Shown piece after piece: positions 1-59,140 of a DNA stretch of 59,140 nucleotides (positions within the stretch are counted from its first letter, which is position 1; each line of letters opens with the position of its first letter). The stretch is from Candidatus Dadabacteria bacterium. Lineage in GTDB: Bacteria; Desulfobacterota_D; UBA1144; Nemesobacterales; Nemesobacteraceae. The notes beneath the pieces were generated by a model. It had not been told where the DNA came from and ran no database searches. It worked only from the letters and a program-made list of their open reading frames with translations. Both the position numbers and the translations under genes were made by a program. Location: NCBI GenBank assembly GCA_022827275.1, contig JAJDTG010000009.1, positions 1 to 59,140 on the forward strand, in the 5' to 3' direction.

Positions 1-55
1 AAGGGAAATGGACAGAAAGGAAGTAGTTGAGGTAGGGTAATGGACAAGGCCGGAG

Positions 56-91
56 TTCAGGATCAAAGACTCATGAGTCTTTGATCCTGAA
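56..91. repeat. 36-bp perfect palindrome
   Basis: A perfect inverted repeat with no unpaired centre. Its arms meet at TCATGA, and every base from 56 to 91 pairs with its mirror base; pairing stops at 55/92. It lies 20 nt past the stop codon of the minus-strand peroxidase, where a terminator would be expected, but neither side has a T-run, so a standard intrinsic terminator is not supported. It could be a Rho-assisted hairpin, a protein-binding site or the end of a mobile element. Confidence 0.8.
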
Positions 92-111
92 ACTGAAGAA
101 ATGCCGAAAAC

Positions 112-1881
112 TTAAATTTGCGAAAAATTCCGAGCACTACCCTCCTCGTTCTCAATATCCGTGTTTCTGCGGATAATATCGGCAAGAGTTGTTCCTTGCA
201 CTTCTTTCAATTCCTCTTGCGAGAGGGTGCGTTCGTACCAGAAACGATCGCCGTCGCGCAACACCCTGAACTGACGGGAGACGATCGTGTGGAAAAGTTC
301 GCCGAGCATGGATTTGCCGTGGCGGTCTTCAGCGAGCCCCGTAACCCAGATATCCATATCGCCTGTCTTATCCGTACCATCTTCATTGGTTCCATAGGCT
401 TCACGAAGCCTTCTTTGCACTTCTGGATCTCCGGTTATGTCAGAAAAACTTTCCTTCCGCTCAAGCCCGAGAGCTTCGCGCATGTCATTGTAGCTTGGCA
501 ATCCGTGGTCGCGGCCGCGATGAATGTTTAAACTGGCCAGGTCAAATCCTCGCAGCTGAGAGGTTCCCGTTGCCTGATCGTCTACGAACAGGAAGTTTCT
601 GACATCATCAATAATTAATACGTCCACTCGCTGGTGCAGGTCGGCGGCAAACCCTCTGAGTATAGGTTCAATACCAGCCTCAGTGATCTTTTCTGGTTTG
701 AAGAAGACATCTTTTAATGGTAGCGCTTCAATTTCATTGCCTTCTGCGTCGACAAGTGGAATCTTTGGATCGAGCAATGTGTGTCCTACTCGGAAAGCGG
801 CCGAGGAGAATACGTTGGCAACACCTGAAAGAGTTGAATCATCATAATGAGAGTAAGATGGGAGAGCGTTGGGTCCCAGCAGCACAGGCAGGAATTCATT
901 GTAGGTAATTGCCTGTATGTGGGCGCCGACTATCCGTCTAGCCCTCTGGTAGATTTCCTCGCCCGATAGACTGGGGTTGTTCATGCCGATTTCCTCGGCA
1001 AGCCTGTTATGTTCACGCACGAAAAGTGTGTGCAATGAGGTTAAACCAATGTTTTCGTTGGCCCGCTCATCACCGGCGAGAAAAAAATCAGGACCCCGGA
1101 AGCGAAAGTTAGGCAATCCTGACTCATTATAGGGCAAGAAATTCCCCGAAGATGTCTTAAGCTTACCCGATCCGTCGTTTGTCCGTAATGCGTTTGCTCG
1201 TTCCGCATCGGAACCGTAAACGGTTGATGCGTCAATCCATCCGGTGATTTTGTTCAGTTGCTGACGCGGATTGTCTATTGATGTGCCGGTGGCTGGATCG
1301 TTGATGGCACGGTTAAAAAACATTTGGACTACACCGGTGCTTTCCGGATCAAAAATTTCATCCCCGGCCGGAATTTCGATATTGGCCGGCTCTGCCCGGG
1401 ACTCATCCGAAAAGGTCATATCGTGATCCATGAACTGTCCCCACAACCAAACGAAATTAGTTGCCGAATCCGGATTTGGAATTAATTCATCCTGGTTGTT
1501 TACGATATTGCTGATATTTCTGGGATTGGGGCGACCTGCCCCGGCAAAAGAACTGATCCCATCGGCGTAGGCGGGGGACGCAAGACGAATCAGCTGGACT
1601 CCGGCCTGATTCATTTGCGGATACCTTAGGTTGTTGCCACTTCCATTAATGGTTCTGTAAGGCTCGCTGTCGGTTGACCCGCAGGAACTGGCTATGGCTA
1701 ACATAGCAATCGCCAGCATAGAGCTGATTCCGAGACTAAGTAAGTGTAGCTTAGGGAGTCGGGCGCGCAGGCAGAAAGATTGTTTTATGTTTTTTACGCT
1801 GTTTTTTACTTTACATATTCCCACGTACTTTTTGCTTAGTGGGCAGTTTTCTGATCTGACAAGTCTTCTGAGTTGTCTCAA
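112..1881 (-). CDS. animal-type haem peroxidase, secreted or lipoprotein
   Basis: A 589-aa member of the animal haem-dependent peroxidase family (peroxinectin/myeloperoxidase type), which oxidises halides or organic substrates with hydrogen peroxide. The distal haem pocket is visible as WGQFMDHDM (Asp152-His153) and the proximal His as FRVGHT (His367); the family signature NIHRGRDHGLPSYN is near the C-terminus. The start is TTG at 1881 with GGAGG 6 nt upstream. This leaves a basic 45-residue N-terminus before a hydrophobic stretch (about 47-66) ending in ASSC, a weak lipobox at Cys67. Export, perhaps as a lipoprotein, is inferred. It is a single gene with no partner on its strand. The family assignment is firm; the substrate is unknown. 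Confidence 0.93.
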   Translation of the reverse strand: MRQLRRLVRSENCPLSKKYVGICKVKNSVKNIKQSFCLRARLPKLHLLSLGISSMLAIAMLAIASSCGSTDSEPYRTINGSGNNLRYPQMNQAGVQLIRLASPAYADGISSFAGAGRPNPRNISNIVNNQDELIPNPDSATNFVWLWGQFMDHDMTFSDESRAEPANIEIPAGDEIFDPESTGVVQMFFNRAINDPATGTSIDNPRQQLNKITGWIDASTVYGSDAERANALRTNDGSGKLKTSSGNFLPYNESGLPNFRFRGPDFFLAGDERANENIGLTSLHTLFVREHNRLAEEIGMNNPSLSGEEIYQRARRIVGAHIQAITYNEFLPVLLGPNALPSYSHYDDSTLSGVANVFSSAAFRVGHTLLDPKIPLVDAEGNEIEALPLKDVFFKPEKITEAGIEPILRGFAADLHQRVDVLIIDDVRNFLFVDDQATGTSQLRGFDLASLNIHRGRDHGLPSYNDMREALGLERKESFSDITGDPEVQRRLREAYGTNEDGTDKTGDMDIWVTGLAEDRHGKSMLGELFHTIVSRQFRVLRDGDRFWYERTLSQEELKEVQGTTLADIIRRNTDIENEEGSARNFSQI

Positions 1882-2391
1882 TGGGAACCTCCGTTTTAGT
1901 TATCTGTTCGTTGCGAAGATGCGATATTTCAGTAGCGGTTAATCCTGTAAGTAACGTTCACAAATCTGAGATTTTGGTTTCTCCAAACTGAACTCCACCG
2001 ATTTATGATGAGAGAAAATGAAGTTCAGCTTGATCGGTCGGATTTGGCTGTGCTGTGTTAAGTTTGGCTTCGCGTTAGTAGATCTATTTTCAAGATTTTT
2101 TGTTCTGCCTGTTTGTTTTGTTTCCTACATTTGTTTTCACCTCGTCAAAGCTTTTTTCGCAAGTTCATTTTGCTAAAAATGAGGGTAATCATAATCGAGA
2201 AAATCAAATCATGTCAATGGTTTGAAGTAGTCGGTTCTAATGCTCGAATTTTTTGTTTTATTAGAAAAAAAGACCCCATTTGGATGCCGAAGCAGGGATA
2301 TGTTATTCGGGGTTCGCTTAAGGTTGGATTTGCTTTGGGCAGGAAGATGATTTCTGCAGGATACTGATTCTGCGTGGTATAATTTCCGGGC
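1882..2391. other. intergenic region between divergent genes
   Basis: An AT-rich 510-nt gap between the minus-strand peroxidase and the plus-strand DUF924 gene. It holds the peroxidase GGAGG ribosome site at its left edge and the extended -10 box of the DUF924 gene at its right edge. A short plus-strand reading frame (2113-2367) has a low-complexity Phe/Ile-rich translation and no credible start signal; I do not call it a gene. No RNA or repeat was recognised. Confidence 0.5.
2375..2383 (+). promoter_or_regulatory. extended -10 promoter of DUF924 gene
   Basis: TGG followed by a consensus TATAAT (2378-2383) forms an extended -10 element. No good -35 hexamer is seen, as is common for extended -10 promoters. 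The ATG at 2392 is only 8 nt beyond the box, so transcription should begin at or next to the start codon, giving a leaderless or near-leaderless mRNA. Confidence 0.55.
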
Positions 2392-3027
2392 ATGAGAAAG
2401 GAAGGTTCAGCTACGGACGGAACCGAAGCAATCTCCGAGGTGCTGGGTTTCTGGTTCGGCGATCTGCGCGAGGGAGAACTGCCGGATAAAGAGAAGCAGA
2501 TGACCTGGTGGATGAAGTCGGAGGAGTTCGACGATCTTGTAAGGCAGAGGTTCGAAAAATATGTCCTGCTTGCCGAAAAAGGGGAACTCTCCCACTGGCT
2601 CGAAACCCCTTTGGGCACCGTGGCGTTTATAATAGTTGTCGACCAGTTTCCAAGGAACATCTACCGCGACACCCCGGGAGCGTTTTCAAGGGACTCGCTC
2701 GCCCTTCGCACCTGTCTTGAGGGCATTGAGAAGGGATTTGATCGAGATCTTCACCCAGTGCACAGGACATTTTTCTACCTGCCGCTTATGCACTCGGAGG
2801 ATCTGGAGATTCAGAGCCTGAGCGTTCGGAGGTACTCCGCTCTTGAAAACGAATATGCCTCGCACCCGCAAATCAAAGAAACCCTTGCCTGCTCAACAGA
2901 CTTTGCGGGACGGCACTTTGACATAATAAAGAGATTCGGAAGATATCCCCACAGAAACGTAGCTTTGGGAAGAGAATCCACCCCGGAAGAAACCGAGTTT
3001 CTAAAAGAGCCTGGAAGTTCCTTCTGA
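2392..3027 (+). CDS. DUF924 family protein
   Basis: A 211-aa protein of the DUF924 family, an all-helical TPR-like fold of unknown function found across bacteria and some eukaryotes. Family features visible are the N-terminal VLGFWFGDL, the WW pair near residue 43, and the core VVDQFPRNIYRDTPGAF, followed by HPVHRTFFYLPLMHSED and the late RFGRYPHRN. Length is typical of the family. The start is ATG at 2392; no Shine-Dalgarno precedes it and the -10 box is adjacent, suggesting leaderless translation. It stands 76 nt before mscS on the same strand. Family membership is certain, function is not. Confidence 0.92.
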   Translation: MRKEGSATDGTEAISEVLGFWFGDLREGELPDKEKQMTWWMKSEEFDDLVRQRFEKYVLLAEKGELSHWLETPLGTVAFIIVVDQFPRNIYRDTPGAFSRDSLALRTCLEGIEKGFDRDLHPVHRTFFYLPLMHSEDLEIQSLSVRRYSALENEYASHPQIKETLACSTDFAGRHFDIIKRFGRYPHRNVALGRESTPEETEFLKEPGSSF

Positions 3028-3103
3028 ATTCTTTCCACTGACTTTTTTTGTTGTTTAAGGTCAAGCGAGCGGGTATCTATATGATGGCCGTACATATGGG
3101 CGG

Positions 3104-4225
3104 TTGTATTTTTTGAACGAGGAGAACGTCAGATTGAATATTGAGGAAATACTCAGTCGCACTTACTTGGGCAATCCCGTCGAAACATGGCTCTGGGCGC
3201 TCGGAGCGGCGATCGTTTTAGCATTTGTCCTTAACTTTGTCCTGAAAAGGTTTGTGAGGTTGCTTGCCGATTTTGCCGAGAAGACGGAAACCGATCTTGA
3301 TGATCTGGTTTCGGCCCTTATAAAGAAGACCAGCATAGTGCTGATCATCATTTTCTCGGTCTACGTAGCGACCTTCTTTCTTGACCTCACCCAGCAGGTA
3401 AGGGAATTACGAAAAAGCGTAATAATTATCTGCCTTCTCGTTCAGGTCGGTTTATGGGGAAGCGGTTTCATTGATTATTACGTTTCGAAGAAGCTTGCGA
3501 ATATCGACATCGGCGCCGGCGCCACCGTAACACACTTAAGAAGCCTCGGTTTTTTTGCGAAAGTGGTTCTCTGGGTAATTCTTGTAATTCTCACGATTGA
3601 CAACCTGGGCTTTGACCCTACCACGATAATCGCGGGACTTGGAGTCGGTGGCATAGCCGTGGCGCTTGCGCTTCAGAACGTTCTGGGCGATGTGATAGCC
3701 TCGCTTTCCATTATTTTCGACAAGCCTTTTGAGGTCGGAGATTTCATCGTGGTAGACAATATAATGGGGGATGTCGAACACATAGGACTTAAGACCACCC
3801 GTCTCAGGAGTCTTTCCGGCGAGCAGCTTGTTTTATCGAATAACGACCTGCTTCAAAGCCGCATAAAAAACTACAAGAGAATGGACTCCCGCAGGATTAA
3901 TTTTTCTTTAGGAGTCATTTACGAAACGTCCTACGAGAATGTTGAGAGAATCCCCGTGTTGATAAAAGATATAATAGAGTCGGAACAGAAAACGAGGTTC
4001 GTCAGAGCTCATTTCAGCAGTTACGGTGATTTTGCTCTTAACTACGACATAGTCTATTTTGTCCTTAGTCCTTTGTTTGATGATTATATGGATATACAGC
4101 AGAGAATTAACCTAAAGATATTTAAAAAATTCTCCGAAGAAGGAATAGAGTTTGCCTATCCCACGCGCAAGATTTTTCTTGATTCGGTGGAAACTGCGTC
4201 GACCGGCGCAGGGGCAGGAGACTGA
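3104..4225 (+). CDS. MscS-family small-conductance mechanosensitive channel
   Basis: A 373-aa inner-membrane channel that releases solutes under hypo-osmotic tension. Hydrophobic helices lie near residues 25-46, 72-90, 104-122 and 148-166. They are followed by the pore helix containing AGLGVGGIAVALALQN (about 174-189), whose Gly/Ala packing is the MscS hallmark, then the beta domain (KPFEVGDFI) and a cytoplasmic alpha/beta domain. The start is TTG at 3104; upstream ATGs are in another frame. The gene ends 1 nt before the TTG start of argH, so the two are almost certainly co-transcribed. The first helix pair is longer than in E. coli MscS. Confidence 0.93.
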   Translation: MYFLNEENVRLNIEEILSRTYLGNPVETWLWALGAAIVLAFVLNFVLKRFVRLLADFAEKTETDLDDLVSALIKKTSIVLIIIFSVYVATFFLDLTQQVRELRKSVIIICLLVQVGLWGSGFIDYYVSKKLANIDIGAGATVTHLRSLGFFAKVVLWVILVILTIDNLGFDPTTIIAGLGVGGIAVALALQNVLGDVIASLSIIFDKPFEVGDFIVVDNIMGDVEHIGLKTTRLRSLSGEQLVLSNNDLLQSRIKNYKRMDSRRINFSLGVIYETSYENVERIPVLIKDIIESEQKTRFVRAHFSSYGDFALNYDIVYFVLSPLFDDYMDIQQRINLKIFKKFSEEGIEFAYPTRKIFLDSVETASTGAGAGD

Positions 4226-4226
4226 G

Positions 4227-5612
4227 TTGGCCAAGAAAGCGTGGGGAGGCCGCTTTGCTTCCCAAACACACAGTATCGCCGAGAAGTTTTCGGAATCGGT
4301 AAGTTTCGACAGGCGTCTTTACAAAGAAGACATAAGGGGAAGTATCGCCCATGTGAAGATGCTTCGCGAGACAGGGATTGTTTCCCGCAAGGACGCGGCC
4401 AGGATAACTAAGGGTCTGCAGGAGATCGAAAAGGAAATAGACCGTGGGGAGTTCACGTTCAGCGAGAGCTACGAGGATATTCATCTCAATATAGAAAAAA
4501 GGCTTATCGAAAAAACGGGCTCTTCGGGTGCAATGGTGCACACTGCCAGGAGCAGAAACGACCAGGTTCTTACGGACACCAGGCTTTACCTGAGGGGGGA
4601 GACAGAAGAGATAATTTCTCTTGTGTGTGCCTTGGCAGAGCAGTTCGTCGAACTTTCCGCAAAGAACCTGGGGGTGGTTCTTCCCCTATACACCCATGTG
4701 CAGCGTGCACAGCCGGTACTTTTATCTCACCATCTTCTGGCTTACTACGAGATGCTAAAGCGCGACCGTGAGAGGTTTATTAACTGCCTTTCCAGGGTGA
4801 ATGTGAGCCCGCTTGGAACCTGCGCCGGGGCGGGAACGTCGTTTCCGATAGACAGGGAGATGACCGCCGAGGATCTGGGGTTTAAATCGGTTTCCAGAAA
4901 CAGCATTGATGCGGTGAGCGACCGTGATTTCTGTGCGGAATTTGTATTCTGCTGCTCGGTTCTGATGATGCACCTAAGCAGGCTTTCCGAGGAACTTGTT
5001 TTGTGGAGCACAAAGGAGTTTGACTTTGTTGACCTCGGAGACGGGTTCACTACGGGTTCAAGCATAATGCCCCAGAAAAAGAATCCCGACATGTCGGAGC
5101 TCACCCGGGGAAAAACCGCCAGAGTCTACGGAAATCTGAGTGCGCTCCTGACCCTTATGAAAGGGCTTCCGCTTTCCTACAACAGGGACATGCAGGAGGA
5201 CAAGGAGCCTCTTTTTGATACGGTTGACACTGTGAAGCTTTGTCTTCTGGTTAATATCGAGATGCTGAAGTCGTTGGAATTCAAGGAAGAAAACATGAAA
5301 AAAGCGCTTCGGGGAGGCTTTGTCACCGCAACCGACGTGGCAGACTATCTGGCCCGCAAGGGTGTCCCGTTCCGTTCGGCCCACGAAACCGTGGGAAGGA
5401 TAGTTTCTTATGCCGAGCGGGGCGGAAAAGAGCTTTCAGATCTTAAGCTCTCCGAATTCCGCAAATTTTCCGAAAAAATCGACGAGGATATTTTCCAGGT
5501 GATAACGTTCTCGGGTTCCGTTGAGAGCAGGGACTCTCTAGGCGGCACTTCAACCTCAAACGTGAGAAAAGAGATAGCAAACGCCAGAAGGTTCCTCAAA
5601 AGATGCATGTAG
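4227..5612 (+). CDS. argH: argininosuccinate lyase
   Basis: Cleaves argininosuccinate to arginine and fumarate, the last step of arginine synthesis; acts as a cytosolic tetramer. I choose TTG at 4227 (MAKKAWGGRF), which gives 461 aa, the usual family length; the longer frame from 4152 would add 25 residues inside mscS. Visible are the catalytic His157 in THVQRAQP and the fumarase-superfamily signature GSSIMPQKKNPD at 277-288, carrying the catalytic Ser. It follows mscS by 1 nt and precedes thiE. The preceding-step gene argG is at 47.6 kb, so the pair is split. Confidence 0.96.
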   Translation: MAKKAWGGRFASQTHSIAEKFSESVSFDRRLYKEDIRGSIAHVKMLRETGIVSRKDAARITKGLQEIEKEIDRGEFTFSESYEDIHLNIEKRLIEKTGSSGAMVHTARSRNDQVLTDTRLYLRGETEEIISLVCALAEQFVELSAKNLGVVLPLYTHVQRAQPVLLSHHLLAYYEMLKRDRERFINCLSRVNVSPLGTCAGAGTSFPIDREMTAEDLGFKSVSRNSIDAVSDRDFCAEFVFCCSVLMMHLSRLSEELVLWSTKEFDFVDLGDGFTTGSSIMPQKKNPDMSELTRGKTARVYGNLSALLTLMKGLPLSYNRDMQEDKEPLFDTVDTVKLCLLVNIEMLKSLEFKEENMKKALRGGFVTATDVADYLARKGVPFRSAHETVGRIVSYAERGGKELSDLKLSEFRKFSEKIDEDIFQVITFSGSVESRDSLGGTSTSNVRKEIANARRFLKRCM

Positions 5613-5663
5613 CCGTTTTTCCGAAAGGGTCGGCGATGGTTTTCATTCTATTTGCGGTGCGCC

Positions 5664-6305
5664 ATGGGTTTTGAACTTAGGGGACTTTACGTAATTACCG
5701 ACGAGGGGCTGATTCCGCGCGGTTCTTTCTGTGAAACAGTTGAGAAATCGTTGGCAGGGGGAGCTGACATCGTTCAGTTAAGGGACAAAGCTTCCCCACG
5801 CTCGGAAGTCGTCGCCTTGGGCAGGGAGCTTCTCGGTATTACGAAGAGATACGGTGTGCCGCTTATAATAAACGACTCCCCGGAACTCATGATGGAAATA
5901 AAGGCCGACGGAGTGCATCTGGGCGAGGACGACCCGAACATAATACCCACGAGAAAAAAGCTGGGGAACGGTGCCATCATAGGCGTTTCCTGTTACGGTT
6001 CTCTTCCAAGAGGCATACACGCCGAGAGAATGGGAGCCGATTACGTTGTTTTTGGCACTCCTTGGTCCACTCCGACGAAACCCGGCAGAATTCCCACCCC
6101 TTTTGAAACTCTGGTCGAGGCGAAAACCGCTATCACGGGGATTCCGATATTCGCTATAGGGGGGATATTTCCCCATAATGCGCCGCAGGTGCTTGCTGCC
6201 GGGGTGGACGGTGTAGCGGTCATAACGAGTGTTTTCGGGTCAGACGACCCGGAAGAGGCTTCAAGGAACCTTTGCTCCGTTCTTAAGGATCACCCTGATG
6301 TGTGA
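5664..6305 (+). CDS. thiE: thiamine-phosphate synthase
   Basis: Joins HMP-PP and the thiazole phosphate (THZ-P) to give thiamine monophosphate. The 213-aa TIM-barrel shows GADIVQLRDK, INDSPELMMEIKADGVHLG, GADYVVFGT and FAIGGI with the C-terminal GVDGVAVIT phosphate-binding strand, all typical of ThiE. ATG at 5664 is preferred, as it begins right before the first barrel strand; an in-frame TTG at 5652 would add four residues, and neither has a strong Shine-Dalgarno. It lies 51 nt after argH and may share its transcript. No other thiamine genes are in the window. Distinction from the non-catalytic paralogue TenI rests on the retained substrate-loop residues. Confidence 0.9.
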   Translation: MGFELRGLYVITDEGLIPRGSFCETVEKSLAGGADIVQLRDKASPRSEVVALGRELLGITKRYGVPLIINDSPELMMEIKADGVHLGEDDPNIIPTRKKLGNGAIIGVSCYGSLPRGIHAERMGADYVVFGTPWSTPTKPGRIPTPFETLVEAKTAITGIPIFAIGGIFPHNAPQVLAAGVDGVAVITSVFGSDDPEEASRNLCSVLKDHPDV

Positions 6306-6318
6306 CCATCAATAAAGC

Positions 6319-6349
6319 AGCCCCTAGGTTGATAAACCTTATTCGGGCT
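6319..6349. terminator. possible bidirectional terminator hairpin
   Basis: Nested inverted repeats lie between convergent thiE and the minus-strand methyltransferase: outer AGCCC/GGGCT (6319-6323 and 6345-6349) and inner AGGTT/AACCT with a GATA loop. There is no strong T-run on either side, so termination is only suggested by position and structure. Confidence 0.3.
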
Positions 6350-7154
6350 TTGAGCATATGACGAGATGGTTTGAGGCTCTTCCCTCGTCAACCAGTTCCA
6401 GGTACGTATCGAAATACTCAATATGATAGCGGGTGTTTTCCTCTCCCTGCTCTTCTGCAATCACGGCGGAATGCTTTTTGTAAGCATCTCCCCAGTTTTT
6501 AACCTGAACCCGGAAATCCGCCACGTACTCAGTTATTTCCTCGATACGAAATCCGGCCGATTCAAGCTTTTTCCTGTAGCTTTCAAGCGAATCGTAATAT
6601 TGCGGGATAAGATAGCCCCTCGCCATTTTCTGCTTTGTTTCCTCGTCACCGGATATCTCGAAAGTGCCGCTTAGAAACGCCCACGTTCCGGAAGGCTTAA
6701 GCACCCTGAGAACCTCCTTGAAAAGCCCCGTCTTGTCAGAAAACACGTTCATCACGTTAAGACTTATTGCCAAGTCAAACGTATTTTCTGTAAATGGCAT
6801 TTCCATCGCGTCGCCCAGATGAAATTCTGTTTTATCCTCGAGCCCCGAGTTTTTCGCAAGTTTCCTTGATACGTCGACTCCCACCTCGTTAATCTCTATT
6901 CCGGATACCCTGCATCCGGTCCTGTCGACTATGTATATCGCCGGACCGCCCGCTCCGCTTCCAACGTCAAGCATGTGGGTTGTTTTCTCTATGCCGAGCC
7001 TTGGGATCAGTTGATCAAGATAACGGGGAGTGATAAACGACTGCTGTCCTATGTCGTCTTCTTTTCCCCATATGGATTCTCTTATAAGCCTGTTTGCGGG
7101 GCTGTCGAGCTGGTGAAGCTCGGAATAGTCTACCCCTATACGTTTTTCGCTCAT
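6339..7154 (-). CDS. SAM-dependent methyltransferase, class I
   Basis: A 271-aa Rossmann-fold methyltransferase. SAM-binding motif I is MLDVGSGAGGPAIYIVD (about residues 61-77), followed by an acidic end of strand 2 (GIEINE), HLGDAMEMPF (motif II) and the post-core FKEVLRVLKPSGTWAFLSG. The size, the N-terminal helical cap and the C-terminal YHIEYFDTYLELVDEG region resemble small-molecule N-methyltransferases such as phosphoethanolamine or glycine/sarcosine methyltransferases, but the substrate cannot be read from sequence. The gene is downstream of the porin on the same strand but separated by a terminator, so it is probably transcribed alone. Confidence 0.85.
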   Translation of the reverse strand: MSEKRIGVDYSELHQLDSPANRLIRESIWGKEDDIGQQSFITPRYLDQLIPRLGIEKTTHMLDVGSGAGGPAIYIVDRTGCRVSGIEINEVGVDVSRKLAKNSGLEDKTEFHLGDAMEMPFTENTFDLAISLNVMNVFSDKTGLFKEVLRVLKPSGTWAFLSGTFEISGDEETKQKMARGYLIPQYYDSLESYRKKLESAGFRIEEITEYVADFRVQVKNWGDAYKKHSAVIAEEQGEENTRYHIEYFDTYLELVDEGRASNHLVICSKPE

Positions 7155-7280
7155 CTGCCGTGTGTTTCCTCCGCTTGGATTTTTAAGGAATTTCCGTAAT
7201 TGAATCTACACTTTAATTACCTAAACGCAACGCTCTAGGCGGCTGCGGAAAGGAATTTTAAAAGTTAGTTGATTAGGAGA

Positions 7281-7326
7281 TAAAAAAACGGGGACACGTC
7301 TGAAGAAAACTCCAAACATGTCCCCG
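7281..7326 (-). terminator. Rho-independent terminator of the porin gene
   Basis: On the minus strand, stem CGGGGACA/TGTCCCCG (7319-7326 with 7289-7296) closes a 22-nt loop and is followed by seven T residues (7282-7288 as A on the plus strand). The stem can extend by two more pairs past one mismatch. It sits 67 nt beyond the porin stop codon. Confidence 0.85.
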
Positions 7327-7392
7327 AGAATATTAATCACGACAAAATCGCCGTCATGATTCAGATATTTAGATCTTAAAGTCTCTGGGTGA

Positions 7393-8484
7393 CTAGAAGA
7401 TTGCTACGTCAAAGTCATAGCGGAAACCGAGGCTGAAAGTATTTATACTATCGCCCTGATCCTCGTCAGTCAGTACCCATTCGGCAAAGACATCCAAGGC
7501 AGGATGCACCTCTTTAATCAAGGTAAGGTTCCCACCTATCAACTCGTTTCCGTCATCTGGATCAGACATGAAAAACCCTGCAAGTACCGTAACCCCGGGA
7601 GTAAAAGAGAAGGAAGAGGCTAGGTCGAGAGTATAGGGGTTGAGATCGCTGCCGTCGTCGTAATTGTCCGCTATGTACTGGTAGGTAACCGCCAGGTAGA
7701 TATCGTCACTTACGTCCAGGCTGGCGCCTACACCGAAGTAATTTCTGTCACGATCATTGTCGTCCTGATTCTGCCGCAAGTAGGATACGCCGATATAAAC
7801 CGGACCGGAGTTGAGACCCACGCCGACTGAAGCCGCGTCAACATTGTCAGAATGAGTGCCCCCATCACTGCTTCCCGACGTGCCGTCTACCTGCATACCC
7901 GCGTTTACGTCTAGTCCCCCAAAACTGTTCGCGTAGGTTACCAGATTACTGCTTCGGAAAGGACCCTGCTGGTCATATCCGAAAGGGCTTGCGCGATGAT
8001 AGAAAATGTCGGTTACTTCAGCAACGGTGTTAAAATAGGGATCCCATTGCTTACCGATAGCTACCATACCCATGTCCTCGCTTCGTAAACCCACGTAAGC
8101 CTGACGCGCGTCGCCGAAATTGCCGTTCTTTTCAATATCAACATCCCACTCTCCGTGCAACACCGCACTGAGCGTTTCAGTTATCTGAGTATCGGCTTTG
8201 ATCCCGACCCGGGAAAGTGCGTCGGTTATGTCGGTTGACGAATCCCCTCCGTCAACATCGCTATAGGTAACCCTTGGCCAGAACCTACCGTAGATTGAAA
8301 CATCGGTATCCTTGACCGGTGCTTCACTAGGCATTGCTTCTTCGGCCATCGGCTCCTCGGCCATTGTTTCTTCAGCAATCGGTTCCTCGGCTTCCCCTCC
8401 GCCCGCAAATGCTGAAAGCGGTACTGCCAACATGCCGGATGCCAGCAGGCAAATCATTAAAACCCTTTTGATAAAGTAATTCAT
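7393..8484 (-). CDS. outer-membrane porin
   Basis: A 363-aa Gram-negative-type porin forming a beta-barrel for passive solute diffusion. It has a clear Sec signal peptide (basic start, hydrophobic core to about residue 22, cleavage after AFA at 27). Then comes an acidic linker with four 5-residue repeats EE-x-x-A (33-52) before the barrel begins at VSIYGRFWPRVTY. The C-terminus ends in aromatic-alternating GFRYDFDVAIF with terminal Phe, the signal for BAM insertion. AGGAGG 7 nt upstream of ATG is an excellent ribosome site, and a strong terminator follows, consistent with high, monocistronic expression. Substrate specificity is unknown. Confidence 0.92.
   Translation of the reverse strand: MNYFIKRVLMICLLASGMLAVPLSAFAGGGEAEEPIAEETMAEEPMAEEAMPSEAPVKDTDVSIYGRFWPRVTYSDVDGGDSSTDITDALSRVGIKADTQITETLSAVLHGEWDVDIEKNGNFGDARQAYVGLRSEDMGMVAIGKQWDPYFNTVAEVTDIFYHRASPFGYDQQGPFRSSNLVTYANSFGGLDVNAGMQVDGTSGSSDGGTHSDNVDAASVGVGLNSGPVYIGVSYLRQNQDDNDRDRNYFGVGASLDVSDDIYLAVTYQYIADNYDDGSDLNPYTLDLASSFSFTPGVTVLAGFFMSDPDDGNELIGGNLTLIKEVHPALDVFAEWVLTDEDQGDSINTFSLGFRYDFDVAIF
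8329..8388 (-). repeat. 15-nt tandem repeat in porin linker
   Basis: Four imperfect copies of a 15-nt unit encode EEPIA, EETMA, EEPMA and EEAMP just after the porin signal peptide. In-frame units of this kind can change copy number without disrupting the gene, altering the length of the periplasmic or surface linker. Confidence 0.7.
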
Positions 8485-8873
8485 TTTTCTCCTCCTTTTA
8501 TCATAAGGTGCAATATATTCACTCGGTTAAAAATCATGTCCGACTCCTCAAGGCGAAACAAACACAGATGGCTTTGAAAACCATCTGAGGCTAACAGCAA
8601 TAAATCTGTTTAGGTTCACCCGATATGTCGACCTTTATTCTACCATAAACAGCAGCTGTTTTTAAAGGGATTTTTCGAAACAATCGGTCAAAACCAGAAT
8701 ATCGGGAGTTTTAACATTATGATTTGACCTTCATGTTCTTCGGGCGTCCGGTTATGTTGAAGACTCTCAAACTTTTCCGGTTAAGGAAGTTGAATCACGG
8801 CTAATCAGTTCAAGTAAAATCCAGAGCCGGACTCCGAAAAACTTCTGCATTTATATTCCGCGGGAAATATGGG
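8485..8873. other. porin upstream region with leader hairpin
   Basis: A 389-nt non-coding region upstream of the minus-strand porin and downstream of the DHS-like gene. Besides the porin ribosome site, it holds a 7-bp inverted repeat, CAGATGG/CCATCTG at 8565-8571 and 8581-8587 with a 9-nt loop, which would form a hairpin about 80 nt before the start codon in the porin mRNA leader. The length of the leader suggests post-transcriptional control, but no known riboswitch or small RNA was recognised and no convincing promoter pair was found. Confidence 0.45.
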
Positions 8874-9941
8874 CTAATCATCGAACTTAAGAAGGGTTCC
8901 TTTCCTTTTTACTTGCGTTTTTTCCGAAAGAGCGTGGGAAACTATGGGGAGGGCTATGGTGGCGTCGCAGTAACACTGAACCATGCTGCCTTCAGGGTTT
9001 TCCTTTCCCCATGAAACCGCCTCTTCAAATGTGCACCCCGAGAGTCCTCCCCACTGTGGAGAGTCGGTCGTGATCTGGATTGCGTATTTATGAGGATAGT
9101 AGGTTTCCTGCTCACCGGTCCCCTTGCGGTTAAGGCCGGCCGCCCTGCCAGGAACCTTCCTGTCCTCGTAAAGAAGATCGCCCGTGACGGCGAAAAGCTG
9201 GATGAAATCTTTCGGCACTCCCCCGCCTATGTAAACTACTCCCGTGTCAACCACGTTTTCGCCCATTCCCATAAACTCCACGTAGTCCTGCATGGCGTCG
9301 ATTGTGAGATGATGTCCCTTGCTTTCGGCTATGAGCGCCGCGTCTCCGTAAGGGCTGTCCGCTATGGCGGGGCAGAAGACCGGAACTTCGTTTCTTGCGG
9401 CCGTGGCTACGATGCAGTTTATGTTTTTCTTGTCGAGCCACTGTCCGCATCTTTTGAGAAATTCCCTTGAGGAGTAGCCTCGGGATTTATCAAGGGTCAT
9501 TACGAATTCAGCTAAGAGTTCGGTCATCTCAAGGTAGTCGGGCTCGGTTCCATAAACATCGTAGTAGCGGTTTATTCCCTCGGAGAAGAGTTTTGCGTCG
9601 TCTTCGTTCGGGGTTCCCTGCCAGTACGAAAAACCCATCGCTTCCACTATATCCTCGGAGATGTTTGCGCCCGTGGGTATCAGAACGTCTATGTATCTGT
9701 TTTCGATCAGCCAGTTTATTATTTTCCACTGCCCGGTTGTGGAAAGGGAGCCCGCGTAGCCGAAAAAGATGGTGAGATTCTCGGCTTCCACCATCTTGCA
9801 GAGAACATCCGCTGCCCTGCCCAGATTTTTACCCTGAAATCCCGTCTGTGCCATCTCCTCGAGCAGCCCTGAGATCGGCTTTCCGGGTGAAACATCTATC
9901 GCTTCTACCTTTTTTCGCAGATAGTCAGAATTTCCCGCCAT
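8874..9941 (-). CDS. deoxyhypusine synthase-like protein
   Basis: A 355-aa bacterial member of the deoxyhypusine synthase family, NAD-dependent aminobutyl transferases that use spermidine. The fold markers are SLSTTGQWKIINWLIEN, VLIPTGANISEDIVEAMG, TGVVYIGGGVPKDF and the active-site EAVSWGK, whose Lys313 matches the catalytic lysine of eukaryotic DHS. Bacteria lack eIF5A, so the acceptor must differ; a polyamine such as putrescine (homospermidine formation) is a reasonable inference, not shown here. It lies 16 nt after leuS on the same strand and is probably co-transcribed with it. Family call firm, reaction uncertain. Confidence 0.88.
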   Translation of the reverse strand: MAGNSDYLRKKVEAIDVSPGKPISGLLEEMAQTGFQGKNLGRAADVLCKMVEAENLTIFFGYAGSLSTTGQWKIINWLIENRYIDVLIPTGANISEDIVEAMGFSYWQGTPNEDDAKLFSEGINRYYDVYGTEPDYLEMTELLAEFVMTLDKSRGYSSREFLKRCGQWLDKKNINCIVATAARNEVPVFCPAIADSPYGDAALIAESKGHHLTIDAMQDYVEFMGMGENVVDTGVVYIGGGVPKDFIQLFAVTGDLLYEDRKVPGRAAGLNRKGTGEQETYYPHKYAIQITTDSPQWGGLSGCTFEEAVSWGKENPEGSMVQCYCDATIALPIVSHALSEKTQVKRKGTLLKFDD

Positions 9942-9957
9942 GCTTTTCTCCTTAACG

Positions 9958-12414
9958 TCAAACCCTTATGTCGACCAGTCTTTTCGGCACATAGACGAAG
10001 TTCTTTATTTCCCGCCCAGCTATGTATTCCGCTACCCTGCTGTCCGAAAGTGCCGCTTCCCTCGCGGTTTCCTCATCTGCGTCCGCGCTTATGGAAATCT
10101 GGTTCCTTACCCTGGAGTTAACCCGCACCGGGATGGTTATCTCCGCACTCTCAAAAGCGCTTTCGTCCCACTTTATCCACTCCGTGTCAACCAGGCTGCC
10201 GCTCTCTCCCGAGAGTTCCCATAACTCCTCAGCGAAATGGGGGGCCATAGGGTAGATAAGCCTTGTTATTGCAAGCAGCGACGCGCGGGCGTGTTCTCTC
10301 CCCACGCTTTTTTCCTTCCAGAGTGTGCTGAGTTCATTGAAAAGCTCCATTACGGCCGATATAGCGGTGTTGAACTTGAAGTTCTCTATATCTTCTGTGA
10401 CTTTTTTTATTGTTCGGTTAGTCGTAGCGGTGAGAGCAGCCGGTTTTCCCTCCGACGGGAGTTTTTTGACCTGCTCTTCGTTTTCCCGTTCGGCGAAAAA
10501 CCCTGTCGCGAAACGCCAGACCCTGCCGAGAAACCTGAACATTCCGTTTACTCCCTGTTCGCTCCACTCAAGATCTTTTTCCACAGGGGCGGCGAAGAGC
10601 ATGAACATCCTTACGGTGTCAGCCCCGTAGCGAACTATCATGTCGTCGGGATCCACGGTGTTCCCGAGAGACTTTGACATTTTCGCTCCGTCTTTTACCA
10701 CCATCCCCTGGGTGAGAAGATTTTCAAAGGGTTCGTCGAGTTGGAAGAGGCCTATATCCCTGAGCACTTTCGTGAAGAACCTCGAGTAAAGCAGGTGAAG
10801 GATGGCGTGCTCTATTCCTCCTATGTACTGATTCACAGGAAGCCAGTAAGAGGCTTTTTCGGGTTCGAACATGCCGCTTTTAAAATCGGGGGAGGCGTAT
10901 CTCAGAAAATACCAGGAGGACTCGACAAACGTATCCATTGTGTCGGTTTCCCGTTTCGCAGGTTCTCCGCAGGCGGGACAGGTTGTTTCGATGAAGCTTT
11001 CGATCTTGGAGAGAGCCGGGATTCGCTCTGCGTCAATATTTATCTCAAGCGGAAGTTCCACCGGAAGATCGGAGTCCGGAACCGGAACCTCTCCGCACTG
11101 CTCGCAGTAAACTATGGGTATCGGCGCTCCCCAGTATCGTTGCCTTGAGATTCCCCAGTCCCGAAGACGGTAGTTGATCTTGATCCCGCCCGCAGCGTTT
11201 TTCTGGAGAAACCCGGCTATTTCCCCGAAAGCTTCCTGAGAGGTTAGTCCCGAGAGCCACCCGGAATCCCCGAGAATTCCCCTTTCCGTAAATGCCTCTT
11301 TTTCTATGTCGAAGACGCTTCCGTCCTCGGGGAAAATCACCTGTTTTATCCCGAGACCGTATTTTTTCGCGAATTCCCAGTCCCTCTGATCGTGCGCGGG
11401 AACGCTCATTACCGCACCCGTTCCGTAGCTCATAAGGACGAAGTTCGCGGTCCATACGGGTATTCTCTCCCCGCTTATGGGGTGGATGGCGGTTATTCCC
11501 AGAGGGACGCCGCTTTTTTCCATTGTTTCAATCTCAGCCTCGGAGACAGGAGCTTTGCGACACTGGGCAAGAAAATCCGCTACCTCGGGGTTTTCCCTTG
11601 CCTTCTCGGCTACCAGCGGGTGCTCGGGGGCCAGGGCCAGGTAGGTTACTCCCATGATCGTGTCCGGGCGCGTGGTGAATATCTTCAAAACGCTTTTCTC
11701 CCCGTCCACGCGGAATTCGGCCTCGACTCCCTCGGATCTCCCTATCCAGTTTCTCTGCATCGTTTTAACTGCGTCGGGCCACCCCTTCATCTTTTCGAGT
11801 TTTTTCAGCAGTTCTTCAGAGTAATCGCTTACTCTTAGGAACCACTGCGGTATTTCCTTCTTTTCGACAACCGCCCCTGAGCGCCATCCCTTTCCGTCGA
11901 TCACCTGCTCGTTTGCGAGCACTGTCTGGTCAACCGGGTCCCAGTTAACTACGGAAGTCTTTCTGTACGCCAGCCCCTCGCGGTGAAGTCTCGTGAAAAG
12001 CCACTGCTCCCAGCGGTAGTACTCAACGTCGCACGTTGCGATTTCCCGGCTCCAGTCGTAGCTGAACCCGAGGCGCATGAGCTGCTGTTTCATCTGGGCG
12101 ATGTTGGTCCGAGTCCAGGTCGAGGGATGTATGGCGTTTTGTATCGCCGCGTTTTCGGCGGGCAGCCCGAAAGCGTCCCATCCGATGGGGTGGAGAACGT
12201 TTAAGCCCCTTGCCCTTTTGAATCTCGAGACGACGTCCCCGATCGTGTAGTTCCTCACGTGCCCCATGTGGATTCTCCCCGACGGGTAGGGGAACATTTC
12301 AAGGACGTAGTACTTTTCTCCGGAGGTCTCCTCGGAGACCCTGTAGGTGTCTTTTTCCGCCCAGAAATCCTGCCACTTTTTTTCGATTTCCTGCGGTCTG
12401 TATTCTCTTTCCAT
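9958..12414 (-). CDS. leuS: leucine--tRNA ligase
   Basis: An 818-aa class I aminoacyl-tRNA synthetase charging tRNA-Leu. The HIGH motif is HMGH (49-52) after PYPSG, and KMSKS is at 578-582. The CP1 editing domain between them shows the threonine-rich TTRPDTIMGVTYLALAPEHPL (from residue 247) and GTGAVMSVPAHDQRD (331-345), so post-transfer editing appears intact. A zinc-type CEQC..CPAC pair lies near 437-482. The C-terminal anticodon-binding and IRVNSR-type extensions are present and length is typical. It leads a likely two-gene operon with the DHS-like gene and is divergent from the uracil-DNA glycosylase gene. Confidence 0.97.
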   Translation of the reverse strand: MEREYRPQEIEKKWQDFWAEKDTYRVSEETSGEKYYVLEMFPYPSGRIHMGHVRNYTIGDVVSRFKRARGLNVLHPIGWDAFGLPAENAAIQNAIHPSTWTRTNIAQMKQQLMRLGFSYDWSREIATCDVEYYRWEQWLFTRLHREGLAYRKTSVVNWDPVDQTVLANEQVIDGKGWRSGAVVEKKEIPQWFLRVSDYSEELLKKLEKMKGWPDAVKTMQRNWIGRSEGVEAEFRVDGEKSVLKIFTTRPDTIMGVTYLALAPEHPLVAEKARENPEVADFLAQCRKAPVSEAEIETMEKSGVPLGITAIHPISGERIPVWTANFVLMSYGTGAVMSVPAHDQRDWEFAKKYGLGIKQVIFPEDGSVFDIEKEAFTERGILGDSGWLSGLTSQEAFGEIAGFLQKNAAGGIKINYRLRDWGISRQRYWGAPIPIVYCEQCGEVPVPDSDLPVELPLEINIDAERIPALSKIESFIETTCPACGEPAKRETDTMDTFVESSWYFLRYASPDFKSGMFEPEKASYWLPVNQYIGGIEHAILHLLYSRFFTKVLRDIGLFQLDEPFENLLTQGMVVKDGAKMSKSLGNTVDPDDMIVRYGADTVRMFMLFAAPVEKDLEWSEQGVNGMFRFLGRVWRFATGFFAERENEEQVKKLPSEGKPAALTATTNRTIKKVTEDIENFKFNTAISAVMELFNELSTLWKEKSVGREHARASLLAITRLIYPMAPHFAEELWELSGESGSLVDTEWIKWDESAFESAEITIPVRVNSRVRNQISISADADEETAREAALSDSRVAEYIAGREIKNFVYVPKRLVDIRV

Positions 12415-12549
12415 TCCGAGGGGAAAGCGTTTGACGGGTTTAGGTCTTGAGTCTTTGCAAACGCGGTCTTATTCTAATTAAAACCCGCCTTGCTTTCAAA
12501 CCCCTTCGCTACCTATCGCTGTTTGTGTTAGACTTTTTCCCGGCGAGCA

Positions 12550-13296
12550 ATGAGTTCCAGTGAATTTAACGAGACGGCGCGGGCGCTTGAAAACTATCTT
12601 CGGTTCTGCAAGGAGATTGGCATAGAGGAGTTGCCGGCTGGGTTAACCGCGGGAGGAACCGAAATAGCGGATACGGAGAAAAACGGAACTGTTCTTTTAA
12701 ATGATCGCAGAAGGCCGAGAGGTTCATCCGCAGTCAAGACGCTTTCCGAAATAAGAGAGGAACTAGGTGACTGCACGAGGTGTCGTCTCTGCGAGACTCG
12801 AAAGAGTATAGTGTTCGGCGAGGGGAATCCCAGTGCAAGGCTAGTGTTTGTCGGCGAAGGCCCCGGAAGGGACGAGGACATTCAGGGAAGGCCCTTTGTC
12901 GGAAGGGCGGGGCAGCTGCTTACGAAGATAATCCGGGCGATGAAGCTCGAGAGAGAGGACGTGTATATATGTAACGTGGTGAAGTGTCGTCCTCCGGGGA
13001 ACAGGAACCCTCAACCGGACGAGGTGGCAAGCTGCGAGCCGTTTCTTAAAAAACAGATAGAAAGCATAAATCCCGAGGTGATAGTTTCCCTCGGAAGCGT
13101 CGCTACCGGACTGATGCTCAAGCTTAAGAACTTCAAGATGGCGCAGTTAAGAGGCACTTTTCACCAGTACGGGGACTCAAAGCTTATGATTACGTATCAC
13201 CCAGCCGCGCTTCTGCGAAACCCGTCTTTTAAAAAACCCGTCTGGGAAGACATGAAGCTTGTGATGAAGGAACTTGGGATATCTGTCAGCGGGTGA
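12550..13296 (+). CDS. type 4 uracil-DNA glycosylase
   Basis: A 248-aa family 4 (thermostable UDGa-type) glycosylase removing uracil from DNA for base-excision repair. Motif 1 is GEGPGRDED with Glu103 in the family 4 position, and motif 3 is ITYHPAALLRNP (from residue 214). A 4Fe-4S cluster is expected from the cysteine set Cys75/78/81, Cys146 and Cys162 (spacing C-x15-C). About 65 N-terminal residues precede the domain, as in bacterial members. Its stop codon TGA (13294-13296) lies inside the acceptor stem of the following tRNA-Arg, a 6-nt overlap, so processing of the tRNA would cut the 3' end of this mRNA. Confidence 0.93.
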   Translation: MSSSEFNETARALENYLRFCKEIGIEELPAGLTAGGTEIADTEKNGTVLLNDRRRPRGSSAVKTLSEIREELGDCTRCRLCETRKSIVFGEGNPSARLVFVGEGPGRDEDIQGRPFVGRAGQLLTKIIRAMKLEREDVYICNVVKCRPPGNRNPQPDEVASCEPFLKKQIESINPEVIVSLGSVATGLMLKLKNFKMAQLRGTFHQYGDSKLMITYHPAALLRNPSFKKPVWEDMKLVMKELGISVSG

Positions 13297-13367
13297 TTAG
13301 CTCAGTGGATTAGAGCACAGGCCTCCGGAGCCTGGGGTCGGGGGTTCGAATCCCCCATCGCCCGCCA
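13291..13367 (+). tRNA. tRNA-Arg (anticodon CCG)
   Basis: A complete cloverleaf of 77 nt with encoded CCA: acceptor GGGTGAT pairs with ATCGCCC (one G-U), discriminator G. The D-stem is GCTC/GAGC, the anticodon stem CAGGC/GCCTG encloses loop CTCCGGA giving anticodon CCG (codon CGG), and the T-arm GGGGG-TTCGAAT-CCCCC is canonical. Its first six bases are also the last two codons of the uracil-DNA glycosylase gene. Confidence 0.97.
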
Positions 13368-13377
13368 CGATGGTATG

Positions 13378-13414
13378 TACCGGAGACATAGTTGACAGTT
13401 TATACCGGAGACAT
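13378..13414. repeat. direct repeat, probable insertion-sequence end remnant
   Basis: Two copies of the 12-mer TACCGGAGACAT (13378-13389 and 13403-13414) lie 11 nt past the tRNA-Arg 3' end, each in a context resembling the non-coding ends of IS481-type elements (GGAGACAT, then GTTGACA or CCTTTACAC). No transposase reading frame remains. I read it as a relic of an insertion at the tRNA 3' flank; the family name is from memory and uncertain. Confidence 0.45.
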
Positions 13415-13480
13415 CCTTTACACTAATATCAGTGGAACTCCCCCGGTGTTGACCGAGCAGCAGCCGATGAATCATCCGGG

Positions 13481-14275
13481 TTATTTTCTAAGGACGGTGT
13501 ACATGGTTTTTTCATCGGACCAGTTGATTTTGTCGGGGTCTTCGTAAGATTCACGGATGTTTTTCCTGAACTCCGCGAGGGATCTTTCAAACTCCTGGCT
13601 CTCATAGAGATAGAAAGTCGAGTAGTGCTTGCTCTGCGCCCTCTCGACCAGCTCCTGCAGGGAATTTTCCCTTGAGAGAACAAGTGTCTTTGTTTCAATG
13701 AGCTCAAGTCCCTCTGTACTTTTAATTTCCGCCTCAAGCCTTTCGGTGCTGTAAAAGTCCGATTCCTTTTTGTTAAAGGACGGGAAGTGTTTTCCCCATA
13801 TGCTTTTCATGCTCTGGGTCTTGGTTCTTGTGTAGATAAAGAGAAACGACCCCTCTCGGAGCACCCTCGCGCTTTCCCTCAGGAATTTCGGTGCGTTGAA
13901 AAAGTGTATGGCGTTGAAGCAGAATACGACGTCAAGCGCCTCATCCCCTATGGGAAGTTCCTGGGCCATGGCGATTTTGGTCGCGTAGTTTCGGATGCCG
14001 TGATCCTCAAGGTACTGCTCGAGGCTCTCAAGCATGAACTCGTTCGTGTCATAGCAGTAAAGAAACAGGTTTTCCTTGCCCAGGTGCTCGAAGAAAAGTC
14101 TTGCGTACCTCCCTGCTCCGGCTCCCACGTCGGCAGCCTTTATTTTCCCCTTGTCCCCTATTATTTCCTTTATGTAGAGCACGGGTTCTGAGTCTGTGAC
14201 TCTCAGGGACCTGTAGATGGCCGCTACCCGCGCATAGTGACTCTGCGTCTTCTTTATGAACTGTTGGGTTTTCAT
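13481..14275 (-). CDS. SAM-dependent methyltransferase, class I
   Basis: A 264-aa methyltransferase with motif I AADVGAGAGRYARLFFEHLG (about residues 40-59), an acidic strand-2 end (CYDTNEFML), motif ALDVVFCFNAIHFF and post-I LRESARVLREGSFLFIYTRT, which together define a Methyltransf_11/25-type fold. The N-terminal QSHYARVAAIYRSLR helix resembles small-molecule or quinone methyltransferases. The substrate is not apparent. A Nudix hydrolase gene lies 48 nt upstream on the same strand and may be co-transcribed. The 3' end is 66 nt from insertion-sequence debris next to tRNA-Arg. Confidence 0.85.
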   Translation of the reverse strand: MKTQQFIKKTQSHYARVAAIYRSLRVTDSEPVLYIKEIIGDKGKIKAADVGAGAGRYARLFFEHLGKENLFLYCYDTNEFMLESLEQYLEDHGIRNYATKIAMAQELPIGDEALDVVFCFNAIHFFNAPKFLRESARVLREGSFLFIYTRTKTQSMKSIWGKHFPSFNKKESDFYSTERLEAEIKSTEGLELIETKTLVLSRENSLQELVERAQSKHYSTFYLYESQEFERSLAEFRKNIRESYEDPDKINWSDEKTMYTVLRK

Positions 14276-14323
14276 TCGTTCCTCTCCGGTGTGAGTATGA
14301 AATTGCGATTGCCGCTTAAGGCT

Positions 14324-14740
14324 TCAGCCCTGGGACTTCAAGGCTAGGATGTTTCTCTCAAAACTTTCTGCGACTTCCCGAAACAGGTAGGCGACCGTGT
14401 CGGGAAGGTCGTCAATCCCGCACCATTTTCTTTTTCTGTCCCTTTCGTAATCTCCCGTATCCTCAATGGCCCTGGCGCGGAAAAAAGTATAGAGAACGTG
14501 CCTTTTTCCCCCTTCAATGATCATTATGTCCAGAGGCTGCTCTATTTCCACCTTGTAGCCGCTTTCCTCAAGACATTCCCTCTCCGCCGCCTCGGCGGGA
14601 GTTTCACCGTAATCGACTCCTCCGGCGGGGAAAACCCACGAATCATTGAGTTTTCTTGAACTCACCAGAATGACTTCAATTTCCCCAAGGCTGTTTTCCC
14701 TGTAAGCGACGACGCCTGCCTTTTGTACGGGTTTACGCAT
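14324..14740 (-). CDS. Nudix hydrolase
   Basis: A 138-aa Nudix protein hydrolysing a nucleoside diphosphate linked to another moiety. The Nudix box GX5EX7REUXEEXGU fits residues 40-62 exactly, with Arg54, Glu55, Glu58 and Glu59 as metal ligands. Flanking features (AGVVAYRE, ILVSSRKLNDSWVFPAGGV, the late KRKWCGIDD) resemble the diphosphoinositol polyphosphate/ApnA-hydrolase branch, so dinucleoside or inositol polyphosphates are possible substrates. It is the first gene of a likely pair with the downstream methyltransferase and is divergent from the DUF255 gene. Confidence 0.9.
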   Translation of the reverse strand: MRKPVQKAGVVAYRENSLGEIEVILVSSRKLNDSWVFPAGGVDYGETPAEAAERECLEESGYKVEIEQPLDIMIIEGGKRHVLYTFFRARAIEDTGDYERDRKRKWCGIDDLPDTVAYLFREVAESFERNILALKSQG

Positions 14741-14915
14741 TTAGGTGAGAATGTTAGCCTAAAAATAGAATATGAACAGAAAGAAATTATTATTTTCCCC
14801 GATCGGAGGAGATTTCTCCGGCAGGTTTTTCAAAGCTGGTAAGGTCTTACCTCGCATGCAACTTAATTCTTGGTTGGGCTGTATAATTTCCCAATTTTCC
14901 AAAGCGGAGGTTTAA

Positions 14916-17030
14916 GTGTCAAACAGGCTTAAAAACGAAAAGAGTCCCTATCTTCTCCAACACGCGGAGAATCCAGTTGACTGGTATCCGTGGGGAGAGG
15001 AGGCGTTCAAGAGAGCCCGGGAGATGGGAAGACCGATATTTCTTTCCATAGGATACTCGACCTGTCACTGGTGCCACGTTATGGAGCACGAATCCTTTGA
15101 GGATCCTGAGGTGGCGGGGCTCATGAACGAGAACTTCGTCTCGATCAAGGTCGACAGGGAGGAGCGTCCCGATATCGACAATATCTACATGACTGTCTGT
15201 CACGTGATTTCAAGGAAAGGATGCGGCTGGCCTCTTAACATAATCATGACGCCTGAGGGGAAACCCTTTTTTGCCGGAACCTATATACCCAAGGAGAACC
15301 GTTACGGTAGAGTCGGGATGAAGGAGCTTGTGCCGGCGATAAAAGAACTATGGGAGAACAAAAGGGAAGAGGTTGTGGAGTCGGCCCGGCAGATAACCGA
15401 CGCTGTCTGCAGCCTTGGAGATTCGCTGCGGAAAGCCGAGGACTCCAATCTTAACGAAAAAACTCTTGATCAGGCCTACAGTTACTTTCTTTCGACTTTC
15501 GATCCGGATGAAGGTGGCTTCGGGAGAGCTCCAAAATTTCCGACTCCTCACAACCTGATGTTTCTGATGAGGTATTACGGACGCACCGGGAAGGATGCTT
15601 CCTTGAGGATGGTTGAGAGGACGCTTCTTGCTATGGGAAGGGGCGGTATATACGACCATGTGGGTTTCGGTTTTCACAGGTATTCGACCGATTCGCGATG
15701 GCTTGTTCCCCATTTCGAAAAGATGCTTTATGACCAGGCGCTTTTGGCTATCACTTACACAGAAGCATGGCAGATCACGAAAAACCCGTTTTACGAAAAA
15801 AAAGCGAGGGAGATACTCGAATACCTGATTCGGGACATGACCTCTCCCGAAGGAGGTATTTACTCGGCCGAAGATGCTGACAGCGAAGGGGAGGAGGGAA
15901 AGTTCTATCTTTGGACCGTAGAAGAAGTAGAGGAACTTGTGGGAGCGGAAGATGCAGAGCTTCTCTCAGACGTCTACAATCTTTCCCGCGACGGAAATTT
16001 CACGGACGAGGCGACGGGAGAGCAAAGCAATAGGAATATATTTCACCTGAAAGAACCCTTGGCGGACACTGCGGCACGGCACGGCATCCCAGCCGAAGCG
16101 CTTGAGAGGAAACTTGAGAGCCTGAGGGAGAAGCTTTTTGCCTGCAGGGAAAAAAGAATTCATCCCTACAAGGACGATAAGGTGCTCACGGACTGGAACG
16201 GAATAGCTATAGCGGCGTTTTCAAAGGCGGCGGTGGCTTTCGGAGAGGAAAGATATTCTGACGCTGCGCGGGGTTCAATAGAATTCATAATGCGGAATCT
16301 TTTTCGCGATGGAAGGCTTCTTCACCGCTACCGCGAGGGCGAAGCGGGCATAATGGCAAGCGTCGATGATTACGCTTTTTTCATATGGGGGCTTCTTGAA
16401 TACTACGAAAGCGTTTTCGACGAAAAATCCCTCTCTTTGGCTATTTCTCTCTGCCGGGATCAGTTTGAACATTTCTGGGATGAAGAGTTTGCGGGTTTTT
16501 TCTTCACGGCCGATGACGGCGAAGCTTTGATAACCAGACAGAAGGAAATTTATGACGCGGCGCTTCCGTCTGGAAACTCGGTTTCGACACTTAATATCCT
16601 GAAGATAGCGAGGCTGACCGCCAACCCCGAGCTTGAAGAGAAGGCAGCCCGGATGGCCGCGGCTTTTTCTCCCCTGATCTCAAGACACCCGGCTTCTTTT
16701 TCAATGCACATGAGTTCTCTTGATTTCATGCTAGGTCCTTCTTTCGAGATAGTCATAGCCGGGGACAGAAATTCTCCCGAGACCCGCCGGTTTCTCGACG
16801 CTCTATCGGGCGAGTATTTGCCGAACAAGGTGGTGATACTGAAAGATGCGGCAAATGAAGGGGAGATTTCAGGAATTGCCCCGTTCACGCAGGGCCATAA
16901 CCCCCTTGAAGGGAAACCCGCGGCGTATGTGTGCTCAAATTATGAGTGCCGACTTCCGACGGCCGACCCGGCGCGGATGCTTGAGCTTATACGAGAAGGA
17001 AGAAGTCTCGATAAAACCCCTGGGGAGTGA
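14916..17030 (+). CDS. DUF255 thioredoxin-domain protein (YyaL/SPATA20 type)
   Basis: A 704-aa cytosolic protein of the highly conserved YyaL family. The N-terminal thioredoxin-like domain opens with [21 protein letters not shown] and carries a CHWC centre (Cys50/Cys53). The rest is an alpha/alpha six-barrel resembling N-acylglucosamine epimerases and glycoside hydrolases, with signatures [35 protein letters not shown] and [10 protein letters not shown]. The biochemical role is unknown; a redox or sugar-related function has been proposed for the family. The start is GTG at 14916 with GGAGG 8 nt upstream; a TATAAT (14882-14887) is a plausible -10. It stands alone. Confidence 0.93.
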
Positions 17031-17122
17031 TGGTTACACGAGTAATTCCCCGGCATTATATTTCAACCAGAGAGCCTGATGCGGATTAGGACAAGGCATT
17101 TTTCCACAATTCCAAGTTTTGA

Positions 17123-17689
17123 TTACTGTCCGTGGGCAAGCCCGTAGAACAGGAATTGGTCGGTCCACAGTTCCACTTGTAAACCGTTTGTTTCATAAAT
17201 GCCTGGTTCGACATCTTTTATGTCATCTGCTATTGGCAAAACATATAAGGTATAAATAATTTGGCTTTTGCGGTGACTCAACTTCAATTGAGCTGCCTGG
17301 GAACCCTGAATGGTGCAGTACTTGCCGCCTACGAGGACAAAATCCCGAACCAGCTCGCCGCGGCGGGGCCGGATGGAGAAGTCCAACTCGCTGAGAGCGG
17401 CCTGTACAACGTCATACTGATCTGATTTTACCACCAGAGCTCCGTGTTGCCGGTGATTGTGTCCGATTTCAGTGACTACCTGATGGGTAAGGCTGCTGTC
17501 CGTACTAATGTGCATCCATAACCCAATTCCAATTGTCAGAAGTATGGCTGCGGCCAGCGGAATAAGATAAGAACTACGGCGACGGGTTCCGCCCATCTCA
17601 TGGACGGAGGCTTGTATTGCCGTGATTTTGTCCGAAGCAATGCGTTTGCTTCGATAGTAGTTATTGAGTTCTTGCTCCAATTTCTTCAT
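17123..17689 (-). CDS. putative anti-sigma factor, single-pass membrane protein
   Basis: A 188-aa protein with a short basic/acidic N-terminal cytosolic part (1-38), one transmembrane segment (about 41-59, LIPLAAAILLTIGIGLWM) and a periplasmic domain of about 125 residues with the sequence GGKYCTIQG. It follows the ECF sigma-factor gene by 4 nt, the classic arrangement of a cognate anti-sigma factor. I see no zinc-binding HxxxCxxC motif, so it is not a ZAS-type anti-sigma; the call rests on topology and gene order. Confidence 0.6.
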   Translation of the reverse strand: MKKLEQELNNYYRSKRIASDKITAIQASVHEMGGTRRRSSYLIPLAAAILLTIGIGLWMHISTDSSLTHQVVTEIGHNHRQHGALVVKSDQYDVVQAALSELDFSIRPRRGELVRDFVLVGGKYCTIQGSQAAQLKLSHRKSQIIYTLYVLPIADDIKDVEPGIYETNGLQVELWTDQFLFYGLAHGQ

Positions 17690-17693
17690 GGTT

Positions 17694-18164
17694 TCAGTCG
17701 GCCGTTTCTAAGGCAGCCAGTTTTTTCTTGCTCCTATGTATTAAACTCAGGACAGTCCCCCGAGGCCTCCCGGTCAGTGCGGCAATTTCATTAGCCGAGT
17801 AGCCTTCCACGATATGTAGAAACAGTGCTTCTCGCTCGATGTCCCGAAGTTTGGAAAGCATCTGATCTATAGCGACTTTGGTGCCTTCCACGGCGGCGTC
17901 GCCGGAAGCCGAAAGATACTCGTGTTTGCTGGTGAGTGTGGTAAACCAGACGCGTTTCCGTCTGCGATATTGGTCGATGTAAAGATTTCGGATAGTTGTG
18001 AAGAAAAGGGCCTTCGTTTTCACTTCGCTATACCGCTGATGCAATTTCAGCCAAGCCGTCTGCACTAGATCCTCAGCGTCGTGATGGTGATGAGTGAGCG
18101 CGTAAGCATAACGGAACCCGCTCTGTAACAGCTCTTCTTCGCTGAGTGATGACGATACTGGCAT
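17694..18164 (-). CDS. ECF-family RNA polymerase sigma factor
   Basis: A 156-aa sigma factor with only regions 2 and 4. Region 2 shows YAYALTHHHHDAEDLVQTAWLKLH and the promoter-melting ALFFTTIRNLYIDQYRRRKR (about residues 50-70). Region 4 shows LSKLRDIEREALFLHIVEGYSANEIAALTGRPRGTVLSLIHRSKKKL, a typical helix-turn-helix for -35 recognition. The gene sits between a secreted protein gene 61 nt upstream and a putative anti-sigma gene 4 nt downstream. Such groups are usually self-activated by an envelope signal; the target promoters are not evident here. Confidence 0.93.
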   Translation of the reverse strand: MPVSSSLSEEELLQSGFRYAYALTHHHHDAEDLVQTAWLKLHQRYSEVKTKALFFTTIRNLYIDQYRRRKRVWFTTLTSKHEYLSASGDAAVEGTKVAIDQMLSKLRDIEREALFLHIVEGYSANEIAALTGRPRGTVLSLIHRSKKKLAALETAD

Positions 18165-18225
18165 GGCTTCATGCGGACAGGATTGTCCCCGACCGCTTGC
18201 AAGTTCCTATGTTCCTGTGGTCAAT

Positions 18226-18609
18226 TCAGTTTTCCAAATGATACGCCCGTTTGACCTTCCCGACTTTGTGCACAATACCTTGCAAAGCTTGAAACTTGCC
18301 GTCTTTTTCGATCACCAGAAAATCAAGGTCGAAATAAACGCCGTTGCGGTCGTGGAAATCCGCGCAACTGACGTAATAACCGGCTTTTTTCACGATTCCG
18401 TCATGCAGCTTTGCGAGCTTAAGCTTGAGTAGGTCGTCCGTGATTGCGTCATACAGTACATAATGTCCATTCACCGTGTTGTGGTCAATGTACTCCTGCA
18501 TCGCCGTCTGGATCCCACGGCGTCTTTCCCCTTTTATGCTCGGATCATCGGCGGCAAAGGCGGTTGAAGTGAAAGCCAGAAAAACCAGTATTCCCATTAT
18601 GCTCTTCAT
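18226..18609 (-). CDS. small secreted protein next to sigma/anti-sigma genes
   Basis: A 127-aa protein with a clear signal peptide (MKSIMGILVF core, cleavage after AFA at residue 19). The mature part has no family I recognise: MQEYIDHNTVNGHYVLYDA, KLAKLHDGIVKKAGYYVSCADF and DLDFLVIEKDGKFQALQG suggest a compact alpha/beta fold of about 108 residues. The ribosome site AAAGGAG lies 14 nt before ATG. The gene is first of the three-gene group with the ECF sigma and its partner, so it may be the sensed or regulated periplasmic protein. Confidence 0.75.
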   Translation of the reverse strand: MKSIMGILVFLAFTSTAFAADDPSIKGERRRGIQTAMQEYIDHNTVNGHYVLYDAITDDLLKLKLAKLHDGIVKKAGYYVSCADFHDRNGVYFDLDFLVIEKDGKFQALQGIVHKVGKVKRAYHLEN

Positions 18610-18718
18610 GTTGAATATGCATCTCCTTTAAAGTGTGTACTTACTTAGTAAAGACGAACGGGATGCTGTAGTGATTGCATCGAGCGAGAAACAGCAGTTA
18701 TTTTTTTTGCCGAGACTG

Positions 18719-18746
18719 TTGCATTTGTGAAAACTACTCCTATAAT
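18719..18746 (+). promoter_or_regulatory. promoter of the 57-codon gene
   Basis: TATAAT at 18741-18746 with a poor -35 (TTGCAT, 18719-18724) at 16 nt spacing. It faces the small gene starting at 18776 and leaves a 23-25-nt leader that contains its G-rich ribosome site. Confidence 0.45.
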
Positions 18747-18775
18747 CTATGTAAAATTTTTCTAGGGGGGACCAA

Positions 18776-18949
18776 ATGACTAAGAGAAGGAATGAGAAAA
18801 AAGTAAGAGATCTTGTTGAGATGATGCAAGATCCCGACAGTTCCGGTTACATCGGAAGCGACTGCGACACCATGGAACTTTATGAGCAGGAGCTTGAGGA
18901 GATGGACGGGGCCGACAGTTTTTACGACGGGGAACTTGATTTCAACTGA
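18776..18949 (+). CDS. small acidic hypothetical protein, 57 aa
   Basis: A 57-codon gene from ATG 18776 to TGA 18949. The protein begins with a basic MTKRRNEKKVRDLVEMM segment and continues as a strongly acidic tail (DPDSSGYIGSDCDTM, then ELYEQELEEMDGADSFYDGE). A promoter (TATAAT at 18741) and an AGGGGGG ribosome site 6 nt before ATG support translation. Its last 28 nt overlap the 3' end of the convergent mnmG gene. The charge split suggests a small adaptor or nucleic-acid/protein-binding peptide, but no family is recognised. Confidence 0.6.
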   Translation: MTKRRNEKKVRDLVEMMQDPDSSGYIGSDCDTMELYEQELEEMDGADSFYDGELDFN

Positions 18950-20838
18950 GCTTCCTGTTCAATTCCTCGCGTTTTCCTGATATGAACAAGCAGTACTGAT
19001 ATAGCGGCGGGCGTTATACCTGAAACCCGGCTTGCCTGCCCTACCGATTCGGGTTTTATTCTAGATAGTTTCTGAACAATTTCATTTGAAAGTCCTGGGA
19101 TGCTTCCGTACTCGAAGGTCTCCGGGATTTTCATGTTTTCGAATTTCTGTAATTTTCCGACTTCTTCTTTCTGCCTTTTTATATAGCCCTCGTATTTTAC
19201 TTCCATCTCTATCTGAGCCCCGAGTTTCGGGGAGATGTCCGGATTCGCCGCGGAGTCTATAAAGCCCAGCATTTCATACGTGAAGCCGGGCCTTCTGAGT
19301 ATCTCCTTTAGGCTCTGGGGCTTTTTGATTCTATGGGAGCCGAGATTCTCAAGAATTCTGTTTGTCTTCTCGTTTGGGACCACCTTTTCGCCCTCAAGTC
19401 TTTCGAGTTCGTTTTCAAGCGCGGTTTTCCTGGCGCGGAATTCCTCAATCCGTTTCTCGCTGAGAAGCCCTATTGTGTGTCCGAACTCCCCGAGTCTTAA
19501 GTCGGCGTTATCCTCTCTCAGTATAAGCCTGTACTCGGCCCTTGAGGTAAACATCCTATAGGGCTCGTCAACCCCTTTTGTGACCAGATCGTCAATCAGA
19601 ATTCCTATGTAGGCCTCCGAGCGTCCGAGTACGAAAGGCTCTTTCCCTTTTACCCGAAGCGCTGCGTTTATTCCCGCTATTAGTCCCTGGCTTGCCGCCT
19701 CCTCGTAGCCCGTGGTCCCGTTTACCTGTCCTGCGAAGAATATGTTTTCAAGAAGTTTTGATTCAAGCGTAGCACTAAGCTGCGTGGGGTCGAGAAAGTC
19801 GTATTCAACTGCGTATCCCGGTCTCATTATTTCCACGTTGTGAAGCCCTTCCATGGTTCTTGAGAACTTGTACTGAACTTCTATTGGAAGGCTGGTTGAA
19901 ATTCCGTTGGGATAAATTTCGTAGGTGTTTCTTCCCTCAGGTTCGAGAAATATCTGGTGGCGGTTACGATCGGGAAATTTAACCACCTTGTCTTCTATCG
20001 AGGGACAGTACCTTGGTCCTATTCCCTTTATGAGACCGGAGTAAAGAGGGGACTTGTCAATGTTCTCGTTTATAACGCGATGGGTTTCCTCGTTGGTGTA
20101 GGTGATGTAGCACGGCATCTGCTCAGTTGTGATTTCTCCGGCGGAAAAGGAAAAGGGCACAGGGTTCTCGTCCCCATCCTGTCTTTCAAGCTTGTCCCAC
20201 TCGATGGTCCTTCCGTCAAAGCGCGGAGGAGTTCCGGTTTTGAGCCTGCCTGTCGTGAAACCCAGATCCGCAAAGGAATTCGATATGGCTCCCGCGGCGG
20301 CTTCCCCCGCGCGGCCAGACGAAATCCGCGTAAGGCCTATGTGTATGAGTCCACCGGGAAACGTTCCGGGGGTGACTACGACGGTATCTGAGAAGAACTT
20401 CTCCCCAAGTGCGGTTTTAACCCCCGCGACTTTCTTGCCGTCAACCAGAAATTCTTCGACCATCGCCTGTTTTATCTCTATATTCGCTTCGCTCTCAAGA
20501 GCCTTTTTCATGTAGGTTCTGTAGCTTTGGCGATCGGCCTGTATTCTGGTTGCTTGCACTGCCGCTCCCTTTCGGGTGTTGAGTCTCCTGAACTGTATGG
20601 CCGCGGTGTCTGCAGCTTTCCCCATTTCTCCGCCCAGTGCGTCTATTTCCTTTACAAGGTGACCTTTTCCGACGCCCCCTATCGAAGGATTGCACGACAT
20701 GAGCCCGGTTGTGTCTATATTTGCCGTGACAACCAGGGTTGTACAGCCCATTCTGGCGGCGGCAAGTGCCGCCTCGCACCCGGCGTGACCGGCTCCGATC
20801 ACTATCACTTCGTATTTTTTTGAGCTTAAAAGAGACAT
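18922..20838 (-). CDS. mnmG: tRNA uridine-5-carboxymethylaminomethyl modification enzyme
   Basis: A 638-aa FAD enzyme (GidA) that, with MnmE, places carboxymethylaminomethyl on U34 of tRNAs. The dinucleotide fold is at the start (VIVIGAGHAGCEAALAAARMG), with the conserved family blocks MSCNPSIGGVGKGHLVKEIDALGG, GTFPGGLIHIG, GRLKTGTPPRFDGR and GQVNGTTGYEEAASQG, and a C-terminal helical domain for MnmE binding (GSIPGLSNEIVQKL). Length is standard. The nearby upstream genes are not rsmG/parA as in many genomes. Its 3' end overlaps the 57-codon gene on the opposite strand. Confidence 0.97.
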   Translation of the reverse strand: MSLLSSKKYEVIVIGAGHAGCEAALAAARMGCTTLVVTANIDTTGLMSCNPSIGGVGKGHLVKEIDALGGEMGKAADTAAIQFRRLNTRKGAAVQATRIQADRQSYRTYMKKALESEANIEIKQAMVEEFLVDGKKVAGVKTALGEKFFSDTVVVTPGTFPGGLIHIGLTRISSGRAGEAAAGAISNSFADLGFTTGRLKTGTPPRFDGRTIEWDKLERQDGDENPVPFSFSAGEITTEQMPCYITYTNEETHRVINENIDKSPLYSGLIKGIGPRYCPSIEDKVVKFPDRNRHQIFLEPEGRNTYEIYPNGISTSLPIEVQYKFSRTMEGLHNVEIMRPGYAVEYDFLDPTQLSATLESKLLENIFFAGQVNGTTGYEEAASQGLIAGINAALRVKGKEPFVLGRSEAYIGILIDDLVTKGVDEPYRMFTSRAEYRLILREDNADLRLGEFGHTIGLLSEKRIEEFRARKTALENELERLEGEKVVPNEKTNRILENLGSHRIKKPQSLKEILRRPGFTYEMLGFIDSAANPDISPKLGAQIEMEVKYEGYIKRQKEEVGKLQKFENMKIPETFEYGSIPGLSNEIVQKLSRIKPESVGQASRVSGITPAAISVLLVHIRKTRGIEQEAQLKSSSPS

Positions 20839-21222
20839 TTTTCTAAATCACCCGTGGGGGTTTTCAGTAGCAAGTATAACCGTCAGAACCCGACGGATAA
20901 ACGGGGGGAAGATCTCGGAATTTTGTTCTGGGATCTGTCAGGAATTTTGATTAGATGTTACGGTATTCTACAGAACTGCGAGAAGATATTTTCAATTTCT
21001 TTTTCGCTCGCTTAACGTGTAACCAGAGTGACTCTGGACAGATGCGGGAGCCATAAAAGTTTAATCTAGGCATTATCGCCGAACTCAATAATTTTGGCTG
21101 TGTAATCATCTCAGCCCGTTTGCGGTTTGTACGATTTTCTCTCAGGCAGTTTATAGAGATTAATCCCGATTTTTCCATGTTAAGATTGACCGAACTCCAT
21201 ACAATTGTTAGAATTTCGTGAA
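20839..21222. other. intergenic region between mnmG and the HsdR-N nuclease
   Basis: About 384 nt upstream of divergent mnmG and the nuclease gene. It contains a short perfect hairpin CCAGAG-TGA-CTCTGG near 21026 and a weaker CCGTC/GACGG hairpin near 20880. The nuclease promoter occupies its right end. A 75-codon minus-strand frame (20951-21178) is Lys/Arg-rich but has no start signal or recognisable family, so it is not called. Confidence 0.45.
21186..21214 (+). promoter_or_regulatory. sigma70-type promoter of the nuclease gene
   Basis: TTGACC (21186-21191), an ideal 17-nt spacer and TAGAAT (21209-21214). The ATG at 21223 follows the -10 box by 8 nt, so the transcript should start at or just before the start codon. 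This argues against the longer TTG start at 21205, which overlaps the promoter. Confidence 0.7.
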
Positions 21223-22299
21223 ATGGTATCTTCTAAGTTCCTAGAATTTATATCCTCTGTGAAAGGCAGATTGGGTACCTACCCTAGCGAAGAGGCCGTT
21301 AGCGTGCAGATTGTTCTGCCGGTTCTTGGACATCTGGGTTGGGACATATACAACTCAGAATATGTCTATCCACAGTATCCGCTTGAGAGACTAAAAGTTG
21401 ATTGCGGTCTCAAGATTTCTAGAGGAAAACAAGAAGGTCTGCGGTGCATAATTGAAGTCAAGGCCGAGGGGAATCTGGATGCCGACCACCAGCTTTTTCA
21501 ATACGCATTTCTCGCAGGTGCTCCGCTGGCTGTTCTTACCGATGGAAGACATTGGAGGTTCTATCTTCCTATGGTTCCCGGAAAGTTTGAGGAAAGGCTT
21601 GTCCGCACTCTGGATTTTGAGAAGCATTCTCACGAAGAAATAACTGCTGGACTGGTCCGTTATTTATCCTTTGAGAACACACGCTCAGGGAAAGCCAGAA
21701 AAAACGCAGAGCGTGACCATAACCAACGAATTAGAAGCATTGAGACTAAGAAAAACATTTCTGTTGCATGGAGAGACCTGCTGGATGGATCTTCCGATAA
21801 GCTCGTTACTCTGCTGATTGAGGAAACATCTCGCATTTCCTCTGGATATGCTCCGGCGAGAGTGGATGTGGAAGAGTTTCTTAGGAATCCAAACGAGGTC
21901 AAAGCGGTACGTGAACCAGGTTTTCCTGTGGAGACTAAAAAAACCAAATCTGAAAAACTCCAAAAAAAGTCCGGTAAAGAAGTTCGTTTTTTTCTGCTAG
22001 ATAAAGAACATACGGAGACTAGTGCAGCCAGATGCTTCGTAAAGATTATGAAAATTCTTGCGGATAGGGATAAAGATTTCACCACGCATCTAGCTCCGCT
22101 GACCGCAGGCAAAAAGAAGAAATGGCTTTCGCGGAATCGAGAAGATATGGTGAAGATGATAAGATCCGAGGAAATTTCCCCCGGCTGGTGGTTAGACACC
22201 AATTTGTCAAACGAGTCCGAGATCAAAAGATTACGGATGGCTTGTGAAGTTGCTGGAATTCCTTTCGGAAAACCGAGCGGGCTGAAAATCACCTTCTGA
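21223..22299 (+). CDS. stand-alone HsdR N-terminal-type nuclease
   Basis: A 358-aa protein whose N-terminal half is the PD-(D/E)xK nuclease domain found in type I restriction R subunits (HSDR_N): conserved Glu in YPSEEAV, Asp in RLKVDCGL, the E-V-K pair in CIIEVKAEG and the following Gln in LFQYA, then PLAVLTDGRHWRFY. No helicase motor follows; the C-terminal half is Lys/Glu-rich (a KKTKSEKLQKKSGK linker) and ends in a compact region with SPGWWLDTNLSNESEIKRL. No hsdM or hsdS is nearby. Such solo proteins are common but poorly understood and could act in defence or nucleic-acid processing. Likely leaderless. Composition is more AT-rich than neighbours. Confidence 0.8.
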   Translation: MVSSKFLEFISSVKGRLGTYPSEEAVSVQIVLPVLGHLGWDIYNSEYVYPQYPLERLKVDCGLKISRGKQEGLRCIIEVKAEGNLDADHQLFQYAFLAGAPLAVLTDGRHWRFYLPMVPGKFEERLVRTLDFEKHSHEEITAGLVRYLSFENTRSGKARKNAERDHNQRIRSIETKKNISVAWRDLLDGSSDKLVTLLIEETSRISSGYAPARVDVEEFLRNPNEVKAVREPGFPVETKKTKSEKLQKKSGKEVRFFLLDKEHTETSAARCFVKIMKILADRDKDFTTHLAPLTAGKKKKWLSRNREDMVKMIRSEEISPGWWLDTNLSNESEIKRLRMACEVAGIPFGKPSGLKITF

Positions 22300-22349
22300 T
22301 CAAGGAATTGATCCTTTCCGTTGAATTTACCCCCATCGGTATTATTATA

Positions 22350-22365
22350 TTTTCCGTAAGGAAAA
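22350..22365. promoter_or_regulatory. GNRA-capped hairpin upstream of htpX
   Basis: TTTTCC and GGAAAA flank GTAA, forming a 6-bp stem with a GNRA-type tetraloop 52 nt before htpX. It lies just after an AT-rich block with a possible -35 (TTGAAT, 22321). It would sit in the htpX leader or act as an operator; the function is not known. Confidence 0.35.
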
Positions 22366-22417
22366 AACCACGGTCTTTCTCAAGGAACGGAAAATATTTT
22401 GGAGGCATTTTTAGAAA

Positions 22418-23281
22418 ATGAATACTCTTAAAAGTCTTTTTCTGCTCGCTTTTCTCTCTGCTATTCTGGTCTGGGCAGGGGGTATGATAGGGGGCAAAAA
22501 TGGTGCCCTGATAGCACTTGTTCTCGCGGGAGTTATGAATTTCGTGAGCTACTGGTGGAGCGACAAGATTGTTCTCAAGATGTACAAAGCAAGCGAGGTC
22601 GGAAGGGACAACGCGCCTGATCTCTACTCCGATGTCGAGGAACTCGCCCAGATAGCGGGACTTCCAATGCCCCGGGTCTACATAATCCCCGAACAGGCCC
22701 CGAATGCCTTTGCCACGGGTCGCGACCCTCACCACTCAGCCGTTGCGGTCACTCAGGGGATCATGCGTCTTTTGAACAGAAACGAACTTAAAGGCGTAAT
22801 TGCTCATGAGCTTGCCCATATAAGAAACAGAGACATCCTGATCGGTTCCGTGGCGGCGACAATCGCTGGCGCTATCACCTATCTTGCCTACATGGCGCAG
22901 TTTGCGGCTATTTTCGGAGGAGGGGGAGGAGACAGAAGAGGCGGAGGGATGCTGGGACTTCTGGCTATGGCCATTATCGCCCCGATGGCAGCAATGATCG
23001 TGAGAATGGCTATATCGAGAACGAGAGAATTCGGAGCGGACAAGACCGGGGCCGAGATATGCGGAAATCCGCTATATCTTGCCGACGCGCTCAGGAAGCT
23101 GCAGGCGGGAGCCTCGAGAGTTCCACTGCAGGTAAGCGAGCAGGCGGCTGAGAGCACGGCTCATATGATGATAGTGAGCCCGATGATCGGGGGAGGTTTC
23201 GCAAAGCTTTTCAGCACCCATCCTCCTACGGAAGAGAGAGTCGCAAGGCTTGAAGCCATGGTCGGTGGCGCTTCCCTTTAA
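22418..23281 (+). CDS. htpX: HtpX membrane zinc metalloprotease
   Basis: A 287-aa M48-family protease that degrades damaged or misfolded inner-membrane proteins. Two N-terminal membrane segments (about 5-20 and 28-46) are followed by the HELAH zinc site (130-134) with Glu204 in TREFGAD as third ligand. Two further membrane stretches (about 142-166 and 177-197) lie on either side of a glycine-rich GGGGGDRRGGG loop. The C-terminal STHPPTEERVARLEAM is the family ending. The nearest GGAGG is 13 nt before ATG, a loose spacing. It is first of a tight run with a GATase, uvrA and uppP. Confidence 0.94.
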   Translation: MNTLKSLFLLAFLSAILVWAGGMIGGKNGALIALVLAGVMNFVSYWWSDKIVLKMYKASEVGRDNAPDLYSDVEELAQIAGLPMPRVYIIPEQAPNAFATGRDPHHSAVAVTQGIMRLLNRNELKGVIAHELAHIRNRDILIGSVAATIAGAITYLAYMAQFAAIFGGGGGDRRGGGMLGLLAMAIIAPMAAMIVRMAISRTREFGADKTGAEICGNPLYLADALRKLQAGASRVPLQVSEQAAESTAHMMIVSPMIGGGFAKLFSTHPPTEERVARLEAMVGGASL

Positions 23282-23313
23282 ACCGGAAGAGAAGACTCTT
23301 TGAAAAGGAGCAC

Positions 23314-24030
23314 ATGAAGGGACGACCGCTTATCGGCATAACGACTGACCTTGAGGACAAATCAAACCTTATAGAGTCCGCTTATTCGAAGGCGGTTGAG
23401 TTCTACGGTGGTGCCCCGGTTCTGATCCCCACGGTTGCCGAAGCTTCAAGCTCGGATTTTCTGCTCAACATAATCTCCGCAATCAACGGGCTTTTGATAC
23501 CGGGTTCAAGGGACATGGACCCGAAATTCTACGGCGAGTCCCCACATCCTGCCATAAAGCCCATGAGTCCCGAGAGGACGGAAACGGAATTCAGCGTTCT
23601 TCGCCTTGCTCTCGAAAAAGACATGCCGATTCTGGGGATATGCGGAGGCATGCAGTTTATAAATGTTTTCCACGGGGGCTCGATACATCAGGACATAAAA
23701 GCGCTCCTCCCCGACGCGCTTTGTCACGAAGGGGGCGAGGTTCACAGCATCACGGTTTTCCCAGACACAGTCTTCGGTGGCTTAACGGAAGAAAATGAAT
23801 TCGAGATAAAAAGCTATCACCACCAGGCAATAAACAGGGTTGGAGAGGGTCTTCGGATAAGTGCTTTGGCCCCGGACGGAATAGTGGAGGGATTTGAGTC
23901 TGCCAACGGCCGCGTCATGGGTTTTCAGTGGCATCCCGAGCTTGAGCGGACCCGCCTGTCCGAACTGATTTTCACCCGGTTCCTCTTCGAGGCCGCACAG
24001 ACGGCGGACGGTTCTTCTGGTATCGGGTAA
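23314..24030 (+). CDS. gamma-glutamyl-gamma-aminobutyrate hydrolase family protein (peptidase C26)
   Basis: A 238-aa class I glutamine-amidotransferase-like hydrolase of the PuuD branch. The nucleophile is Cys110 in LGICGGMQFINVFHGG, completed by His207 and Glu209 in FQWHPE. The N-terminal RPLIGITTD and the GLLIPGSRDMDP loop are typical of the family that cleaves gamma-glutamyl bonds, as in putrescine catabolism. No other Puu genes are nearby, so the real substrate is open. It lies 32 nt after htpX and 35 nt before uvrA on the same strand. Confidence 0.9.
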   Translation: MKGRPLIGITTDLEDKSNLIESAYSKAVEFYGGAPVLIPTVAEASSSDFLLNIISAINGLLIPGSRDMDPKFYGESPHPAIKPMSPERTETEFSVLRLALEKDMPILGICGGMQFINVFHGGSIHQDIKALLPDALCHEGGEVHSITVFPDTVFGGLTEENEFEIKSYHHQAINRVGEGLRISALAPDGIVEGFESANGRVMGFQWHPELERTRLSELIFTRFLFEAAQTADGSSGIG

Positions 24031-24065
24031 TTTTATCTGCGTATTTTCCCCGGAGAGCCTTCAGG

Positions 24066-26888
24066 TTGAAGTTCATTAGCATAATCGGTGCGCGGGAGCA
24101 CAATCTCAAGAACATAGACGTCAAGATACCGAGGCGCAGCTTCACTGTCGTTACGGGAGTGAGCGGTTCAGGAAAGTCTTCTCTGATTTTCGACATACTT
24201 TTTGCCGAGGCGCAGAGAAGATTCATGGAGTCGCTTTCCTCCTATGCTAGGCAGTTTGTCGAGAAGCTTGACAAGCCGGATGTCGATTTCGTCGAGGGCC
24301 TTTCTCCGTCTGTTTCGGTGGATCAGAAGACCTTTCACAGAAACCCCCGCTCGACCGTTGGGACCATAACGGAGATATACGACTACATGCGCGTGCTTTT
24401 CTCCGTGGTCGGAGAGCCGCACTGCTATGAGTGCGGGGAGGAAATATCTTCCCAGACCCCTTCCAGCATGATTGAGAGGATCCGCGGGGAAGCGGGCAGA
24501 AAACCCGTGTCTGTGTATTCCCCGGTAGTTCAGGGAAGAAAAGGGATATACAGAAAAGAGCTTGAGGACATGAGGAGGGAAGGTTTCGTCAGGGTTAGAA
24601 TTGACGGAGAGACTTATGACCTTGAAGACGACATAGATCTTTCCCGAAACAAGAAGCATACTATCGAACTTCTGGTGGACAATATCGTTTTGCGTGGGGA
24701 GAGTTCGGAAAAAAGGCTCTCGGACGCAGTCTCACTTGCTCTTAAAAGATCGGGCGGACTTTTGAAATGCGAAATCGAAAGTGGGGAGACTCTCACTTTC
24801 AGCGAACATTTTTCCTGCTCCCGGTGCGCGATAAACTACCCGGAGATATCCCCCAGGCTTTTTTCCTTTAACAGTCCCTACGGTGCGTGCGTGAACTGCC
24901 AGGGGCTTGGATTCGAAACGTTTTTCGATCCCGAACTCATAGTGGAGGATCCTGGGAAGTCACTTTGCGAAGGAGTGATCAAACCGTTTGAGGATTCAAA
25001 ATATATTGCCCGGATACTCGAGGGACTCTCCGAGCATTATGGTTTCGCACTTGATGTTCCGTTTTCCCGGCTCTCCGCCCTGCACAGACAAAAGATACTC
25101 TATGGCTCGGGGACGGAGAGTATAAGCTTCAGGAAGGCGAGGAAGGGGAGACAAAAGGAATACACTGCGACTTTCCCCGGAATCGTCGGCATGCTCACGG
25201 AATGGTACTCGCAGACCAATTCTGAAGAACTTCGGGAAAAACTCTCAAAATACATGAGAACGCTTCCGTGCAGAGAGTGCGACGGGTCCAGACTCAACAA
25301 GATTGCCCTCTCCGTGCTTTTCAGGGAAAAGAGTATATCTAGTCTTGCGGGTATGGCGGTTTGTGATCTCATCCCTTACTTCGGGTCCCTTGAACTTTCT
25401 GCGAGGGAGGAGAAAATCGCTGGGGAAGTAATAAAGGAGATATCCTCCCGGCTTGGTTTTCTCGGGGATATAGGACTTGGCTACATGAGTCTTGACCGCA
25501 CGGCTCCGACCCTTTCGGGCGGAGAGGCCCAGAGGGTGAGACTCGCAACCCAGGTTGGGTCGAAACTTACGGGAATAACATACGTGCTTGATGAGCCTTC
25601 CATAGGACTTCACCCGAAGGACAACAAAAAGCTCGTTGAGATGCTAAAGAGCATAAGGGACATGGGCAACACCGTAATCGTCGTCGAGCATGACGAGGAA
25701 ACCATAAAGAGCGCTGACTTCGTGCTTGACGTTGGTCCGGGAGCAGGAGAACTCGGAGGCGAGGTTGTTTGCTCTGGAAGCGTCGGGAGAATATCCCGGT
25801 GCGCAGGTTCGGTTACAGGAAGATACATTTCGGGCAAAAAGAAAATCCCGGTGCCCCGCTCAAGACGCTCTTCCGGCACCCGGGTTGGGATTCGGAGGGC
25901 TTTTGGGAACAACCTCAGGAAAATTGACGTTGATTTTCCCATCGGAACATTCATATGCGTCACAGGAGTTTCCGGTTCGGGGAAAAGCACCCTCGTCGTA
26001 GACACTCTCTATAATGGCCTGTCAAGAAAGCTTAACCGGAGCAAAAACCGCGCGGCCCCACACGGAGAAATCATCGGCACCGAAAACTTGGACAAGGTCA
26101 TCAAGGTTGATCAGAGCCCGATAGGCAGAACCCCGAGATCGAACCCTGCAACCTACACCGGTGTGCTCACTGAGATAAGAAAGATTTTTTCCATGCTTCC
26201 AGAGTCGAAAGTGATGGGATACGGGCCGGGCAGGTTCAGTTTCAACCTCTCCCAGGGAAACTGTCCGGGGTGCGGGGGAAGCGGGACCGTCAGGATCGAG
26301 ATGCACTTTCTTCCCGATGTTTACGTCACGTGCGAGGTGTGCGGAGGAAAGAGGTACAACGACGAGACCTTGGCGATCAGGTACAAGGGGAAAAACATGT
26401 CGGACGTTCTTGAGATGAACATAAAAGAGGCGGCGGATTTTTTCGAGAACATACCAAAGATTTCAGGAAAGCTCAGGGTGCTGAACGATGTCGGCCTCGG
26501 TTACGTGAGGCTCGGGCAGCGGGTAACCACTCTTTCCGGAGGGGAGGCACAGCGCATAAAGCTTGCGAGAGAACTTGGGAAAAGAGCCTCCGGAAAAACC
26601 CTCTACATACTTGACGAACCGTCGGTCGGGCTTCATTTTGACGACATACAGAAGCTTGTTTCGGTAATACAGAGGCTTGTGGATACAGGAAACACAGTGG
26701 TTGTCATAGAACATAATCTTGACATCATAAAGTGCGCGGACCACGTGATTGATCTCGGTCCCGGGGGCGGAGAAGACGGGGGAGGTCTTGTGGCCTGCGG
26801 AACTCCCGAAGAGGTATGCAGGGTTAACGGTTCGCACACGGCTTTTTATCTTAGAGGCGTTTTAGAAAACGGGGTTGCAGGGAGTTAG
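24066..26888 (+). CDS. uvrA: excinuclease ABC subunit A
   Basis: A 940-aa tandem ABC ATPase that finds bulky DNA lesions for nucleotide-excision repair with UvrB and UvrC. Two Walker A loops (GVSGSGKSSL near residue 32 and GVSGSGKSTL near 635), two LSGGEAQR signatures, and Walker B YVLDEPSIGLH and YILDEPSVGLH are all present. Zinc-binding pairs are visible (CYECGEE, CSRCA and CVNC, and the C-terminal CPGCGGSG with CEVCGGKRY). The UvrB-binding region SLSSYARQFVEKLDKPDVD is intact. The start is TTG at 24066. Stop to uppP start is 3 nt, so the genes are co-transcribed. Confidence 0.98.
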   Translation: MKFISIIGAREHNLKNIDVKIPRRSFTVVTGVSGSGKSSLIFDILFAEAQRRFMESLSSYARQFVEKLDKPDVDFVEGLSPSVSVDQKTFHRNPRSTVGTITEIYDYMRVLFSVVGEPHCYECGEEISSQTPSSMIERIRGEAGRKPVSVYSPVVQGRKGIYRKELEDMRREGFVRVRIDGETYDLEDDIDLSRNKKHTIELLVDNIVLRGESSEKRLSDAVSLALKRSGGLLKCEIESGETLTFSEHFSCSRCAINYPEISPRLFSFNSPYGACVNCQGLGFETFFDPELIVEDPGKSLCEGVIKPFEDSKYIARILEGLSEHYGFALDVPFSRLSALHRQKILYGSGTESISFRKARKGRQKEYTATFPGIVGMLTEWYSQTNSEELREKLSKYMRTLPCRECDGSRLNKIALSVLFREKSISSLAGMAVCDLIPYFGSLELSAREEKIAGEVIKEISSRLGFLGDIGLGYMSLDRTAPTLSGGEAQRVRLATQVGSKLTGITYVLDEPSIGLHPKDNKKLVEMLKSIRDMGNTVIVVEHDEETIKSADFVLDVGPGAGELGGEVVCSGSVGRISRCAGSVTGRYISGKKKIPVPRSRRSSGTRVGIRRAFGNNLRKIDVDFPIGTFICVTGVSGSGKSTLVVDTLYNGLSRKLNRSKNRAAPHGEIIGTENLDKVIKVDQSPIGRTPRSNPATYTGVLTEIRKIFSMLPESKVMGYGPGRFSFNLSQGNCPGCGGSGTVRIEMHFLPDVYVTCEVCGGKRYNDETLAIRYKGKNMSDVLEMNIKEAADFFENIPKISGKLRVLNDVGLGYVRLGQRVTTLSGGEAQRIKLARELGKRASGKTLYILDEPSVGLHFDDIQKLVSVIQRLVDTGNTVVVIEHNLDIIKCADHVIDLGPGGGEDGGGLVACGTPEEVCRVNGSHTAFYLRGVLENGVAGS

Positions 26889-26891
26889 AAA

Positions 26892-27701
26892 TTGGAAATA
26901 GCGCAGTCAATAGTCCTTGGCATAATACAGGGAATAACCGAGTTTTTCCCGGTAAGCAGCACCGCTCACCTGTTTCTGGTTCCATGGATTTTTTCCTGGC
27001 AGGACCAGGGCCTTCCTTTCACGGTGGCCCTTCATATAGGGAGCCTCTTTGCGATCCTTTACTGCTTCAGGGAGGAACTTGCGCTTATCCTGCGGGATTT
27101 CTTTTGCGGTTTGAGATCTTTTTCCTTCGAGGGACGCCAAAATGGAAAAACCGGAGTCTACATTCTGATCGCCACACTGCCTGCCGTTGCGGCCGGGTTT
27201 TTGTTTGAGCGCTACGCCTCGGGCGTGCTTCGCGACCCTGTTCTGGTTGCTGCCTTTCTTCTCGGTTTCGGGGTGCTTCTTTACATCTCCGACAGAAAGA
27301 CGACTGCGAGCAAGACTATTTCTGACATGAACCTTGGCGATGCGCTTTTTTTCGGCGTGGCTCAGGCTTTTGCGATTCTGCCCGGAGCCTCAAGAGCGGG
27401 CATTACGATTACCGGAGGGCTTTTCAGAAACTACAAAAGAGAAGAAGCCGCGCGGTTTTCATTTCTTCTGGCCATACCTGTCATAGTTGCGGCCGGGGTT
27501 TTCGAGATAAGGCATATCGGATACGCGGAGATGCTCAGATGGTCTTTCGTTCTCGGCGTAGCGACTTCTTTTCTGTCGGCCCTCTTTGCCATCCGATTTC
27601 TGCTGGGTTACGTGAAGACGAGATCATTCACTCTTTTTGTAATCTACAGGGCGGTTCTTTCCGTTGTGATATTTGTAGTTTATTTATGGATGTTTAGGTA
27701 A
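26892..27701 (+). CDS. uppP: undecaprenyl-diphosphatase (UppP/BacA)
   Basis: A 269-aa integral membrane enzyme recycling undecaprenyl pyrophosphate to the monophosphate carrier for peptidoglycan and other surface polymers; excess confers bacitracin resistance. Family signatures are GITEFFPVSSTAHL near the N-terminus (Glu-rich active site) and LPGASRAGITITGGL with the key Ser-Arg. About seven or eight hydrophobic segments are seen. The start is TTG at 26892, three nt after uvrA. Nothing links it functionally to the DNA-repair gene beyond shared transcription. Confidence 0.95.
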   Translation: MEIAQSIVLGIIQGITEFFPVSSTAHLFLVPWIFSWQDQGLPFTVALHIGSLFAILYCFREELALILRDFFCGLRSFSFEGRQNGKTGVYILIATLPAVAAGFLFERYASGVLRDPVLVAAFLLGFGVLLYISDRKTTASKTISDMNLGDALFFGVAQAFAILPGASRAGITITGGLFRNYKREEAARFSFLLAIPVIVAAGVFEIRHIGYAEMLRWSFVLGVATSFLSALFAIRFLLGYVKTRSFTLFVIYRAVLSVVIFVVYLWMFR

Positions 27702-27858
27702 TTGTGTTTATAAGCGAGACTATGTTGATAGCCGCCACAGCTAACTGGTTCGTCTGAAAAGTATCGAAGTCCACAGGTTAGACTGTGAAGTATATATTCA
27801 AACTTTCTTTTGAGATTATCTCATAGCCTATTTCGGACAATGGATGGAATATTTATCC

Positions 27859-27887
27859 TTGACAGTCCGATATTTGCACCTTAAAAT
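27859..27887 (+). promoter_or_regulatory. sigma70-type promoter of the SNase-like gene
   Basis: A consensus TTGACA (27859-27864), a 17-nt spacer and TAAAAT (27882-27887) precede the SNase-like gene, giving a leader of about 37 nt with an AAGGAG ribosome site. It is the strongest-looking promoter in this part of the window and may drive the whole three-gene islet. Confidence 0.7.
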
Positions 27888-27930
27888 CATTGTATCGCAC
27901 AGGCGAAAATTTATTTTAAAGGAGATTTAA

Positions 27931-28209
27931 ATGAACTTAGAGCTTGTAACAGAAGTTATAGATGGTGATACATTCAAGGGAAACTACGATAGACCACCGG
28001 TCAGGTTGGCAGGGTTTAATGCCCCGGAACTCAATACACTACAAGGGATTTATGCAAAAACCTGTCTTGAGAATCTAATTCACGGAAAAATGGTATCCAT
28101 TGAAAAGATTGTCACTGACGTATATGGTCGGGATATAGCTAATGTCAAGTTAGGGATGGGAAATAGATCAGTGAACGAGCAGATGAAGAGGATGTTTGGT
28201 AGAAATTGA
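27931..28209 (+). CDS. minimal staphylococcal-nuclease-like protein
   Basis: A 92-aa SNase/thermonuclease-fold protein, smaller than the usual 130-150 aa. The Ca-binding and catalytic positions appear preserved: Asp11 and Asp13 in IDGDTF, Arg25 in VRLAGFNAPEL, Glu33, and Arg67 in DVYGRDIANV. The C-terminal helix after NRSVNEQMKRMFGRN is short. There is no signal peptide, so it would act in the cytosol. AAGGAG 7 nt before ATG sets the start. It opens the AT-rich islet whose next genes encode an XRE/ImmA protein and a PIN protein; whether the three work together is inference. Confidence 0.8.
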   Translation: MNLELVTEVIDGDTFKGNYDRPPVRLAGFNAPELNTLQGIYAKTCLENLIHGKMVSIEKIVTDVYGRDIANVKLGMGNRSVNEQMKRMFGRN

Positions 28210-28312
28210 CGGAGAATATCCATATCGGATCAGCATCAAATTATATTAATAGGCTTTATGTCATTTGATATGGTCAAAGTATTGAACCACAGTTGCTGAA
28301 ACGGAGATAAAT

Positions 28313-29533
28313 ATGATTGATGCAAAACAACTTGGAAATCGATTGCGTAGGATCAGGGAACTATGTGGTCTCAGTCAAGAAGTTGTTGCCCATGAGCTTG
28401 AACTGCCCCGTACTGCCTTAACTAATATAGAAAACGGTAATCGAAAAGTATCTATCCTCGAACTTACCAAGCTGGCTGAAATCTACAAATGTTCACCATC
28501 TTTTTTTCTTGAAGAGAGCGAAGAATCACAGGCTGAAGATATTATGGTTGTTCTCCATAGGGTACTTCCTGAAAAAATGAATGATCCGGAAAACATATCC
28601 TCCGTGCGGAGCATTGTAGATCTGTATCGTGAGGGGAAAGGGTTGCTGAAAATGCTTGATAGGGAAATTTATGCGGAAATCCCTAACTATGCTGCCGAAA
28701 TAAAATCAGCGGGTGCAGCTGTCCAGCAAGGGGAAAGGGTTGCTTATGAAGAACGCTACCGACTCCGCATTGGCGATGCGTCGATTCGCGACATTGCGGA
28801 ACTGCTGAGTGAACAGGGGATCTGGACGGCGGCGGCTGATCTTCCAGACAGCATGTCTGGTTTATTTATTCATAATCAGTCCACCGGTTTTGCGGTCTTG
28901 GTTAATGCAGACCATGGGCTGGAGCGTCGACGTTTTTCTTATGCTCATGAGTACGCTCACGTCCTTTTTGACCGTGACCAATCGGTCAGAATGACGCTCC
29001 AGAAAAACTCTTCAGAGCTTGCAGAAATGCGTGCGAACGCTTTTGCTTCAGCATTTCTCATGCCATCCGGTGGAGTGGCGCAGTGGTTAAACAGTATTGG
29101 TAAAGGTCATCCTAGCAGGCTTGCGCAAGTCACCTTTAACGTTGCCGATGGTTCGGCGATGGAGACGGAGATACGTCCTCGTTCAGGTTCTCAGGTTATT
29201 ACTTGCCAGGATGTTGCGGTTTTAGCACGTCGCTTCTGTGTAAGTTATGATGCCGCAGTTTGGCGACTAAAAAATCTCAGTCATGTTAACTCTGCCCAAG
29301 CCCACACTTTTCTTAGTCAAAAGGAAATAGCTAAAAGACATATAGGGCTTCTTGATAAGGACAACCAATCTAGACGTCCTGAACAGGAATTTCACAATCA
29401 GCTTATATCGTTGGCAATCGAGGCATTTAGGCGAGAGAAGATATCGCGTGGTCATCTTCTTGAAATTGGGAAAAAGCTTGAGGTTGAAGGGGAACAACTG
29501 CTTGAGATGGCTGAAACCGTCCGAACCAGTTAA
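28313..29533 (+). CDS. XRE-family regulator fused to ImmA/IrrE metallopeptidase
   Basis: A 406-aa two-domain protein. Residues 7-62 form a Cro/CI-type helix-turn-helix (LCGLSQEVVAHELELPRTALTNIENG). The middle carries an ImmA/IrrE (COG2856) zinc peptidase site HEYAH at 212-216, with Glu238 in AEMRANAFASAFLMP as the likely third ligand. A C-terminal segment (300-406) ends in helices. This family acts as antitoxin or as a protease that cleaves repressors. A ribosome site GGAG lies 7 nt upstream. The PIN-domain gene follows by 17 nt, an arrangement recorded for predicted toxin-antitoxin modules. Confidence 0.88.
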   Translation: MIDAKQLGNRLRRIRELCGLSQEVVAHELELPRTALTNIENGNRKVSILELTKLAEIYKCSPSFFLEESEESQAEDIMVVLHRVLPEKMNDPENISSVRSIVDLYREGKGLLKMLDREIYAEIPNYAAEIKSAGAAVQQGERVAYEERYRLRIGDASIRDIAELLSEQGIWTAAADLPDSMSGLFIHNQSTGFAVLVNADHGLERRRFSYAHEYAHVLFDRDQSVRMTLQKNSSELAEMRANAFASAFLMPSGGVAQWLNSIGKGHPSRLAQVTFNVADGSAMETEIRPRSGSQVITCQDVAVLARRFCVSYDAAVWRLKNLSHVNSAQAHTFLSQKEIAKRHIGLLDKDNQSRRPEQEFHNQLISLAIEAFRREKISRGHLLEIGKKLEVEGEQLLEMAETVRTS

Positions 29534-29550
29534 TTGAAGGTGCACACGAT

Positions 29551-30090
29551 TTGTCTCAATTTTATGTCATTGCGGATGCTTCCGTACTTATCAATTTTCT
29601 ACGTATTGATCGTATGGACCTAATTGGGGCCTATCCGGGTTCTTTCATAGTAACTGACAAGGTTGCCGACGAAATCAGCTATCCCGATCAAAAAAACCGT
29701 TATGAAACCGCTTTATCCTTGCGTTATCTTGTTCAACAGAAAATTGATGACCCGATAGAAGTTGAGGAGTTTCTTCGTCTCGACCTTAAGTATGGCCAAC
29801 ACTTGGGTGCGGGTGAGTTGTCGGCAATTGCAGTTGCTCTCAACCGCAACTACTTATTAGCAATTGATGATAATCGTGCGGTCAGAGATGTACTGAGAGA
29901 AATTGGTTTCAGCGACAGACCTAATCGTATCATACGAACACAGGACATTGTAGTGGAACTAATTGAACGGAATTTTCTTACCCTTAAAGAAGCTGAACTT
30001 ATAAAAGTTGATTGGGAGACCAACCATAGGTTCAAGTTAAAAACCTCATCCTTCAGAGAACTGTTATATGGGACCTCGCGTGCTGAGTAA
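29551..30090 (+). CDS. PIN-domain protein, probable toxin
   Basis: A 179-aa PIN-fold RNase-like protein. Acidic residues expected for the metal site are Asp9 (VIADASVLINF), Glu41 (VADEIS), Glu89 (GAGELSAIAVA) and Asp106/Asp107 (AIDDNRAVRD), so the site looks intact. The start is TTG at 29551, 17 nt after the XRE/ImmA gene. PIN proteins of this type cut tRNA or mRNA as the toxin of a two-gene module, here with the upstream regulator as antitoxin. The C-terminal 50 residues (RTQDIVVELIERNFLTLKEA) are an added helical extension. Confidence 0.85.
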   Translation: MSQFYVIADASVLINFLRIDRMDLIGAYPGSFIVTDKVADEISYPDQKNRYETALSLRYLVQQKIDDPIEVEEFLRLDLKYGQHLGAGELSAIAVALNRNYLLAIDDNRAVRDVLREIGFSDRPNRIIRTQDIVVELIERNFLTLKEAELIKVDWETNHRFKLKTSSFRELLYGTSRAE

Positions 30091-30243
30091 ACTTTAAAAC
30101 TCGATGGTACAAGAGTCAGGCAGTTTTAGAACCCCTCAGTTACCGGAAAGATTAAATTATTCAAATTTTTTCCTAGAACCAAAAACCTTGTTTCATGAAT
30201 AGGAAAACCAACCAGGAAAGAAGTGCTAAGAAACGAAGGTATT

Positions 30244-31224
30244 TTACTGAAAAACAGTTTTTCTCACTGCCTGCAGTACCGCTTCATGGATGACGCCATT
30301 GGTTGCCAAGATTCCTTTATTTTCGAGGAGTTTCTTGCCGACGGAGAAATCAAGAAATTTACCCGAGGAGTCGGTGACGGTTCCTCCGGCTTCTTTGACG
30401 ATTATGTACCCTGCAGCGTGATCCCATATGTTTTCTTTGTAATCTTTTCTCGGCTGCGGGCGAAGGTAAATGGATGTATCTCCCCTAGCCAAAACCGCGT
30501 ATTTGCACTGGCTGTCCATTCTTACGGATTTTGCGCTTATATTGAGGGAGTGGGCGATTTTCCCCGAAAATTCGTAGGACGAGTCCGGAGCTTCAACTGA
30601 TTCGCACATAATGGAGTCCGAGACTTTCTCGACTCCCGATACCGAAATGCGAGTTCTCGTATTTCCCCAAAGCCCGAACTGGTAGGAGCCTCGTCCTTTT
30701 TCAGCGAAGAATATGAACCCCTTTTCCCCGCCTGCACCGTTACTTGTGTCTGGTCCCAGTTCCGGACACCCTAGAATTCCGAGAACTACTTCTCCCTCCT
30801 CGATAAGTGCGAGTGCAATTGCGTACTGACGTTTCGCGAGAAGCCCTCTTGTTCCGTCAATCGGGTCAAGTGTCCAGAATCTACCATGACCTCCACCTTT
30901 GTGATTTCCCCTGTTGATCGCACATAGTATTTCATCCGGGCTTTTTTCGGGTAGAAGTTCCTCAAGATTCTCTCTGAGTTTTTTCCCGCAACTGCCCTCG
31001 AGACAAAACGAGGTTTCTTCGGCGACTATTGGGATTTCAGGAAAAGCGGCTGAGAGTTCTTCGTTTATCAACGCCTGCACGAAGAAATCCGCGAGGGTTA
31101 CCGGGGAACCGTCGGTTTTGTAAAGGGCTTCGCGGAACCTAGGTTCCCCGCTTATTCCCGCGCAGGCCCTTGCCGCTTTTGTTACCGCTTCCAGCCCTAT
31201 CTTTTTTTCAAGTTCAAAGCCCAT
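30244..31224 (-). CDS. 3'(2'),5'-bisphosphate nucleotidase-like phosphatase
   Basis: A 326-aa member of the inositol-monophosphatase superfamily, closest by pattern to HAL2/SAL1 PAP phosphatases. Metal ligands appear as Glu69/Glu70 (PIVAEETS), Asp120-x-x-Asp123 in WTLDPIDGTRG, and the late WDHAAGYIIVKEAGG. The KGGGHGRFWTLDPIDGTRG and QYAIALALIEEGEVVLGILGCP blocks are HAL2-like rather than inositol-type. It would convert 3'-phosphoadenosine 5'-phosphate to AMP, a by-product of sulfotransfer. It lies 42 nt downstream of the GH65 gene on the same strand, so is likely co-transcribed. Confidence 0.82.
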   Translation of the reverse strand: MGFELEKKIGLEAVTKAARACAGISGEPRFREALYKTDGSPVTLADFFVQALINEELSAAFPEIPIVAEETSFCLEGSCGKKLRENLEELLPEKSPDEILCAINRGNHKGGGHGRFWTLDPIDGTRGLLAKRQYAIALALIEEGEVVLGILGCPELGPDTSNGAGGEKGFIFFAEKGRGSYQFGLWGNTRTRISVSGVEKVSDSIMCESVEAPDSSYEFSGKIAHSLNISAKSVRMDSQCKYAVLARGDTSIYLRPQPRKDYKENIWDHAAGYIIVKEAGGTVTDSSGKFLDFSVGKKLLENKGILATNGVIHEAVLQAVRKTVFQ

Positions 31225-31266
31225 TTGTACCGGATTCCGTGTTTAGGACAAAATCGAGGCGGTTTT

Positions 31267-33660
31267 TCAGGTTTTCCCTACGAATGTCGGGTTGTCGGGG
31301 GAAAGTTCAAAATCGACTCCCGCGTGGCAAAGAGCTATTCCGTCTCCGTTTTTAAGCGTGTATCTGGTTTCCGAGTGGTTCAGGTCCACCTCTATCAGAT
31401 TGTCCAGAATCGAGACGGAAAAGCTGAGCCTCAGCATTTCCTGGGGAAGACTGGGGATGAATTCGGGTTTTTTCCCGCTGTTGGCGAGCCCGGCGAATCC
31501 GAACACGAGCATCATCCACGTTCCTCCCATTGAGGCTATGTGGCAGCCGTCAACTGTATTTCGTCCCATGTCTCCCAGATCCATGAAAACCGCGTTTTCC
31601 GCATATTCCATCGCCGTGTCCATGTGTCCGACCTTGGCGGCGGCTATTCCCTGTATGCAGGCCGAAAGTGAAGAGTCTCCGGTCGTAAGAGGATCGTAGT
31701 AATCAAAGTTCCGTCTTTTTTCTTCCTGCGAGAACTCCTTTTCAAGAAGAAGCATCGCAAGTACGAGATCCGACTGCTTGACTATCTTGTGACGGTAAAT
31801 GACCAGAGGGTGGTAGTGGAGCAGTATGGGATACTTGTCCTGCGGGACGTTTTCAAAATCCCATTTTTCCTTCTCGAGAAAATGGTCGTCCTGAGGATGT
31901 ATTCCGAGTTTTTCGTCATACGGTATGTACATATGCTCGGCGGCTTTTTTCCAGTCCTCTATTTCCGAGATGCGGAGGTTGGTTTTATGGGCGAGGTTTT
32001 TAAAAAGTTCGGGTTCGGCTTCCTCGAGTTTTTCAACCGTGGCGGCGGCGAGTCTTAGGTTCTCGCGGGCCATGAGATTAGTATAGGTGTTGTTGTTTAC
32101 CACGGTGTTGTACTCGTCCGGGCCGGTAACGCCGTGTATTTCGAATTTTCCTTCTCCCGAGTTCGAATAGAATCCAAGATCGCTCCAGAGTCTCGCAGTT
32201 TCAATCAGGACTTCCGCTCCGTACTTGGAGACAAAATCATGATCTCCCGTGACATTAACGTATTTCTTGAGCGCGTAGACTATGTCGGCGTTTATATGAT
32301 ACTGTGCGGTTCCCGCCGCGTAGTAAGCGGATGCTTCCTCTCCGTTTATGGTCCTCCAGGGAAACATCGCCCCTTTCTGGTTAAGTCTTTTTGCGTATTC
32401 CCTAGCCTTGTCGAGCATGCTGTAGCGAAACTTGAGAAGATTCTCGGCGATAGTGGGCGAAGTGTAGGTAAGAAAGGGCATTAAGTATATTTCCATGTCC
32501 CAGAAGTAATGGCCGTCGTAGCCCGCCCCGGTAAGACCCTTGGACGGGACTCCTGCTCCTTCGACCCTTGCCGACGACTGGTACATCTGGAAGAGGCTGA
32601 ATCTTATCGCCTGCTGAAAAGACACCGTCCTTTCATCGCTGTCCATCTCCACGCACACGTCGCTTCTTTCCCAGAATTTGTCGAGATACTTGCGCTGTCC
32701 CTCAAGCAGGTCCGAAAACCCGAACTTCTTGCCTCTTTTAAGGCTTCTTCTAGCCCTCTCTCGAAGTTCCTCGTTTGTGTGCGGCGCGGTTCTCGTGGTG
32801 TGATAGGTCATGTACTTGGTAAGACTTATCGGTTCTCCCTTTTGGGCGTCAACCATGAAAACTACTTTCCCTCGGTCATCTGCCGCCCTGCTCGTATAGG
32901 AGAAATCACAGTTTGTCTCAAGCGTGTGCTCGATTCCCGATGTTATCGTCATCTTGCTGTTTCGGGTCGAGTGGCAGAGAATCACGCTCGTGTCCCGCAC
33001 GTCGTTCAGGCAGGGTTCAAGAACGCGGTGCTCAAGCCTGCTTGCCCTTCGCGGATCTCCTCCGTTGCCCCGCGCCTGCTGTTCCTCGGTTTCTTTCTCA
33101 TAGTTTTGGTGATCAATTATTTCCGAAGATATGATTACTGGGGCTTTGTCGTTGAGAACCGTTACTTCGTAGGATATGGCGGCCAAGTGGCGGTGCTCCA
33201 TGGAAACCAGTCTTTTCGATCTTATCGATATCTGTTTGCCCGAGAACATTTCCCATATGAGGTTTCTCTCTACCACGCCGTTTCTCATGTCGAGGAACCG
33301 CTCGAAGTGAAGGAGGGTCGCGGTCGGTATGTAAAAGGGCTCGTCGTCCACGTAAAGCTTGATTATCTTCGAGTCCGGAACGTTTACTACGGTCTGTCCC
33401 ATTTTCGTGAACCCGAAGGCTTCCTCTCCGTATATGATGGGCCACGTTTCGTAGAAGCCGTTTACCATGGTGAAATTCTGGTAGCTCGGATTTCCCTCTT
33501 CGAAGGCGCCCCGCATTCCTATGTAGCCGTTTGAGGTGCAGAAGGTGGTTTCCGCAAGGCCGATTAATTCAGGATAAAATTGCTTTTCCGTTATTCTCCA
33601 CGGATCCGGTGGATATATGTGCTGTGCCGCATATATGCCCCTTCTCTCTCTTTTTATCAT
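31267..33660 (-). CDS. glycoside hydrolase family 65 disaccharide phosphorylase
   Basis: A 797-aa inverting phosphorylase that splits an alpha-linked glucose disaccharide (maltose, trehalose or kojibiose) with phosphate, giving beta-glucose 1-phosphate. The N-terminal beta-sandwich and (alpha/alpha)6 barrel are present; the general acid Glu is in GVTGPDEYN near residue 514, and the phosphate-site KQSDLVLAMLLL is near 633. The hallmark SRHYFWD-like block appears as GHYFWDMEIY. The next gene upstream encodes beta-phosphoglucomutase, the expected partner. Which disaccharide is used cannot be read from sequence; trehalose is common for proteins beginning this way. Confidence 0.93.
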   Translation of the reverse strand: MIKRERRGIYAAQHIYPPDPWRITEKQFYPELIGLAETTFCTSNGYIGMRGAFEEGNPSYQNFTMVNGFYETWPIIYGEEAFGFTKMGQTVVNVPDSKIIKLYVDDEPFYIPTATLLHFERFLDMRNGVVERNLIWEMFSGKQISIRSKRLVSMEHRHLAAISYEVTVLNDKAPVIISSEIIDHQNYEKETEEQQARGNGGDPRRASRLEHRVLEPCLNDVRDTSVILCHSTRNSKMTITSGIEHTLETNCDFSYTSRAADDRGKVVFMVDAQKGEPISLTKYMTYHTTRTAPHTNEELRERARRSLKRGKKFGFSDLLEGQRKYLDKFWERSDVCVEMDSDERTVSFQQAIRFSLFQMYQSSARVEGAGVPSKGLTGAGYDGHYFWDMEIYLMPFLTYTSPTIAENLLKFRYSMLDKAREYAKRLNQKGAMFPWRTINGEEASAYYAAGTAQYHINADIVYALKKYVNVTGDHDFVSKYGAEVLIETARLWSDLGFYSNSGEGKFEIHGVTGPDEYNTVVNNNTYTNLMARENLRLAAATVEKLEEAEPELFKNLAHKTNLRISEIEDWKKAAEHMYIPYDEKLGIHPQDDHFLEKEKWDFENVPQDKYPILLHYHPLVIYRHKIVKQSDLVLAMLLLEKEFSQEEKRRNFDYYDPLTTGDSSLSACIQGIAAAKVGHMDTAMEYAENAVFMDLGDMGRNTVDGCHIASMGGTWMMLVFGFAGLANSGKKPEFIPSLPQEMLRLSFSVSILDNLIEVDLNHSETRYTLKNGDGIALCHAGVDFELSPDNPTFVGKT

Positions 33661-33678
33661 CCCTTCTCTCCTCGCACG

Positions 33679-34494
33679 TTACTCCCCGAATCCGAACTCC
33701 CCCAGGTCTCTGACGACCATGTCCGCTCCGCTTGAAAAAAGTTCCTCTTCGTTTTGCTTTCTGGCTACGCCGATTACCAGCCTGAACCCCCCGCTTGCCC
33801 CCGCCGCCACTCCTGCCGCCGCGTCCTCGATAACGATGCTCCTTGCGGGCTTGGTTCCAAGGGCCGAGGCGGCTTCGATAAACGTATCAGGTTGCGGTTT
33901 TCCGCGAAGACCTTTTTCGGCTGCCGTTACCCCGTCCACCGTTACCTCGAAAAGGTCCTCTATTCCCGCAGCCGCCATTACCGCCCGGCAGTTTCTGCTT
34001 GAAGATACGACTGCTAGGCGAAACCCGGCTTCCTTAAGGTGGTGCGCTAGTGCGACGGATGTCTGGTAGATTCCGGGCGACTTTTTTTCAAGGGTTTCCG
34101 TGAACAGCTGGTTTTTCCTGTTCCCGAGCCCAAAAACTGATTGCTCGCCCGGAGGGGAGTTTGTATCACCCTCGGGAAGTTCTATTGCGCGCGAGAGCAG
34201 AAAGCCGCGCGCGCCTTCGTAGCGGGGCTTACCGTCAACATACTCAAGGTAGTCATCCGTTTCATTGAAAGGAACGAAGTCCTCCCCCTTCTTGCTTGCC
34301 CAGGAATGAAGGAACTCGTCAAATGTTTTTTTCCAGCAGGCCGAGTGAATTTTTTCAGTCGTGGTCATTACTCCGTCAAGATCGAAAAGAACTGCATCGT
34401 AAGTGTTTTCTGAAAAAACGCTTTTTCCGTTCCGAAGTTCTGTCTCAAGAGCGTGTGCTTTCATATTCGTTTTCCGAAGAGGAGTTTTACTCAC
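33679..34494 (-). CDS. pgmB: beta-phosphoglucomutase family HAD phosphatase/mutase
   Basis: A 271-aa HAD enzyme. The nucleophile motif is FDLDGVMTTTE (the second Asp is the acid/base), with SSSRNCRAVM (motif II), Lys in RGKPQPDTF and the VIEDAAAGVAAG acidic motif. The cap domain is inserted after motif I. It isomerises beta-glucose 1-phosphate to glucose 6-phosphate, feeding the product of the GH65 enzyme into glycolysis. It precedes the GH65 gene by 18 nt on the same strand. The insertion between motif I and the cap is longer than in L. lactis PgmB, as in other GH65-linked homologues. Confidence 0.88.
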   Translation of the reverse strand: MSKTPLRKTNMKAHALETELRNGKSVFSENTYDAVLFDLDGVMTTTEKIHSACWKKTFDEFLHSWASKKGEDFVPFNETDDYLEYVDGKPRYEGARGFLLSRAIELPEGDTNSPPGEQSVFGLGNRKNQLFTETLEKKSPGIYQTSVALAHHLKEAGFRLAVVSSSRNCRAVMAAAGIEDLFEVTVDGVTAAEKGLRGKPQPDTFIEAASALGTKPARSIVIEDAAAGVAAGASGGFRLVIGVARKQNEEELFSSGADMVVRDLGEFGFGE

Positions 34495-34635
34495 GGCCTT
34501 TTTGCTGCGGATTAATTATACAGCATATTCCCGGCGAAAAACCACACAAAACCCAGTCAGGCCCTTTGGTGCACCTAAGGGGCATTTTTGAAATTGAATT
34601 CTTTTTATGATACTTTGATATCCTCTTGTGAGCTT

Positions 34636-34711
34636 GGCCCCATCGTCTAGGGGTTTAGGACGCAGCCCTCTCAAGGCTGAAACACGGGTTCGAATCCCGT
34701 TGGGGCTACCA
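34636..34711 (+). tRNA. tRNA-Glu (anticodon CTC)
   Basis: A 76-nt cloverleaf with encoded CCA: acceptor GGCCCCA pairs with TGGGGCT (G-U at pair 1), discriminator A. Anticodon stem CAGCC/GGCTG closes CTCTCAA, giving anticodon CTC for codon GAG. T-arm ACGGG-TTCGAAT-CCCGT is canonical. It stands between pgmB and an SDR gene. Confidence 0.97.
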
Positions 34712-34878
34712 ATTCCTCTTTCTTTTGATCGAGTCTTCCGTATTCCCGTGTTTTGTATCAGGGATGGTGAAAAAAGCCATCCGGGAATTGACGCAGCTAC
34801 CCATGATGTTTTAAACTAACCCTGAAGTTGCTGGCGCTCGCCGCCCGCATAAACAACAACACACCAAGGAGGGGTAAA

Positions 34879-35649
34879 ATGAAACTTGAAGGTAAATCCG
34901 CAATAATTACTGGCGGCAGTCTGGGAATAGGCCAGGTCACTGCGCTTCTTTTTGCAAATGAGGGCGCAGATGTTCTTATAACCGGCAGAACCGAAAGCAC
35001 TCTTGTGGAAGCTGCGGAACTGGCTAAGGATTCTCCCGGCAGGATAGAGTATCTTGTAAGCGACGTATCAAAGGAGGAGGACTGCGAGCAGGCTGTGGAG
35101 CACGCCGTAAAGCTTTTCGGCAAAATCGACATACTGTTTAACAATGCCGGGGTGCTTCCTCTTGCGATTACTCACGAGACCTCTATTGAGGACTGGGACA
35201 AGGTGTTTGCCATTAACGTAAGAGGCACTTTCCTGATGTCCAAGTTCTCGATTCCTCATATGATCGAACAGGGAGGAGGAACCATAATCAACAATTCCTC
35301 CATATTGGGAATTAAGGCCATACCGGGCACTGCGGCGTACAATTCCACCAAGGGAGCGGTATCGCAGCTCACAAGAAGCATGGCTCTTGAGTACGGGGCA
35401 AACGGCATCAGGGTAAACGCCATAAATCCCGGCACTACCCTGACTCCTATGGTACAGGCTTTTCTTGACGATTCGCCTCCGGAGCTTGATGCGTATCTGA
35501 AGGGACTTCAGCCTATAACCGGGCACTTGGGCCGTTTCGCAACCCCCGAGGAAATAGCGCACGCGGTGCTTTTCCTCTGCGACAGCGAAAACGTGGCGTA
35601 CATGACGGGAGCGGAGCTTTCCGTTGACGGCGGGTGGATAGCTAACTAG
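34879..35649 (+). CDS. short-chain dehydrogenase/reductase
   Basis: A 256-aa classical SDR with NAD(P)-binding TGGSLGIG (11-18), NNAG (88-91), catalytic Ser140/141, Tyr154 and Lys158 (YNSTK), and a C-terminal TGAELSVDGGW of the 3-oxoacyl-ACP reductase/glucose dehydrogenase type. The start is ATG at 34879 with AAGGAGG 8 nt upstream; a longer frame from 34828 has no such signal. The substrate is not determinable from sequence; broad homologues act on 3-oxoacyl or sugar alcohol substrates. It is a single gene between tRNA-Glu and convergent ispH. Confidence 0.92.
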   Translation: MKLEGKSAIITGGSLGIGQVTALLFANEGADVLITGRTESTLVEAAELAKDSPGRIEYLVSDVSKEEDCEQAVEHAVKLFGKIDILFNNAGVLPLAITHETSIEDWDKVFAINVRGTFLMSKFSIPHMIEQGGGTIINNSSILGIKAIPGTAAYNSTKGAVSQLTRSMALEYGANGIRVNAINPGTTLTPMVQAFLDDSPPELDAYLKGLQPITGHLGRFATPEEIAHAVLFLCDSENVAYMTGAELSVDGGWIAN

Positions 35650-35675
35650 GGAAACAGTTTCTGTTCCGGAAGCCG

Positions 35676-36002
35676 TCAGTCGGTATCTGTATCTGTAAGG
35701 GTTATATCCGCAAGGGGTCCGTACGCCGCAGAAAGGGTTTTTCTTATAAAGGCTTCGGGATCGTCCGTTTCGGCTTCCACGAGGATTTCTCCGCGGCTCT
35801 CAAGAGAGCCCCGAAAATCCCCGGCAGGAGGGTTCTCGTTTATCTCGCATGTCGAGCTGTTCAGGATAAAGAGGATCTCCGCCTTATCCCCGCTTCTCAC
35901 CTCGCAGTCTATTGACACTATCCCCTCCGGGACCTCTATGTCGGCTACGTACCTTGAGCGTTGCTCCTGCATTTCAGTGGACTCAGCTTGTTGAGAACTC
36001 AA
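35676..36002 (-). CDS. hypothetical protein overlapping ispH
   Basis: A 108-aa unrecognised protein. The body alternates beta-like stretches (SRYVADIEVPEGIVSIDCEVRSGDKAEILFILN) and an acidic tail ending TDTDTD; no signal peptide or membrane segment. Start ATG at 36002 overlaps the last 20 nt of ispH; an internal ATG (MQEQ) 10 codons later would remove most of the overlap. Base composition matches neighbouring real genes, which supports it as coding. It would be translated from the ispH transcript. No function is proposed. Confidence 0.55.
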   Translation of the reverse strand: MSSQQAESTEMQEQRSRYVADIEVPEGIVSIDCEVRSGDKAEILFILNSSTCEINENPPAGDFRGSLESRGEILVEAETDDPEAFIRKTLSAAYGPLADITLTDTDTD

Positions 36003-36924
36003 GCGAATGTGGAGAGGGGAATTTCGTGGATTCCTCCTTCAAGCTGAACTCTTCAAAGGTGGCTGCTCCCAAATCCTTTAGCTTTGCGAGCAGTTCTTCG
36101 ATTATTACCTCGGGAGTTGACGCGCCGGAGCTTATACCCACGGTCATGTTCCGCTCAAGCGTTTCCACGCCCTCGAGCCCTTCTGTGTCTTCAATCAGAT
36201 AGGCTTCTCTTACGCCGCACGATTTTGCGACTTCGACCAGCCTGTTTGAATTTGAACTCTCGGGCGATCCCACGATAAAAATGACGTCTGAGATCTCGGC
36301 GAGTTTCTTTACGGCATCCTGGCGGTTCTGGGTGGCGTAGCAGATATCGAGCTTGGAGGGTTTCGCAATCTTCGGAAAGCGTCTTTCAAGCGCCGCCACT
36401 ATTTCCTTCGTGTCGTCGACGCTGAGAGTAGTCTGCGTCACGTAGGCTACTTTTTCCGGGTCCGTGACGTTAACCGATAGGGCCTCGCTTACTGACTCCA
36501 CAACCACAACGCTGTCCGGTGCCTCGCCCTTCGTTCCTATGACTTCTACGTGATCCCTGTGGCCTACGAGTATTATCGTGTACCCCATTTCGGAGTAATG
36601 TCTTACTTCGTTGTGTACCTTGGTTACGAGCGGACAGACGGCGTCCACTATCTGGAAGCCTCGTCTTTTGGCTTCGGCGATAACCGCTGGGCTTACGCCG
36701 TGGGCACTGAAGATGACTCGCGCCTCAGGATCGTTGATTTCACCGAGTTCCTCGACGAAAACGGCTCCTTTTTGCATTAGAGAATCCACTACCCTTTTAT
36801 TGTGCACTATAGCGTGGCGAACATAGATAGGGGGACCGTACATCTCAAGTGCCATTTCGACTATTTCGATCGCCCTTTCAACTCCGGCGCAGAATCCTCT
36901 GGGTTTAGCGACTACGACTCGCAT
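35983..36924 (-). CDS. ispH: 4-hydroxy-3-methylbut-2-enyl diphosphate reductase
   Basis: The last enzyme of the MEP isoprenoid pathway, making IPP and DMAPP with a 4Fe-4S cluster. The three cluster cysteines are in KPRGFCAGV (Cys12), DAVCPLVTKVH (near 96) and LDICYATQNRQ (near 193). Other landmarks are YVRHAIVHN, FSAHGVSP and VGSPESSNSNRL. ATG at 36924 (MRVVVAKPRG) gives 313 aa, the usual length; an upstream frame start would add 29 unsupported residues. It is divergent from pyrF and followed by the small overlapping hypothetical gene. Confidence 0.96.
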   Translation of the reverse strand: MRVVVAKPRGFCAGVERAIEIVEMALEMYGPPIYVRHAIVHNKRVVDSLMQKGAVFVEELGEINDPEARVIFSAHGVSPAVIAEAKRRGFQIVDAVCPLVTKVHNEVRHYSEMGYTIILVGHRDHVEVIGTKGEAPDSVVVVESVSEALSVNVTDPEKVAYVTQTTLSVDDTKEIVAALERRFPKIAKPSKLDICYATQNRQDAVKKLAEISDVIFIVGSPESSNSNRLVEVAKSCGVREAYLIEDTEGLEGVETLERNMTVGISSGASTPEVIIEELLAKLKDLGAATFEEFSLKEESTKFPSPHSLEFSTS

Positions 36925-37105
36925 GTCACCGTAGATGATAACGCCGTGACAACACAGGTCAAGCAAAATGGCTTTCCGGCTAACATGGGAGAGATTGGTC
37001 CGTAACCACAAGCACGGCGTGCGTTTGCCGGGTATGCTTTATCCCGTTTATTCTCGCCGGAGCGATACAACGGCACGGCACACAACACAAAGGAATTTTC
37101 AATCT

Positions 37106-37849
37106 ATGGCACCCGAGAACAATGGAGAGAGCACGCTGCAGAACTGCGAGAGGCTCATAATAGCGCTTGACTTCGATTCAAGGGAAAAAGCTCTTGCCCT
37201 TGTGGAACTTCTTGGCGAAAGGATCGGCATCTACAAGGTTGGCTACCAGCTTTTTATGCGAGAGGGAATGAGCTTCGTAAATGAACTTGTGGGACTTGGG
37301 AAAAAGGTTTTTCTTGATCTTAAGATGGGAGACATAGACCGTACGATTGCGGCTGCGCTTCGGGCGGTGCCCGAGGGAGTGGAGTTCGTTACCATAAACG
37401 GCGGAAGGGCGACGGTGGCTGCTGCGAAGGAAGGCCGCGGTGAAAGAGACCGGCCGCTTATTCTTTCCCTCACTTTTCTTTCGAGCCTCGATCAGGACGA
37501 CCTGAGAGCGCTTATGATGAACGAGAATCTCGAACTCGATGAGTATATAAGGGTCTTCACGCGAAGGTCTATTGAAGCTGGCTGTGACGGGGTCGTGGCT
37601 TCGGGAGAGTCGATACGGGAGGTAAGACAGGAATTCGGGAGCCGCCTCGTAATAGTCGCTCCTGGTATACGTCCCGAGGGAAAAAACAGAAACGACCACA
37701 AAAGAGCATTAACTCCGAAGATGGCTATTGAATACGGAGCCGATTATCTGGTTGTGGGACGCCCGGTTACCGAGGCACGCGACAGCCTTGGGATTGCGGA
37801 TGCCATAATCAGGGAAGCCAACGCAGCTTTCTCCGATAGGAATTTATGA
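37106..37849 (+). CDS. pyrF: orotidine 5'-phosphate decarboxylase
   Basis: A 247-aa TIM-barrel enzyme converting OMP to UMP. The active-site Asp-Lys-Asp set is in FLDLKMGDID (a DxKxxD variant with MG in place of the usual LHDI spacing), and the phosphate site is in APGIRPEG and VGRPVT. ATG at 37106 follows AAAGGAA; the longer frame from 36968 extends into the ispH promoter region without a signal. Its stop overlaps the next start (ATGA). No other pyrimidine genes are near. Confidence 0.95.
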   Translation: MAPENNGESTLQNCERLIIALDFDSREKALALVELLGERIGIYKVGYQLFMREGMSFVNELVGLGKKVFLDLKMGDIDRTIAAALRAVPEGVEFVTINGGRATVAAAKEGRGERDRPLILSLTFLSSLDQDDLRALMMNENLELDEYIRVFTRRSIEAGCDGVVASGESIREVRQEFGSRLVIVAPGIRPEGKNRNDHKRALTPKMAIEYGADYLVVGRPVTEARDSLGIADAIIREANAAFSDRNL

Positions 37850-38385
37850 AATATGTCTCACTACTAAGGGGGATCAACGTTGGCGGAAACAACATCATCA
37901 ACATGGCTGACCTTAAAAAGTGTTTTAATGATATGGGGTTTGCCAACGTGCGAACGTATATACAAAGCGGCAACGTGCTCTTTACTGCTTCAGAATCCAC
38001 CAAGGCATTAGAGAGGAAAATAGAAAAAACGCTCTCAAAAGAATTTAGGTACCATGCGCGTGCAATTGTTCTCTCGCAACGCAAGCTTGAGAGCATAGTT
38101 CAAAGGGCACCGAAAGGGTTTGGCGAAGAACCGGAAAAATACCGATATGACGTAGTTTTTATCAAGAAACCTCTAACGACTGCCAAAGCCATACAAGCCG
38201 TCGAAACACGTGATGGTGTAGATAATGCGTATCGAGGGCAACACGTGCTCTATTTTAAATGTCTTGTCGCGAAAGCCACACAGAGCAGATTCTCAAAAAT
38301 CGGCTCAAAACCAGAATACCAGCAAATGACAATACGCAACTGGAATACGACGACTAGGTTGCTTTCTCTTCTGGATGAAATATGA
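37846..38385 (+). CDS. DUF1697 domain protein
   Basis: A 179-aa member of the DUF1697 family, small alpha/beta proteins of unknown role found mostly in bacteria. Family marks are KYVSLLRGINVGGNN, MADLKKCFNDMGFANVRTYI, QSGNVLF and the late VYFKCL-like HVLYFKC. Start ATG 37846 overlaps the pyrF stop by 4 nt, so it is translationally coupled. It is AT-richer than pyrF, with different codon choices, hinting at later acquisition. No catalytic residues are known. Confidence 0.9.
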   Translation: MKYVSLLRGINVGGNNIINMADLKKCFNDMGFANVRTYIQSGNVLFTASESTKALERKIEKTLSKEFRYHARAIVLSQRKLESIVQRAPKGFGEEPEKYRYDVVFIKKPLTTAKAIQAVETRDGVDNAYRGQHVLYFKCLVAKATQSRFSKIGSKPEYQQMTIRNWNTTTRLLSLLDEI

Positions 38386-38437
38386 AAAAGTTATTCGTTT
38401 AGTTGTTGTTGTGTTGTGGTCTGCAATTGCTCGGTTG

Positions 38438-39202
38438 CTATGCTCCCGCAACCACTTCCATCAGGTCTTCGGCCACTATTATTTCCGTTTCGCTGTTCCC
38501 CGAAAGCATTTTTATTTCCTCTGGAAGATCTCTCCCGTCCATTGAAGGGTAAAGATGCGAGAGGACAATTTTTTTGGGATTGCTTTCCCGAAGGATCTCA
38601 GCTATGTCGGAAGGAGTCATGTGAACGGCCATTTTCTCTGAATCCGGAAGCGCGCATTCCGTAACGAATATATCCGCATCCGAGGCCACCTTTCGAAGTC
38701 CGGGGAAATAACCCGTGTCTCCCGTGTAGACGATTTTCTTTCCCAAGGCATTTATTACGTATCCAATACTGTTTTCAGTGTGAACAGTTTTGAAGGTCTT
38801 TATTTCAAGGTCGCCGATTTTCTGTTTCTTTTTTCCTATTTCATGGACTTCAACGAGCTTGGGCCTTACCCACTCTCTGTAAGGGGCCCGAAGTTTTTCT
38901 ACAAATTCCGGAAACCCTCCCGGTCCCCATATACCGAGGGTTTTCTCTCTTTTTTTCCCGTATGGATGCTTGGTGGCGAAAAGAAGGGGAATCAGGTCGG
39001 AAGTGTGATCAGGGTGAAAATGAGTTATGAAAACATTGTCGATCCCGAGATAGTCAACCCCTATTTTCTCAAGCTTCCATACCGTGCCGTTTCCGCAGTC
39101 AAAAAGGGCGGAGCCGGTATCAGTGCCGAGAAGATATCCGGAAGAACCTCTTTTTTTATGGGGCACGCAGGTGCCCGAACCCAAAACGGTAAGTTTTACC
39201 AT
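38438..39202 (-). CDS. MBL-fold metallohydrolase, RNase Z-like
   Basis: A 254-aa metallo-beta-lactamase-fold hydrolase. The dinuclear site is H61-x-H63-x-D65-H66 in THFHPDHTSD, with His in TVHTENSIGYV, Asp in YTGDTGYF and the final His in VLSHLYPS. The GSGTCVPHKKRGSSGYLL start and the layout match the RNase Z/arylsulfatase-like branch, but the exosite arm of true RNase Z is short, so tRNA 3' processing is unproven. No signal peptide. It is divergent from the SAM hydrolase gene. Confidence 0.88.
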   Translation of the reverse strand: MVKLTVLGSGTCVPHKKRGSSGYLLGTDTGSALFDCGNGTVWKLEKIGVDYLGIDNVFITHFHPDHTSDLIPLLFATKHPYGKKREKTLGIWGPGGFPEFVEKLRAPYREWVRPKLVEVHEIGKKKQKIGDLEIKTFKTVHTENSIGYVINALGKKIVYTGDTGYFPGLRKVASDADIFVTECALPDSEKMAVHMTPSDIAEILRESNPKKIVLSHLYPSMDGRDLPEEIKMLSGNSETEIIVAEDLMEVVAGA

Positions 39203-39257
39203 CTGACTTGATATAATCCCGTCTCCGTTCCATACTTTTACTCGCGGAGCGGTTTAG

Positions 39258-40040
39258 ATGGAAAACATTATAACACTGACAACCGATTTCGGGTTAAGGG
39301 ATCATTATGTGGGGGCAATGAAAGGGGTTATGCTCTCCGTGAATGAAAACGTTCACCCGGTTGACATAACCCACTGCATCGAGTCTCATGACATCCGCGC
39401 CGCGTCTTTTGTTATAGGCAATTCATACCTCTATTTTCCGAAAAATACCGTGCATCTGGTCGTGGTAGATCCGGGAGTTGGAAGCAGGCGAATGCCTATG
39501 GTGCTCTTTGCCAACGGCCATTTTTTCGTGGGGCCTGACAACGGCGTTTTCAGTTCGGTCATTCGTTCCTGCGAAGATTTCAGCGCCCGCGAGATAAAAA
39601 ACCGCGATTATTTCTTAGAAGAAACAAGCTCGACTTTCCACGGAAGGGATATATTCTCCCCGGTCGCTGCTCACCTCTCGCTTGGGGTTTCGTTCTCGGA
39701 GATCGGTCCGCAAATCCGTGATCCCAAAATTCTTCCCAGCGACGGGTACTCGGTAAACGGGGCCGAGATCCGCGGAACCGCCGTTTACACTGACAAGTTC
39801 GGGAATCTTATAACCAGCATACCAACGGAGACTGTCAGCGACGGGGCCCGTGCCGTGGTAAGAGTTGGAGAGAAGCAGGTCGCGGGAATCTCGGAATCGT
39901 ATTCTTCCGTGGAACCCGGTGAAATCGTTGTTGTCGGGGGAAGCGGGGGATATATAGAAATATCGGTTAATCAGGGGCGAGCGTGCGATATTTTCGGCGA
40001 GATTCCACCGGAAGTCATTATCGTTGAGGAAAGCGGCTGA
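39258..40040 (+). CDS. SAM hydrolase (SAM hydroxide adenosyltransferase, DUF62)
   Basis: A 260-aa enzyme that cleaves S-adenosylmethionine to adenosine and methionine. Family signatures are LTTDFGLRDHYVGAMKG at the start (Asp for nucleoside ribose), VVDPGVGS, GHFFVGPDNGVFSSV and the FHGRDIFSPVAAHLS His-Asp region. Length is typical. A TATAAT (39212-39217) lies 40 nt before ATG. Nine nt separate it from rluD and then pgeF, forming a three-gene run; the meaning of this grouping is not known. Confidence 0.9.
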   Translation: MENIITLTTDFGLRDHYVGAMKGVMLSVNENVHPVDITHCIESHDIRAASFVIGNSYLYFPKNTVHLVVVDPGVGSRRMPMVLFANGHFFVGPDNGVFSSVIRSCEDFSAREIKNRDYFLEETSSTFHGRDIFSPVAAHLSLGVSFSEIGPQIRDPKILPSDGYSVNGAEIRGTAVYTDKFGNLITSIPTETVSDGARAVVRVGEKQVAGISESYSSVEPGEIVVVGGSGGYIEISVNQGRACDIFGEIPPEVIIVEESG

Positions 40041-40049
40041 GAGGAATTC

Positions 40050-41006
40050 ATGGAACCTGCAGAAGAAAAAGCTGTAACGGAAATCCCTCGGGAATTCGCC
40101 GGACAGAGAGCCGATGTGTTTCTCTCGGGCTTCCTGACGGAGCTTAGCCGTTCGAGCATAAAAAAGCACATAGAACTCGGAAACATACTTATTGACCGTA
40201 AAACGTTTAAGCCTTCTCGGATAATAAACGGCGGGGAGAGCCTGAGCGTTAACATTCCACCTCCTGAACCTTGCAGCGTCGAGGGAGAAGAGATCGAAGT
40301 CGATGTTGTTTATGAGGACCGTGACATAATCGCCGTCAACAAACCCGCCGGTATGGTGGTTCATCCTGGAGCGGGAGTGACTAGCGGCACGCTTGTGAAC
40401 GCTCTTGTTTATAGGTGCGAGGATCTTTCGGGGATAGGAGGCGAGATGCGCCCGGGGATTGTGCACCGCCTCGACAAGGAGACCTCTGGGGTTATGGTTG
40501 TTGCTAAGAACGACCGGGCGCACAAAAGTCTTTCCGAACAGTTTAAGACCAGAGAGACGGAAAAGGAGTACGTGGCGATTGTTTCCGGGGAAATGAAAAA
40601 AAGTTCGGGGATTTTCAACTCCCCCATAGGAAGGAGTCCTTCGAGCAGGGTAAAAATGACCTCTTTTTCCAGAGCCGGAAGAGATGCCGAGACCCGCTGG
40701 GAGGTAATCGAGAGATTGCGCGGAGCAACTCTTGTGAGTGTCTGGCCAAAGACCGGAAGAACTCACCAGATAAGGGTTCATTTCTCCGAAAACGGGTTCC
40801 CGGTGCTTGCCGATAAAGTTTACGGAGGCAAAAAAAGTCGCCCCAGAAAATCCGGGGTCCTAGGAGCCTTAATAAAAAGACACGCGCTTCACGCGAGAAG
40901 GCTCGGACTTACTCATCCGGCGACCGGAGAGCGGATTGAGCTTTCAGCGGAAATCCCCGAGGATATGGTTTCAGTGATCGATTTTCTAAGGAGACAGGAC
41001 GGATGA
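40050..41006 (+). CDS. rluD: RluA-family 23S rRNA pseudouridine synthase
   Basis: A 318-aa pseudouridine synthase with an N-terminal S4 RNA-binding domain (about 12-70) and the RluA catalytic motif HRLDKETSG (139-147), in which Asp142 is the nucleophile. Later blocks VSVWPKTGRTHQIRVHFSENGFPVLADKVYGG and HALHARRLGLTHPATGE are RluD-like, so U1911/1915/1917 of helix 69 is the likely target, with RluC specificity not excluded. It begins 9 nt after the SAM hydrolase gene and its stop overlaps the pgeF start by 4 nt, the arrangement seen in many bacteria. Confidence 0.92.
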   Translation: MEPAEEKAVTEIPREFAGQRADVFLSGFLTELSRSSIKKHIELGNILIDRKTFKPSRIINGGESLSVNIPPPEPCSVEGEEIEVDVVYEDRDIIAVNKPAGMVVHPGAGVTSGTLVNALVYRCEDLSGIGGEMRPGIVHRLDKETSGVMVVAKNDRAHKSLSEQFKTRETEKEYVAIVSGEMKKSSGIFNSPIGRSPSSRVKMTSFSRAGRDAETRWEVIERLRGATLVSVWPKTGRTHQIRVHFSENGFPVLADKVYGGKKSRPRKSGVLGALIKRHALHARRLGLTHPATGERIELSAEIPEDMVSVIDFLRRQDG

Positions 41007-41680
41007 AGGTTTTTCGTTCGGACCTGCTTGGGAGGTGCAGCGGCTTTATCCACGGTTTTGTTCACGATCCCGGAGGGCCGGACATTCTTAAAATTGCCTC
41101 CGCTCACGGGCTTGAAAACATCCTTACCGTGAATCAGGTTCATGGCAGCACTGTTTTTTTCGCCGACAATGCCACGGGAGAGAAATCTCCCGAAGCCGAT
41201 TCAATTGCTACCCGGCAAAAAGGTGTAGGCGTCGGGGTCATCACGGCCGACTGCGTTCCTGTTTTGCTCTGCTTTCCCGATTCCGGATGTGTATGCGCTG
41301 TTCATGCGGGGTGGCGCGGAACCTCACTGCGCGCGGTTAGGGACTGTGTTGTGGCCGTTTGTGAAAAATACTCTTTGAAGCCGCAAGACGCCGTGGCCGC
41401 AATAGGTCCGGCCATAGGGGGATGCTGCTACGAAGTCCGGGACGATGTGGCGTCGCAGTTCGTCTCAAGGTTCAGCGGCGAAGCGGACTGGCTTTTAGAA
41501 AAAGGTGGCGGGAAGTTTCTTCTTGATCTTGTGGAGCTTAACAGAATCGAACTTTGCGATGCGGGAGTTCCCCAAATCGAGATAATGGACCTGTGCACCT
41601 GTTGTCAGGGCCTTCCTTCATACAGAAGAGACGGTTCCGGTACGGACAAGATGATTAGCTTTGTCGGGATTTCCCCTTAG
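41003..41680 (+). CDS. pgeF: YfiH/PgeF (LACC1-type) protein
   Basis: A 225-aa YfiH-family protein. Metal-ligand residues are the His in NQVHGST, Cys in ITADCVPVLL and His in AVHAGWRGT; GPAIGGCCYEV follows. Homologues were once called polyphenol oxidases; LACC1-type members act as purine nucleoside enzymes and PgeF edits peptidoglycan precursors in E. coli. The specific role here cannot be decided. It overlaps the rluD stop by 4 nt, the same rluD-yfiH order as in E. coli. Confidence 0.9.
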   Translation: MKVFRSDLLGRCSGFIHGFVHDPGGPDILKIASAHGLENILTVNQVHGSTVFFADNATGEKSPEADSIATRQKGVGVGVITADCVPVLLCFPDSGCVCAVHAGWRGTSLRAVRDCVVAVCEKYSLKPQDAVAAIGPAIGGCCYEVRDDVASQFVSRFSGEADWLLEKGGGKFLLDLVELNRIELCDAGVPQIEIMDLCTCCQGLPSYRRDGSGTDKMISFVGISP

Positions 41681-41751
41681 TGGATTTCTTTTCCTTTCAG
41701 CACAGTAGTGCAACTTAACGCCGAGACGGAATACGGTACTTCGGCGGATCT

Positions 41752-42216
41752 TTAGTTTTTCGTCTCTCGATACAGAGTTTCTGCGCGAAGTTTTAATCCC
41801 ACGCCTACATCGCTAAAACCGCGGCGTATATAACCGCCGAAGAGAAGTGAAATTATCGGCGAAAGTACACCGTTTAATAGGTCGACATTATGGTAGCTGC
41901 AACTGTCATCACTTATAGGTTCTAGATGTTGTTCTCGCACCACAAATAAGAGCCAGGAAGTTCCGAAGTTCCTGCTCCAAGAAATAAGGCGTGGTTTTTC
42001 AAATGCACATACAGTTTCGGTTATTCTGAATTTTGTAGGCCCCATTCTTACCAATAGACGAGCGGGCGACCCAATTTTAAAATCGGTTCTGGCCTGAGAT
42101 GTGAATGGATTCCACTCGCCGTATTTTTCAACGTCAGTCAGGACCTCCCAAACGAAGTCAATGGGTGCGTTGATCTGAATGCGGTCGGTACGTACGATAA
42201 AATTATTCATGCCCAT
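41752..42216 (-). CDS. SRPBCC-domain (polyketide cyclase-like) protein
   Basis: A 154-aa START/Bet v1-like domain protein: TDRIQINAPIDFVWEVLTDVEKYGEWNPFTSQ is the classical N-terminal SRPBCC pattern, binding a hydrophobic ligand in a deep pocket. The start overlaps the upstream SDR gene by 14 nt. In this minus-strand cluster with two SDRs, a sulfotransferase and a DUF1214 protein it may bind or cyclise the shared lipid substrate. No catalytic residues are known. Confidence 0.85.
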   Translation of the reverse strand: MGMNNFIVRTDRIQINAPIDFVWEVLTDVEKYGEWNPFTSQARTDFKIGSPARLLVRMGPTKFRITETVCAFEKPRLISWSRNFGTSWLLFVVREQHLEPISDDSCSYHNVDLLNGVLSPIISLLFGGYIRRGFSDVGVGLKLRAETLYRETKN

Positions 42217-43207
42217 CTTTGCTGTTCTTAACTAGAGTTTTAACCCATGCATCAGAGTTGTCCCATAGAAGTCTCGACACATCCTGGTCTTTTGTATCGC
42301 CGGATGATTCCGCTGTTTCGCAGCGCACATAATAATTTCCACCTTGAAACGGGTACTTGCTAGCGCACATAACGGAAGTTTGCGCGCCAAATATCGGGCG
42401 CAGCAAGACAATAGATGCGAGTGCGGAACAAATCTGGTTTAGAAGATACCCGATCTTTCCTTGGAATTCCTCAATCTTCGTAAGATTAGTCTTAACAGAC
42501 CCGGGGTGTACCGCTGCCGATTGGAGGTTGTATTTTTTGGCAAATCGTCTCTGGATCTCAAAGGTAAAGTGAATTAATGCTAGTTTTGACAGCCCGTAAG
42601 CGTTCCAGGAGTGGTAGTCTCTGTCATCGTCGAACATACTCTTGTTTTTCACTCTGTCGTGCAAGTGAGAAGTTACGTTGACGACTCGCGCATCTCCGCT
42701 TTCCAAACCATTTTGCTTAAGAATTGGAAGCAATAAACTCGTCAGGTGAAAAGTTCCAAGGAAATTGGTTCGCCAATGAATTTCGAAACCGTCCTTTGTC
42801 GGGGGCGGCTTTTTTCTTGGGTTGAGAATGTTCTTATGAATCCCCGCATTATTGACAAGCACGTGCAGTCGGTCGTTGTAATTTTTTCGGTACCATGTCG
42901 TGAAATTATTAACACTGTCAACATCGCACAGGTCTAACTCATGGGCTGTAATCTTCTCCTCGGTAGCGCCAATGATTCGCAAGTCTCTCCTCAAAGAGCT
43001 TTCCATCAGTTCAATATCGTCAGTACTGGTGACAACGACCGTAGCTCCCCAGCTTGCGAGGATTTTGGCCGTTTCGTAACCAATTGAATTAGGAGAAGCA
43101 CCTGTAACGATGACGTTCCGACTCGACATGTCAACTTCTTTCGCCATCGGCTTACCCATGAACAGCTGCAGGATATGAGTTGCGGATTTTGAGAACGTTT
43201 TAGGCAT
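42203..43207 (-). CDS. retinol dehydrogenase-like SDR
   Basis: A 334-aa SDR. Cofactor motif TGASPNSIG is preceded by about 30 residues; VNNAG lies near 118, and the catalytic set YGLSK occurs in SWNAYGLSKLALIHFTFEI. The glycine loop insertion (NS for the usual SG) and AAVHPGSVKTNLT tail are of the light-dependent/retinol dehydrogenase branch. Second of two SDRs in the minus-strand cluster, 105 nt after the first. The substrate is probably a hydrophobic alcohol or ketone. Homologous to its neighbour but strongly diverged. Confidence 0.88.
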   Translation of the reverse strand: MPKTFSKSATHILQLFMGKPMAKEVDMSSRNVIVTGASPNSIGYETAKILASWGATVVVTSTDDIELMESSLRRDLRIIGATEEKITAHELDLCDVDSVNNFTTWYRKNYNDRLHVLVNNAGIHKNILNPRKKPPPTKDGFEIHWRTNFLGTFHLTSLLLPILKQNGLESGDARVVNVTSHLHDRVKNKSMFDDDRDYHSWNAYGLSKLALIHFTFEIQRRFAKKYNLQSAAVHPGSVKTNLTKIEEFQGKIGYLLNQICSALASIVLLRPIFGAQTSVMCASKYPFQGGNYYVRCETAESSGDTKDQDVSRLLWDNSDAWVKTLVKNSKDGHE

Positions 43208-43312
43208 GCTGGAACAACGTTATGTATGGGGTATGGTCTTCGTACGACTCTTTATACAACACAAATGCGCGTCTGATATTTGCATGGCAGGCTGCTATCC
43301 CAGTTATAGGAC

Positions 43313-44314
43313 TCACTCTTGGGAATTGGCGACTAATGGCTCACTTGCTTCCCACAGCTTGGTTCCGTTTTCTTCATCCAGTGCCGTAGGAGACACGGAC
43401 TTTCGCTGCATTAAATGCAGGTAAATGCCTGTATCGGTGCCGGCTTCTTCTGCACAGCATAAGTAAATTACCGGCCCAATGGCTTCTTCTGGAGATTGAA
43501 AAAAATATCTTAGCAATGAGTTAACTATGGGTTTCAAAATCGACGGCGCTTCTCGTGAAAGGTTCGTAGCAACGCCCCCGGGACACATTGAGTGAACTGC
43601 AACTTCAGTTTTGCTGCCTGTGTTCAGACGGCGTGAGAGTTCAGTCGCGAACATGCACAGAACAAGTTTGCTGATACCGTAATATTTGAAGCCATCCTTG
43701 AATCCGTAATCGGTAAATTCCCCGAAGTGGTCGAAATCGATAGTATGAGAGGACCGATGAGCCTCAGATGAAACGAAGATGATTCGCGGTGTTTTTCCAG
43801 CTTGGCTGGATGGACAAATCACGCCGTCTTTCAACCACCGGTCAATCATGATGCGATTTGACAGGAAATGAACCGCGAACATTGTTTCGTATCCTTGCGG
43901 TGTTTTAATTGCCTTTTTGGGTGCTAATCCTGCGTTGAAAACCGCGATATCAATTTTAATGTTGCGGTTACTCAGGTGATCGCAAAGACTGTGTACCGAC
44001 CGAAGATCTGAAAGGTCTACTTCCATCATTTCCACACTCTCGGAACCAGACAGCTTCTTTATTTCGTCGCATGTCTTCGTATGACCGGGTCGACAAGCTA
44101 AGATCATGTTTGCGCCTCGCCTCGCAAGCTCAACGGCAGCGGCTTTACCCAGACCGCTGTTTGCTCCGGTTATCAGACAAGTTTTGCCATCTATGCGTAC
44201 GTGTTCTGGAACAGGATTTACTTCCGATACCTTGGGTTGCGCCAAATCTCGAGTTGCGATGATTATAGCGTCTATGAAAGAACCATCTCCCATTTGATTT
44301 GTTTTTTGTTTCAT
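43313..44314 (-). CDS. retinol dehydrogenase-like SDR
   Basis: A 333-aa SDR with TGANSGLGKAAAVELARRGA (about 48-67), a VFNAGLAP strand in place of NNAG, and catalytic YGISK in YYGISKLVLCMFATEL. The MCPGGVATNLSREAP segment resembles animal-type retinol dehydrogenases. It lies 56 nt after the sulfotransferase gene and 105 nt before the second SDR on the same strand. AT-leaning codon use sets the group apart from the conserved genes around it. Substrate unknown. Confidence 0.88.
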   Translation of the reverse strand: MKQKTNQMGDGSFIDAIIIATRDLAQPKVSEVNPVPEHVRIDGKTCLITGANSGLGKAAAVELARRGANMILACRPGHTKTCDEIKKLSGSESVEMMEVDLSDLRSVHSLCDHLSNRNIKIDIAVFNAGLAPKKAIKTPQGYETMFAVHFLSNRIMIDRWLKDGVICPSSQAGKTPRIIFVSSEAHRSSHTIDFDHFGEFTDYGFKDGFKYYGISKLVLCMFATELSRRLNTGSKTEVAVHSMCPGGVATNLSREAPSILKPIVNSLLRYFFQSPEEAIGPVIYLCCAEEAGTDTGIYLHLMQRKSVSPTALDEENGTKLWEASEPLVANSQE

Positions 44315-44370
44315 GGCGAGTTTCTCCGCATTGTTTTTCGGTTATTTGCGGTTGCTTGAATTTGCATGGA

Positions 44371-45627
44371 CTACTCGAAGGGAATTTCATGTTTCTCCCG
44401 GTAAAAGGAGAAATGATCTTCAATAATTTCCTCACTCAATCCGAAATCACTTAAATGGTAGGCGTGCCTACCAAAGCGATTTTGCGGATTTTTTTTCATA
44501 AAAACCTTGGCTTGTTGCACCGCTTCAGCATCAAAATCAATTCCCGCCTTCAGGTAAATCCGGTGAAGCTGAGCAATCGGATCCTTCATCAAGTCGTAGT
44601 ACGAAACGTCGACGAATCGATCAGCACCTGCTTTAGCTCGAGATTGGATGGTTAACTCGACCATCCTGCGAGCCTTTCTGGACCAATGTCTGGCGATTTC
44701 CTTCGGGTCCACATGGTCACTGAATATGCCGCGGTTGTGAGCAACCATACTGCAGAAAGAAGGCATGGTTTTTCTAGGGTCGCGGTGGGTCTGCACGACT
44801 ATCGCGGTGGGGAAAACTTTAAGAAACACATCCAGATATTCCATGTGATGCGGCGTTTTGAGCACCCAGTTACTGCTGGGGCGCTGCCAGCACAGAATCT
44901 TCAGCACCTTATGGAAATATTCGTAGGTCTGCGTATGGTCCTGTTCCTCCAGCCACCGGGAGTAACTCGGCACGTGCATTGTGGCTTCTGGCGCTTGGCT
45001 CATAAAGTTCAGATCAAGAAGCATTACATCTTCTTCCGGCTCATTATGGTTAATGGGATGGACTGCCATGAACTGCGGCGACAAATACGAAATCAGTCGT
45101 TGTGCGAGGACTGCATGCGCATTTCGAGTGATCGTTCCTTTAGCTTTGTTGCTTGGCGGTAACGGGTTGAGCGCCTCCACGCCCGACACGCCTCGAATAT
45201 TCGGATGAGAATTCAGCAGCCTGTGCAATATTGTCGTTCCACTACGCTGCAATCCCGTGATCAGGATAATCTTCCCCAAGTTGATGTCATGTATTTCAGG
45301 GTGCTGTTTTAGTAGTTCTTCAATCCGCAAGCGATGAACTAATGCGCTTGTAAGTCGAATTTTTTGTATCAGGCTGCCGGTTGGGGTTAGTTCGGCTTCA
45401 TTATTAATCGAATTTATGAGAACTTCCAATGCCTCGGAGTGGCCGTCGTCACCAAAATCCTCGAGTCTCGTTTTTCGGATCGCGCTGGCATTGAGCTTTT
45501 CAATATCCAAAGAACTTGATAATCCGAGGTTTTCACTTAGCCTCCCGATGGAATTTAAGATCTTAACGGGAAGAGGACGGTAGGGATTCTCATAGTCTGT
45601 AGAAGTTACTAGATTCTTTTTAGCCAT
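44371..45627 (-). CDS. PAPS-dependent sulfotransferase family protein
   Basis: A 418-aa sulfotransferase. The 5'-phosphosulfate loop is ITGLQRSGTTILHRLL (122-137), followed by SHPNIRGVSGVEALNPLPP, and the late WVLKTPHHMEYLDVFLKVFPTA with QTHRDPRKTMPSFCSM forms the 3'-phosphate side. This arrangement is that of the Sulfotransfer_3 family common in mycobacteria and marine bacteria. It transfers sulfate from PAPS to a hydroxyl or amine of a small molecule. It follows the DUF1214 gene by 10 nt. A PAP phosphatase at 31 kb could clear the PAP by-product. Confidence 0.9.
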   Translation of the reverse strand: MAKKNLVTSTDYENPYRPLPVKILNSIGRLSENLGLSSSLDIEKLNASAIRKTRLEDFGDDGHSEALEVLINSINNEAELTPTGSLIQKIRLTSALVHRLRIEELLKQHPEIHDINLGKIILITGLQRSGTTILHRLLNSHPNIRGVSGVEALNPLPPSNKAKGTITRNAHAVLAQRLISYLSPQFMAVHPINHNEPEEDVMLLDLNFMSQAPEATMHVPSYSRWLEEQDHTQTYEYFHKVLKILCWQRPSSNWVLKTPHHMEYLDVFLKVFPTAIVVQTHRDPRKTMPSFCSMVAHNRGIFSDHVDPKEIARHWSRKARRMVELTIQSRAKAGADRFVDVSYYDLMKDPIAQLHRIYLKAGIDFDAEAVQQAKVFMKKNPQNRFGRHAYHLSDFGLSEEIIEDHFSFYREKHEIPFE

Positions 45628-45637
45628 AGCGATTTCC

Positions 45638-46831
45638 TTAACCCAACAACTGCTTGAGGTCAGTTAACTTGATCAATCTGGTCCGCGGTTGAGGATGTTC
45701 CTTTGCACGCACCCATCTAAAGCACATCGTGCCGGAAGAATGTCCGGCTGTTTGGAGCCAATTGGGATGACCGGGATCCTCGTGAGCTACTACCAGGCGC
45801 ACAGAACCGTCATCTTCATAATGGGCAAGATGCTTGTTAGTGTGTATCGTGTGATAGCGGTAGTCCAGCGATTCCATCCAGTAGTTGTTTAATTGAAAGT
45901 TCCAATGTTCGCATTCCGGCGGCGTTACTTCTATTAAAAGCGCTTCGTTTTCCGCCACTTTCCAATGGCTGTGGTAGTAAACGATATTGGGATCACCTCC
46001 GGCAGCCAGCGATACTTCAGGATCAAACATTGGCAGTTCGTTGGTGTGCTTTTGGAAATCACGAGCCCACTTGGCAAACAGCAGCGGTGCGCCTGCCACG
46101 AGCGTTCCCACAGTTTTTAGTCCTTCGTCGAGTTGCTTCGGTGTCAATGGAGAAGGGAGGCGTTCATCTTCGGAACAATTGATCCGTTCTATTCGCAAGT
46201 CTGCTGGAGTTTCTGTTTCGCGATCAAGGAAGGTCTGACGTACCACTAATGTGCCAGTCTCCGGTGTCATAGGAAGCCAGTTCTTGCTTTGAGGTTTGCA
46301 ACTGAGTATCAGCTCAAAGCATCCATTTTCGTCAGCTTCTATTTGGTCAGACTCTATGTGTCCGGTGGGAGGTAGTCCTCGTCCTTGCCCATAGTTGCCG
46401 GATTGAGTGCCAAAGCTTAAGTATGCAATATTATTGCGCCGTCCTGTGATTTTGTATTCATACTCGCCACTAAGCGCTGCTGTCTGGTAGAAGTTATCAG
46501 GATTGTCCGCACCTAGCTTGGTTGTTTCATTGACGACGCGGTGAAGTACAGGTGCTTTCGGGTCCGCATGCTCGATAAATGCCATCAGTCCGGCCCGGGC
46601 GATGCGGCTTAAGTACCGATATCCTTCCGCCTGATTGAATGGGTCTTGAGGTGCCTTCGGGAAATTTAAAGCTGCCCCCGCGGCTTTTAAAGTGTCGCAG
46701 AACTCATCCCAGGATTTCCCGTTAACTACCCGATCGGCGGCTAAGTCAGCTTCCGTTTTGCCACGCAGCTTCCAGATAAAAAGAGATGTCTGTCGAAACA
46801 AGGCGAGAAGACGGATTGCGAGTTTTCGCAT
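45638..46831 (-). CDS. DUF1214 domain protein
   Basis: A 397-aa DUF1214 protein, here first gene of the minus-strand cluster. The N-terminus (MRKLAIRLLALFRQT) is basic-hydrophobic and may be a weak membrane anchor. The C-terminal DUF1214 block includes HWNFQLNNYWMESLDYR and LVVAHEDPGHPNWLQTAGHSSGTMCFRWV. DUF1214 proteins occur beside sulfotransferases and SDRs in marine and mycobacterial genomes; no activity is established. The following sulfotransferase gene starts 10 nt after it, implying one transcript. Confidence 0.88.
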   Translation of the reverse strand: MRKLAIRLLALFRQTSLFIWKLRGKTEADLAADRVVNGKSWDEFCDTLKAAGAALNFPKAPQDPFNQAEGYRYLSRIARAGLMAFIEHADPKAPVLHRVVNETTKLGADNPDNFYQTAALSGEYEYKITGRRNNIAYLSFGTQSGNYGQGRGLPPTGHIESDQIEADENGCFELILSCKPQSKNWLPMTPETGTLVVRQTFLDRETETPADLRIERINCSEDERLPSPLTPKQLDEGLKTVGTLVAGAPLLFAKWARDFQKHTNELPMFDPEVSLAAGGDPNIVYYHSHWKVAENEALLIEVTPPECEHWNFQLNNYWMESLDYRYHTIHTNKHLAHYEDDGSVRLVVAHEDPGHPNWLQTAGHSSGTMCFRWVRAKEHPQPRTRLIKLTDLKQLLG

Positions 46832-47157
46832 GGAGTACCTCTAAGCAAAACTGACCTCATCGCTCTAGATGTGTTTTTCTATGTTTTCCGGCACAGGTTT
46901 TGTCCGAGAATAATAATTCGTTTTATCCTGTAATGACTAAATAAATGTATAAGACACGCAAGAAATGGCAATTATTTTGTCATAGAGACTGCAGAATGAG
47001 AAAAGGATTTTCTCGGAATTCTCAAGAGGATGACGGAAAAGACAGTTGACAATAAAGGATAATGACAGTTTAAATCAATCTCGCATCGTTGCCTAAAGAT
47101 GGGATAATAGTATATAATTTCCCAGAATATCCATGTGAGTCCTCGGAGGAAAAAACA
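46832..47157. other. divergent regulatory region
   Basis: A 326-nt AT-rich gap between the DUF1214 cluster (minus) and the hypothetical-argG-queA run (plus). It contains a consensus TTGACA at 47046 without a good -10 on the plus strand, and the better promoter at 47089-47118. No RNA, repeat or additional gene was recognised. Regulation of the minus-strand cluster should lie here, but I see no clear operator. Confidence 0.45.
47089..47118 (+). promoter_or_regulatory. promoter of the hypothetical-argG-queA run
   Basis: TTGCCT (47089-47094), an 18-nt spacer and a consensus TATAAT (47113-47118). The ATG at 47158 has GGAGG 8 nt upstream, giving a leader of about 33 nt. Confidence 0.6.
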
Positions 47158-47586
47158 ATGAAAATAATGTCTTGGCTCGATTCGGAAGATTACTGGTACA
47201 TGAATTCCCTAAGCGAGCAGAACAAGGAAATAAACTACTACGGCTATGTGATGGAGGTCGGAGACGAGGAAGATTCGAGCAGGATAAAGATCATGGTGGT
47301 CGAACTGCAGAGCGTTAATATGGTTGTGGGATTCATTGTTCCTTTTAGCATGGATTTGAGCGGACAGATAGACATGGGTTTTATCTGTCAGGAAAGGCCG
47401 GATAAGGACATACCGTTTTCGTGCACGCTCTCGGGAGAGGTGAAAACCCTTACCTACACTGGAGACGACCTCCAGAAAATAGAGTATGCTGGTCTTTCGC
47501 TTGAAAAGTTCTACCAGAACAAGGGAGTAAAATTCTACCTTCTAGATCTTCGCCCGATCTCCCAGCAGAATCAGGACAAGCCTTGA
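47158..47586 (+). CDS. hypothetical protein upstream of argG
   Basis: A 142-aa unrecognised protein. It is beta-rich in appearance (YYGYVMEVGDEEDSSRIKIMVVELQSVNMVVGFIVPFSMDL), with no signal peptide, membrane segment or cysteine cluster. The start at 47158 is fixed by GGAGG; an earlier in-frame start at 47089 lies within the promoter. It ends 42 nt before argG on the same strand, so it may be co-transcribed with argG and queA. No function is proposed. Confidence 0.7.
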   Translation: MKIMSWLDSEDYWYMNSLSEQNKEINYYGYVMEVGDEEDSSRIKIMVVELQSVNMVVGFIVPFSMDLSGQIDMGFICQERPDKDIPFSCTLSGEVKTLTYTGDDLQKIEYAGLSLEKFYQNKGVKFYLLDLRPISQQNQDKP

Positions 47587-47628
47587 TTAAGCTTTCCATT
47601 CGCGAAGAAATGCCGGAGCACAAGTAAT

Positions 47629-48831
47629 ATGTCTGGGAAAAACAAGATCGTTCTTGCCTATTCCGGGGGTCTTGATACATCGGTAATCCTGAAGTGGCTT
47701 GTAAACGAGTACAACTCTGATGTTATAGCCTATGTGGCTGACGTAGGACAGAAAGAGGATTTACAGGAAGCGGAGCGGAAGGCTTGGGATACCGGTGCGT
47801 GTGCGGTATTCATCGAAGACCTAAGAGACGAGTTCGTCAGGGACTATGTTTTCCCCGCGATAAGCGCAAACGCCGTGTATGAAGGCAGCTATCTTCTGGG
47901 CACTTCCATAGCGCGTCCCCTTATAGCGAAAAGACAAATTGAAATAGCCAAGCGCGAGGGAGCCTTCGCAGTTTCCCACGGAGCGACAGGCAAGGGAAAC
48001 GATCAGGTCCGCTTTGAACTTACCTTCTACGCGCTACACCCCGACATAAAGATCATAGCCCCGTGGCGCGAGTGGGATTTCAAATCAAGAACCGACCTGA
48101 TAAATTACGCCAGGGAAAACGGAATAGACGTTACGGTGACCGAGAAAAAACCCTACAGTTGTGACCGCAACCTTCTTCATATCAGTTATGAGGGGGGAAT
48201 CCTGGAGGATCCGTGGGCCGAACCTCCTGAGGATATGTTCGAGATGACGGTTTCTCCCGAGGCGGCTCCCGATCAGCCGGTTTACGTGGAAATCGGATTT
48301 GAAAGCGGCATTCCCGTTTCCGTTGACGGGAAGGAACTTTCTCCTTCAGCGCTCCTTGGCTGCTTAAACGATGTTGCCGGAGCGAACGGCATCGGAAGGG
48401 TAGACATTGTTGAAAACAGGTTCGTCGGGATGAAATCAAGGGGAGTGTACGAGACCCCCGGCGGCACTGTTCTTCATGTGGCGCACAGGGCTCTTGAGTC
48501 GATTACCATGGACAGAGAAGTCATGCGCCTAAGGGATTCCCTGATTCCGAAAATATCGGAACTTATTTACTACGGTTTCTGGTTTTCTCCCGAGATGGAA
48601 ATGCTGACCGCTGCTGTCCAGGAGAGTCAGAAAGACGTAAGCGGTACAGTAAGGCTTAAGCTTTACAAGGGAAACATTATAGTCTGTGGGAGAAGGTCCC
48701 CGAATTCCCTCTACAGCGAGAACCTGGCGACCTTCGAGGAGGATTCGATTTACGACCAGTCGGATGCTACCGGGTTCATAAGGCTAAACTCCCTCCGCCT
48801 TTCCGTGAAAAAACTTCTTGAGGAAAAATAG
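47629..48831 (+). CDS. argG: argininosuccinate synthase
   Basis: Joins citrulline and aspartate with ATP to give argininosuccinate, the substrate of ArgH (at 4.2 kb). A 400-aa protein with the P-loop-like AYSGGLDTS (9-17), the [14 protein letters not shown] aspartate/citrulline site, and the family blocks [18 protein letters not shown] and [25 protein letters not shown]. Length and order are normal. It is followed by queA after 12 nt; the two are unrelated in function. Confidence 0.97.
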
Positions 48832-48843
48832 CCCCTTTCGCGG

Positions 48844-49854
48844 ATGAGAACGGATCAATTTGACTATGATCTTCCCCAGCGGCTGATCGCCCAGTATCCG
48901 CTTTCCGACCGCAGTTCCTCAAGACTCCTTGTGGTTGACAGGAAAACGCAGGGTTTTTCCCACGCCAAATTCTCTGATCTGAGGGATTTGCTCCGCCCCG
49001 GTGATCTCATGGTTCTTAACAACACCAGAGTGATTCCCGCGAGGCTTGCGGGACACGTGGAACGAAGGGGGATCGTCGAATTTCTTCTTACCGAGAAAAA
49101 GAGTGAAACGCAGTGGAAGGTGCTTTTTAAAAATCCGGCCAAAGGTCTTCGAGTCTCCCTTGACGGAGGGGTGTCGGGCAGCCTTGAGAGGGAACCCGAT
49201 AAAAGCTGGGCGATAAGGTTCAGCGAACCCGTCGAGCAGATTATCAGCAGTACGGGACGGATGCCGCTTCCTCCTTACATAGCAAGAGAACCCGAACCGT
49301 CGGATAAAAAGACCTATCAGACCGTTTACGCGACCGAGGAGGGAGCGGTTGCTGCTCCGACGGCCGGGCTTCATTTCGACCCGGAACTTCTCTCTGACCT
49401 TCGCGAAAAGGGCGTTCTGATGAGGCATGTCACTCTGCATGTGGGAGAGGGGACTTTCAGGCCCGTAAAGGAAGAGCTTATCGACAACCACGCAATGCAT
49501 TCAGAACGCGTCTCAGTTCCACGGGAGACCGCAGAGGCGATAAACGAAGCCAAAGCGCAGAAAAGAAGGATTGTTTCCGTCGGGACCACGGTTACCAGAG
49601 CCCTTGAGTCGGCAGAGGGAACCGTCGGGGAGATGCGGCCTTTTTCCGGGAGGACGGATCTTTTTATAAAACCTCCCTACGAATTCCGGTTTGTAGATGT
49701 TCTTATAACCAATTTCCATATGCCCCGCTCGACCCTTCTTATGCTTGTCTCCGCGTTCTGCGGCACAAGGGAGCTGGCCCTTGCCGCTTATGAAGAGGCG
49801 AAATCGCGCGATTACAGGTTCTTGAGTTACGGCGACTCGATGATGATAGTGTGA
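48844..49854 (+). CDS. queA: S-adenosylmethionine:tRNA ribosyltransferase-isomerase
   Basis: Transfers and isomerises the ribosyl group of SAM to preQ1-modified tRNA to form epoxyqueuosine. The 336-aa protein shows the QueA blocks FDYDLPQRLIAQYPL, DLRDLLRPGDLMVLNNTRVIPARL, AAPTAGLHFDPELL and ITNFHMPRSTLLMLVSAF. Length is typical. No other queuosine genes are in the window. The TnpB element is inserted downstream, starting about 90 nt after the stop. Confidence 0.96.
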   Translation: MRTDQFDYDLPQRLIAQYPLSDRSSSRLLVVDRKTQGFSHAKFSDLRDLLRPGDLMVLNNTRVIPARLAGHVERRGIVEFLLTEKKSETQWKVLFKNPAKGLRVSLDGGVSGSLEREPDKSWAIRFSEPVEQIISSTGRMPLPPYIAREPEPSDKKTYQTVYATEEGAVAAPTAGLHFDPELLSDLREKGVLMRHVTLHVGEGTFRPVKEELIDNHAMHSERVSVPRETAEAINEAKAQKRRIVSVGTTVTRALESAEGTVGEMRPFSGRTDLFIKPPYEFRFVDVLITNFHMPRSTLLMLVSAFCGTRELALAAYEEAKSRDYRFLSYGDSMMIV

Positions 49855-49863
49855 GGGGTTTCT

Positions 49864-49890
49864 AACCGTGCGCAGCCTCGGTTTGTTTTT
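49864..49890 (+). terminator. possible terminator after queA
   Basis: AACCG and CGGTT (49864-49868 and 49879-49883) close a 10-nt loop, followed by TGTTTTT. The stem is short, so this is a modest candidate for ending the argG-queA transcript. Confidence 0.35.
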
Positions 49891-49944
49891 GTACATTACT
49901 AGGCGGAATTGTTATACTCTTGGGGGAAATGTTTTTGGGATTAC

Positions 49945-51212
49945 AGGCTTGACTAACCTGCTACATCAAAGATGACTAAAGAAATCCGCACAGTAGAGTA
50001 TGTTGTTCTCCCGACTACGAGGGCTAAAGGAAGGAAGATGTTCCAGATAGCGGGAGCCTGTCGATACGTCTGGAATCATTTTCGGGAGAATAATCTTGCC
50101 GATTATCAGGCGTTCAGGAAAGGCAAAGGGCAGAGACCGCAGACCAGCTTTTTCAGCCTTGGTGTGGAGTTTACGAAGCTAAGGCATGAGACGGAGTGGA
50201 TGCAGGAGCTTCCCGCCAATCCCGTCAAGCATACCCTCAAGTATTTTGCAGACGCACTGAAAGAGACGATGGCTGGCAAAAAGGGCTTTCCGAAGCCCAG
50301 GAGCAGAAAGAGAACTGCCCCAAGTTTCACCATACCAAGTTCCGCCGGGGTCAGAATACGAAAGGTCAACGAAAAGTATTCTTCACTTCTTATTCCACTA
50401 GTTGGGTGGGTAACACTGACCCGCAGGGGAGACAATCTCTGGGAGAACGGTACACCAAAACAGGCAGTGCTTCGCCATGACGGGCACAGATGGCGTGCCT
50501 TCGTATTCTACGAAGTAGAAGTGGAGAAAAAGCTGGATGATGGTGAAGTCCTTGGTATTGACATGAATGTCCGCCAGGTTGCCACTTCTGATGGACATTT
50601 CTACTTTCTGCCCGACCTGAAGAAGAAAGAAGCAAGGCGGAAGCGGTATCAGAGAAGGATGGCAAGGCAAATAAAGGGGTCTAATAGAAGGAAGGACACA
50701 AAGAAGAAACTTGCGAAGGTAAGCAGGAAGATAGCCAATGTCCGCAAGAACTGGATTCATCAAACTACGAAAGAAATTGCCGGGAAATGCGGAACGATAG
50801 CTGTAGAAGACCTCAAGGTGAAGAATATGACCACCTCGGCAAAGGGCACTGTAGAAAATCCTGGAAAGAACGTGAGACAGAAGTCAGGGCTTAACAGGGT
50901 AATGCTGGAGACGGCATTTGGGGAAATAAGAAGGAATCTTGAGTACAAATGCGGGAGACTGATAGAAGTGAATCCCGCATACACAAGTCATACATGCTCC
51001 GAATGCGGACATGCAGAAAAAGAGAACCGTAAAACCCAAGCACGGTTCCTATGTGTAAGTTGCGGCTATGCGTCCAATGCGGATACGAATGCTGCAACGA
51101 ATATAAGGCGTCTGGGAGTGGCGCAACTGCACGGGGAGGAGCGTTCTGGTAGTAGACAGACTCCTTTGAGCCGTGAAATTGATGCGAGGCTACACAATGG
51201 CTAGTCAAGTAT
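49945..51212 (+). mobile_element. solo-TnpB (IS200/IS605-related) element
   Basis: The TnpB gene is flanked by an imperfect inverted repeat: AGGCTTGACTAACC at 49945-49958 matches the complement of 51199-51212 at 11 of 14 positions with an identical core CTTGACTA. The right copy overlaps the TnpB stop codon. No TnpA (Y1 transposase) is present, so movement would need a transposase in trans. True ends of IS605-type elements are subterminal hairpins without target duplication, so the limits are tentative. Confidence 0.4.
49972..51204 (+). CDS. tnpB: TnpB, RNA-guided nuclease of an IS200/IS605-type element
   Basis: A full-length 410-aa TnpB. RuvC catalytic residues are intact: Asp197 in LGIDMN, Glu279 in IAVED and Asp371 in NADTNAATN. 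The zinc ribbon is Cys342/345 (CSEC) and Cys361/364 (CVSC). The N-terminal wedge/REC part (VVLPTTRAKGRKMFQIAG...CRYVWNHF) is complete. TnpB proteins cut DNA guided by an RNA made from the element's right end, which helps retain the transposon. The start is ATG 49972; a possible promoter has TATACT at 49913. This copy should be active as far as sequence shows. Confidence 0.95.
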   Translation: MTKEIRTVEYVVLPTTRAKGRKMFQIAGACRYVWNHFRENNLADYQAFRKGKGQRPQTSFFSLGVEFTKLRHETEWMQELPANPVKHTLKYFADALKETMAGKKGFPKPRSRKRTAPSFTIPSSAGVRIRKVNEKYSSLLIPLVGWVTLTRRGDNLWENGTPKQAVLRHDGHRWRAFVFYEVEVEKKLDDGEVLGIDMNVRQVATSDGHFYFLPDLKKKEARRKRYQRRMARQIKGSNRRKDTKKKLAKVSRKIANVRKNWIHQTTKEIAGKCGTIAVEDLKVKNMTTSAKGTVENPGKNVRQKSGLNRVMLETAFGEIRRNLEYKCGRLIEVNPAYTSHTCSECGHAEKENRKTQARFLCVSCGYASNADTNAATNIRRLGVAQLHGEERSGSRQTPLSREIDARLHNG

Positions 51213-51235
51213 ATAAGTCCCAATGTTTTTCTTCA
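51080..51235 (+). ncRNA. predicted omega RNA at the TnpB 3' end
   Basis: By analogy with studied TnpB elements, the guide RNA scaffold is transcribed from the 3' end of tnpB into the right end, and the guide is the flanking sequence just outside it. Here the last 120 nt of tnpB are G-rich and foldable (GGAG near 51140 can pair with CTCC near 51170). The exact ends cannot be set without a covariance model; limits are approximate. Confidence 0.3.
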
Positions 51236-51264
51236 ATCAATTTTCCCCTGGAGGAAGGTAACAG

Positions 51265-52251
51265 ATGGCGACAGTAGTTACGGGAGCGACCGGGTTTATA
51301 GGATCGCACATAACCAGAAAGCTGGTTGAAAGGGGAGACAGGGTCAAGGTTCTCGTCAGAAAGACGAGCAATACTAAAAACATAGATTCTCTCGACGTTG
51401 AGAAGGTTTATGGGGATGTTGGAGATCCGGATTCTCTTAAGGCCGCTTTTTCCGGATGCGACACGCTTTTCCATACGGCTGGGTTCGTGTCGTTTAAGAA
51501 ATCGGACCACCAGAAAATGCTGGATATAAACGTGCGCGGCGCTTCGAACGTTCTCTCCGCAGCCATGGACGTGGGTGTATCAAAGGTTGTCTTCACAAGC
51601 AGCGTAGCCGCCATTGGGGTCGAGCGGGACGGTTCCCCGGTAACCGAATCCACCCAGTACGATCTTTACTCCGATGGAATAGGATATATGAACTGCAAGT
51701 ATCTCGCGGAAAGAGAGGCAAAGAGCTTCAGTGAAAAGGGGCTTCCGGTGGTTATAACGAACCCTTCGGTGGTTCTCGGTGCGGGGGACATCTATCTTTC
51801 AAGCTCGGGATCGGTTCTCTGGTTCTGCAAGAAAAGGTTCCCTGGTTACATGGACGGTACTTTTAACGTTGTCGACGTTGAGGACGTTGCGAACGGGCAC
51901 CTGCTTGCTGAGAAGAAGGGAAAGCCCGGAGAGCGCTACATACTCGCAAACGAGAACGTCAATGTGCAGGGTTACTTCGCCCTTCTTGAAGAGATAACCG
52001 GCATCTCTGCTCCCAAAATCAAGATTCCCTACATATTCGCCTACACCACGGCCTTTCTTCTTGAGAGGGTTCTGGGACTCGGATTTCCGAATTATTCTAC
52101 ACTGGACATCGATTCCATAAAGCTTTCAAGGTATAACTGGCACGCTGACAATTCAAAGGCTGTAAGGGATCTCGGATTCACGGTGACTCCGATCGAGCAG
52201 ACTATACAGAAGACCGTAGAGTGGTTCAGGGAAAACGGTTATCTGAAGTAA
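51265..52251 (+). CDS. NAD-dependent epimerase/dehydratase, HpnA/dihydroflavonol reductase-like
   Basis: A 328-aa extended SDR. The N-terminal Rossmann motif TGATGFIGSHITRKL binds NAD(P), DTLFHTAG follows, and the catalytic YxxxK is YMNCK (about residue 132). The C-terminal region (VVDVEDVANGHLLAEKKGKPGERYIL) is typical of dihydroflavonol-4-reductase-like and hopanoid-associated sugar epimerases (HpnA). GGAGG lies 8 nt before ATG. It sits 13 nt before aroC; no hopanoid genes are nearby to support HpnA. Confidence 0.88.
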   Translation: MATVVTGATGFIGSHITRKLVERGDRVKVLVRKTSNTKNIDSLDVEKVYGDVGDPDSLKAAFSGCDTLFHTAGFVSFKKSDHQKMLDINVRGASNVLSAAMDVGVSKVVFTSSVAAIGVERDGSPVTESTQYDLYSDGIGYMNCKYLAEREAKSFSEKGLPVVITNPSVVLGAGDIYLSSSGSVLWFCKKRFPGYMDGTFNVVDVEDVANGHLLAEKKGKPGERYILANENVNVQGYFALLEEITGISAPKIKIPYIFAYTTAFLLERVLGLGFPNYSTLDIDSIKLSRYNWHADNSKAVRDLGFTVTPIEQTIQKTVEWFRENGYLK

Positions 52252-52264
52252 AAAAGAGAGTAAA

Positions 52265-53335
52265 GTGGCGGGAAACAGTTTCGGAAGATTTTTCAGAATT
52301 ACCACTTGGGGAGAGTCCCACGGCCCTGCTCTGGGAGTTATAGTTGACGGCTGTCCCGCGGGACTTGAGCTTTGCGTCGAGGACATACAGTACGAACTTG
52401 ACAGAAGGCGCCCGGGGCAGAGCAGGATCACGACCCAAAGAAAGGAAGCCGACGCAATCGAGATACTCTCGGGTGTTTTTGACGGAAAAACCCTTGGAAC
52501 CCCCATATCCATGATGGTTAGAAACACAGACGCCATATCGAAATCCTACGAGGATATAAAGGATGTCTACCGTCCCGGCCACGCCGATTTCACCTACGAC
52601 GAGAAATACGGGCGCAGGGATCACCGTGGAGGCGGCCGATCCTCGGCGCGGGAAACGGTCGGCAGGGTAGCTGCCGCCGCGATAGCCAAAAAAATTCTTA
52701 ATTCCCACGGAGTGACTACCACGGGGTACGTAAAGCAGGTGGGAGACATAGTAGCTCAGGACATTGATTTTGACCGGATCGAGGAAAATCCCGTCCGTTG
52801 TCCCGACCCGCAAGCCGCGGAGAGGATGATCGGTCTTATAGAATCGGTTAGAAAGGAGGGAGATTCTGTCGGAGGAACCGTAGAGGTAGTGTCCCAGGGG
52901 CTTCCTACGGGTCTCGGCGAGCCCGTGTTTAACAAACTTGACGCGGACCTCGCACGCGCTCTTATGAGCATAGGGGGGATAAGGGGCTTTGAAGTGGGGA
53001 TGGGTTTCGGGGTCATCGAGAAAAAAGGTTCGCAGGTAAATGATCTCATGTATAAAAAGGAAGACGGAACCCTCGGCTTCAGAACGAACAACTCGGGTGG
53101 CCTTCTGGGAGGGATAACAAGTGGGGCGGACCTAGTCGTGAGAATAGCCATAAAACCCACTTCTTCCATATCCCAGGTTCAGGACACCGTGGATAAAGAG
53201 GGAGAGAAAACCCAATTGCGGGTGAAGGGGAGGCACGATCCGTGTCTTTGCCCCAGAGCGGTTCCAATAGCGGAGGCCATGGTCAATCTCGTTCTGGTCG
53301 ATCACCTGCTGATCTCAAAACTGTCGACTATCTGA
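52265..53335 (+). CDS. aroC: chorismate synthase
   Basis: Converts EPSP to chorismate, the last shikimate step, with reduced FMN. A 356-aa protein with the N-terminal GNSFGRFFRITTWGESHGPALG, the GGGRSSARETVGRVAAAAIAKK block and the closing RGRHDPCL-type GRHDPCLCPRAVPIAEAM. Start is GTG at 52265, 13 nt after the epimerase. Typical length. Two small genes of unknown function follow, the first only 11 nt after its stop. Confidence 0.97.
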   Translation: MAGNSFGRFFRITTWGESHGPALGVIVDGCPAGLELCVEDIQYELDRRRPGQSRITTQRKEADAIEILSGVFDGKTLGTPISMMVRNTDAISKSYEDIKDVYRPGHADFTYDEKYGRRDHRGGGRSSARETVGRVAAAAIAKKILNSHGVTTTGYVKQVGDIVAQDIDFDRIEENPVRCPDPQAAERMIGLIESVRKEGDSVGGTVEVVSQGLPTGLGEPVFNKLDADLARALMSIGGIRGFEVGMGFGVIEKKGSQVNDLMYKKEDGTLGFRTNNSGGLLGGITSGADLVVRIAIKPTSSISQVQDTVDKEGEKTQLRVKGRHDPCLCPRAVPIAEAMVNLVLVDHLLISKLSTI

Positions 53336-53346
53336 ATTTAACTGTC

Positions 53347-53691
53347 ATGTCGGAACTGTTCAGAATTTACGTAGGAGAGCAAGAAATATACTCGGGACAT
53401 CTGGCCGATGTGCCTGATTACTACCGCCGCAATCTGGTCGAAGCAATTTCTGAGTGGGGGGAGTGTCTTAGCAAAAGCGGCTTCAGGGAGCTTCTTTATT
53501 CCTCTTTACATTGGTATAACCTGAAGACATATTACTGCGGGGATTGCGAAGAGGAGTTTGATGAGGGGGGAGTGTGCGGGGACTGTGGCACGGAGGTTTC
53601 AGAAACTTTCGTTCATGAAAGGGATCCGGGCATAGACAAGATAATGATGTGCATCGGTTTGATAGACCGCGTGGAGATGGAGGTTCTTTAG
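53347..53691 (+). CDS. hypothetical zinc-ribbon protein
   Basis: A 114-aa protein with an N-terminal region (ELFRIYVGEQEIYSGHLADV) and a treble-clef-like zinc ribbon with Cys64, Cys67, Cys77 and Cys80 (YCGDC...VCGDCG). ATG 53347 follows aroC by 11 nt; an upstream frame start at 53242 inside aroC is rejected. No family is recognised. The next gene starts 14 nt after it; the pair may form a conserved hypothetical unit behind aroC. Confidence 0.65.
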   Translation: MSELFRIYVGEQEIYSGHLADVPDYYRRNLVEAISEWGECLSKSGFRELLYSSLHWYNLKTYYCGDCEEEFDEGGVCGDCGTEVSETFVHERDPGIDKIMMCIGLIDRVEMEVL

Positions 53692-53705
53692 TTTTTCAGG
53701 CTGTC

Positions 53706-53987
53706 ATGAAGTTTCTTGTTAAAGGACACATTTATCCCAAGGCCTGGGAGATCGCGAAAAGCGTTAAGAGGCTAAGGGAAGAGCGGAAAAAAGTTAACAT
53801 AGGAAGCGGGACGATCGGCTATACGGTTTACGAGGTCGATCTTCCTGAGCAAACCGTAAAAACGGGAAACTACCTTACTACTCCCCAGGGAATACGACTC
53901 TACCACAACTCGGGCGACTATTACGGGATCGGCTATCTGATCTCGGAAATAGACAATGACCCGCTTGTTTCAAAGCATTTTTCCTGA
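53706..53987 (+). CDS. small hypothetical protein
   Basis: A 93-aa protein: an N-terminal basic part (PKAWEIAKSVKRLREERKKV), then a beta-rich GSGTIGYTVYEVDLP and a Tyr-rich tail (RLYHNSGDYYGIGYLISEI). No signal peptide or membrane segment. ATG at 53706 is preferred to the earlier in-frame start, which overlaps the zinc-ribbon gene. Not recognised. Confidence 0.6.
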   Translation: MKFLVKGHIYPKAWEIAKSVKRLREERKKVNIGSGTIGYTVYEVDLPEQTVKTGNYLTTPQGIRLYHNSGDYYGIGYLISEIDNDPLVSKHFS

Positions 53988-54111
53988 TCTTTCACCTTCT
54001 TAATACAGAGGTGTTCTGGTTATCCATGTAGAACCAAGGCCAGTAATTTTCTCATTTTATAATTTGTTAGAAGGTTTTGACGATTTCTGAAAGATTTTGA
54101 AATTCTCTACC

Positions 54112-54138
54112 TTGACATTATAGCATATATGCTATAAT
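54112..54138 (+). promoter_or_regulatory. HigBA promoter with embedded 22-bp operator
   Basis: TTGACA (54112-54117) and TATAAT (54133-54138) are separated by 15 nt. A perfect 22-bp palindrome from 54117 to 54138 fills the spacer and overlaps both boxes. A dimeric HTH antitoxin binding there would exclude RNA polymerase, the usual autoregulation of HigBA-type pairs. The toxin ATG is 9 nt after the -10 box, with no Shine-Dalgarno, so its mRNA is probably leaderless. Confidence 0.75.
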
Positions 54139-54147
54139 TATAGTATT

Positions 54148-54459
54148 ATGACTTGGACGGTGGAAACTCTAAGTGATTCTGTAGATGAAGAACTTGATGA
54201 TTTGCCCGTGGAAGTGCGTGCTAAGTTTATACATATTTCTAAGTTGATTGAGGAATTTGGTCATGAGCAAGTTGGTATGCCTCATATAAGGCATCTGGAT
54301 GGTCCACTTTGGGAAATGCGTATGAAATCCTCGCGCGCACTCTATGTAATGGTTCCGCACAAACGGGTTGTTGTGGTGCGAGCTTTCACGAAGAAAACGC
54401 AGAAGACGCCGAAGCGAGAAATTGATTTGGCACTACGACGCGCTAAAGATATGTTATGA
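54148..54459 (+). CDS. higB: RelE/HigB-type toxin
   Basis: A 103-aa RelE-fold mRNA interferase of the phage-derived Gp49/HigB group. The core RHLDGPLWEMRMKSSRALYVMV and AFTKKTQKTPKREIDLALRRAKDML is the family signature, with basic Arg/Lys residues as the RNA-cutting set. It is the first gene of a toxin-first pair; the antitoxin gene begins 105 nt later. It lacks a Shine-Dalgarno and would be translated from a leaderless message, which may keep toxin output low. Confidence 0.9.
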   Translation: MTWTVETLSDSVDEELDDLPVEVRAKFIHISKLIEEFGHEQVGMPHIRHLDGPLWEMRMKSSRALYVMVPHKRVVVVRAFTKKTQKTPKREIDLALRRAKDML

Positions 54460-54564
54460 AGAAGCGGGGTGAGGAATTCGTAGGAGTAAATTAATTAGAG
54501 TGAAAATAAAGAGATTTTGCTGACCTTAAATGGGTGACCAAATGGATATTACAGGAGGTGTCCA

Positions 54565-54846
54565 ATGGGTAAGGTAAGCGAGTTACACAAAAAATGGAGC
54601 AAGGATCCGGAGTATAAGTCTGCCTATCATAAACTCAGACCAGAATTTGAAATTGCACGCCTGCTTATTGAAGCTCGAACTCAGGCGGGGCTGACTCAAG
54701 CACAACTAGCCGAAAGAATTCAGACGACACAATCTGCTGTGGCTCGGTTCGAGAGTGGTAGGATTCATCCTTCTACAAATACGCTAAAGAAGATTGCGCA
54801 GGCAACCGGCACACGGCTCAAAATAAGTTTTGAAGCAATCAAGTAG
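54565..54846 (+). CDS. higA: HigA-type XRE antitoxin
   Basis: A 93-aa antitoxin: an N-terminal helical part (MGKVSELHKKWSKDPEY) and a Cro/CI helix-turn-helix at about 42-80 (AGLTQAQLAERIQTTQSAVARFESG). A strong ribosome site AGGAGG lies 8 nt before ATG, unlike the toxin gene, so antitoxin should be made in excess. It represses its promoter through the palindrome upstream of higB. The 105-nt gap from the toxin is longer than usual for HigBA. Confidence 0.9.
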   Translation: MGKVSELHKKWSKDPEYKSAYHKLRPEFEIARLLIEARTQAGLTQAQLAERIQTTQSAVARFESGRIHPSTNTLKKIAQATGTRLKISFEAIK

Positions 54847-54917
54847 CAGACAATTGCAACGATCTGTGCTGCAACCGAACCAGAACAGCAAAAATTGAAA
54901 CGGCAAATAAGCTAAGT

Positions 54918-55589
54918 TTATCCTGTCGCTCCAGAATAGAGTTTCCAGAGAGGAACGAGTTGCATTAACAGATCTCGGGTTTCGAGAATAAAAGCGGCAG
55001 GATCGGCTGCTACCTCGTTCGGTTCCCGCGTCTGAAGAGCACAAAGGTGCGGCCCTTCAAGAAAACTTTCCGCTTTTGCCGGGTCGAGCGTCCGGTCAAC
55101 TTCGCCATACTTTTTGCACGCGACCAGATCAATGTCAGTTCCGAGGCCGATTTCTTGGGCCAAATTGATGACTCCCTGTGAATCATTTTCAATTTCTTCG
55201 GCCATCGGGGCATCGGGGGCGAGTAGCGGGGTAGGTACGTAAAGTCCCCGCCATACGCCTTCCGGCTGAAAACCCAGAAATAATTGAGCGTCAAGTCTTT
55301 TGCGCCCCTCTCTGTAAAAAAGAGCAAGCATGTTGTCTTTGTAGGGACTTTGCCCTTTGGCAAAACGCATGTCCCGGTTTATCCGGGTAATCGTTTTGTT
55401 GACGACGGGGCGGATCTCGCAGTCTTTGATCACTTCGCGGAGACTGGGACCTATGTCGGCGACGGCTTGGCGCAGGGGGCCGAGGAGGCCTTACTCGTAC
55501 CGCCCGCGGTTTTCCTCAAACCATGTCTTGTCGCGCGGACTGCTTAGATCCTTTAGAAAACGGAAGGTTTCTGAGGAGAAGCGCTTCAT
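54918..55589 (-). pseudogene. DUF2461 gene with one in-frame stop
   Basis: A 223-codon DUF2461 frame broken by a single TAA at 55491-55493 (codon 33). Upstream codons encode MKRFSSETFRFLKDLSSPRD then WFEENRGRYE, and downstream ones GLLGPLRQAVADIGPSL and the family core KTITRINRDMRFAKGQSPYKDN; both parts are in the same frame and match the family's start and middle. Family members are about 220 aa, so a single substitution (for example GAA or CAA to TAA) explains it. The downstream part could start at GTG 55433. Sequencing error is possible. Confidence 0.8.
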
Positions 55590-55647
55590 ATGTGGTGCTG
55601 TCCGGCTTCAGTCCGCTTGACTTGCGGACATCACGTAATAACGGCTC

Positions 55648-56787
55648 CTACGCCGTTCCCAGCATCTCCGATACCTTGGAAACGCCGGCTCCGCCAGTGA
55701 AGTCATGTCCCAAGGATTCCAAGACGGATTCAAGGGCCGAGACAAACGCCACCATGTCGTTTCGGTCAACATCCCCTATGTGGGATACTCTGAAGATTTT
55801 TCCCTTGGCGTGGTCCTGTCCGCCTGCGACGGTCATACCGAATTTTGCTTGAAGCTCAGATATGATTTTCCCCGCCCCTATCTCTTCGGGCGCTACTCCC
55901 ACGGTAAGGGCCGGGCTTGCCGCATCGGTGGTGAAAAGCTCTATGTTGATCGCTCGGAGCGCCTCGCGGGTCGCAAGCGACATCAGCTCACGTTTTCTGT
56001 AAATATTCTCCATTCCCTCTTCCATAAATCCCTCTATAACCTTGCCGAGGCCGACTATGAGCGTGACGGCAGGAGTCCAGGGCGTCGTGTTTTTCTGGGC
56101 GCTTTTCTGGTAGTCGGCAAAGTTGAGATAGAATTTCGGGAGGTCCGAGGTCTTGCTGAATTCCCAGGCTTTCTCACTCATCGCTGCGAATGAAAGCCCC
56201 GGGGGAAGCATGAAAGCCTTCTGCGAACCGCCCACGAGAACATCTATTCCCAGTTCGTCAAAGGGGAGCGGAAATACGCCGACGGCGGTTATGCCGTCAA
56301 CTATCAACAGCACGTCGTCTCTTTTTGAGGTAATAGCCGCGACCTGATCGGTTGGGTGTTTGACTCCGGTGGAGGTTTCACTTGCCTGCATCAGAACCGC
56401 CCTTATCGATGGGTCGCTGTCGAGTTTCTCTTCTATGATTGCCGGGGAAACCGCCTCACCCCAAGTAACGTCTATCTCGTCCACCTCAAGCCCGTAGGCC
56501 CTCGCGATCTTTCCCCATCTCTCCCCGAATTTTCCACCGTTTACAGTGATTACCTTATCACCCGCGCGGAGAGTGTTCACAACTGCTCCTTCCATGGCGC
56601 CGGTTCCCGAAGCTGCCAGTATGAAAACTTCGTTTTTGGTCTGAAAAATGTGTTTCAGTCCTTCTCTTGTCCGCTCGAATATAGCTTCGAACTCCTTGGT
56701 TCTGTGGTGAATGAGCGGCTTTGCCATCTCAACCATTATTTCGCTTGAGACCGCCACGGGGCCTGGGGTCAGCAGCAATCTTTTCAT
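55648..56787 (-). CDS. class V aminotransferase (alanine-glyoxylate/serine-pyruvate type)
   Basis: A 379-aa PLP-dependent aminotransferase of the alanine-glyoxylate/serine-pyruvate family. PLP Lys190 is in VGGSQKAFMLPPG, Asp164 in LIVDGITAVG contacts the ring, and SGTGAMEGAVVNTL carries the phosphate-binding loop. It begins with LLTPGPVAVS, typical of the group. Candidate reactions are serine-to-glycine or phosphoserine-like exchange; the substrate cannot be fixed. A serA gene, a frequent neighbour elsewhere, is absent here. Divergent from prfB. Confidence 0.92.
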   Translation of the reverse strand: MKRLLLTPGPVAVSSEIMVEMAKPLIHHRTKEFEAIFERTREGLKHIFQTKNEVFILAASGTGAMEGAVVNTLRAGDKVITVNGGKFGERWGKIARAYGLEVDEIDVTWGEAVSPAIIEEKLDSDPSIRAVLMQASETSTGVKHPTDQVAAITSKRDDVLLIVDGITAVGVFPLPFDELGIDVLVGGSQKAFMLPPGLSFAAMSEKAWEFSKTSDLPKFYLNFADYQKSAQKNTTPWTPAVTLIVGLGKVIEGFMEEGMENIYRKRELMSLATREALRAINIELFTTDAASPALTVGVAPEEIGAGKIISELQAKFGMTVAGGQDHAKGKIFRVSHIGDVDRNDMVAFVSALESVLESLGHDFTGGAGVSKVSEMLGTA

Positions 56788-56939
56788 TTGGTGTTTCTCC
56801 TCACATTATTAGGGGATTGAATCAAAGCGGATAAAATACCCACAAACGTCAATCGTTTCAATTGATTCGTGCGCCGTTTTTTTGAATTCGCGGGTTATTT
56901 GCGTACTATGTTTCGATGCGTTCTAAGGAGGTATCTTAG

Positions 56940-58062
56940 GTGAAAGAAGAACTACGCGGTCTGGTAGAAGACCTCAGAAGCAGAATCCACAGGACAGGAG
57001 ACTGTCTTTGACCTGCCTATCAAGGCTAAAAGACTCAAAGAACTTGAAGAAATTACGGTGGGTCCCGGTTTTTGGGATAACTCAGAATTAGCGCGCAAAA
57101 CGCTTCAGGAGCAATCCGAAATCAAAGACTGCATTTCGGGATTCGAGAAGCTCCGCTCAGATATGGAAGACGCAGCGTGTCTTTTCGAACTTGCGGTTGG
57201 TGAAGACGACCAGAATTCGATTGAAGAAGCGCACCAAATGCTTGCGTCCGTTGAAGCCAGAGTTGCCGAACTTGAGTTCGCGCGGATTCTCGGCGGTCCT
57301 GACGATCCTCGAAACGCTATCGTATCGGTAAATGCCGGAGCGGGAGGGACGGAAGCTCAGGACTGGGCCGAGATGCTTCTTCGCATGTACCTTCGGTACC
57401 TTGAGAGGAAGGGATTTTCCGCGGAGCTGCTTGAAACTCAAGACGGGGAGGAAGCCGGCATAAAAAGTGCCACCATTCTTGCTCAGGGAAAGTTCGCCTT
57501 CGGTTATCTCAAGGCGGAGACCGGAGTTCACAGGCTGGTGAGGATATCCCCGTTTGACTCGAATAAAAGGAGGCACACGTCGTTTGCCTCGGTTTTCGTT
57601 TCTCCCGAGATAGATGATTCAATAGAGGTGAACATAGAGGAAAAGGACCTCAGGATTGATACTTACCGCGCGAGTGGAAAGGGCGGACAGCATGTTAACA
57701 AGACGGATTCCGCGGTTCGGATCACACACCTGCCCACCGGAGTTGCGGTCAGCTGCCAGAACGAGAGGTCACAGCGCCAGAACAAAGAAAGCGCCATGAA
57801 GATACTCAAGGCGAGACTCTACGAACTGCGCAGGATGGAGGAAAAACAAAAAGAAGAGGAACTCAATTCCTCAAAAAAGGAAATCGGCTGGGGAAGCCAG
57901 ATAAGATCGTATGTCATGCATCCCTATCGCATGGTGAAGGATCACCGCACCAATTTCGAGTCCTCGGGAGTTGATGCGATACTTGACGGGGAGATAGATG
58001 GTTTTATAGAATCGTATCTTTTGCATGATGCGACCGAGAATTCGGGGGAGGAAGCGACTTGA
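56940..58062 (+). CDS. prfB: peptide chain release factor 2, programmed +1 frameshift
   Basis: RF2 ends translation at UGA and UAA. The gene begins at GTG 56940 (AAGGAGGT 8 nt upstream) and runs 23 codons to CTT-TGA at 57006-57011. The ribosome shifts +1 there (skipping T57009) and continues with GAC CTG CCT to TGA at 58060-58062, for 373 aa. A stimulator AGGAG (56996-57000) sits 5 nt before CTT, matching the E. coli plan. Domains show RISPFDSNKRRHTSFASV (stop-codon SPF type) and SGKGGQHVNK (GGQ peptidyl release). Autoregulated: low RF2 favours the shift. Confidence 0.96.
57006..57011 (+). promoter_or_regulatory. RF2 frameshift site CTTTGA
   Basis: The CTT codon and the in-frame UGA form the slippery site. 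With UGA poorly read when RF2 is scarce, the peptidyl-tRNA slips one base and translation proceeds in the frame starting GAC. AGGAG upstream is the internal Shine-Dalgarno stimulator. Confidence 0.95.
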
Positions 58063-58940
58063 AGTTCGGTATAACGGGTAAGAAGGATAGTGCGCAAGTC
58101 TATGAGATTGCCAGGCGACTGTGCGGGTGGCTTCGAGAAAGAGACATAGAGTATTTCGTTGAGGAGAACCTTGGGCGGAACATAGACGCTGAGAATGTGC
58201 TTGCTGAGCGCTACCTAGCTGCGGCCGTCGACATAATAGTTGTGTTCGGGGGTGACGGTTCCTTTATCTGGGTCTCACGAATGGTGCAGGGACACGACGT
58301 CTCAATACTGGGGTGTAACCTCGGTGGACTCGGATTTCTCACCGAGTTCACGGTGGATGAGTTTTTTCCAATGATGGAGAGAATACTCGCCGGAGACTAC
58401 GAGATAGAGAAAAGGGACATGATATCGTGCTGTGTCGCCAGAAAAGACGGAGAGCGGAAAAAATTCACGGTACTAAACGACGTCGTTATAAACAACGGTC
58501 CAATTTCCAAGGTTGTGGATCTTTCCATATATATAAACGAAAAATACGTTACGACCTTTAAGGCTGACGGGATCATCTTCGCGACCCCTACCGGCTCAAC
58601 CGCCTATTCTCTTTCTGCGGGCGGGCCGATAATTTATCCGACGCTGCCCGTGATAACCGTCACTCCAATATGCCCCCATATTCTTACCAACAGGCCTATC
58701 GTTGTTCCCTACACGAAAAAGATAAGTACGAAGGTACTTACCGACATACAGAACACCTATCTTACGCTTGATGGCCAGGTAGGAGTACCTCTTTACCTCG
58801 GTGACGAAGTTGTTCTTGAGGGTTCGGAGAGCTACGTGAATATCATAAAATCTCCGTTCAGGGATTATTTCAACATTCTGAAGACAAAGCTTATGTGGAG
58901 CGGGAGATATGAAGATTCCGTGAATTATAGCGACAACTAG
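58059..58940 (+). CDS. nadK: NAD kinase
   Basis: A 293-aa ATP-NAD kinase making NADP. The catalytic GGDGS lies at 64-68 (VFGGDGSFIWVSR, Ser in place of the usual Thr), followed by NLGGLGFLTEF and the TPTGSTAYSLSAGGPI diphosphate loop. Start TTG at 58059 overlaps the prfB stop (TTGA), so translation is coupled. The next gene is a truncated TnpB that starts 18 nt after its stop. Confidence 0.95.
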   Translation: MKFGITGKKDSAQVYEIARRLCGWLRERDIEYFVEENLGRNIDAENVLAERYLAAAVDIIVVFGGDGSFIWVSRMVQGHDVSILGCNLGGLGFLTEFTVDEFFPMMERILAGDYEIEKRDMISCCVARKDGERKKFTVLNDVVINNGPISKVVDLSIYINEKYVTTFKADGIIFATPTGSTAYSLSAGGPIIYPTLPVITVTPICPHILTNRPIVVPYTKKISTKVLTDIQNTYLTLDGQVGVPLYLGDEVVLEGSESYVNIIKSPFRDYFNILKTKLMWSGRYEDSVNYSDN

Positions 58941-58958
58941 ACAATCGGATATAAGGTG

Positions 58959-59140
58959 ATGATAAGGACTTACAAGTGCCGTGCCAAGCTGACAAGGTCG
59001 GGTCATGAGGCGTTATCCCAGATATTCAGTATGTGCGCTACACTCTACAACGCCTGTCTTGAGGAACGTATTGATTGCTACAAGAAGACAGGCGAATCTC
59101 GTTCATATTACGATCAGTGCAAAACGCTGACCGAAGTGAG
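58959..59140 (+). CDS. tnpB: second TnpB, N-terminal part, cut by the window edge
   Basis: ATG 58959 opens a frame that stays open to the last base (60 codons plus 2 nt). The translation MIRTYKCRAKLTRSGHEALS... with CATLYNACLEERIDCYKKTG is the TnpB/OrfB N-terminal pattern, distinct in sequence from the copy at 50 kb, so a different subfamily. No stop or frameshift is seen in the part available. Whether the full gene is intact or has a TnpA partner lies outside the window. It is 18 nt behind nadK. Confidence 0.82.
   Translation, partial: MIRTYKCRAKLTRSGHEALSQIFSMCATLYNACLEERIDCYKKTGESRSYYDQCKTLTEV

What the first reader, a model, noticed from the sequence alone, without database searches (positions are those of the whole stretch)
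49945..51235. Intact TnpB element with candidate omega RNA
RuvC triad and zinc ribbon are complete, so the nuclease could be active. A 14-nt imperfect inverted repeat flanks the gene, and the downstream flank would be its current guide, starting near 51213. It sits between queA and an epimerase gene without damage to either.
Basis: partly seen in the sequence, partly recalled or inferred. Interest (0 to 1): 0.5.

Follow-up and report, generated by a model that had tools for sequence, protein, structure and literature searches.

The report
Bacterial TnpB carried by DDE-type transposon
A bacterial RNA-guided DNA-cutting gene (tnpB) sits here inside a cut-and-paste type of transposon not known to carry it in bacteria, with a short target duplication and a guide that matches the empty site in a sister species.

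Summary
The TnpB gene is real and looks functional: RuvC triad and zinc ribbon in 25 of 25 close copies, dN/dS about 0.09, and the last ~200 nt double as a conserved structured RNA. But it is not an IS200/IS605, IS607 or IS1341-type element. It is 1,286 bp (49936-51221), with terminal inverted repeats and an 8-bp target-site duplication (AATGTTTT). All seven sister genomes examined have the empty queA-hpnA site. Similar termini bound IS1595-family DDE transposons in this genome and its relatives. The genome has no serine resolvase and one Y1 protein. Of 39 insertions of these TnpB families, 29 have direct repeats matching at 6 or more of 8 bases (mean 6.3; 2.9 when shuffled). Two distant TnpB clades travel this way, one also in a Chloroflexota MAG. 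A target motif (purine|A or G|W) lies mainly on the left flank, as a TnpB target-adjacent motif would. The guide (from 51222) matches the G001 empty site 25/25. Best model: an IS1595 transposase moves it in trans, and TnpB re-cuts emptied sites so the element is kept. Transposition and cleavage are untested. [quoted passage not shown]

The parts
49928..49935 (.). left copy of 8-bp target-site duplication AATGTTTT
   Evidence: single copy in the empty site of sister genomes
49936..51221 (+). whole element, 1286 bp, IS1595-type termini, non-autonomous
   Evidence: TIR and TSD; empty site
49936..49955 (+). left terminal inverted repeat TGGGATTACAGGCTTGACTA (eroded)
   Evidence: 14 of 20 complementary to right end; 12 of 15 like the left end of an IS1595 element in G006, but only 7 of 15 like the left end of the own C8 IS1595 element
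49972..51204 (+). tnpB, 410 aa, RuvC D197/E279/D371, zinc ribbon
51004..51180 (+). stretch of raised synonymous-codon conservation (RNA overlapping the ORF)
   Evidence: 0.788 against 0.600 in the rest; no upstream 59-codon window above 0.632; stretch chosen
51024..51048 (+). omega RNA hairpin P1 GAACCGT/ACGGTTC
   Evidence: 189 of 189 cells paired in 27 copies
51127..51221 (+). omega RNA 3' module (covariance model R1)
51130..51175 (+). omega RNA branched hairpin P2 CACGG..CCGTG
   Evidence: match with compensated pair in L138, not used to build the model
51190..51204 (+). hairpin P4 next to the right end
   Evidence: 84% of cells paired, 2 of 3 pairs with both-side changes
51202..51221 (+). 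right terminal inverted repeat ..TCAAGTATATAAGTCCC
   Evidence: 14 of 15 like the right end of the IS1595 element on own contig C8
51222..51229 (.). right copy of target-site duplication; first guide bases
51222..51246 (+). candidate guide (TSD plus right flank)
   Evidence: 25 of 25 identical to empty site of G001, 24 of 25 G007, 23 of 25 G002, 18-22 of 25 in the other four
49890..49918 (+). promoter-like box upstream of the epimerase gene, now upstream of the element
   Evidence: alike by eye in window and 7 relatives; scan itself not above chance

Best explanation
This is a non-autonomous, IS1595-type transposon whose only gene is a TnpB nuclease. SHOWN by sequence: its ends are inverted repeats of the IS1595 type with an 8-bp target duplication, the insertion is absent at the same place in sister genomes, the nuclease is under purifying selection, and a structured RNA ends at the right terminus. 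INFERRED: an IS1595-family DDE transposase encoded elsewhere in the genome (for instance the intact 308-aa copy on contig C8) binds the termini and moves the element by cut-and-paste. INFERRED: read-through RNA from tnpB is processed into an omega RNA whose guide is the duplicated target plus right flank (from 51222), so TnpB recognises the emptied site (guide match plus a left-flank motif R|A) and cuts it, and homologous repair from a sister chromosome restores the copy. TnpB would thus do for a DDE transposon what it is thought to do for IS605 elements.
For: (1) Empty queA-hpnA site in G001-G007 (7 of 7 examined). (2) TSD in 29 of 39 insertions at 6+ of 8 matches (17 perfect), mean 6.31 against 2.88 (max 3.46 of 2000 permutations), dropping to 2.4-2.7 when the left boundary is moved 1-6 bases. 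(3) Joint TIR+TSD scan of 87 loci: 16 of 32 copies from this genus score 20-23, 12 of them 21 or more, and L094 scores 21; null max 20 of 300. (4) Places in the own genome within 1 mismatch of AAGTATATAAGTCCC: four, all element ends, three of tnpB elements and one of an IS1595 element. (5) IS1595 transposases in own genome and relatives (PF12762, NF033547); seven full elements with 17-20 of 20 TIR matches and perfect 8-bp TSD. IS1595 members are usually flanked by 8-bp TSDs (PMC8101967, PMC12561309; passages). (6) No PF00239 resolvase and one Y1_Tnp protein, on another contig (C21), in a 95.7%-complete genome. (7) RNA. (8) Guide matches the G001 empty site 25/25. (9) Left-sided motif: fam1 R|A 20 of 22 left, 2 of 22 mirrored; fam2 G|W 17 of 17 left, 2 of 17 mirrored; autonomous IS1595 R|A 3 of 8 left, 5 of 8 right. 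It persists where no start codon was found near: fam1 -1 purine 12/13, +1 A 13/13; fam2 G 11/11.
Against: No transposition, RNA or cleavage was observed. Ten of 39 insertions have fewer than 6 of 8 TSD matches. The window's own left end is eroded (14 of 20 paired; 7 of 15 like the own C8 left end; scan score 18, within the null), so this copy may be immobile. At up to 3 mismatches the terminus pattern is no commoner in the genome than its reversed control (34+22 against 29+28). G007 carries tnpB elements but no PF12762 hit. The motifs R|A and G|W were chosen after seeing the sites, boundaries were set by hand, and there are only 8 autonomous controls; with either side allowed 6 of those 8 also show R|A, so part of the motif may be the transposase's own taste. 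A ninth autonomous element (L191, other termini) shows R|A on neither side and was not in the test. For the other pairings the side bias is weaker: fam1 G|W 9 against 2, p 0.065; fam2 R|A 11 against 4, p 0.039. The closest relative outside the genus (L138) is not in an IS1595 element. Folding of the window RNA alone is only z = -1.8, and in P1 both-side changes are no more than in shuffles (1 against 0.9).
Confidence: 0.72

Rival explanations
1. An ordinary TnpB-only (IS1341-like) relic of an IS200/IS605 or IS607 element, whose inverted repeats are subterminal hairpins or chance.
For: Protein is a standard TnpB; TnpB-only elements are numerous (PMC3627910, passages). One Y1 protein exists on contig C21.
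Against: Such elements are said to lack TIRs and TSDs (same paper); here TSDs exceed permutation by about 18 sd, the site is empty in 7 of 7 relatives, and IS1595 transposons carry similar ends. No serine resolvase in the genome.
Confidence: 0.04
2. It is an IS1595-type passenger element, but TnpB plays no part in keeping it: a hitchhiker or a regulator. The left-flank motif is an orientation-dependent target taste of the IS1595 transposase, not a TAM.
For: With either side allowed, R|A occurs at 6 of 8 autonomous IS1595 insertions. Two other elements with IS1595-like ends carry unrelated genes (L249, L254), and IS1595-family elements with passenger genes are known (PMC8496243, passage).
Against: The autonomous copies show no side bias (R|A 3 left, 5 right of 8) while tnpB elements do (fam1 R|A 20 against 2; fam2 G|W 17 against 2). 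Fisher p 0.007 for fam1 R|A and 0.006 for fam2 G at -1, each against the autonomous left side. RuvC triad kept in 25 of 25 and dN/dS about 0.09. RNA kept up to the terminus.
Confidence: 0.22
3. The left-flank motif only reflects insertion into ribosome-binding or start regions in sense orientation, chosen because the host gene then drives tnpB and its guide RNA.
For: Several sites are at RBS or ATG; five of 17 fam2 sites lie exactly between ATG and codon 2.
Against: The motif holds at sites where the script found no start within -6..+16: fam1 12 of 13 (-1 purine) and 13 of 13 (+1 A), fam2 11 of 11. Start finding was mechanical and can miss starts.
Confidence: 0.15

Closest known systems
TnpB of IS200/IS605 elements (ISDra2 type)
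   Same: RuvC-zinc ribbon nuclease (PDB 8bf8 and 8h1j, E about 1e-25); structured RNA overlapping the 3' end of the gene and ending at the right terminus; guide from the right flank (family features partly recalled)
   Different: Bounded by TIRs with 8-bp TSD and IS1595-like ends; no Y1 or serine TnpA alongside
Fanzor-bearing DNA transposons of eukaryotes (Mariner, Sola, MuDr, other TIR/TSD elements; PMC3627910, PMC10711439, passages)
   Same: TnpB-family nuclease as cargo of TIR/TSD elements, some non-autonomous
   Different: Eukaryotic and a different nuclease clade; this is a bacterial TnpB with an IS1595 partner
IS1595 family (ISXO2-like; 8-bp TSD; related to eukaryotic Merlin, PMC8101967, passages)
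   Same: Terminal GGGA../..TCCC repeats like those of autonomous IS1595 copies in the same genome and genus; 8-bp TSD
   Different: Transposase gene absent; tnpB and its RNA instead
IS607 and its fixed right-flanking nucleotide (PMC10711439, passages)
   Same: The base after the right end is nearly fixed (A in 21 of 22 fam1 copies), so it may belong to the RNA scaffold, as shown there for an IS607 element
   Different: Transposase type, TIRs and TSD

Membership tests
TnpB (RNA-guided nuclease, NF040570) | RuvC D-E-D and C4 zinc ribbon | tested here: met
   25 of 25 copies
TnpB (RNA-guided nuclease, NF040570) | omega RNA overlapping the 3' end, guide from the right flank | tested here: met
   by comparison only: synonymous constraint, paired cells, CM hits; no RNA data
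TnpB (RNA-guided nuclease, NF040570) | RNA-guided DNA cleavage next to a TAM | not testable with these tools
   needs biochemistry; left-flank motif is indirect
IS200/IS605 or IS607 element | no TIR and no TSD | tested here: not met
   TIR and 8-bp TSD present
IS200/IS605 or IS607 element | Y1 or serine TnpA beside tnpB | tested here: not met
   neighbours are queA and an epimerase; no PF00239 match in the genome; the single PF01797 match is on another contig, C21, and could in principle act in trans
IS1595-family element | IS1595-type termini and 8-bp TSD | tested here: met
IS1595-family element | own DDE transposase gene | tested here: not met
   only tnpB inside; so it is filed as a non-autonomous passenger element, not as an IS1595 insertion sequence; possible partners at C8 and C18
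IS1595-family element | mobilised by an IS1595 transposase | not testable with these tools
   inferred from shared termini and TSD length

The most novel reading that the evidence does not exclude
Bacterial TnpB has been captured at least twice, independently, by IS1595-type DDE transposons (two clades about 28% identical; one also in a Chloroflexota MAG). It works there as a retention nuclease, its TAM imprinted on the left flank of nearly every insertion. In one subclade the imprint is ATG|A, so the element lands between a start codon and codon 2 and supplies its own in-frame start, making near-silent insertions in genes such as hemL.
Probability: 0.5. Interest if true: 0.85.

Novelty: new variant of a known kind. 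Interest (0 to 1): 0.72.

Why it matters
[quoted passage not shown] These elements look like a bacterial counter-example and so make that question testable. They suggest that TnpB does not need a Y1 or serine partner, they hint at how a TnpB RNA adapts to a new terminus (a nearly fixed A after the right end), and they give candidate natural TAM data from 39 insertions. They also offer compact nucleases with predicted RNA, guide and TAM ready for assay.

Tried and rejected
Rfam: no match near the element at the gathering cut-off, nor any at E<=5 for 49800-51400. Orphan omega RNAs: model R1 over 13 genomes gave 19 matches, all at tnpB copies or fragments listed; only 150 of 320-868 first-look candidates per genome were scored. 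R1 does not find the fam2 RNA convincingly (best E 0.024 for L094 and 0.034 for L259). L138 as a possible IS1595 element: scan score 16, the null level. For L289 (transposase) and L290-L292 (terminus hits without transposase) no clear TIR plus TSD was found. Literature. Five papers hold both TnpB and IS1595; their passages with these words (IS1595 only for the first) do not place a TnpB inside an IS1595 element. The library is open-access only; larger TnpB surveys (recalled) could not be checked.

Rows dropped before counts: of 27 fam1 copies, 22 entered the 39-site table (out: L164, L166 truncated; L132, L057 left end not recognised; L146 orthologous to L134). Of 20 fam2 copies printed, 17 entered (out: L219, L012 left end not recognised; L014 truncated). 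Left-end starts for the 39 and the flanks of the 8 autonomous elements were set by hand from printed sequence; L285's boundary was shifted by one base. Not among the 8: L191 and the other-cargo elements L249, L254; none of these three shows R|A on either side, read by eye. L183 and L293 lie beside the same palindrome and may not be independent.

Full report
What is there. The window is contig C7 of a 1.77-Mb genome. Its TnpB is closest to those of Candidatus Dadabacteria MAGs (77-88% identity, 11 loci) and of same-genus genomes. The ORF is 49972-51204. It matches NF040570 at 229.5 bits over residues 15-380 and solved TnpB structures 8h1j and 8bf8 over nearly full length. D197, E279, D371 (assigned by motif) and the four zinc-ribbon cysteines are present in 25 of 25 intact close copies; median dN/dS against the window copy over residues 5-345 is 0.089.

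Element boundaries. Three close copies in the own genome share sequence from near the start codon to ..TATAAGTCCC or its like. The orthologous queA-epimerase spacer has no insert in 7 of 7 same-genus genomes examined, G001-G007, and keeps one copy of AATGTTTT or its diverged form. In the window AATGTTTT stands on both sides (49928-49935, 51222-51229), immediately outside TGGGATTACAGG.. and ..TATAAGTCCC. The element is therefore 49936-51221, with inverted repeats paired at 14 of 20 positions and an 8-bp target-site duplication.

More than chance. In a joint scan for a 16-nt inverted repeat plus 8-nt direct repeat around 87 tnpB ORFs, 300 mismatched pairings gave a mean of 16.2 and a maximum of 20. 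Of 32 copies from this genus (fam1 24, fam2 8), 16 scored 20-23 and 12 scored 21 or more. One Caldilineaceae (Chloroflexota) copy, L094, scored 21 with TSD AAAAATAT 8/8. The window copy scored 18, within the null, because its left end is eroded. With boundaries set by hand on 39 insertions, the mean TSD match is 6.31 of 8 against 2.88 (sd 0.19, max 3.46 of 2000 permutations); 29 of 39 match at 6 or more, 25 at 7 or more, 17 perfectly, and 10 fall below 6. Moving the left boundary 1-6 bases drops the mean to 2.4-2.7.

Whose ends these are. The right-end 15-mer with at most one mismatch occurs at four places in the own genome: the window right end, both ends of the C15 tnpB copy, and the right end of an IS1595-type element on C8; at up to three mismatches it is no commoner than its reversed control. 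The C8 element has an intact 308-aa transposase (PF12762 141 bits, NF033547 186 bits) and a perfect TSD. C18 holds a second IS1595 element, whose 24-nt repeat resembles, by eye, those of fam2 tnpB copies. G006 holds one whose left end matches the window's at 12 of 15; the window's left end matches the C8 left end at only 7 of 15, its right end the C8 right end at 14 of 15. In all, seven autonomous IS1595 elements show 17-20 of 20 TIR matches with perfect 8-bp TSD, and an eighth (L285) shows a TSD after a one-base shift made by me. Eight-bp TSDs are usual for this family (PMC8101967, PMC12561309; passages). The own genome has no PF00239 resolvase, while the control rang in 10 of 14 genomes, and one Y1_Tnp protein on another contig. 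TnpB's usual partners are thus missing or not alongside, within the limits of a 95.7%-complete assembly.

RNA. Among 25 intact copies, synonymous codons agree at 0.788 in residues 345-403 against 0.600 elsewhere. No upstream 59-codon window exceeds 0.632, and 0 of 10000 column draws reach it; the stretch was chosen after the first look. Hairpin P1 (51024-51048) is paired in 189 of 189 cells with U-A, U-G and C-G at its closing pair; both-side changes there do not exceed shuffles. The 27 right ends fold alike into a branched hairpin P2. On the model-fitted alignment, 6 of 15 pairs have both-side changes (shuffled 3.1) and 17 cells (shuffled 5.1); that alignment leans towards the structure, and helix 3 is paired in only 56% of cells because short and long variants are out of register. 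An outside test: model R1 finds L138, a 50%-identical TnpB in another family of the order, at E 2.2e-6, with an A-U to G-C change in the outer stem. The fold of the window RNA alone is only z -1.8. This is good comparative evidence for an omega RNA, not proof of one.

Guide and target motif. A guide from 51222 would match the empty site of G001 at 25 of 25 bases, G007 24, G002 23, the other four 18-22. On the left flank of 22 fam1 insertions R|A occurs in 20, mirrored on the right in 2; for 17 fam2 insertions G|W occurs in 17 and 2. Eight autonomous IS1595 insertions show R|A 3 times left and 5 right. Fisher p is 0.007 for fam1 R|A and 0.006 for fam2 G at -1, each against the autonomous left side. 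The motifs were named after seeing the sites. They persist at sites where no start codon was found near. I read them as the imprint of a TnpB target-adjacent motif: only insertions whose emptied site TnpB can cut are kept. The rival, a one-sided target taste of the transposase, is not excluded with eight controls.

History. In a tree of 82 TnpBs, TIR-bounded copies fall in two strongly supported, separate clades: fam1, sister to L138, 100/100; and fam2 with the Chloroflexota L094, 100/99. L138 and L094 are long branches flagged by the program, and one fam1 row, L057, has no recognised TIR. Two captures are the simplest reading.

Mechanism. Shown: termini, TSD, empty site, conserved nuclease, conserved RNA, guide match. 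Inferred: movement in trans by an IS1595 transposase; RNA processing from the tnpB mRNA (reported for TnpB, PMC10278001, title and abstract start only); cutting of emptied sites and copy-back repair. The window copy lies downstream of a promoter-like box that looks conserved in relatives, so host transcription could make both tnpB mRNA and guide; the promoter scan alone is not above chance. The eroded left end may make this copy immobile now.

Known or new. Bao and Jurka describe bacterial TnpB-only elements as lacking TIRs and TSDs, and Fanzors in several transposon superfamilies (PMC3627910, passages). [quoted passage not shown] IS1595-family elements with passenger genes are known (PMC8496243, passage). 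Ten searches of an open-access library, and passages of the five papers that hold both words, showed no TnpB inside an IS1595 element. I rate it a new variant of a known kind: TnpB is known, TIR transposons with TnpB kin are known in eukaryotes, and the bacterial combination appears not to be in the papers I could see.

Noticed in passing
L138 369-539 and 548-1753 (G022:C4): The closest relative outside the genus (50% identical TnpB) has its omega-RNA-like 3' module followed directly by three 39-nt direct repeats (two identical, one 72%) at exact 66-nt spacing, which looks like a small CRISPR array: a CRISPR-linked sister of this transposon TnpB.
   Followed up: partly
L222, L013, L140, L244, L157 (and L014): One fam2 subclade inserts exactly between a start codon and codon 2 (5 sites). 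Its right end carries GAGGT..ATG ACT ATA ATT CCC in frame, so the host gene (by eye hemL, a GST, a CDC48-like gene, an ABC gene) is read as MTIIP-, MTISP- or MAIIP-fusion; 6 of 7 copies examined are open, L258 is not.
   Followed up: partly
L094 (Caldilineaceae MAG, Chloroflexota): A fam2-related TnpB (38% identical) with IS1595-like termini and a perfect 8-bp TSD preceded by GATG, so the association is not confined to Dadabacteria.
   Followed up: partly
window 58959-59138: 5' fragment of a fam2 tnpB at the very end of the contig; a similar fragment ends contig C25, so the assembly may break in this repeat.
   Followed up: no
L183 801-2774, L293 1797-3585: IS1595 elements of two genomes sit beside the palindrome GTTTCACGTGAAAC, which resembles a ParB-binding parS site (recalled); in L183 next to an mnmE-like gene (by eye).
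   Followed up: no
L249 (G005:C13:258256-259269), L254 (G007:C7:6205-7024): Elements with IS1595-like ends, other cargo (a lipoprotein-like gene, a small membrane protein) and no transposase ORF among the longest ORFs listed; TSD matches 6/8 and 7/8.
   Followed up: no
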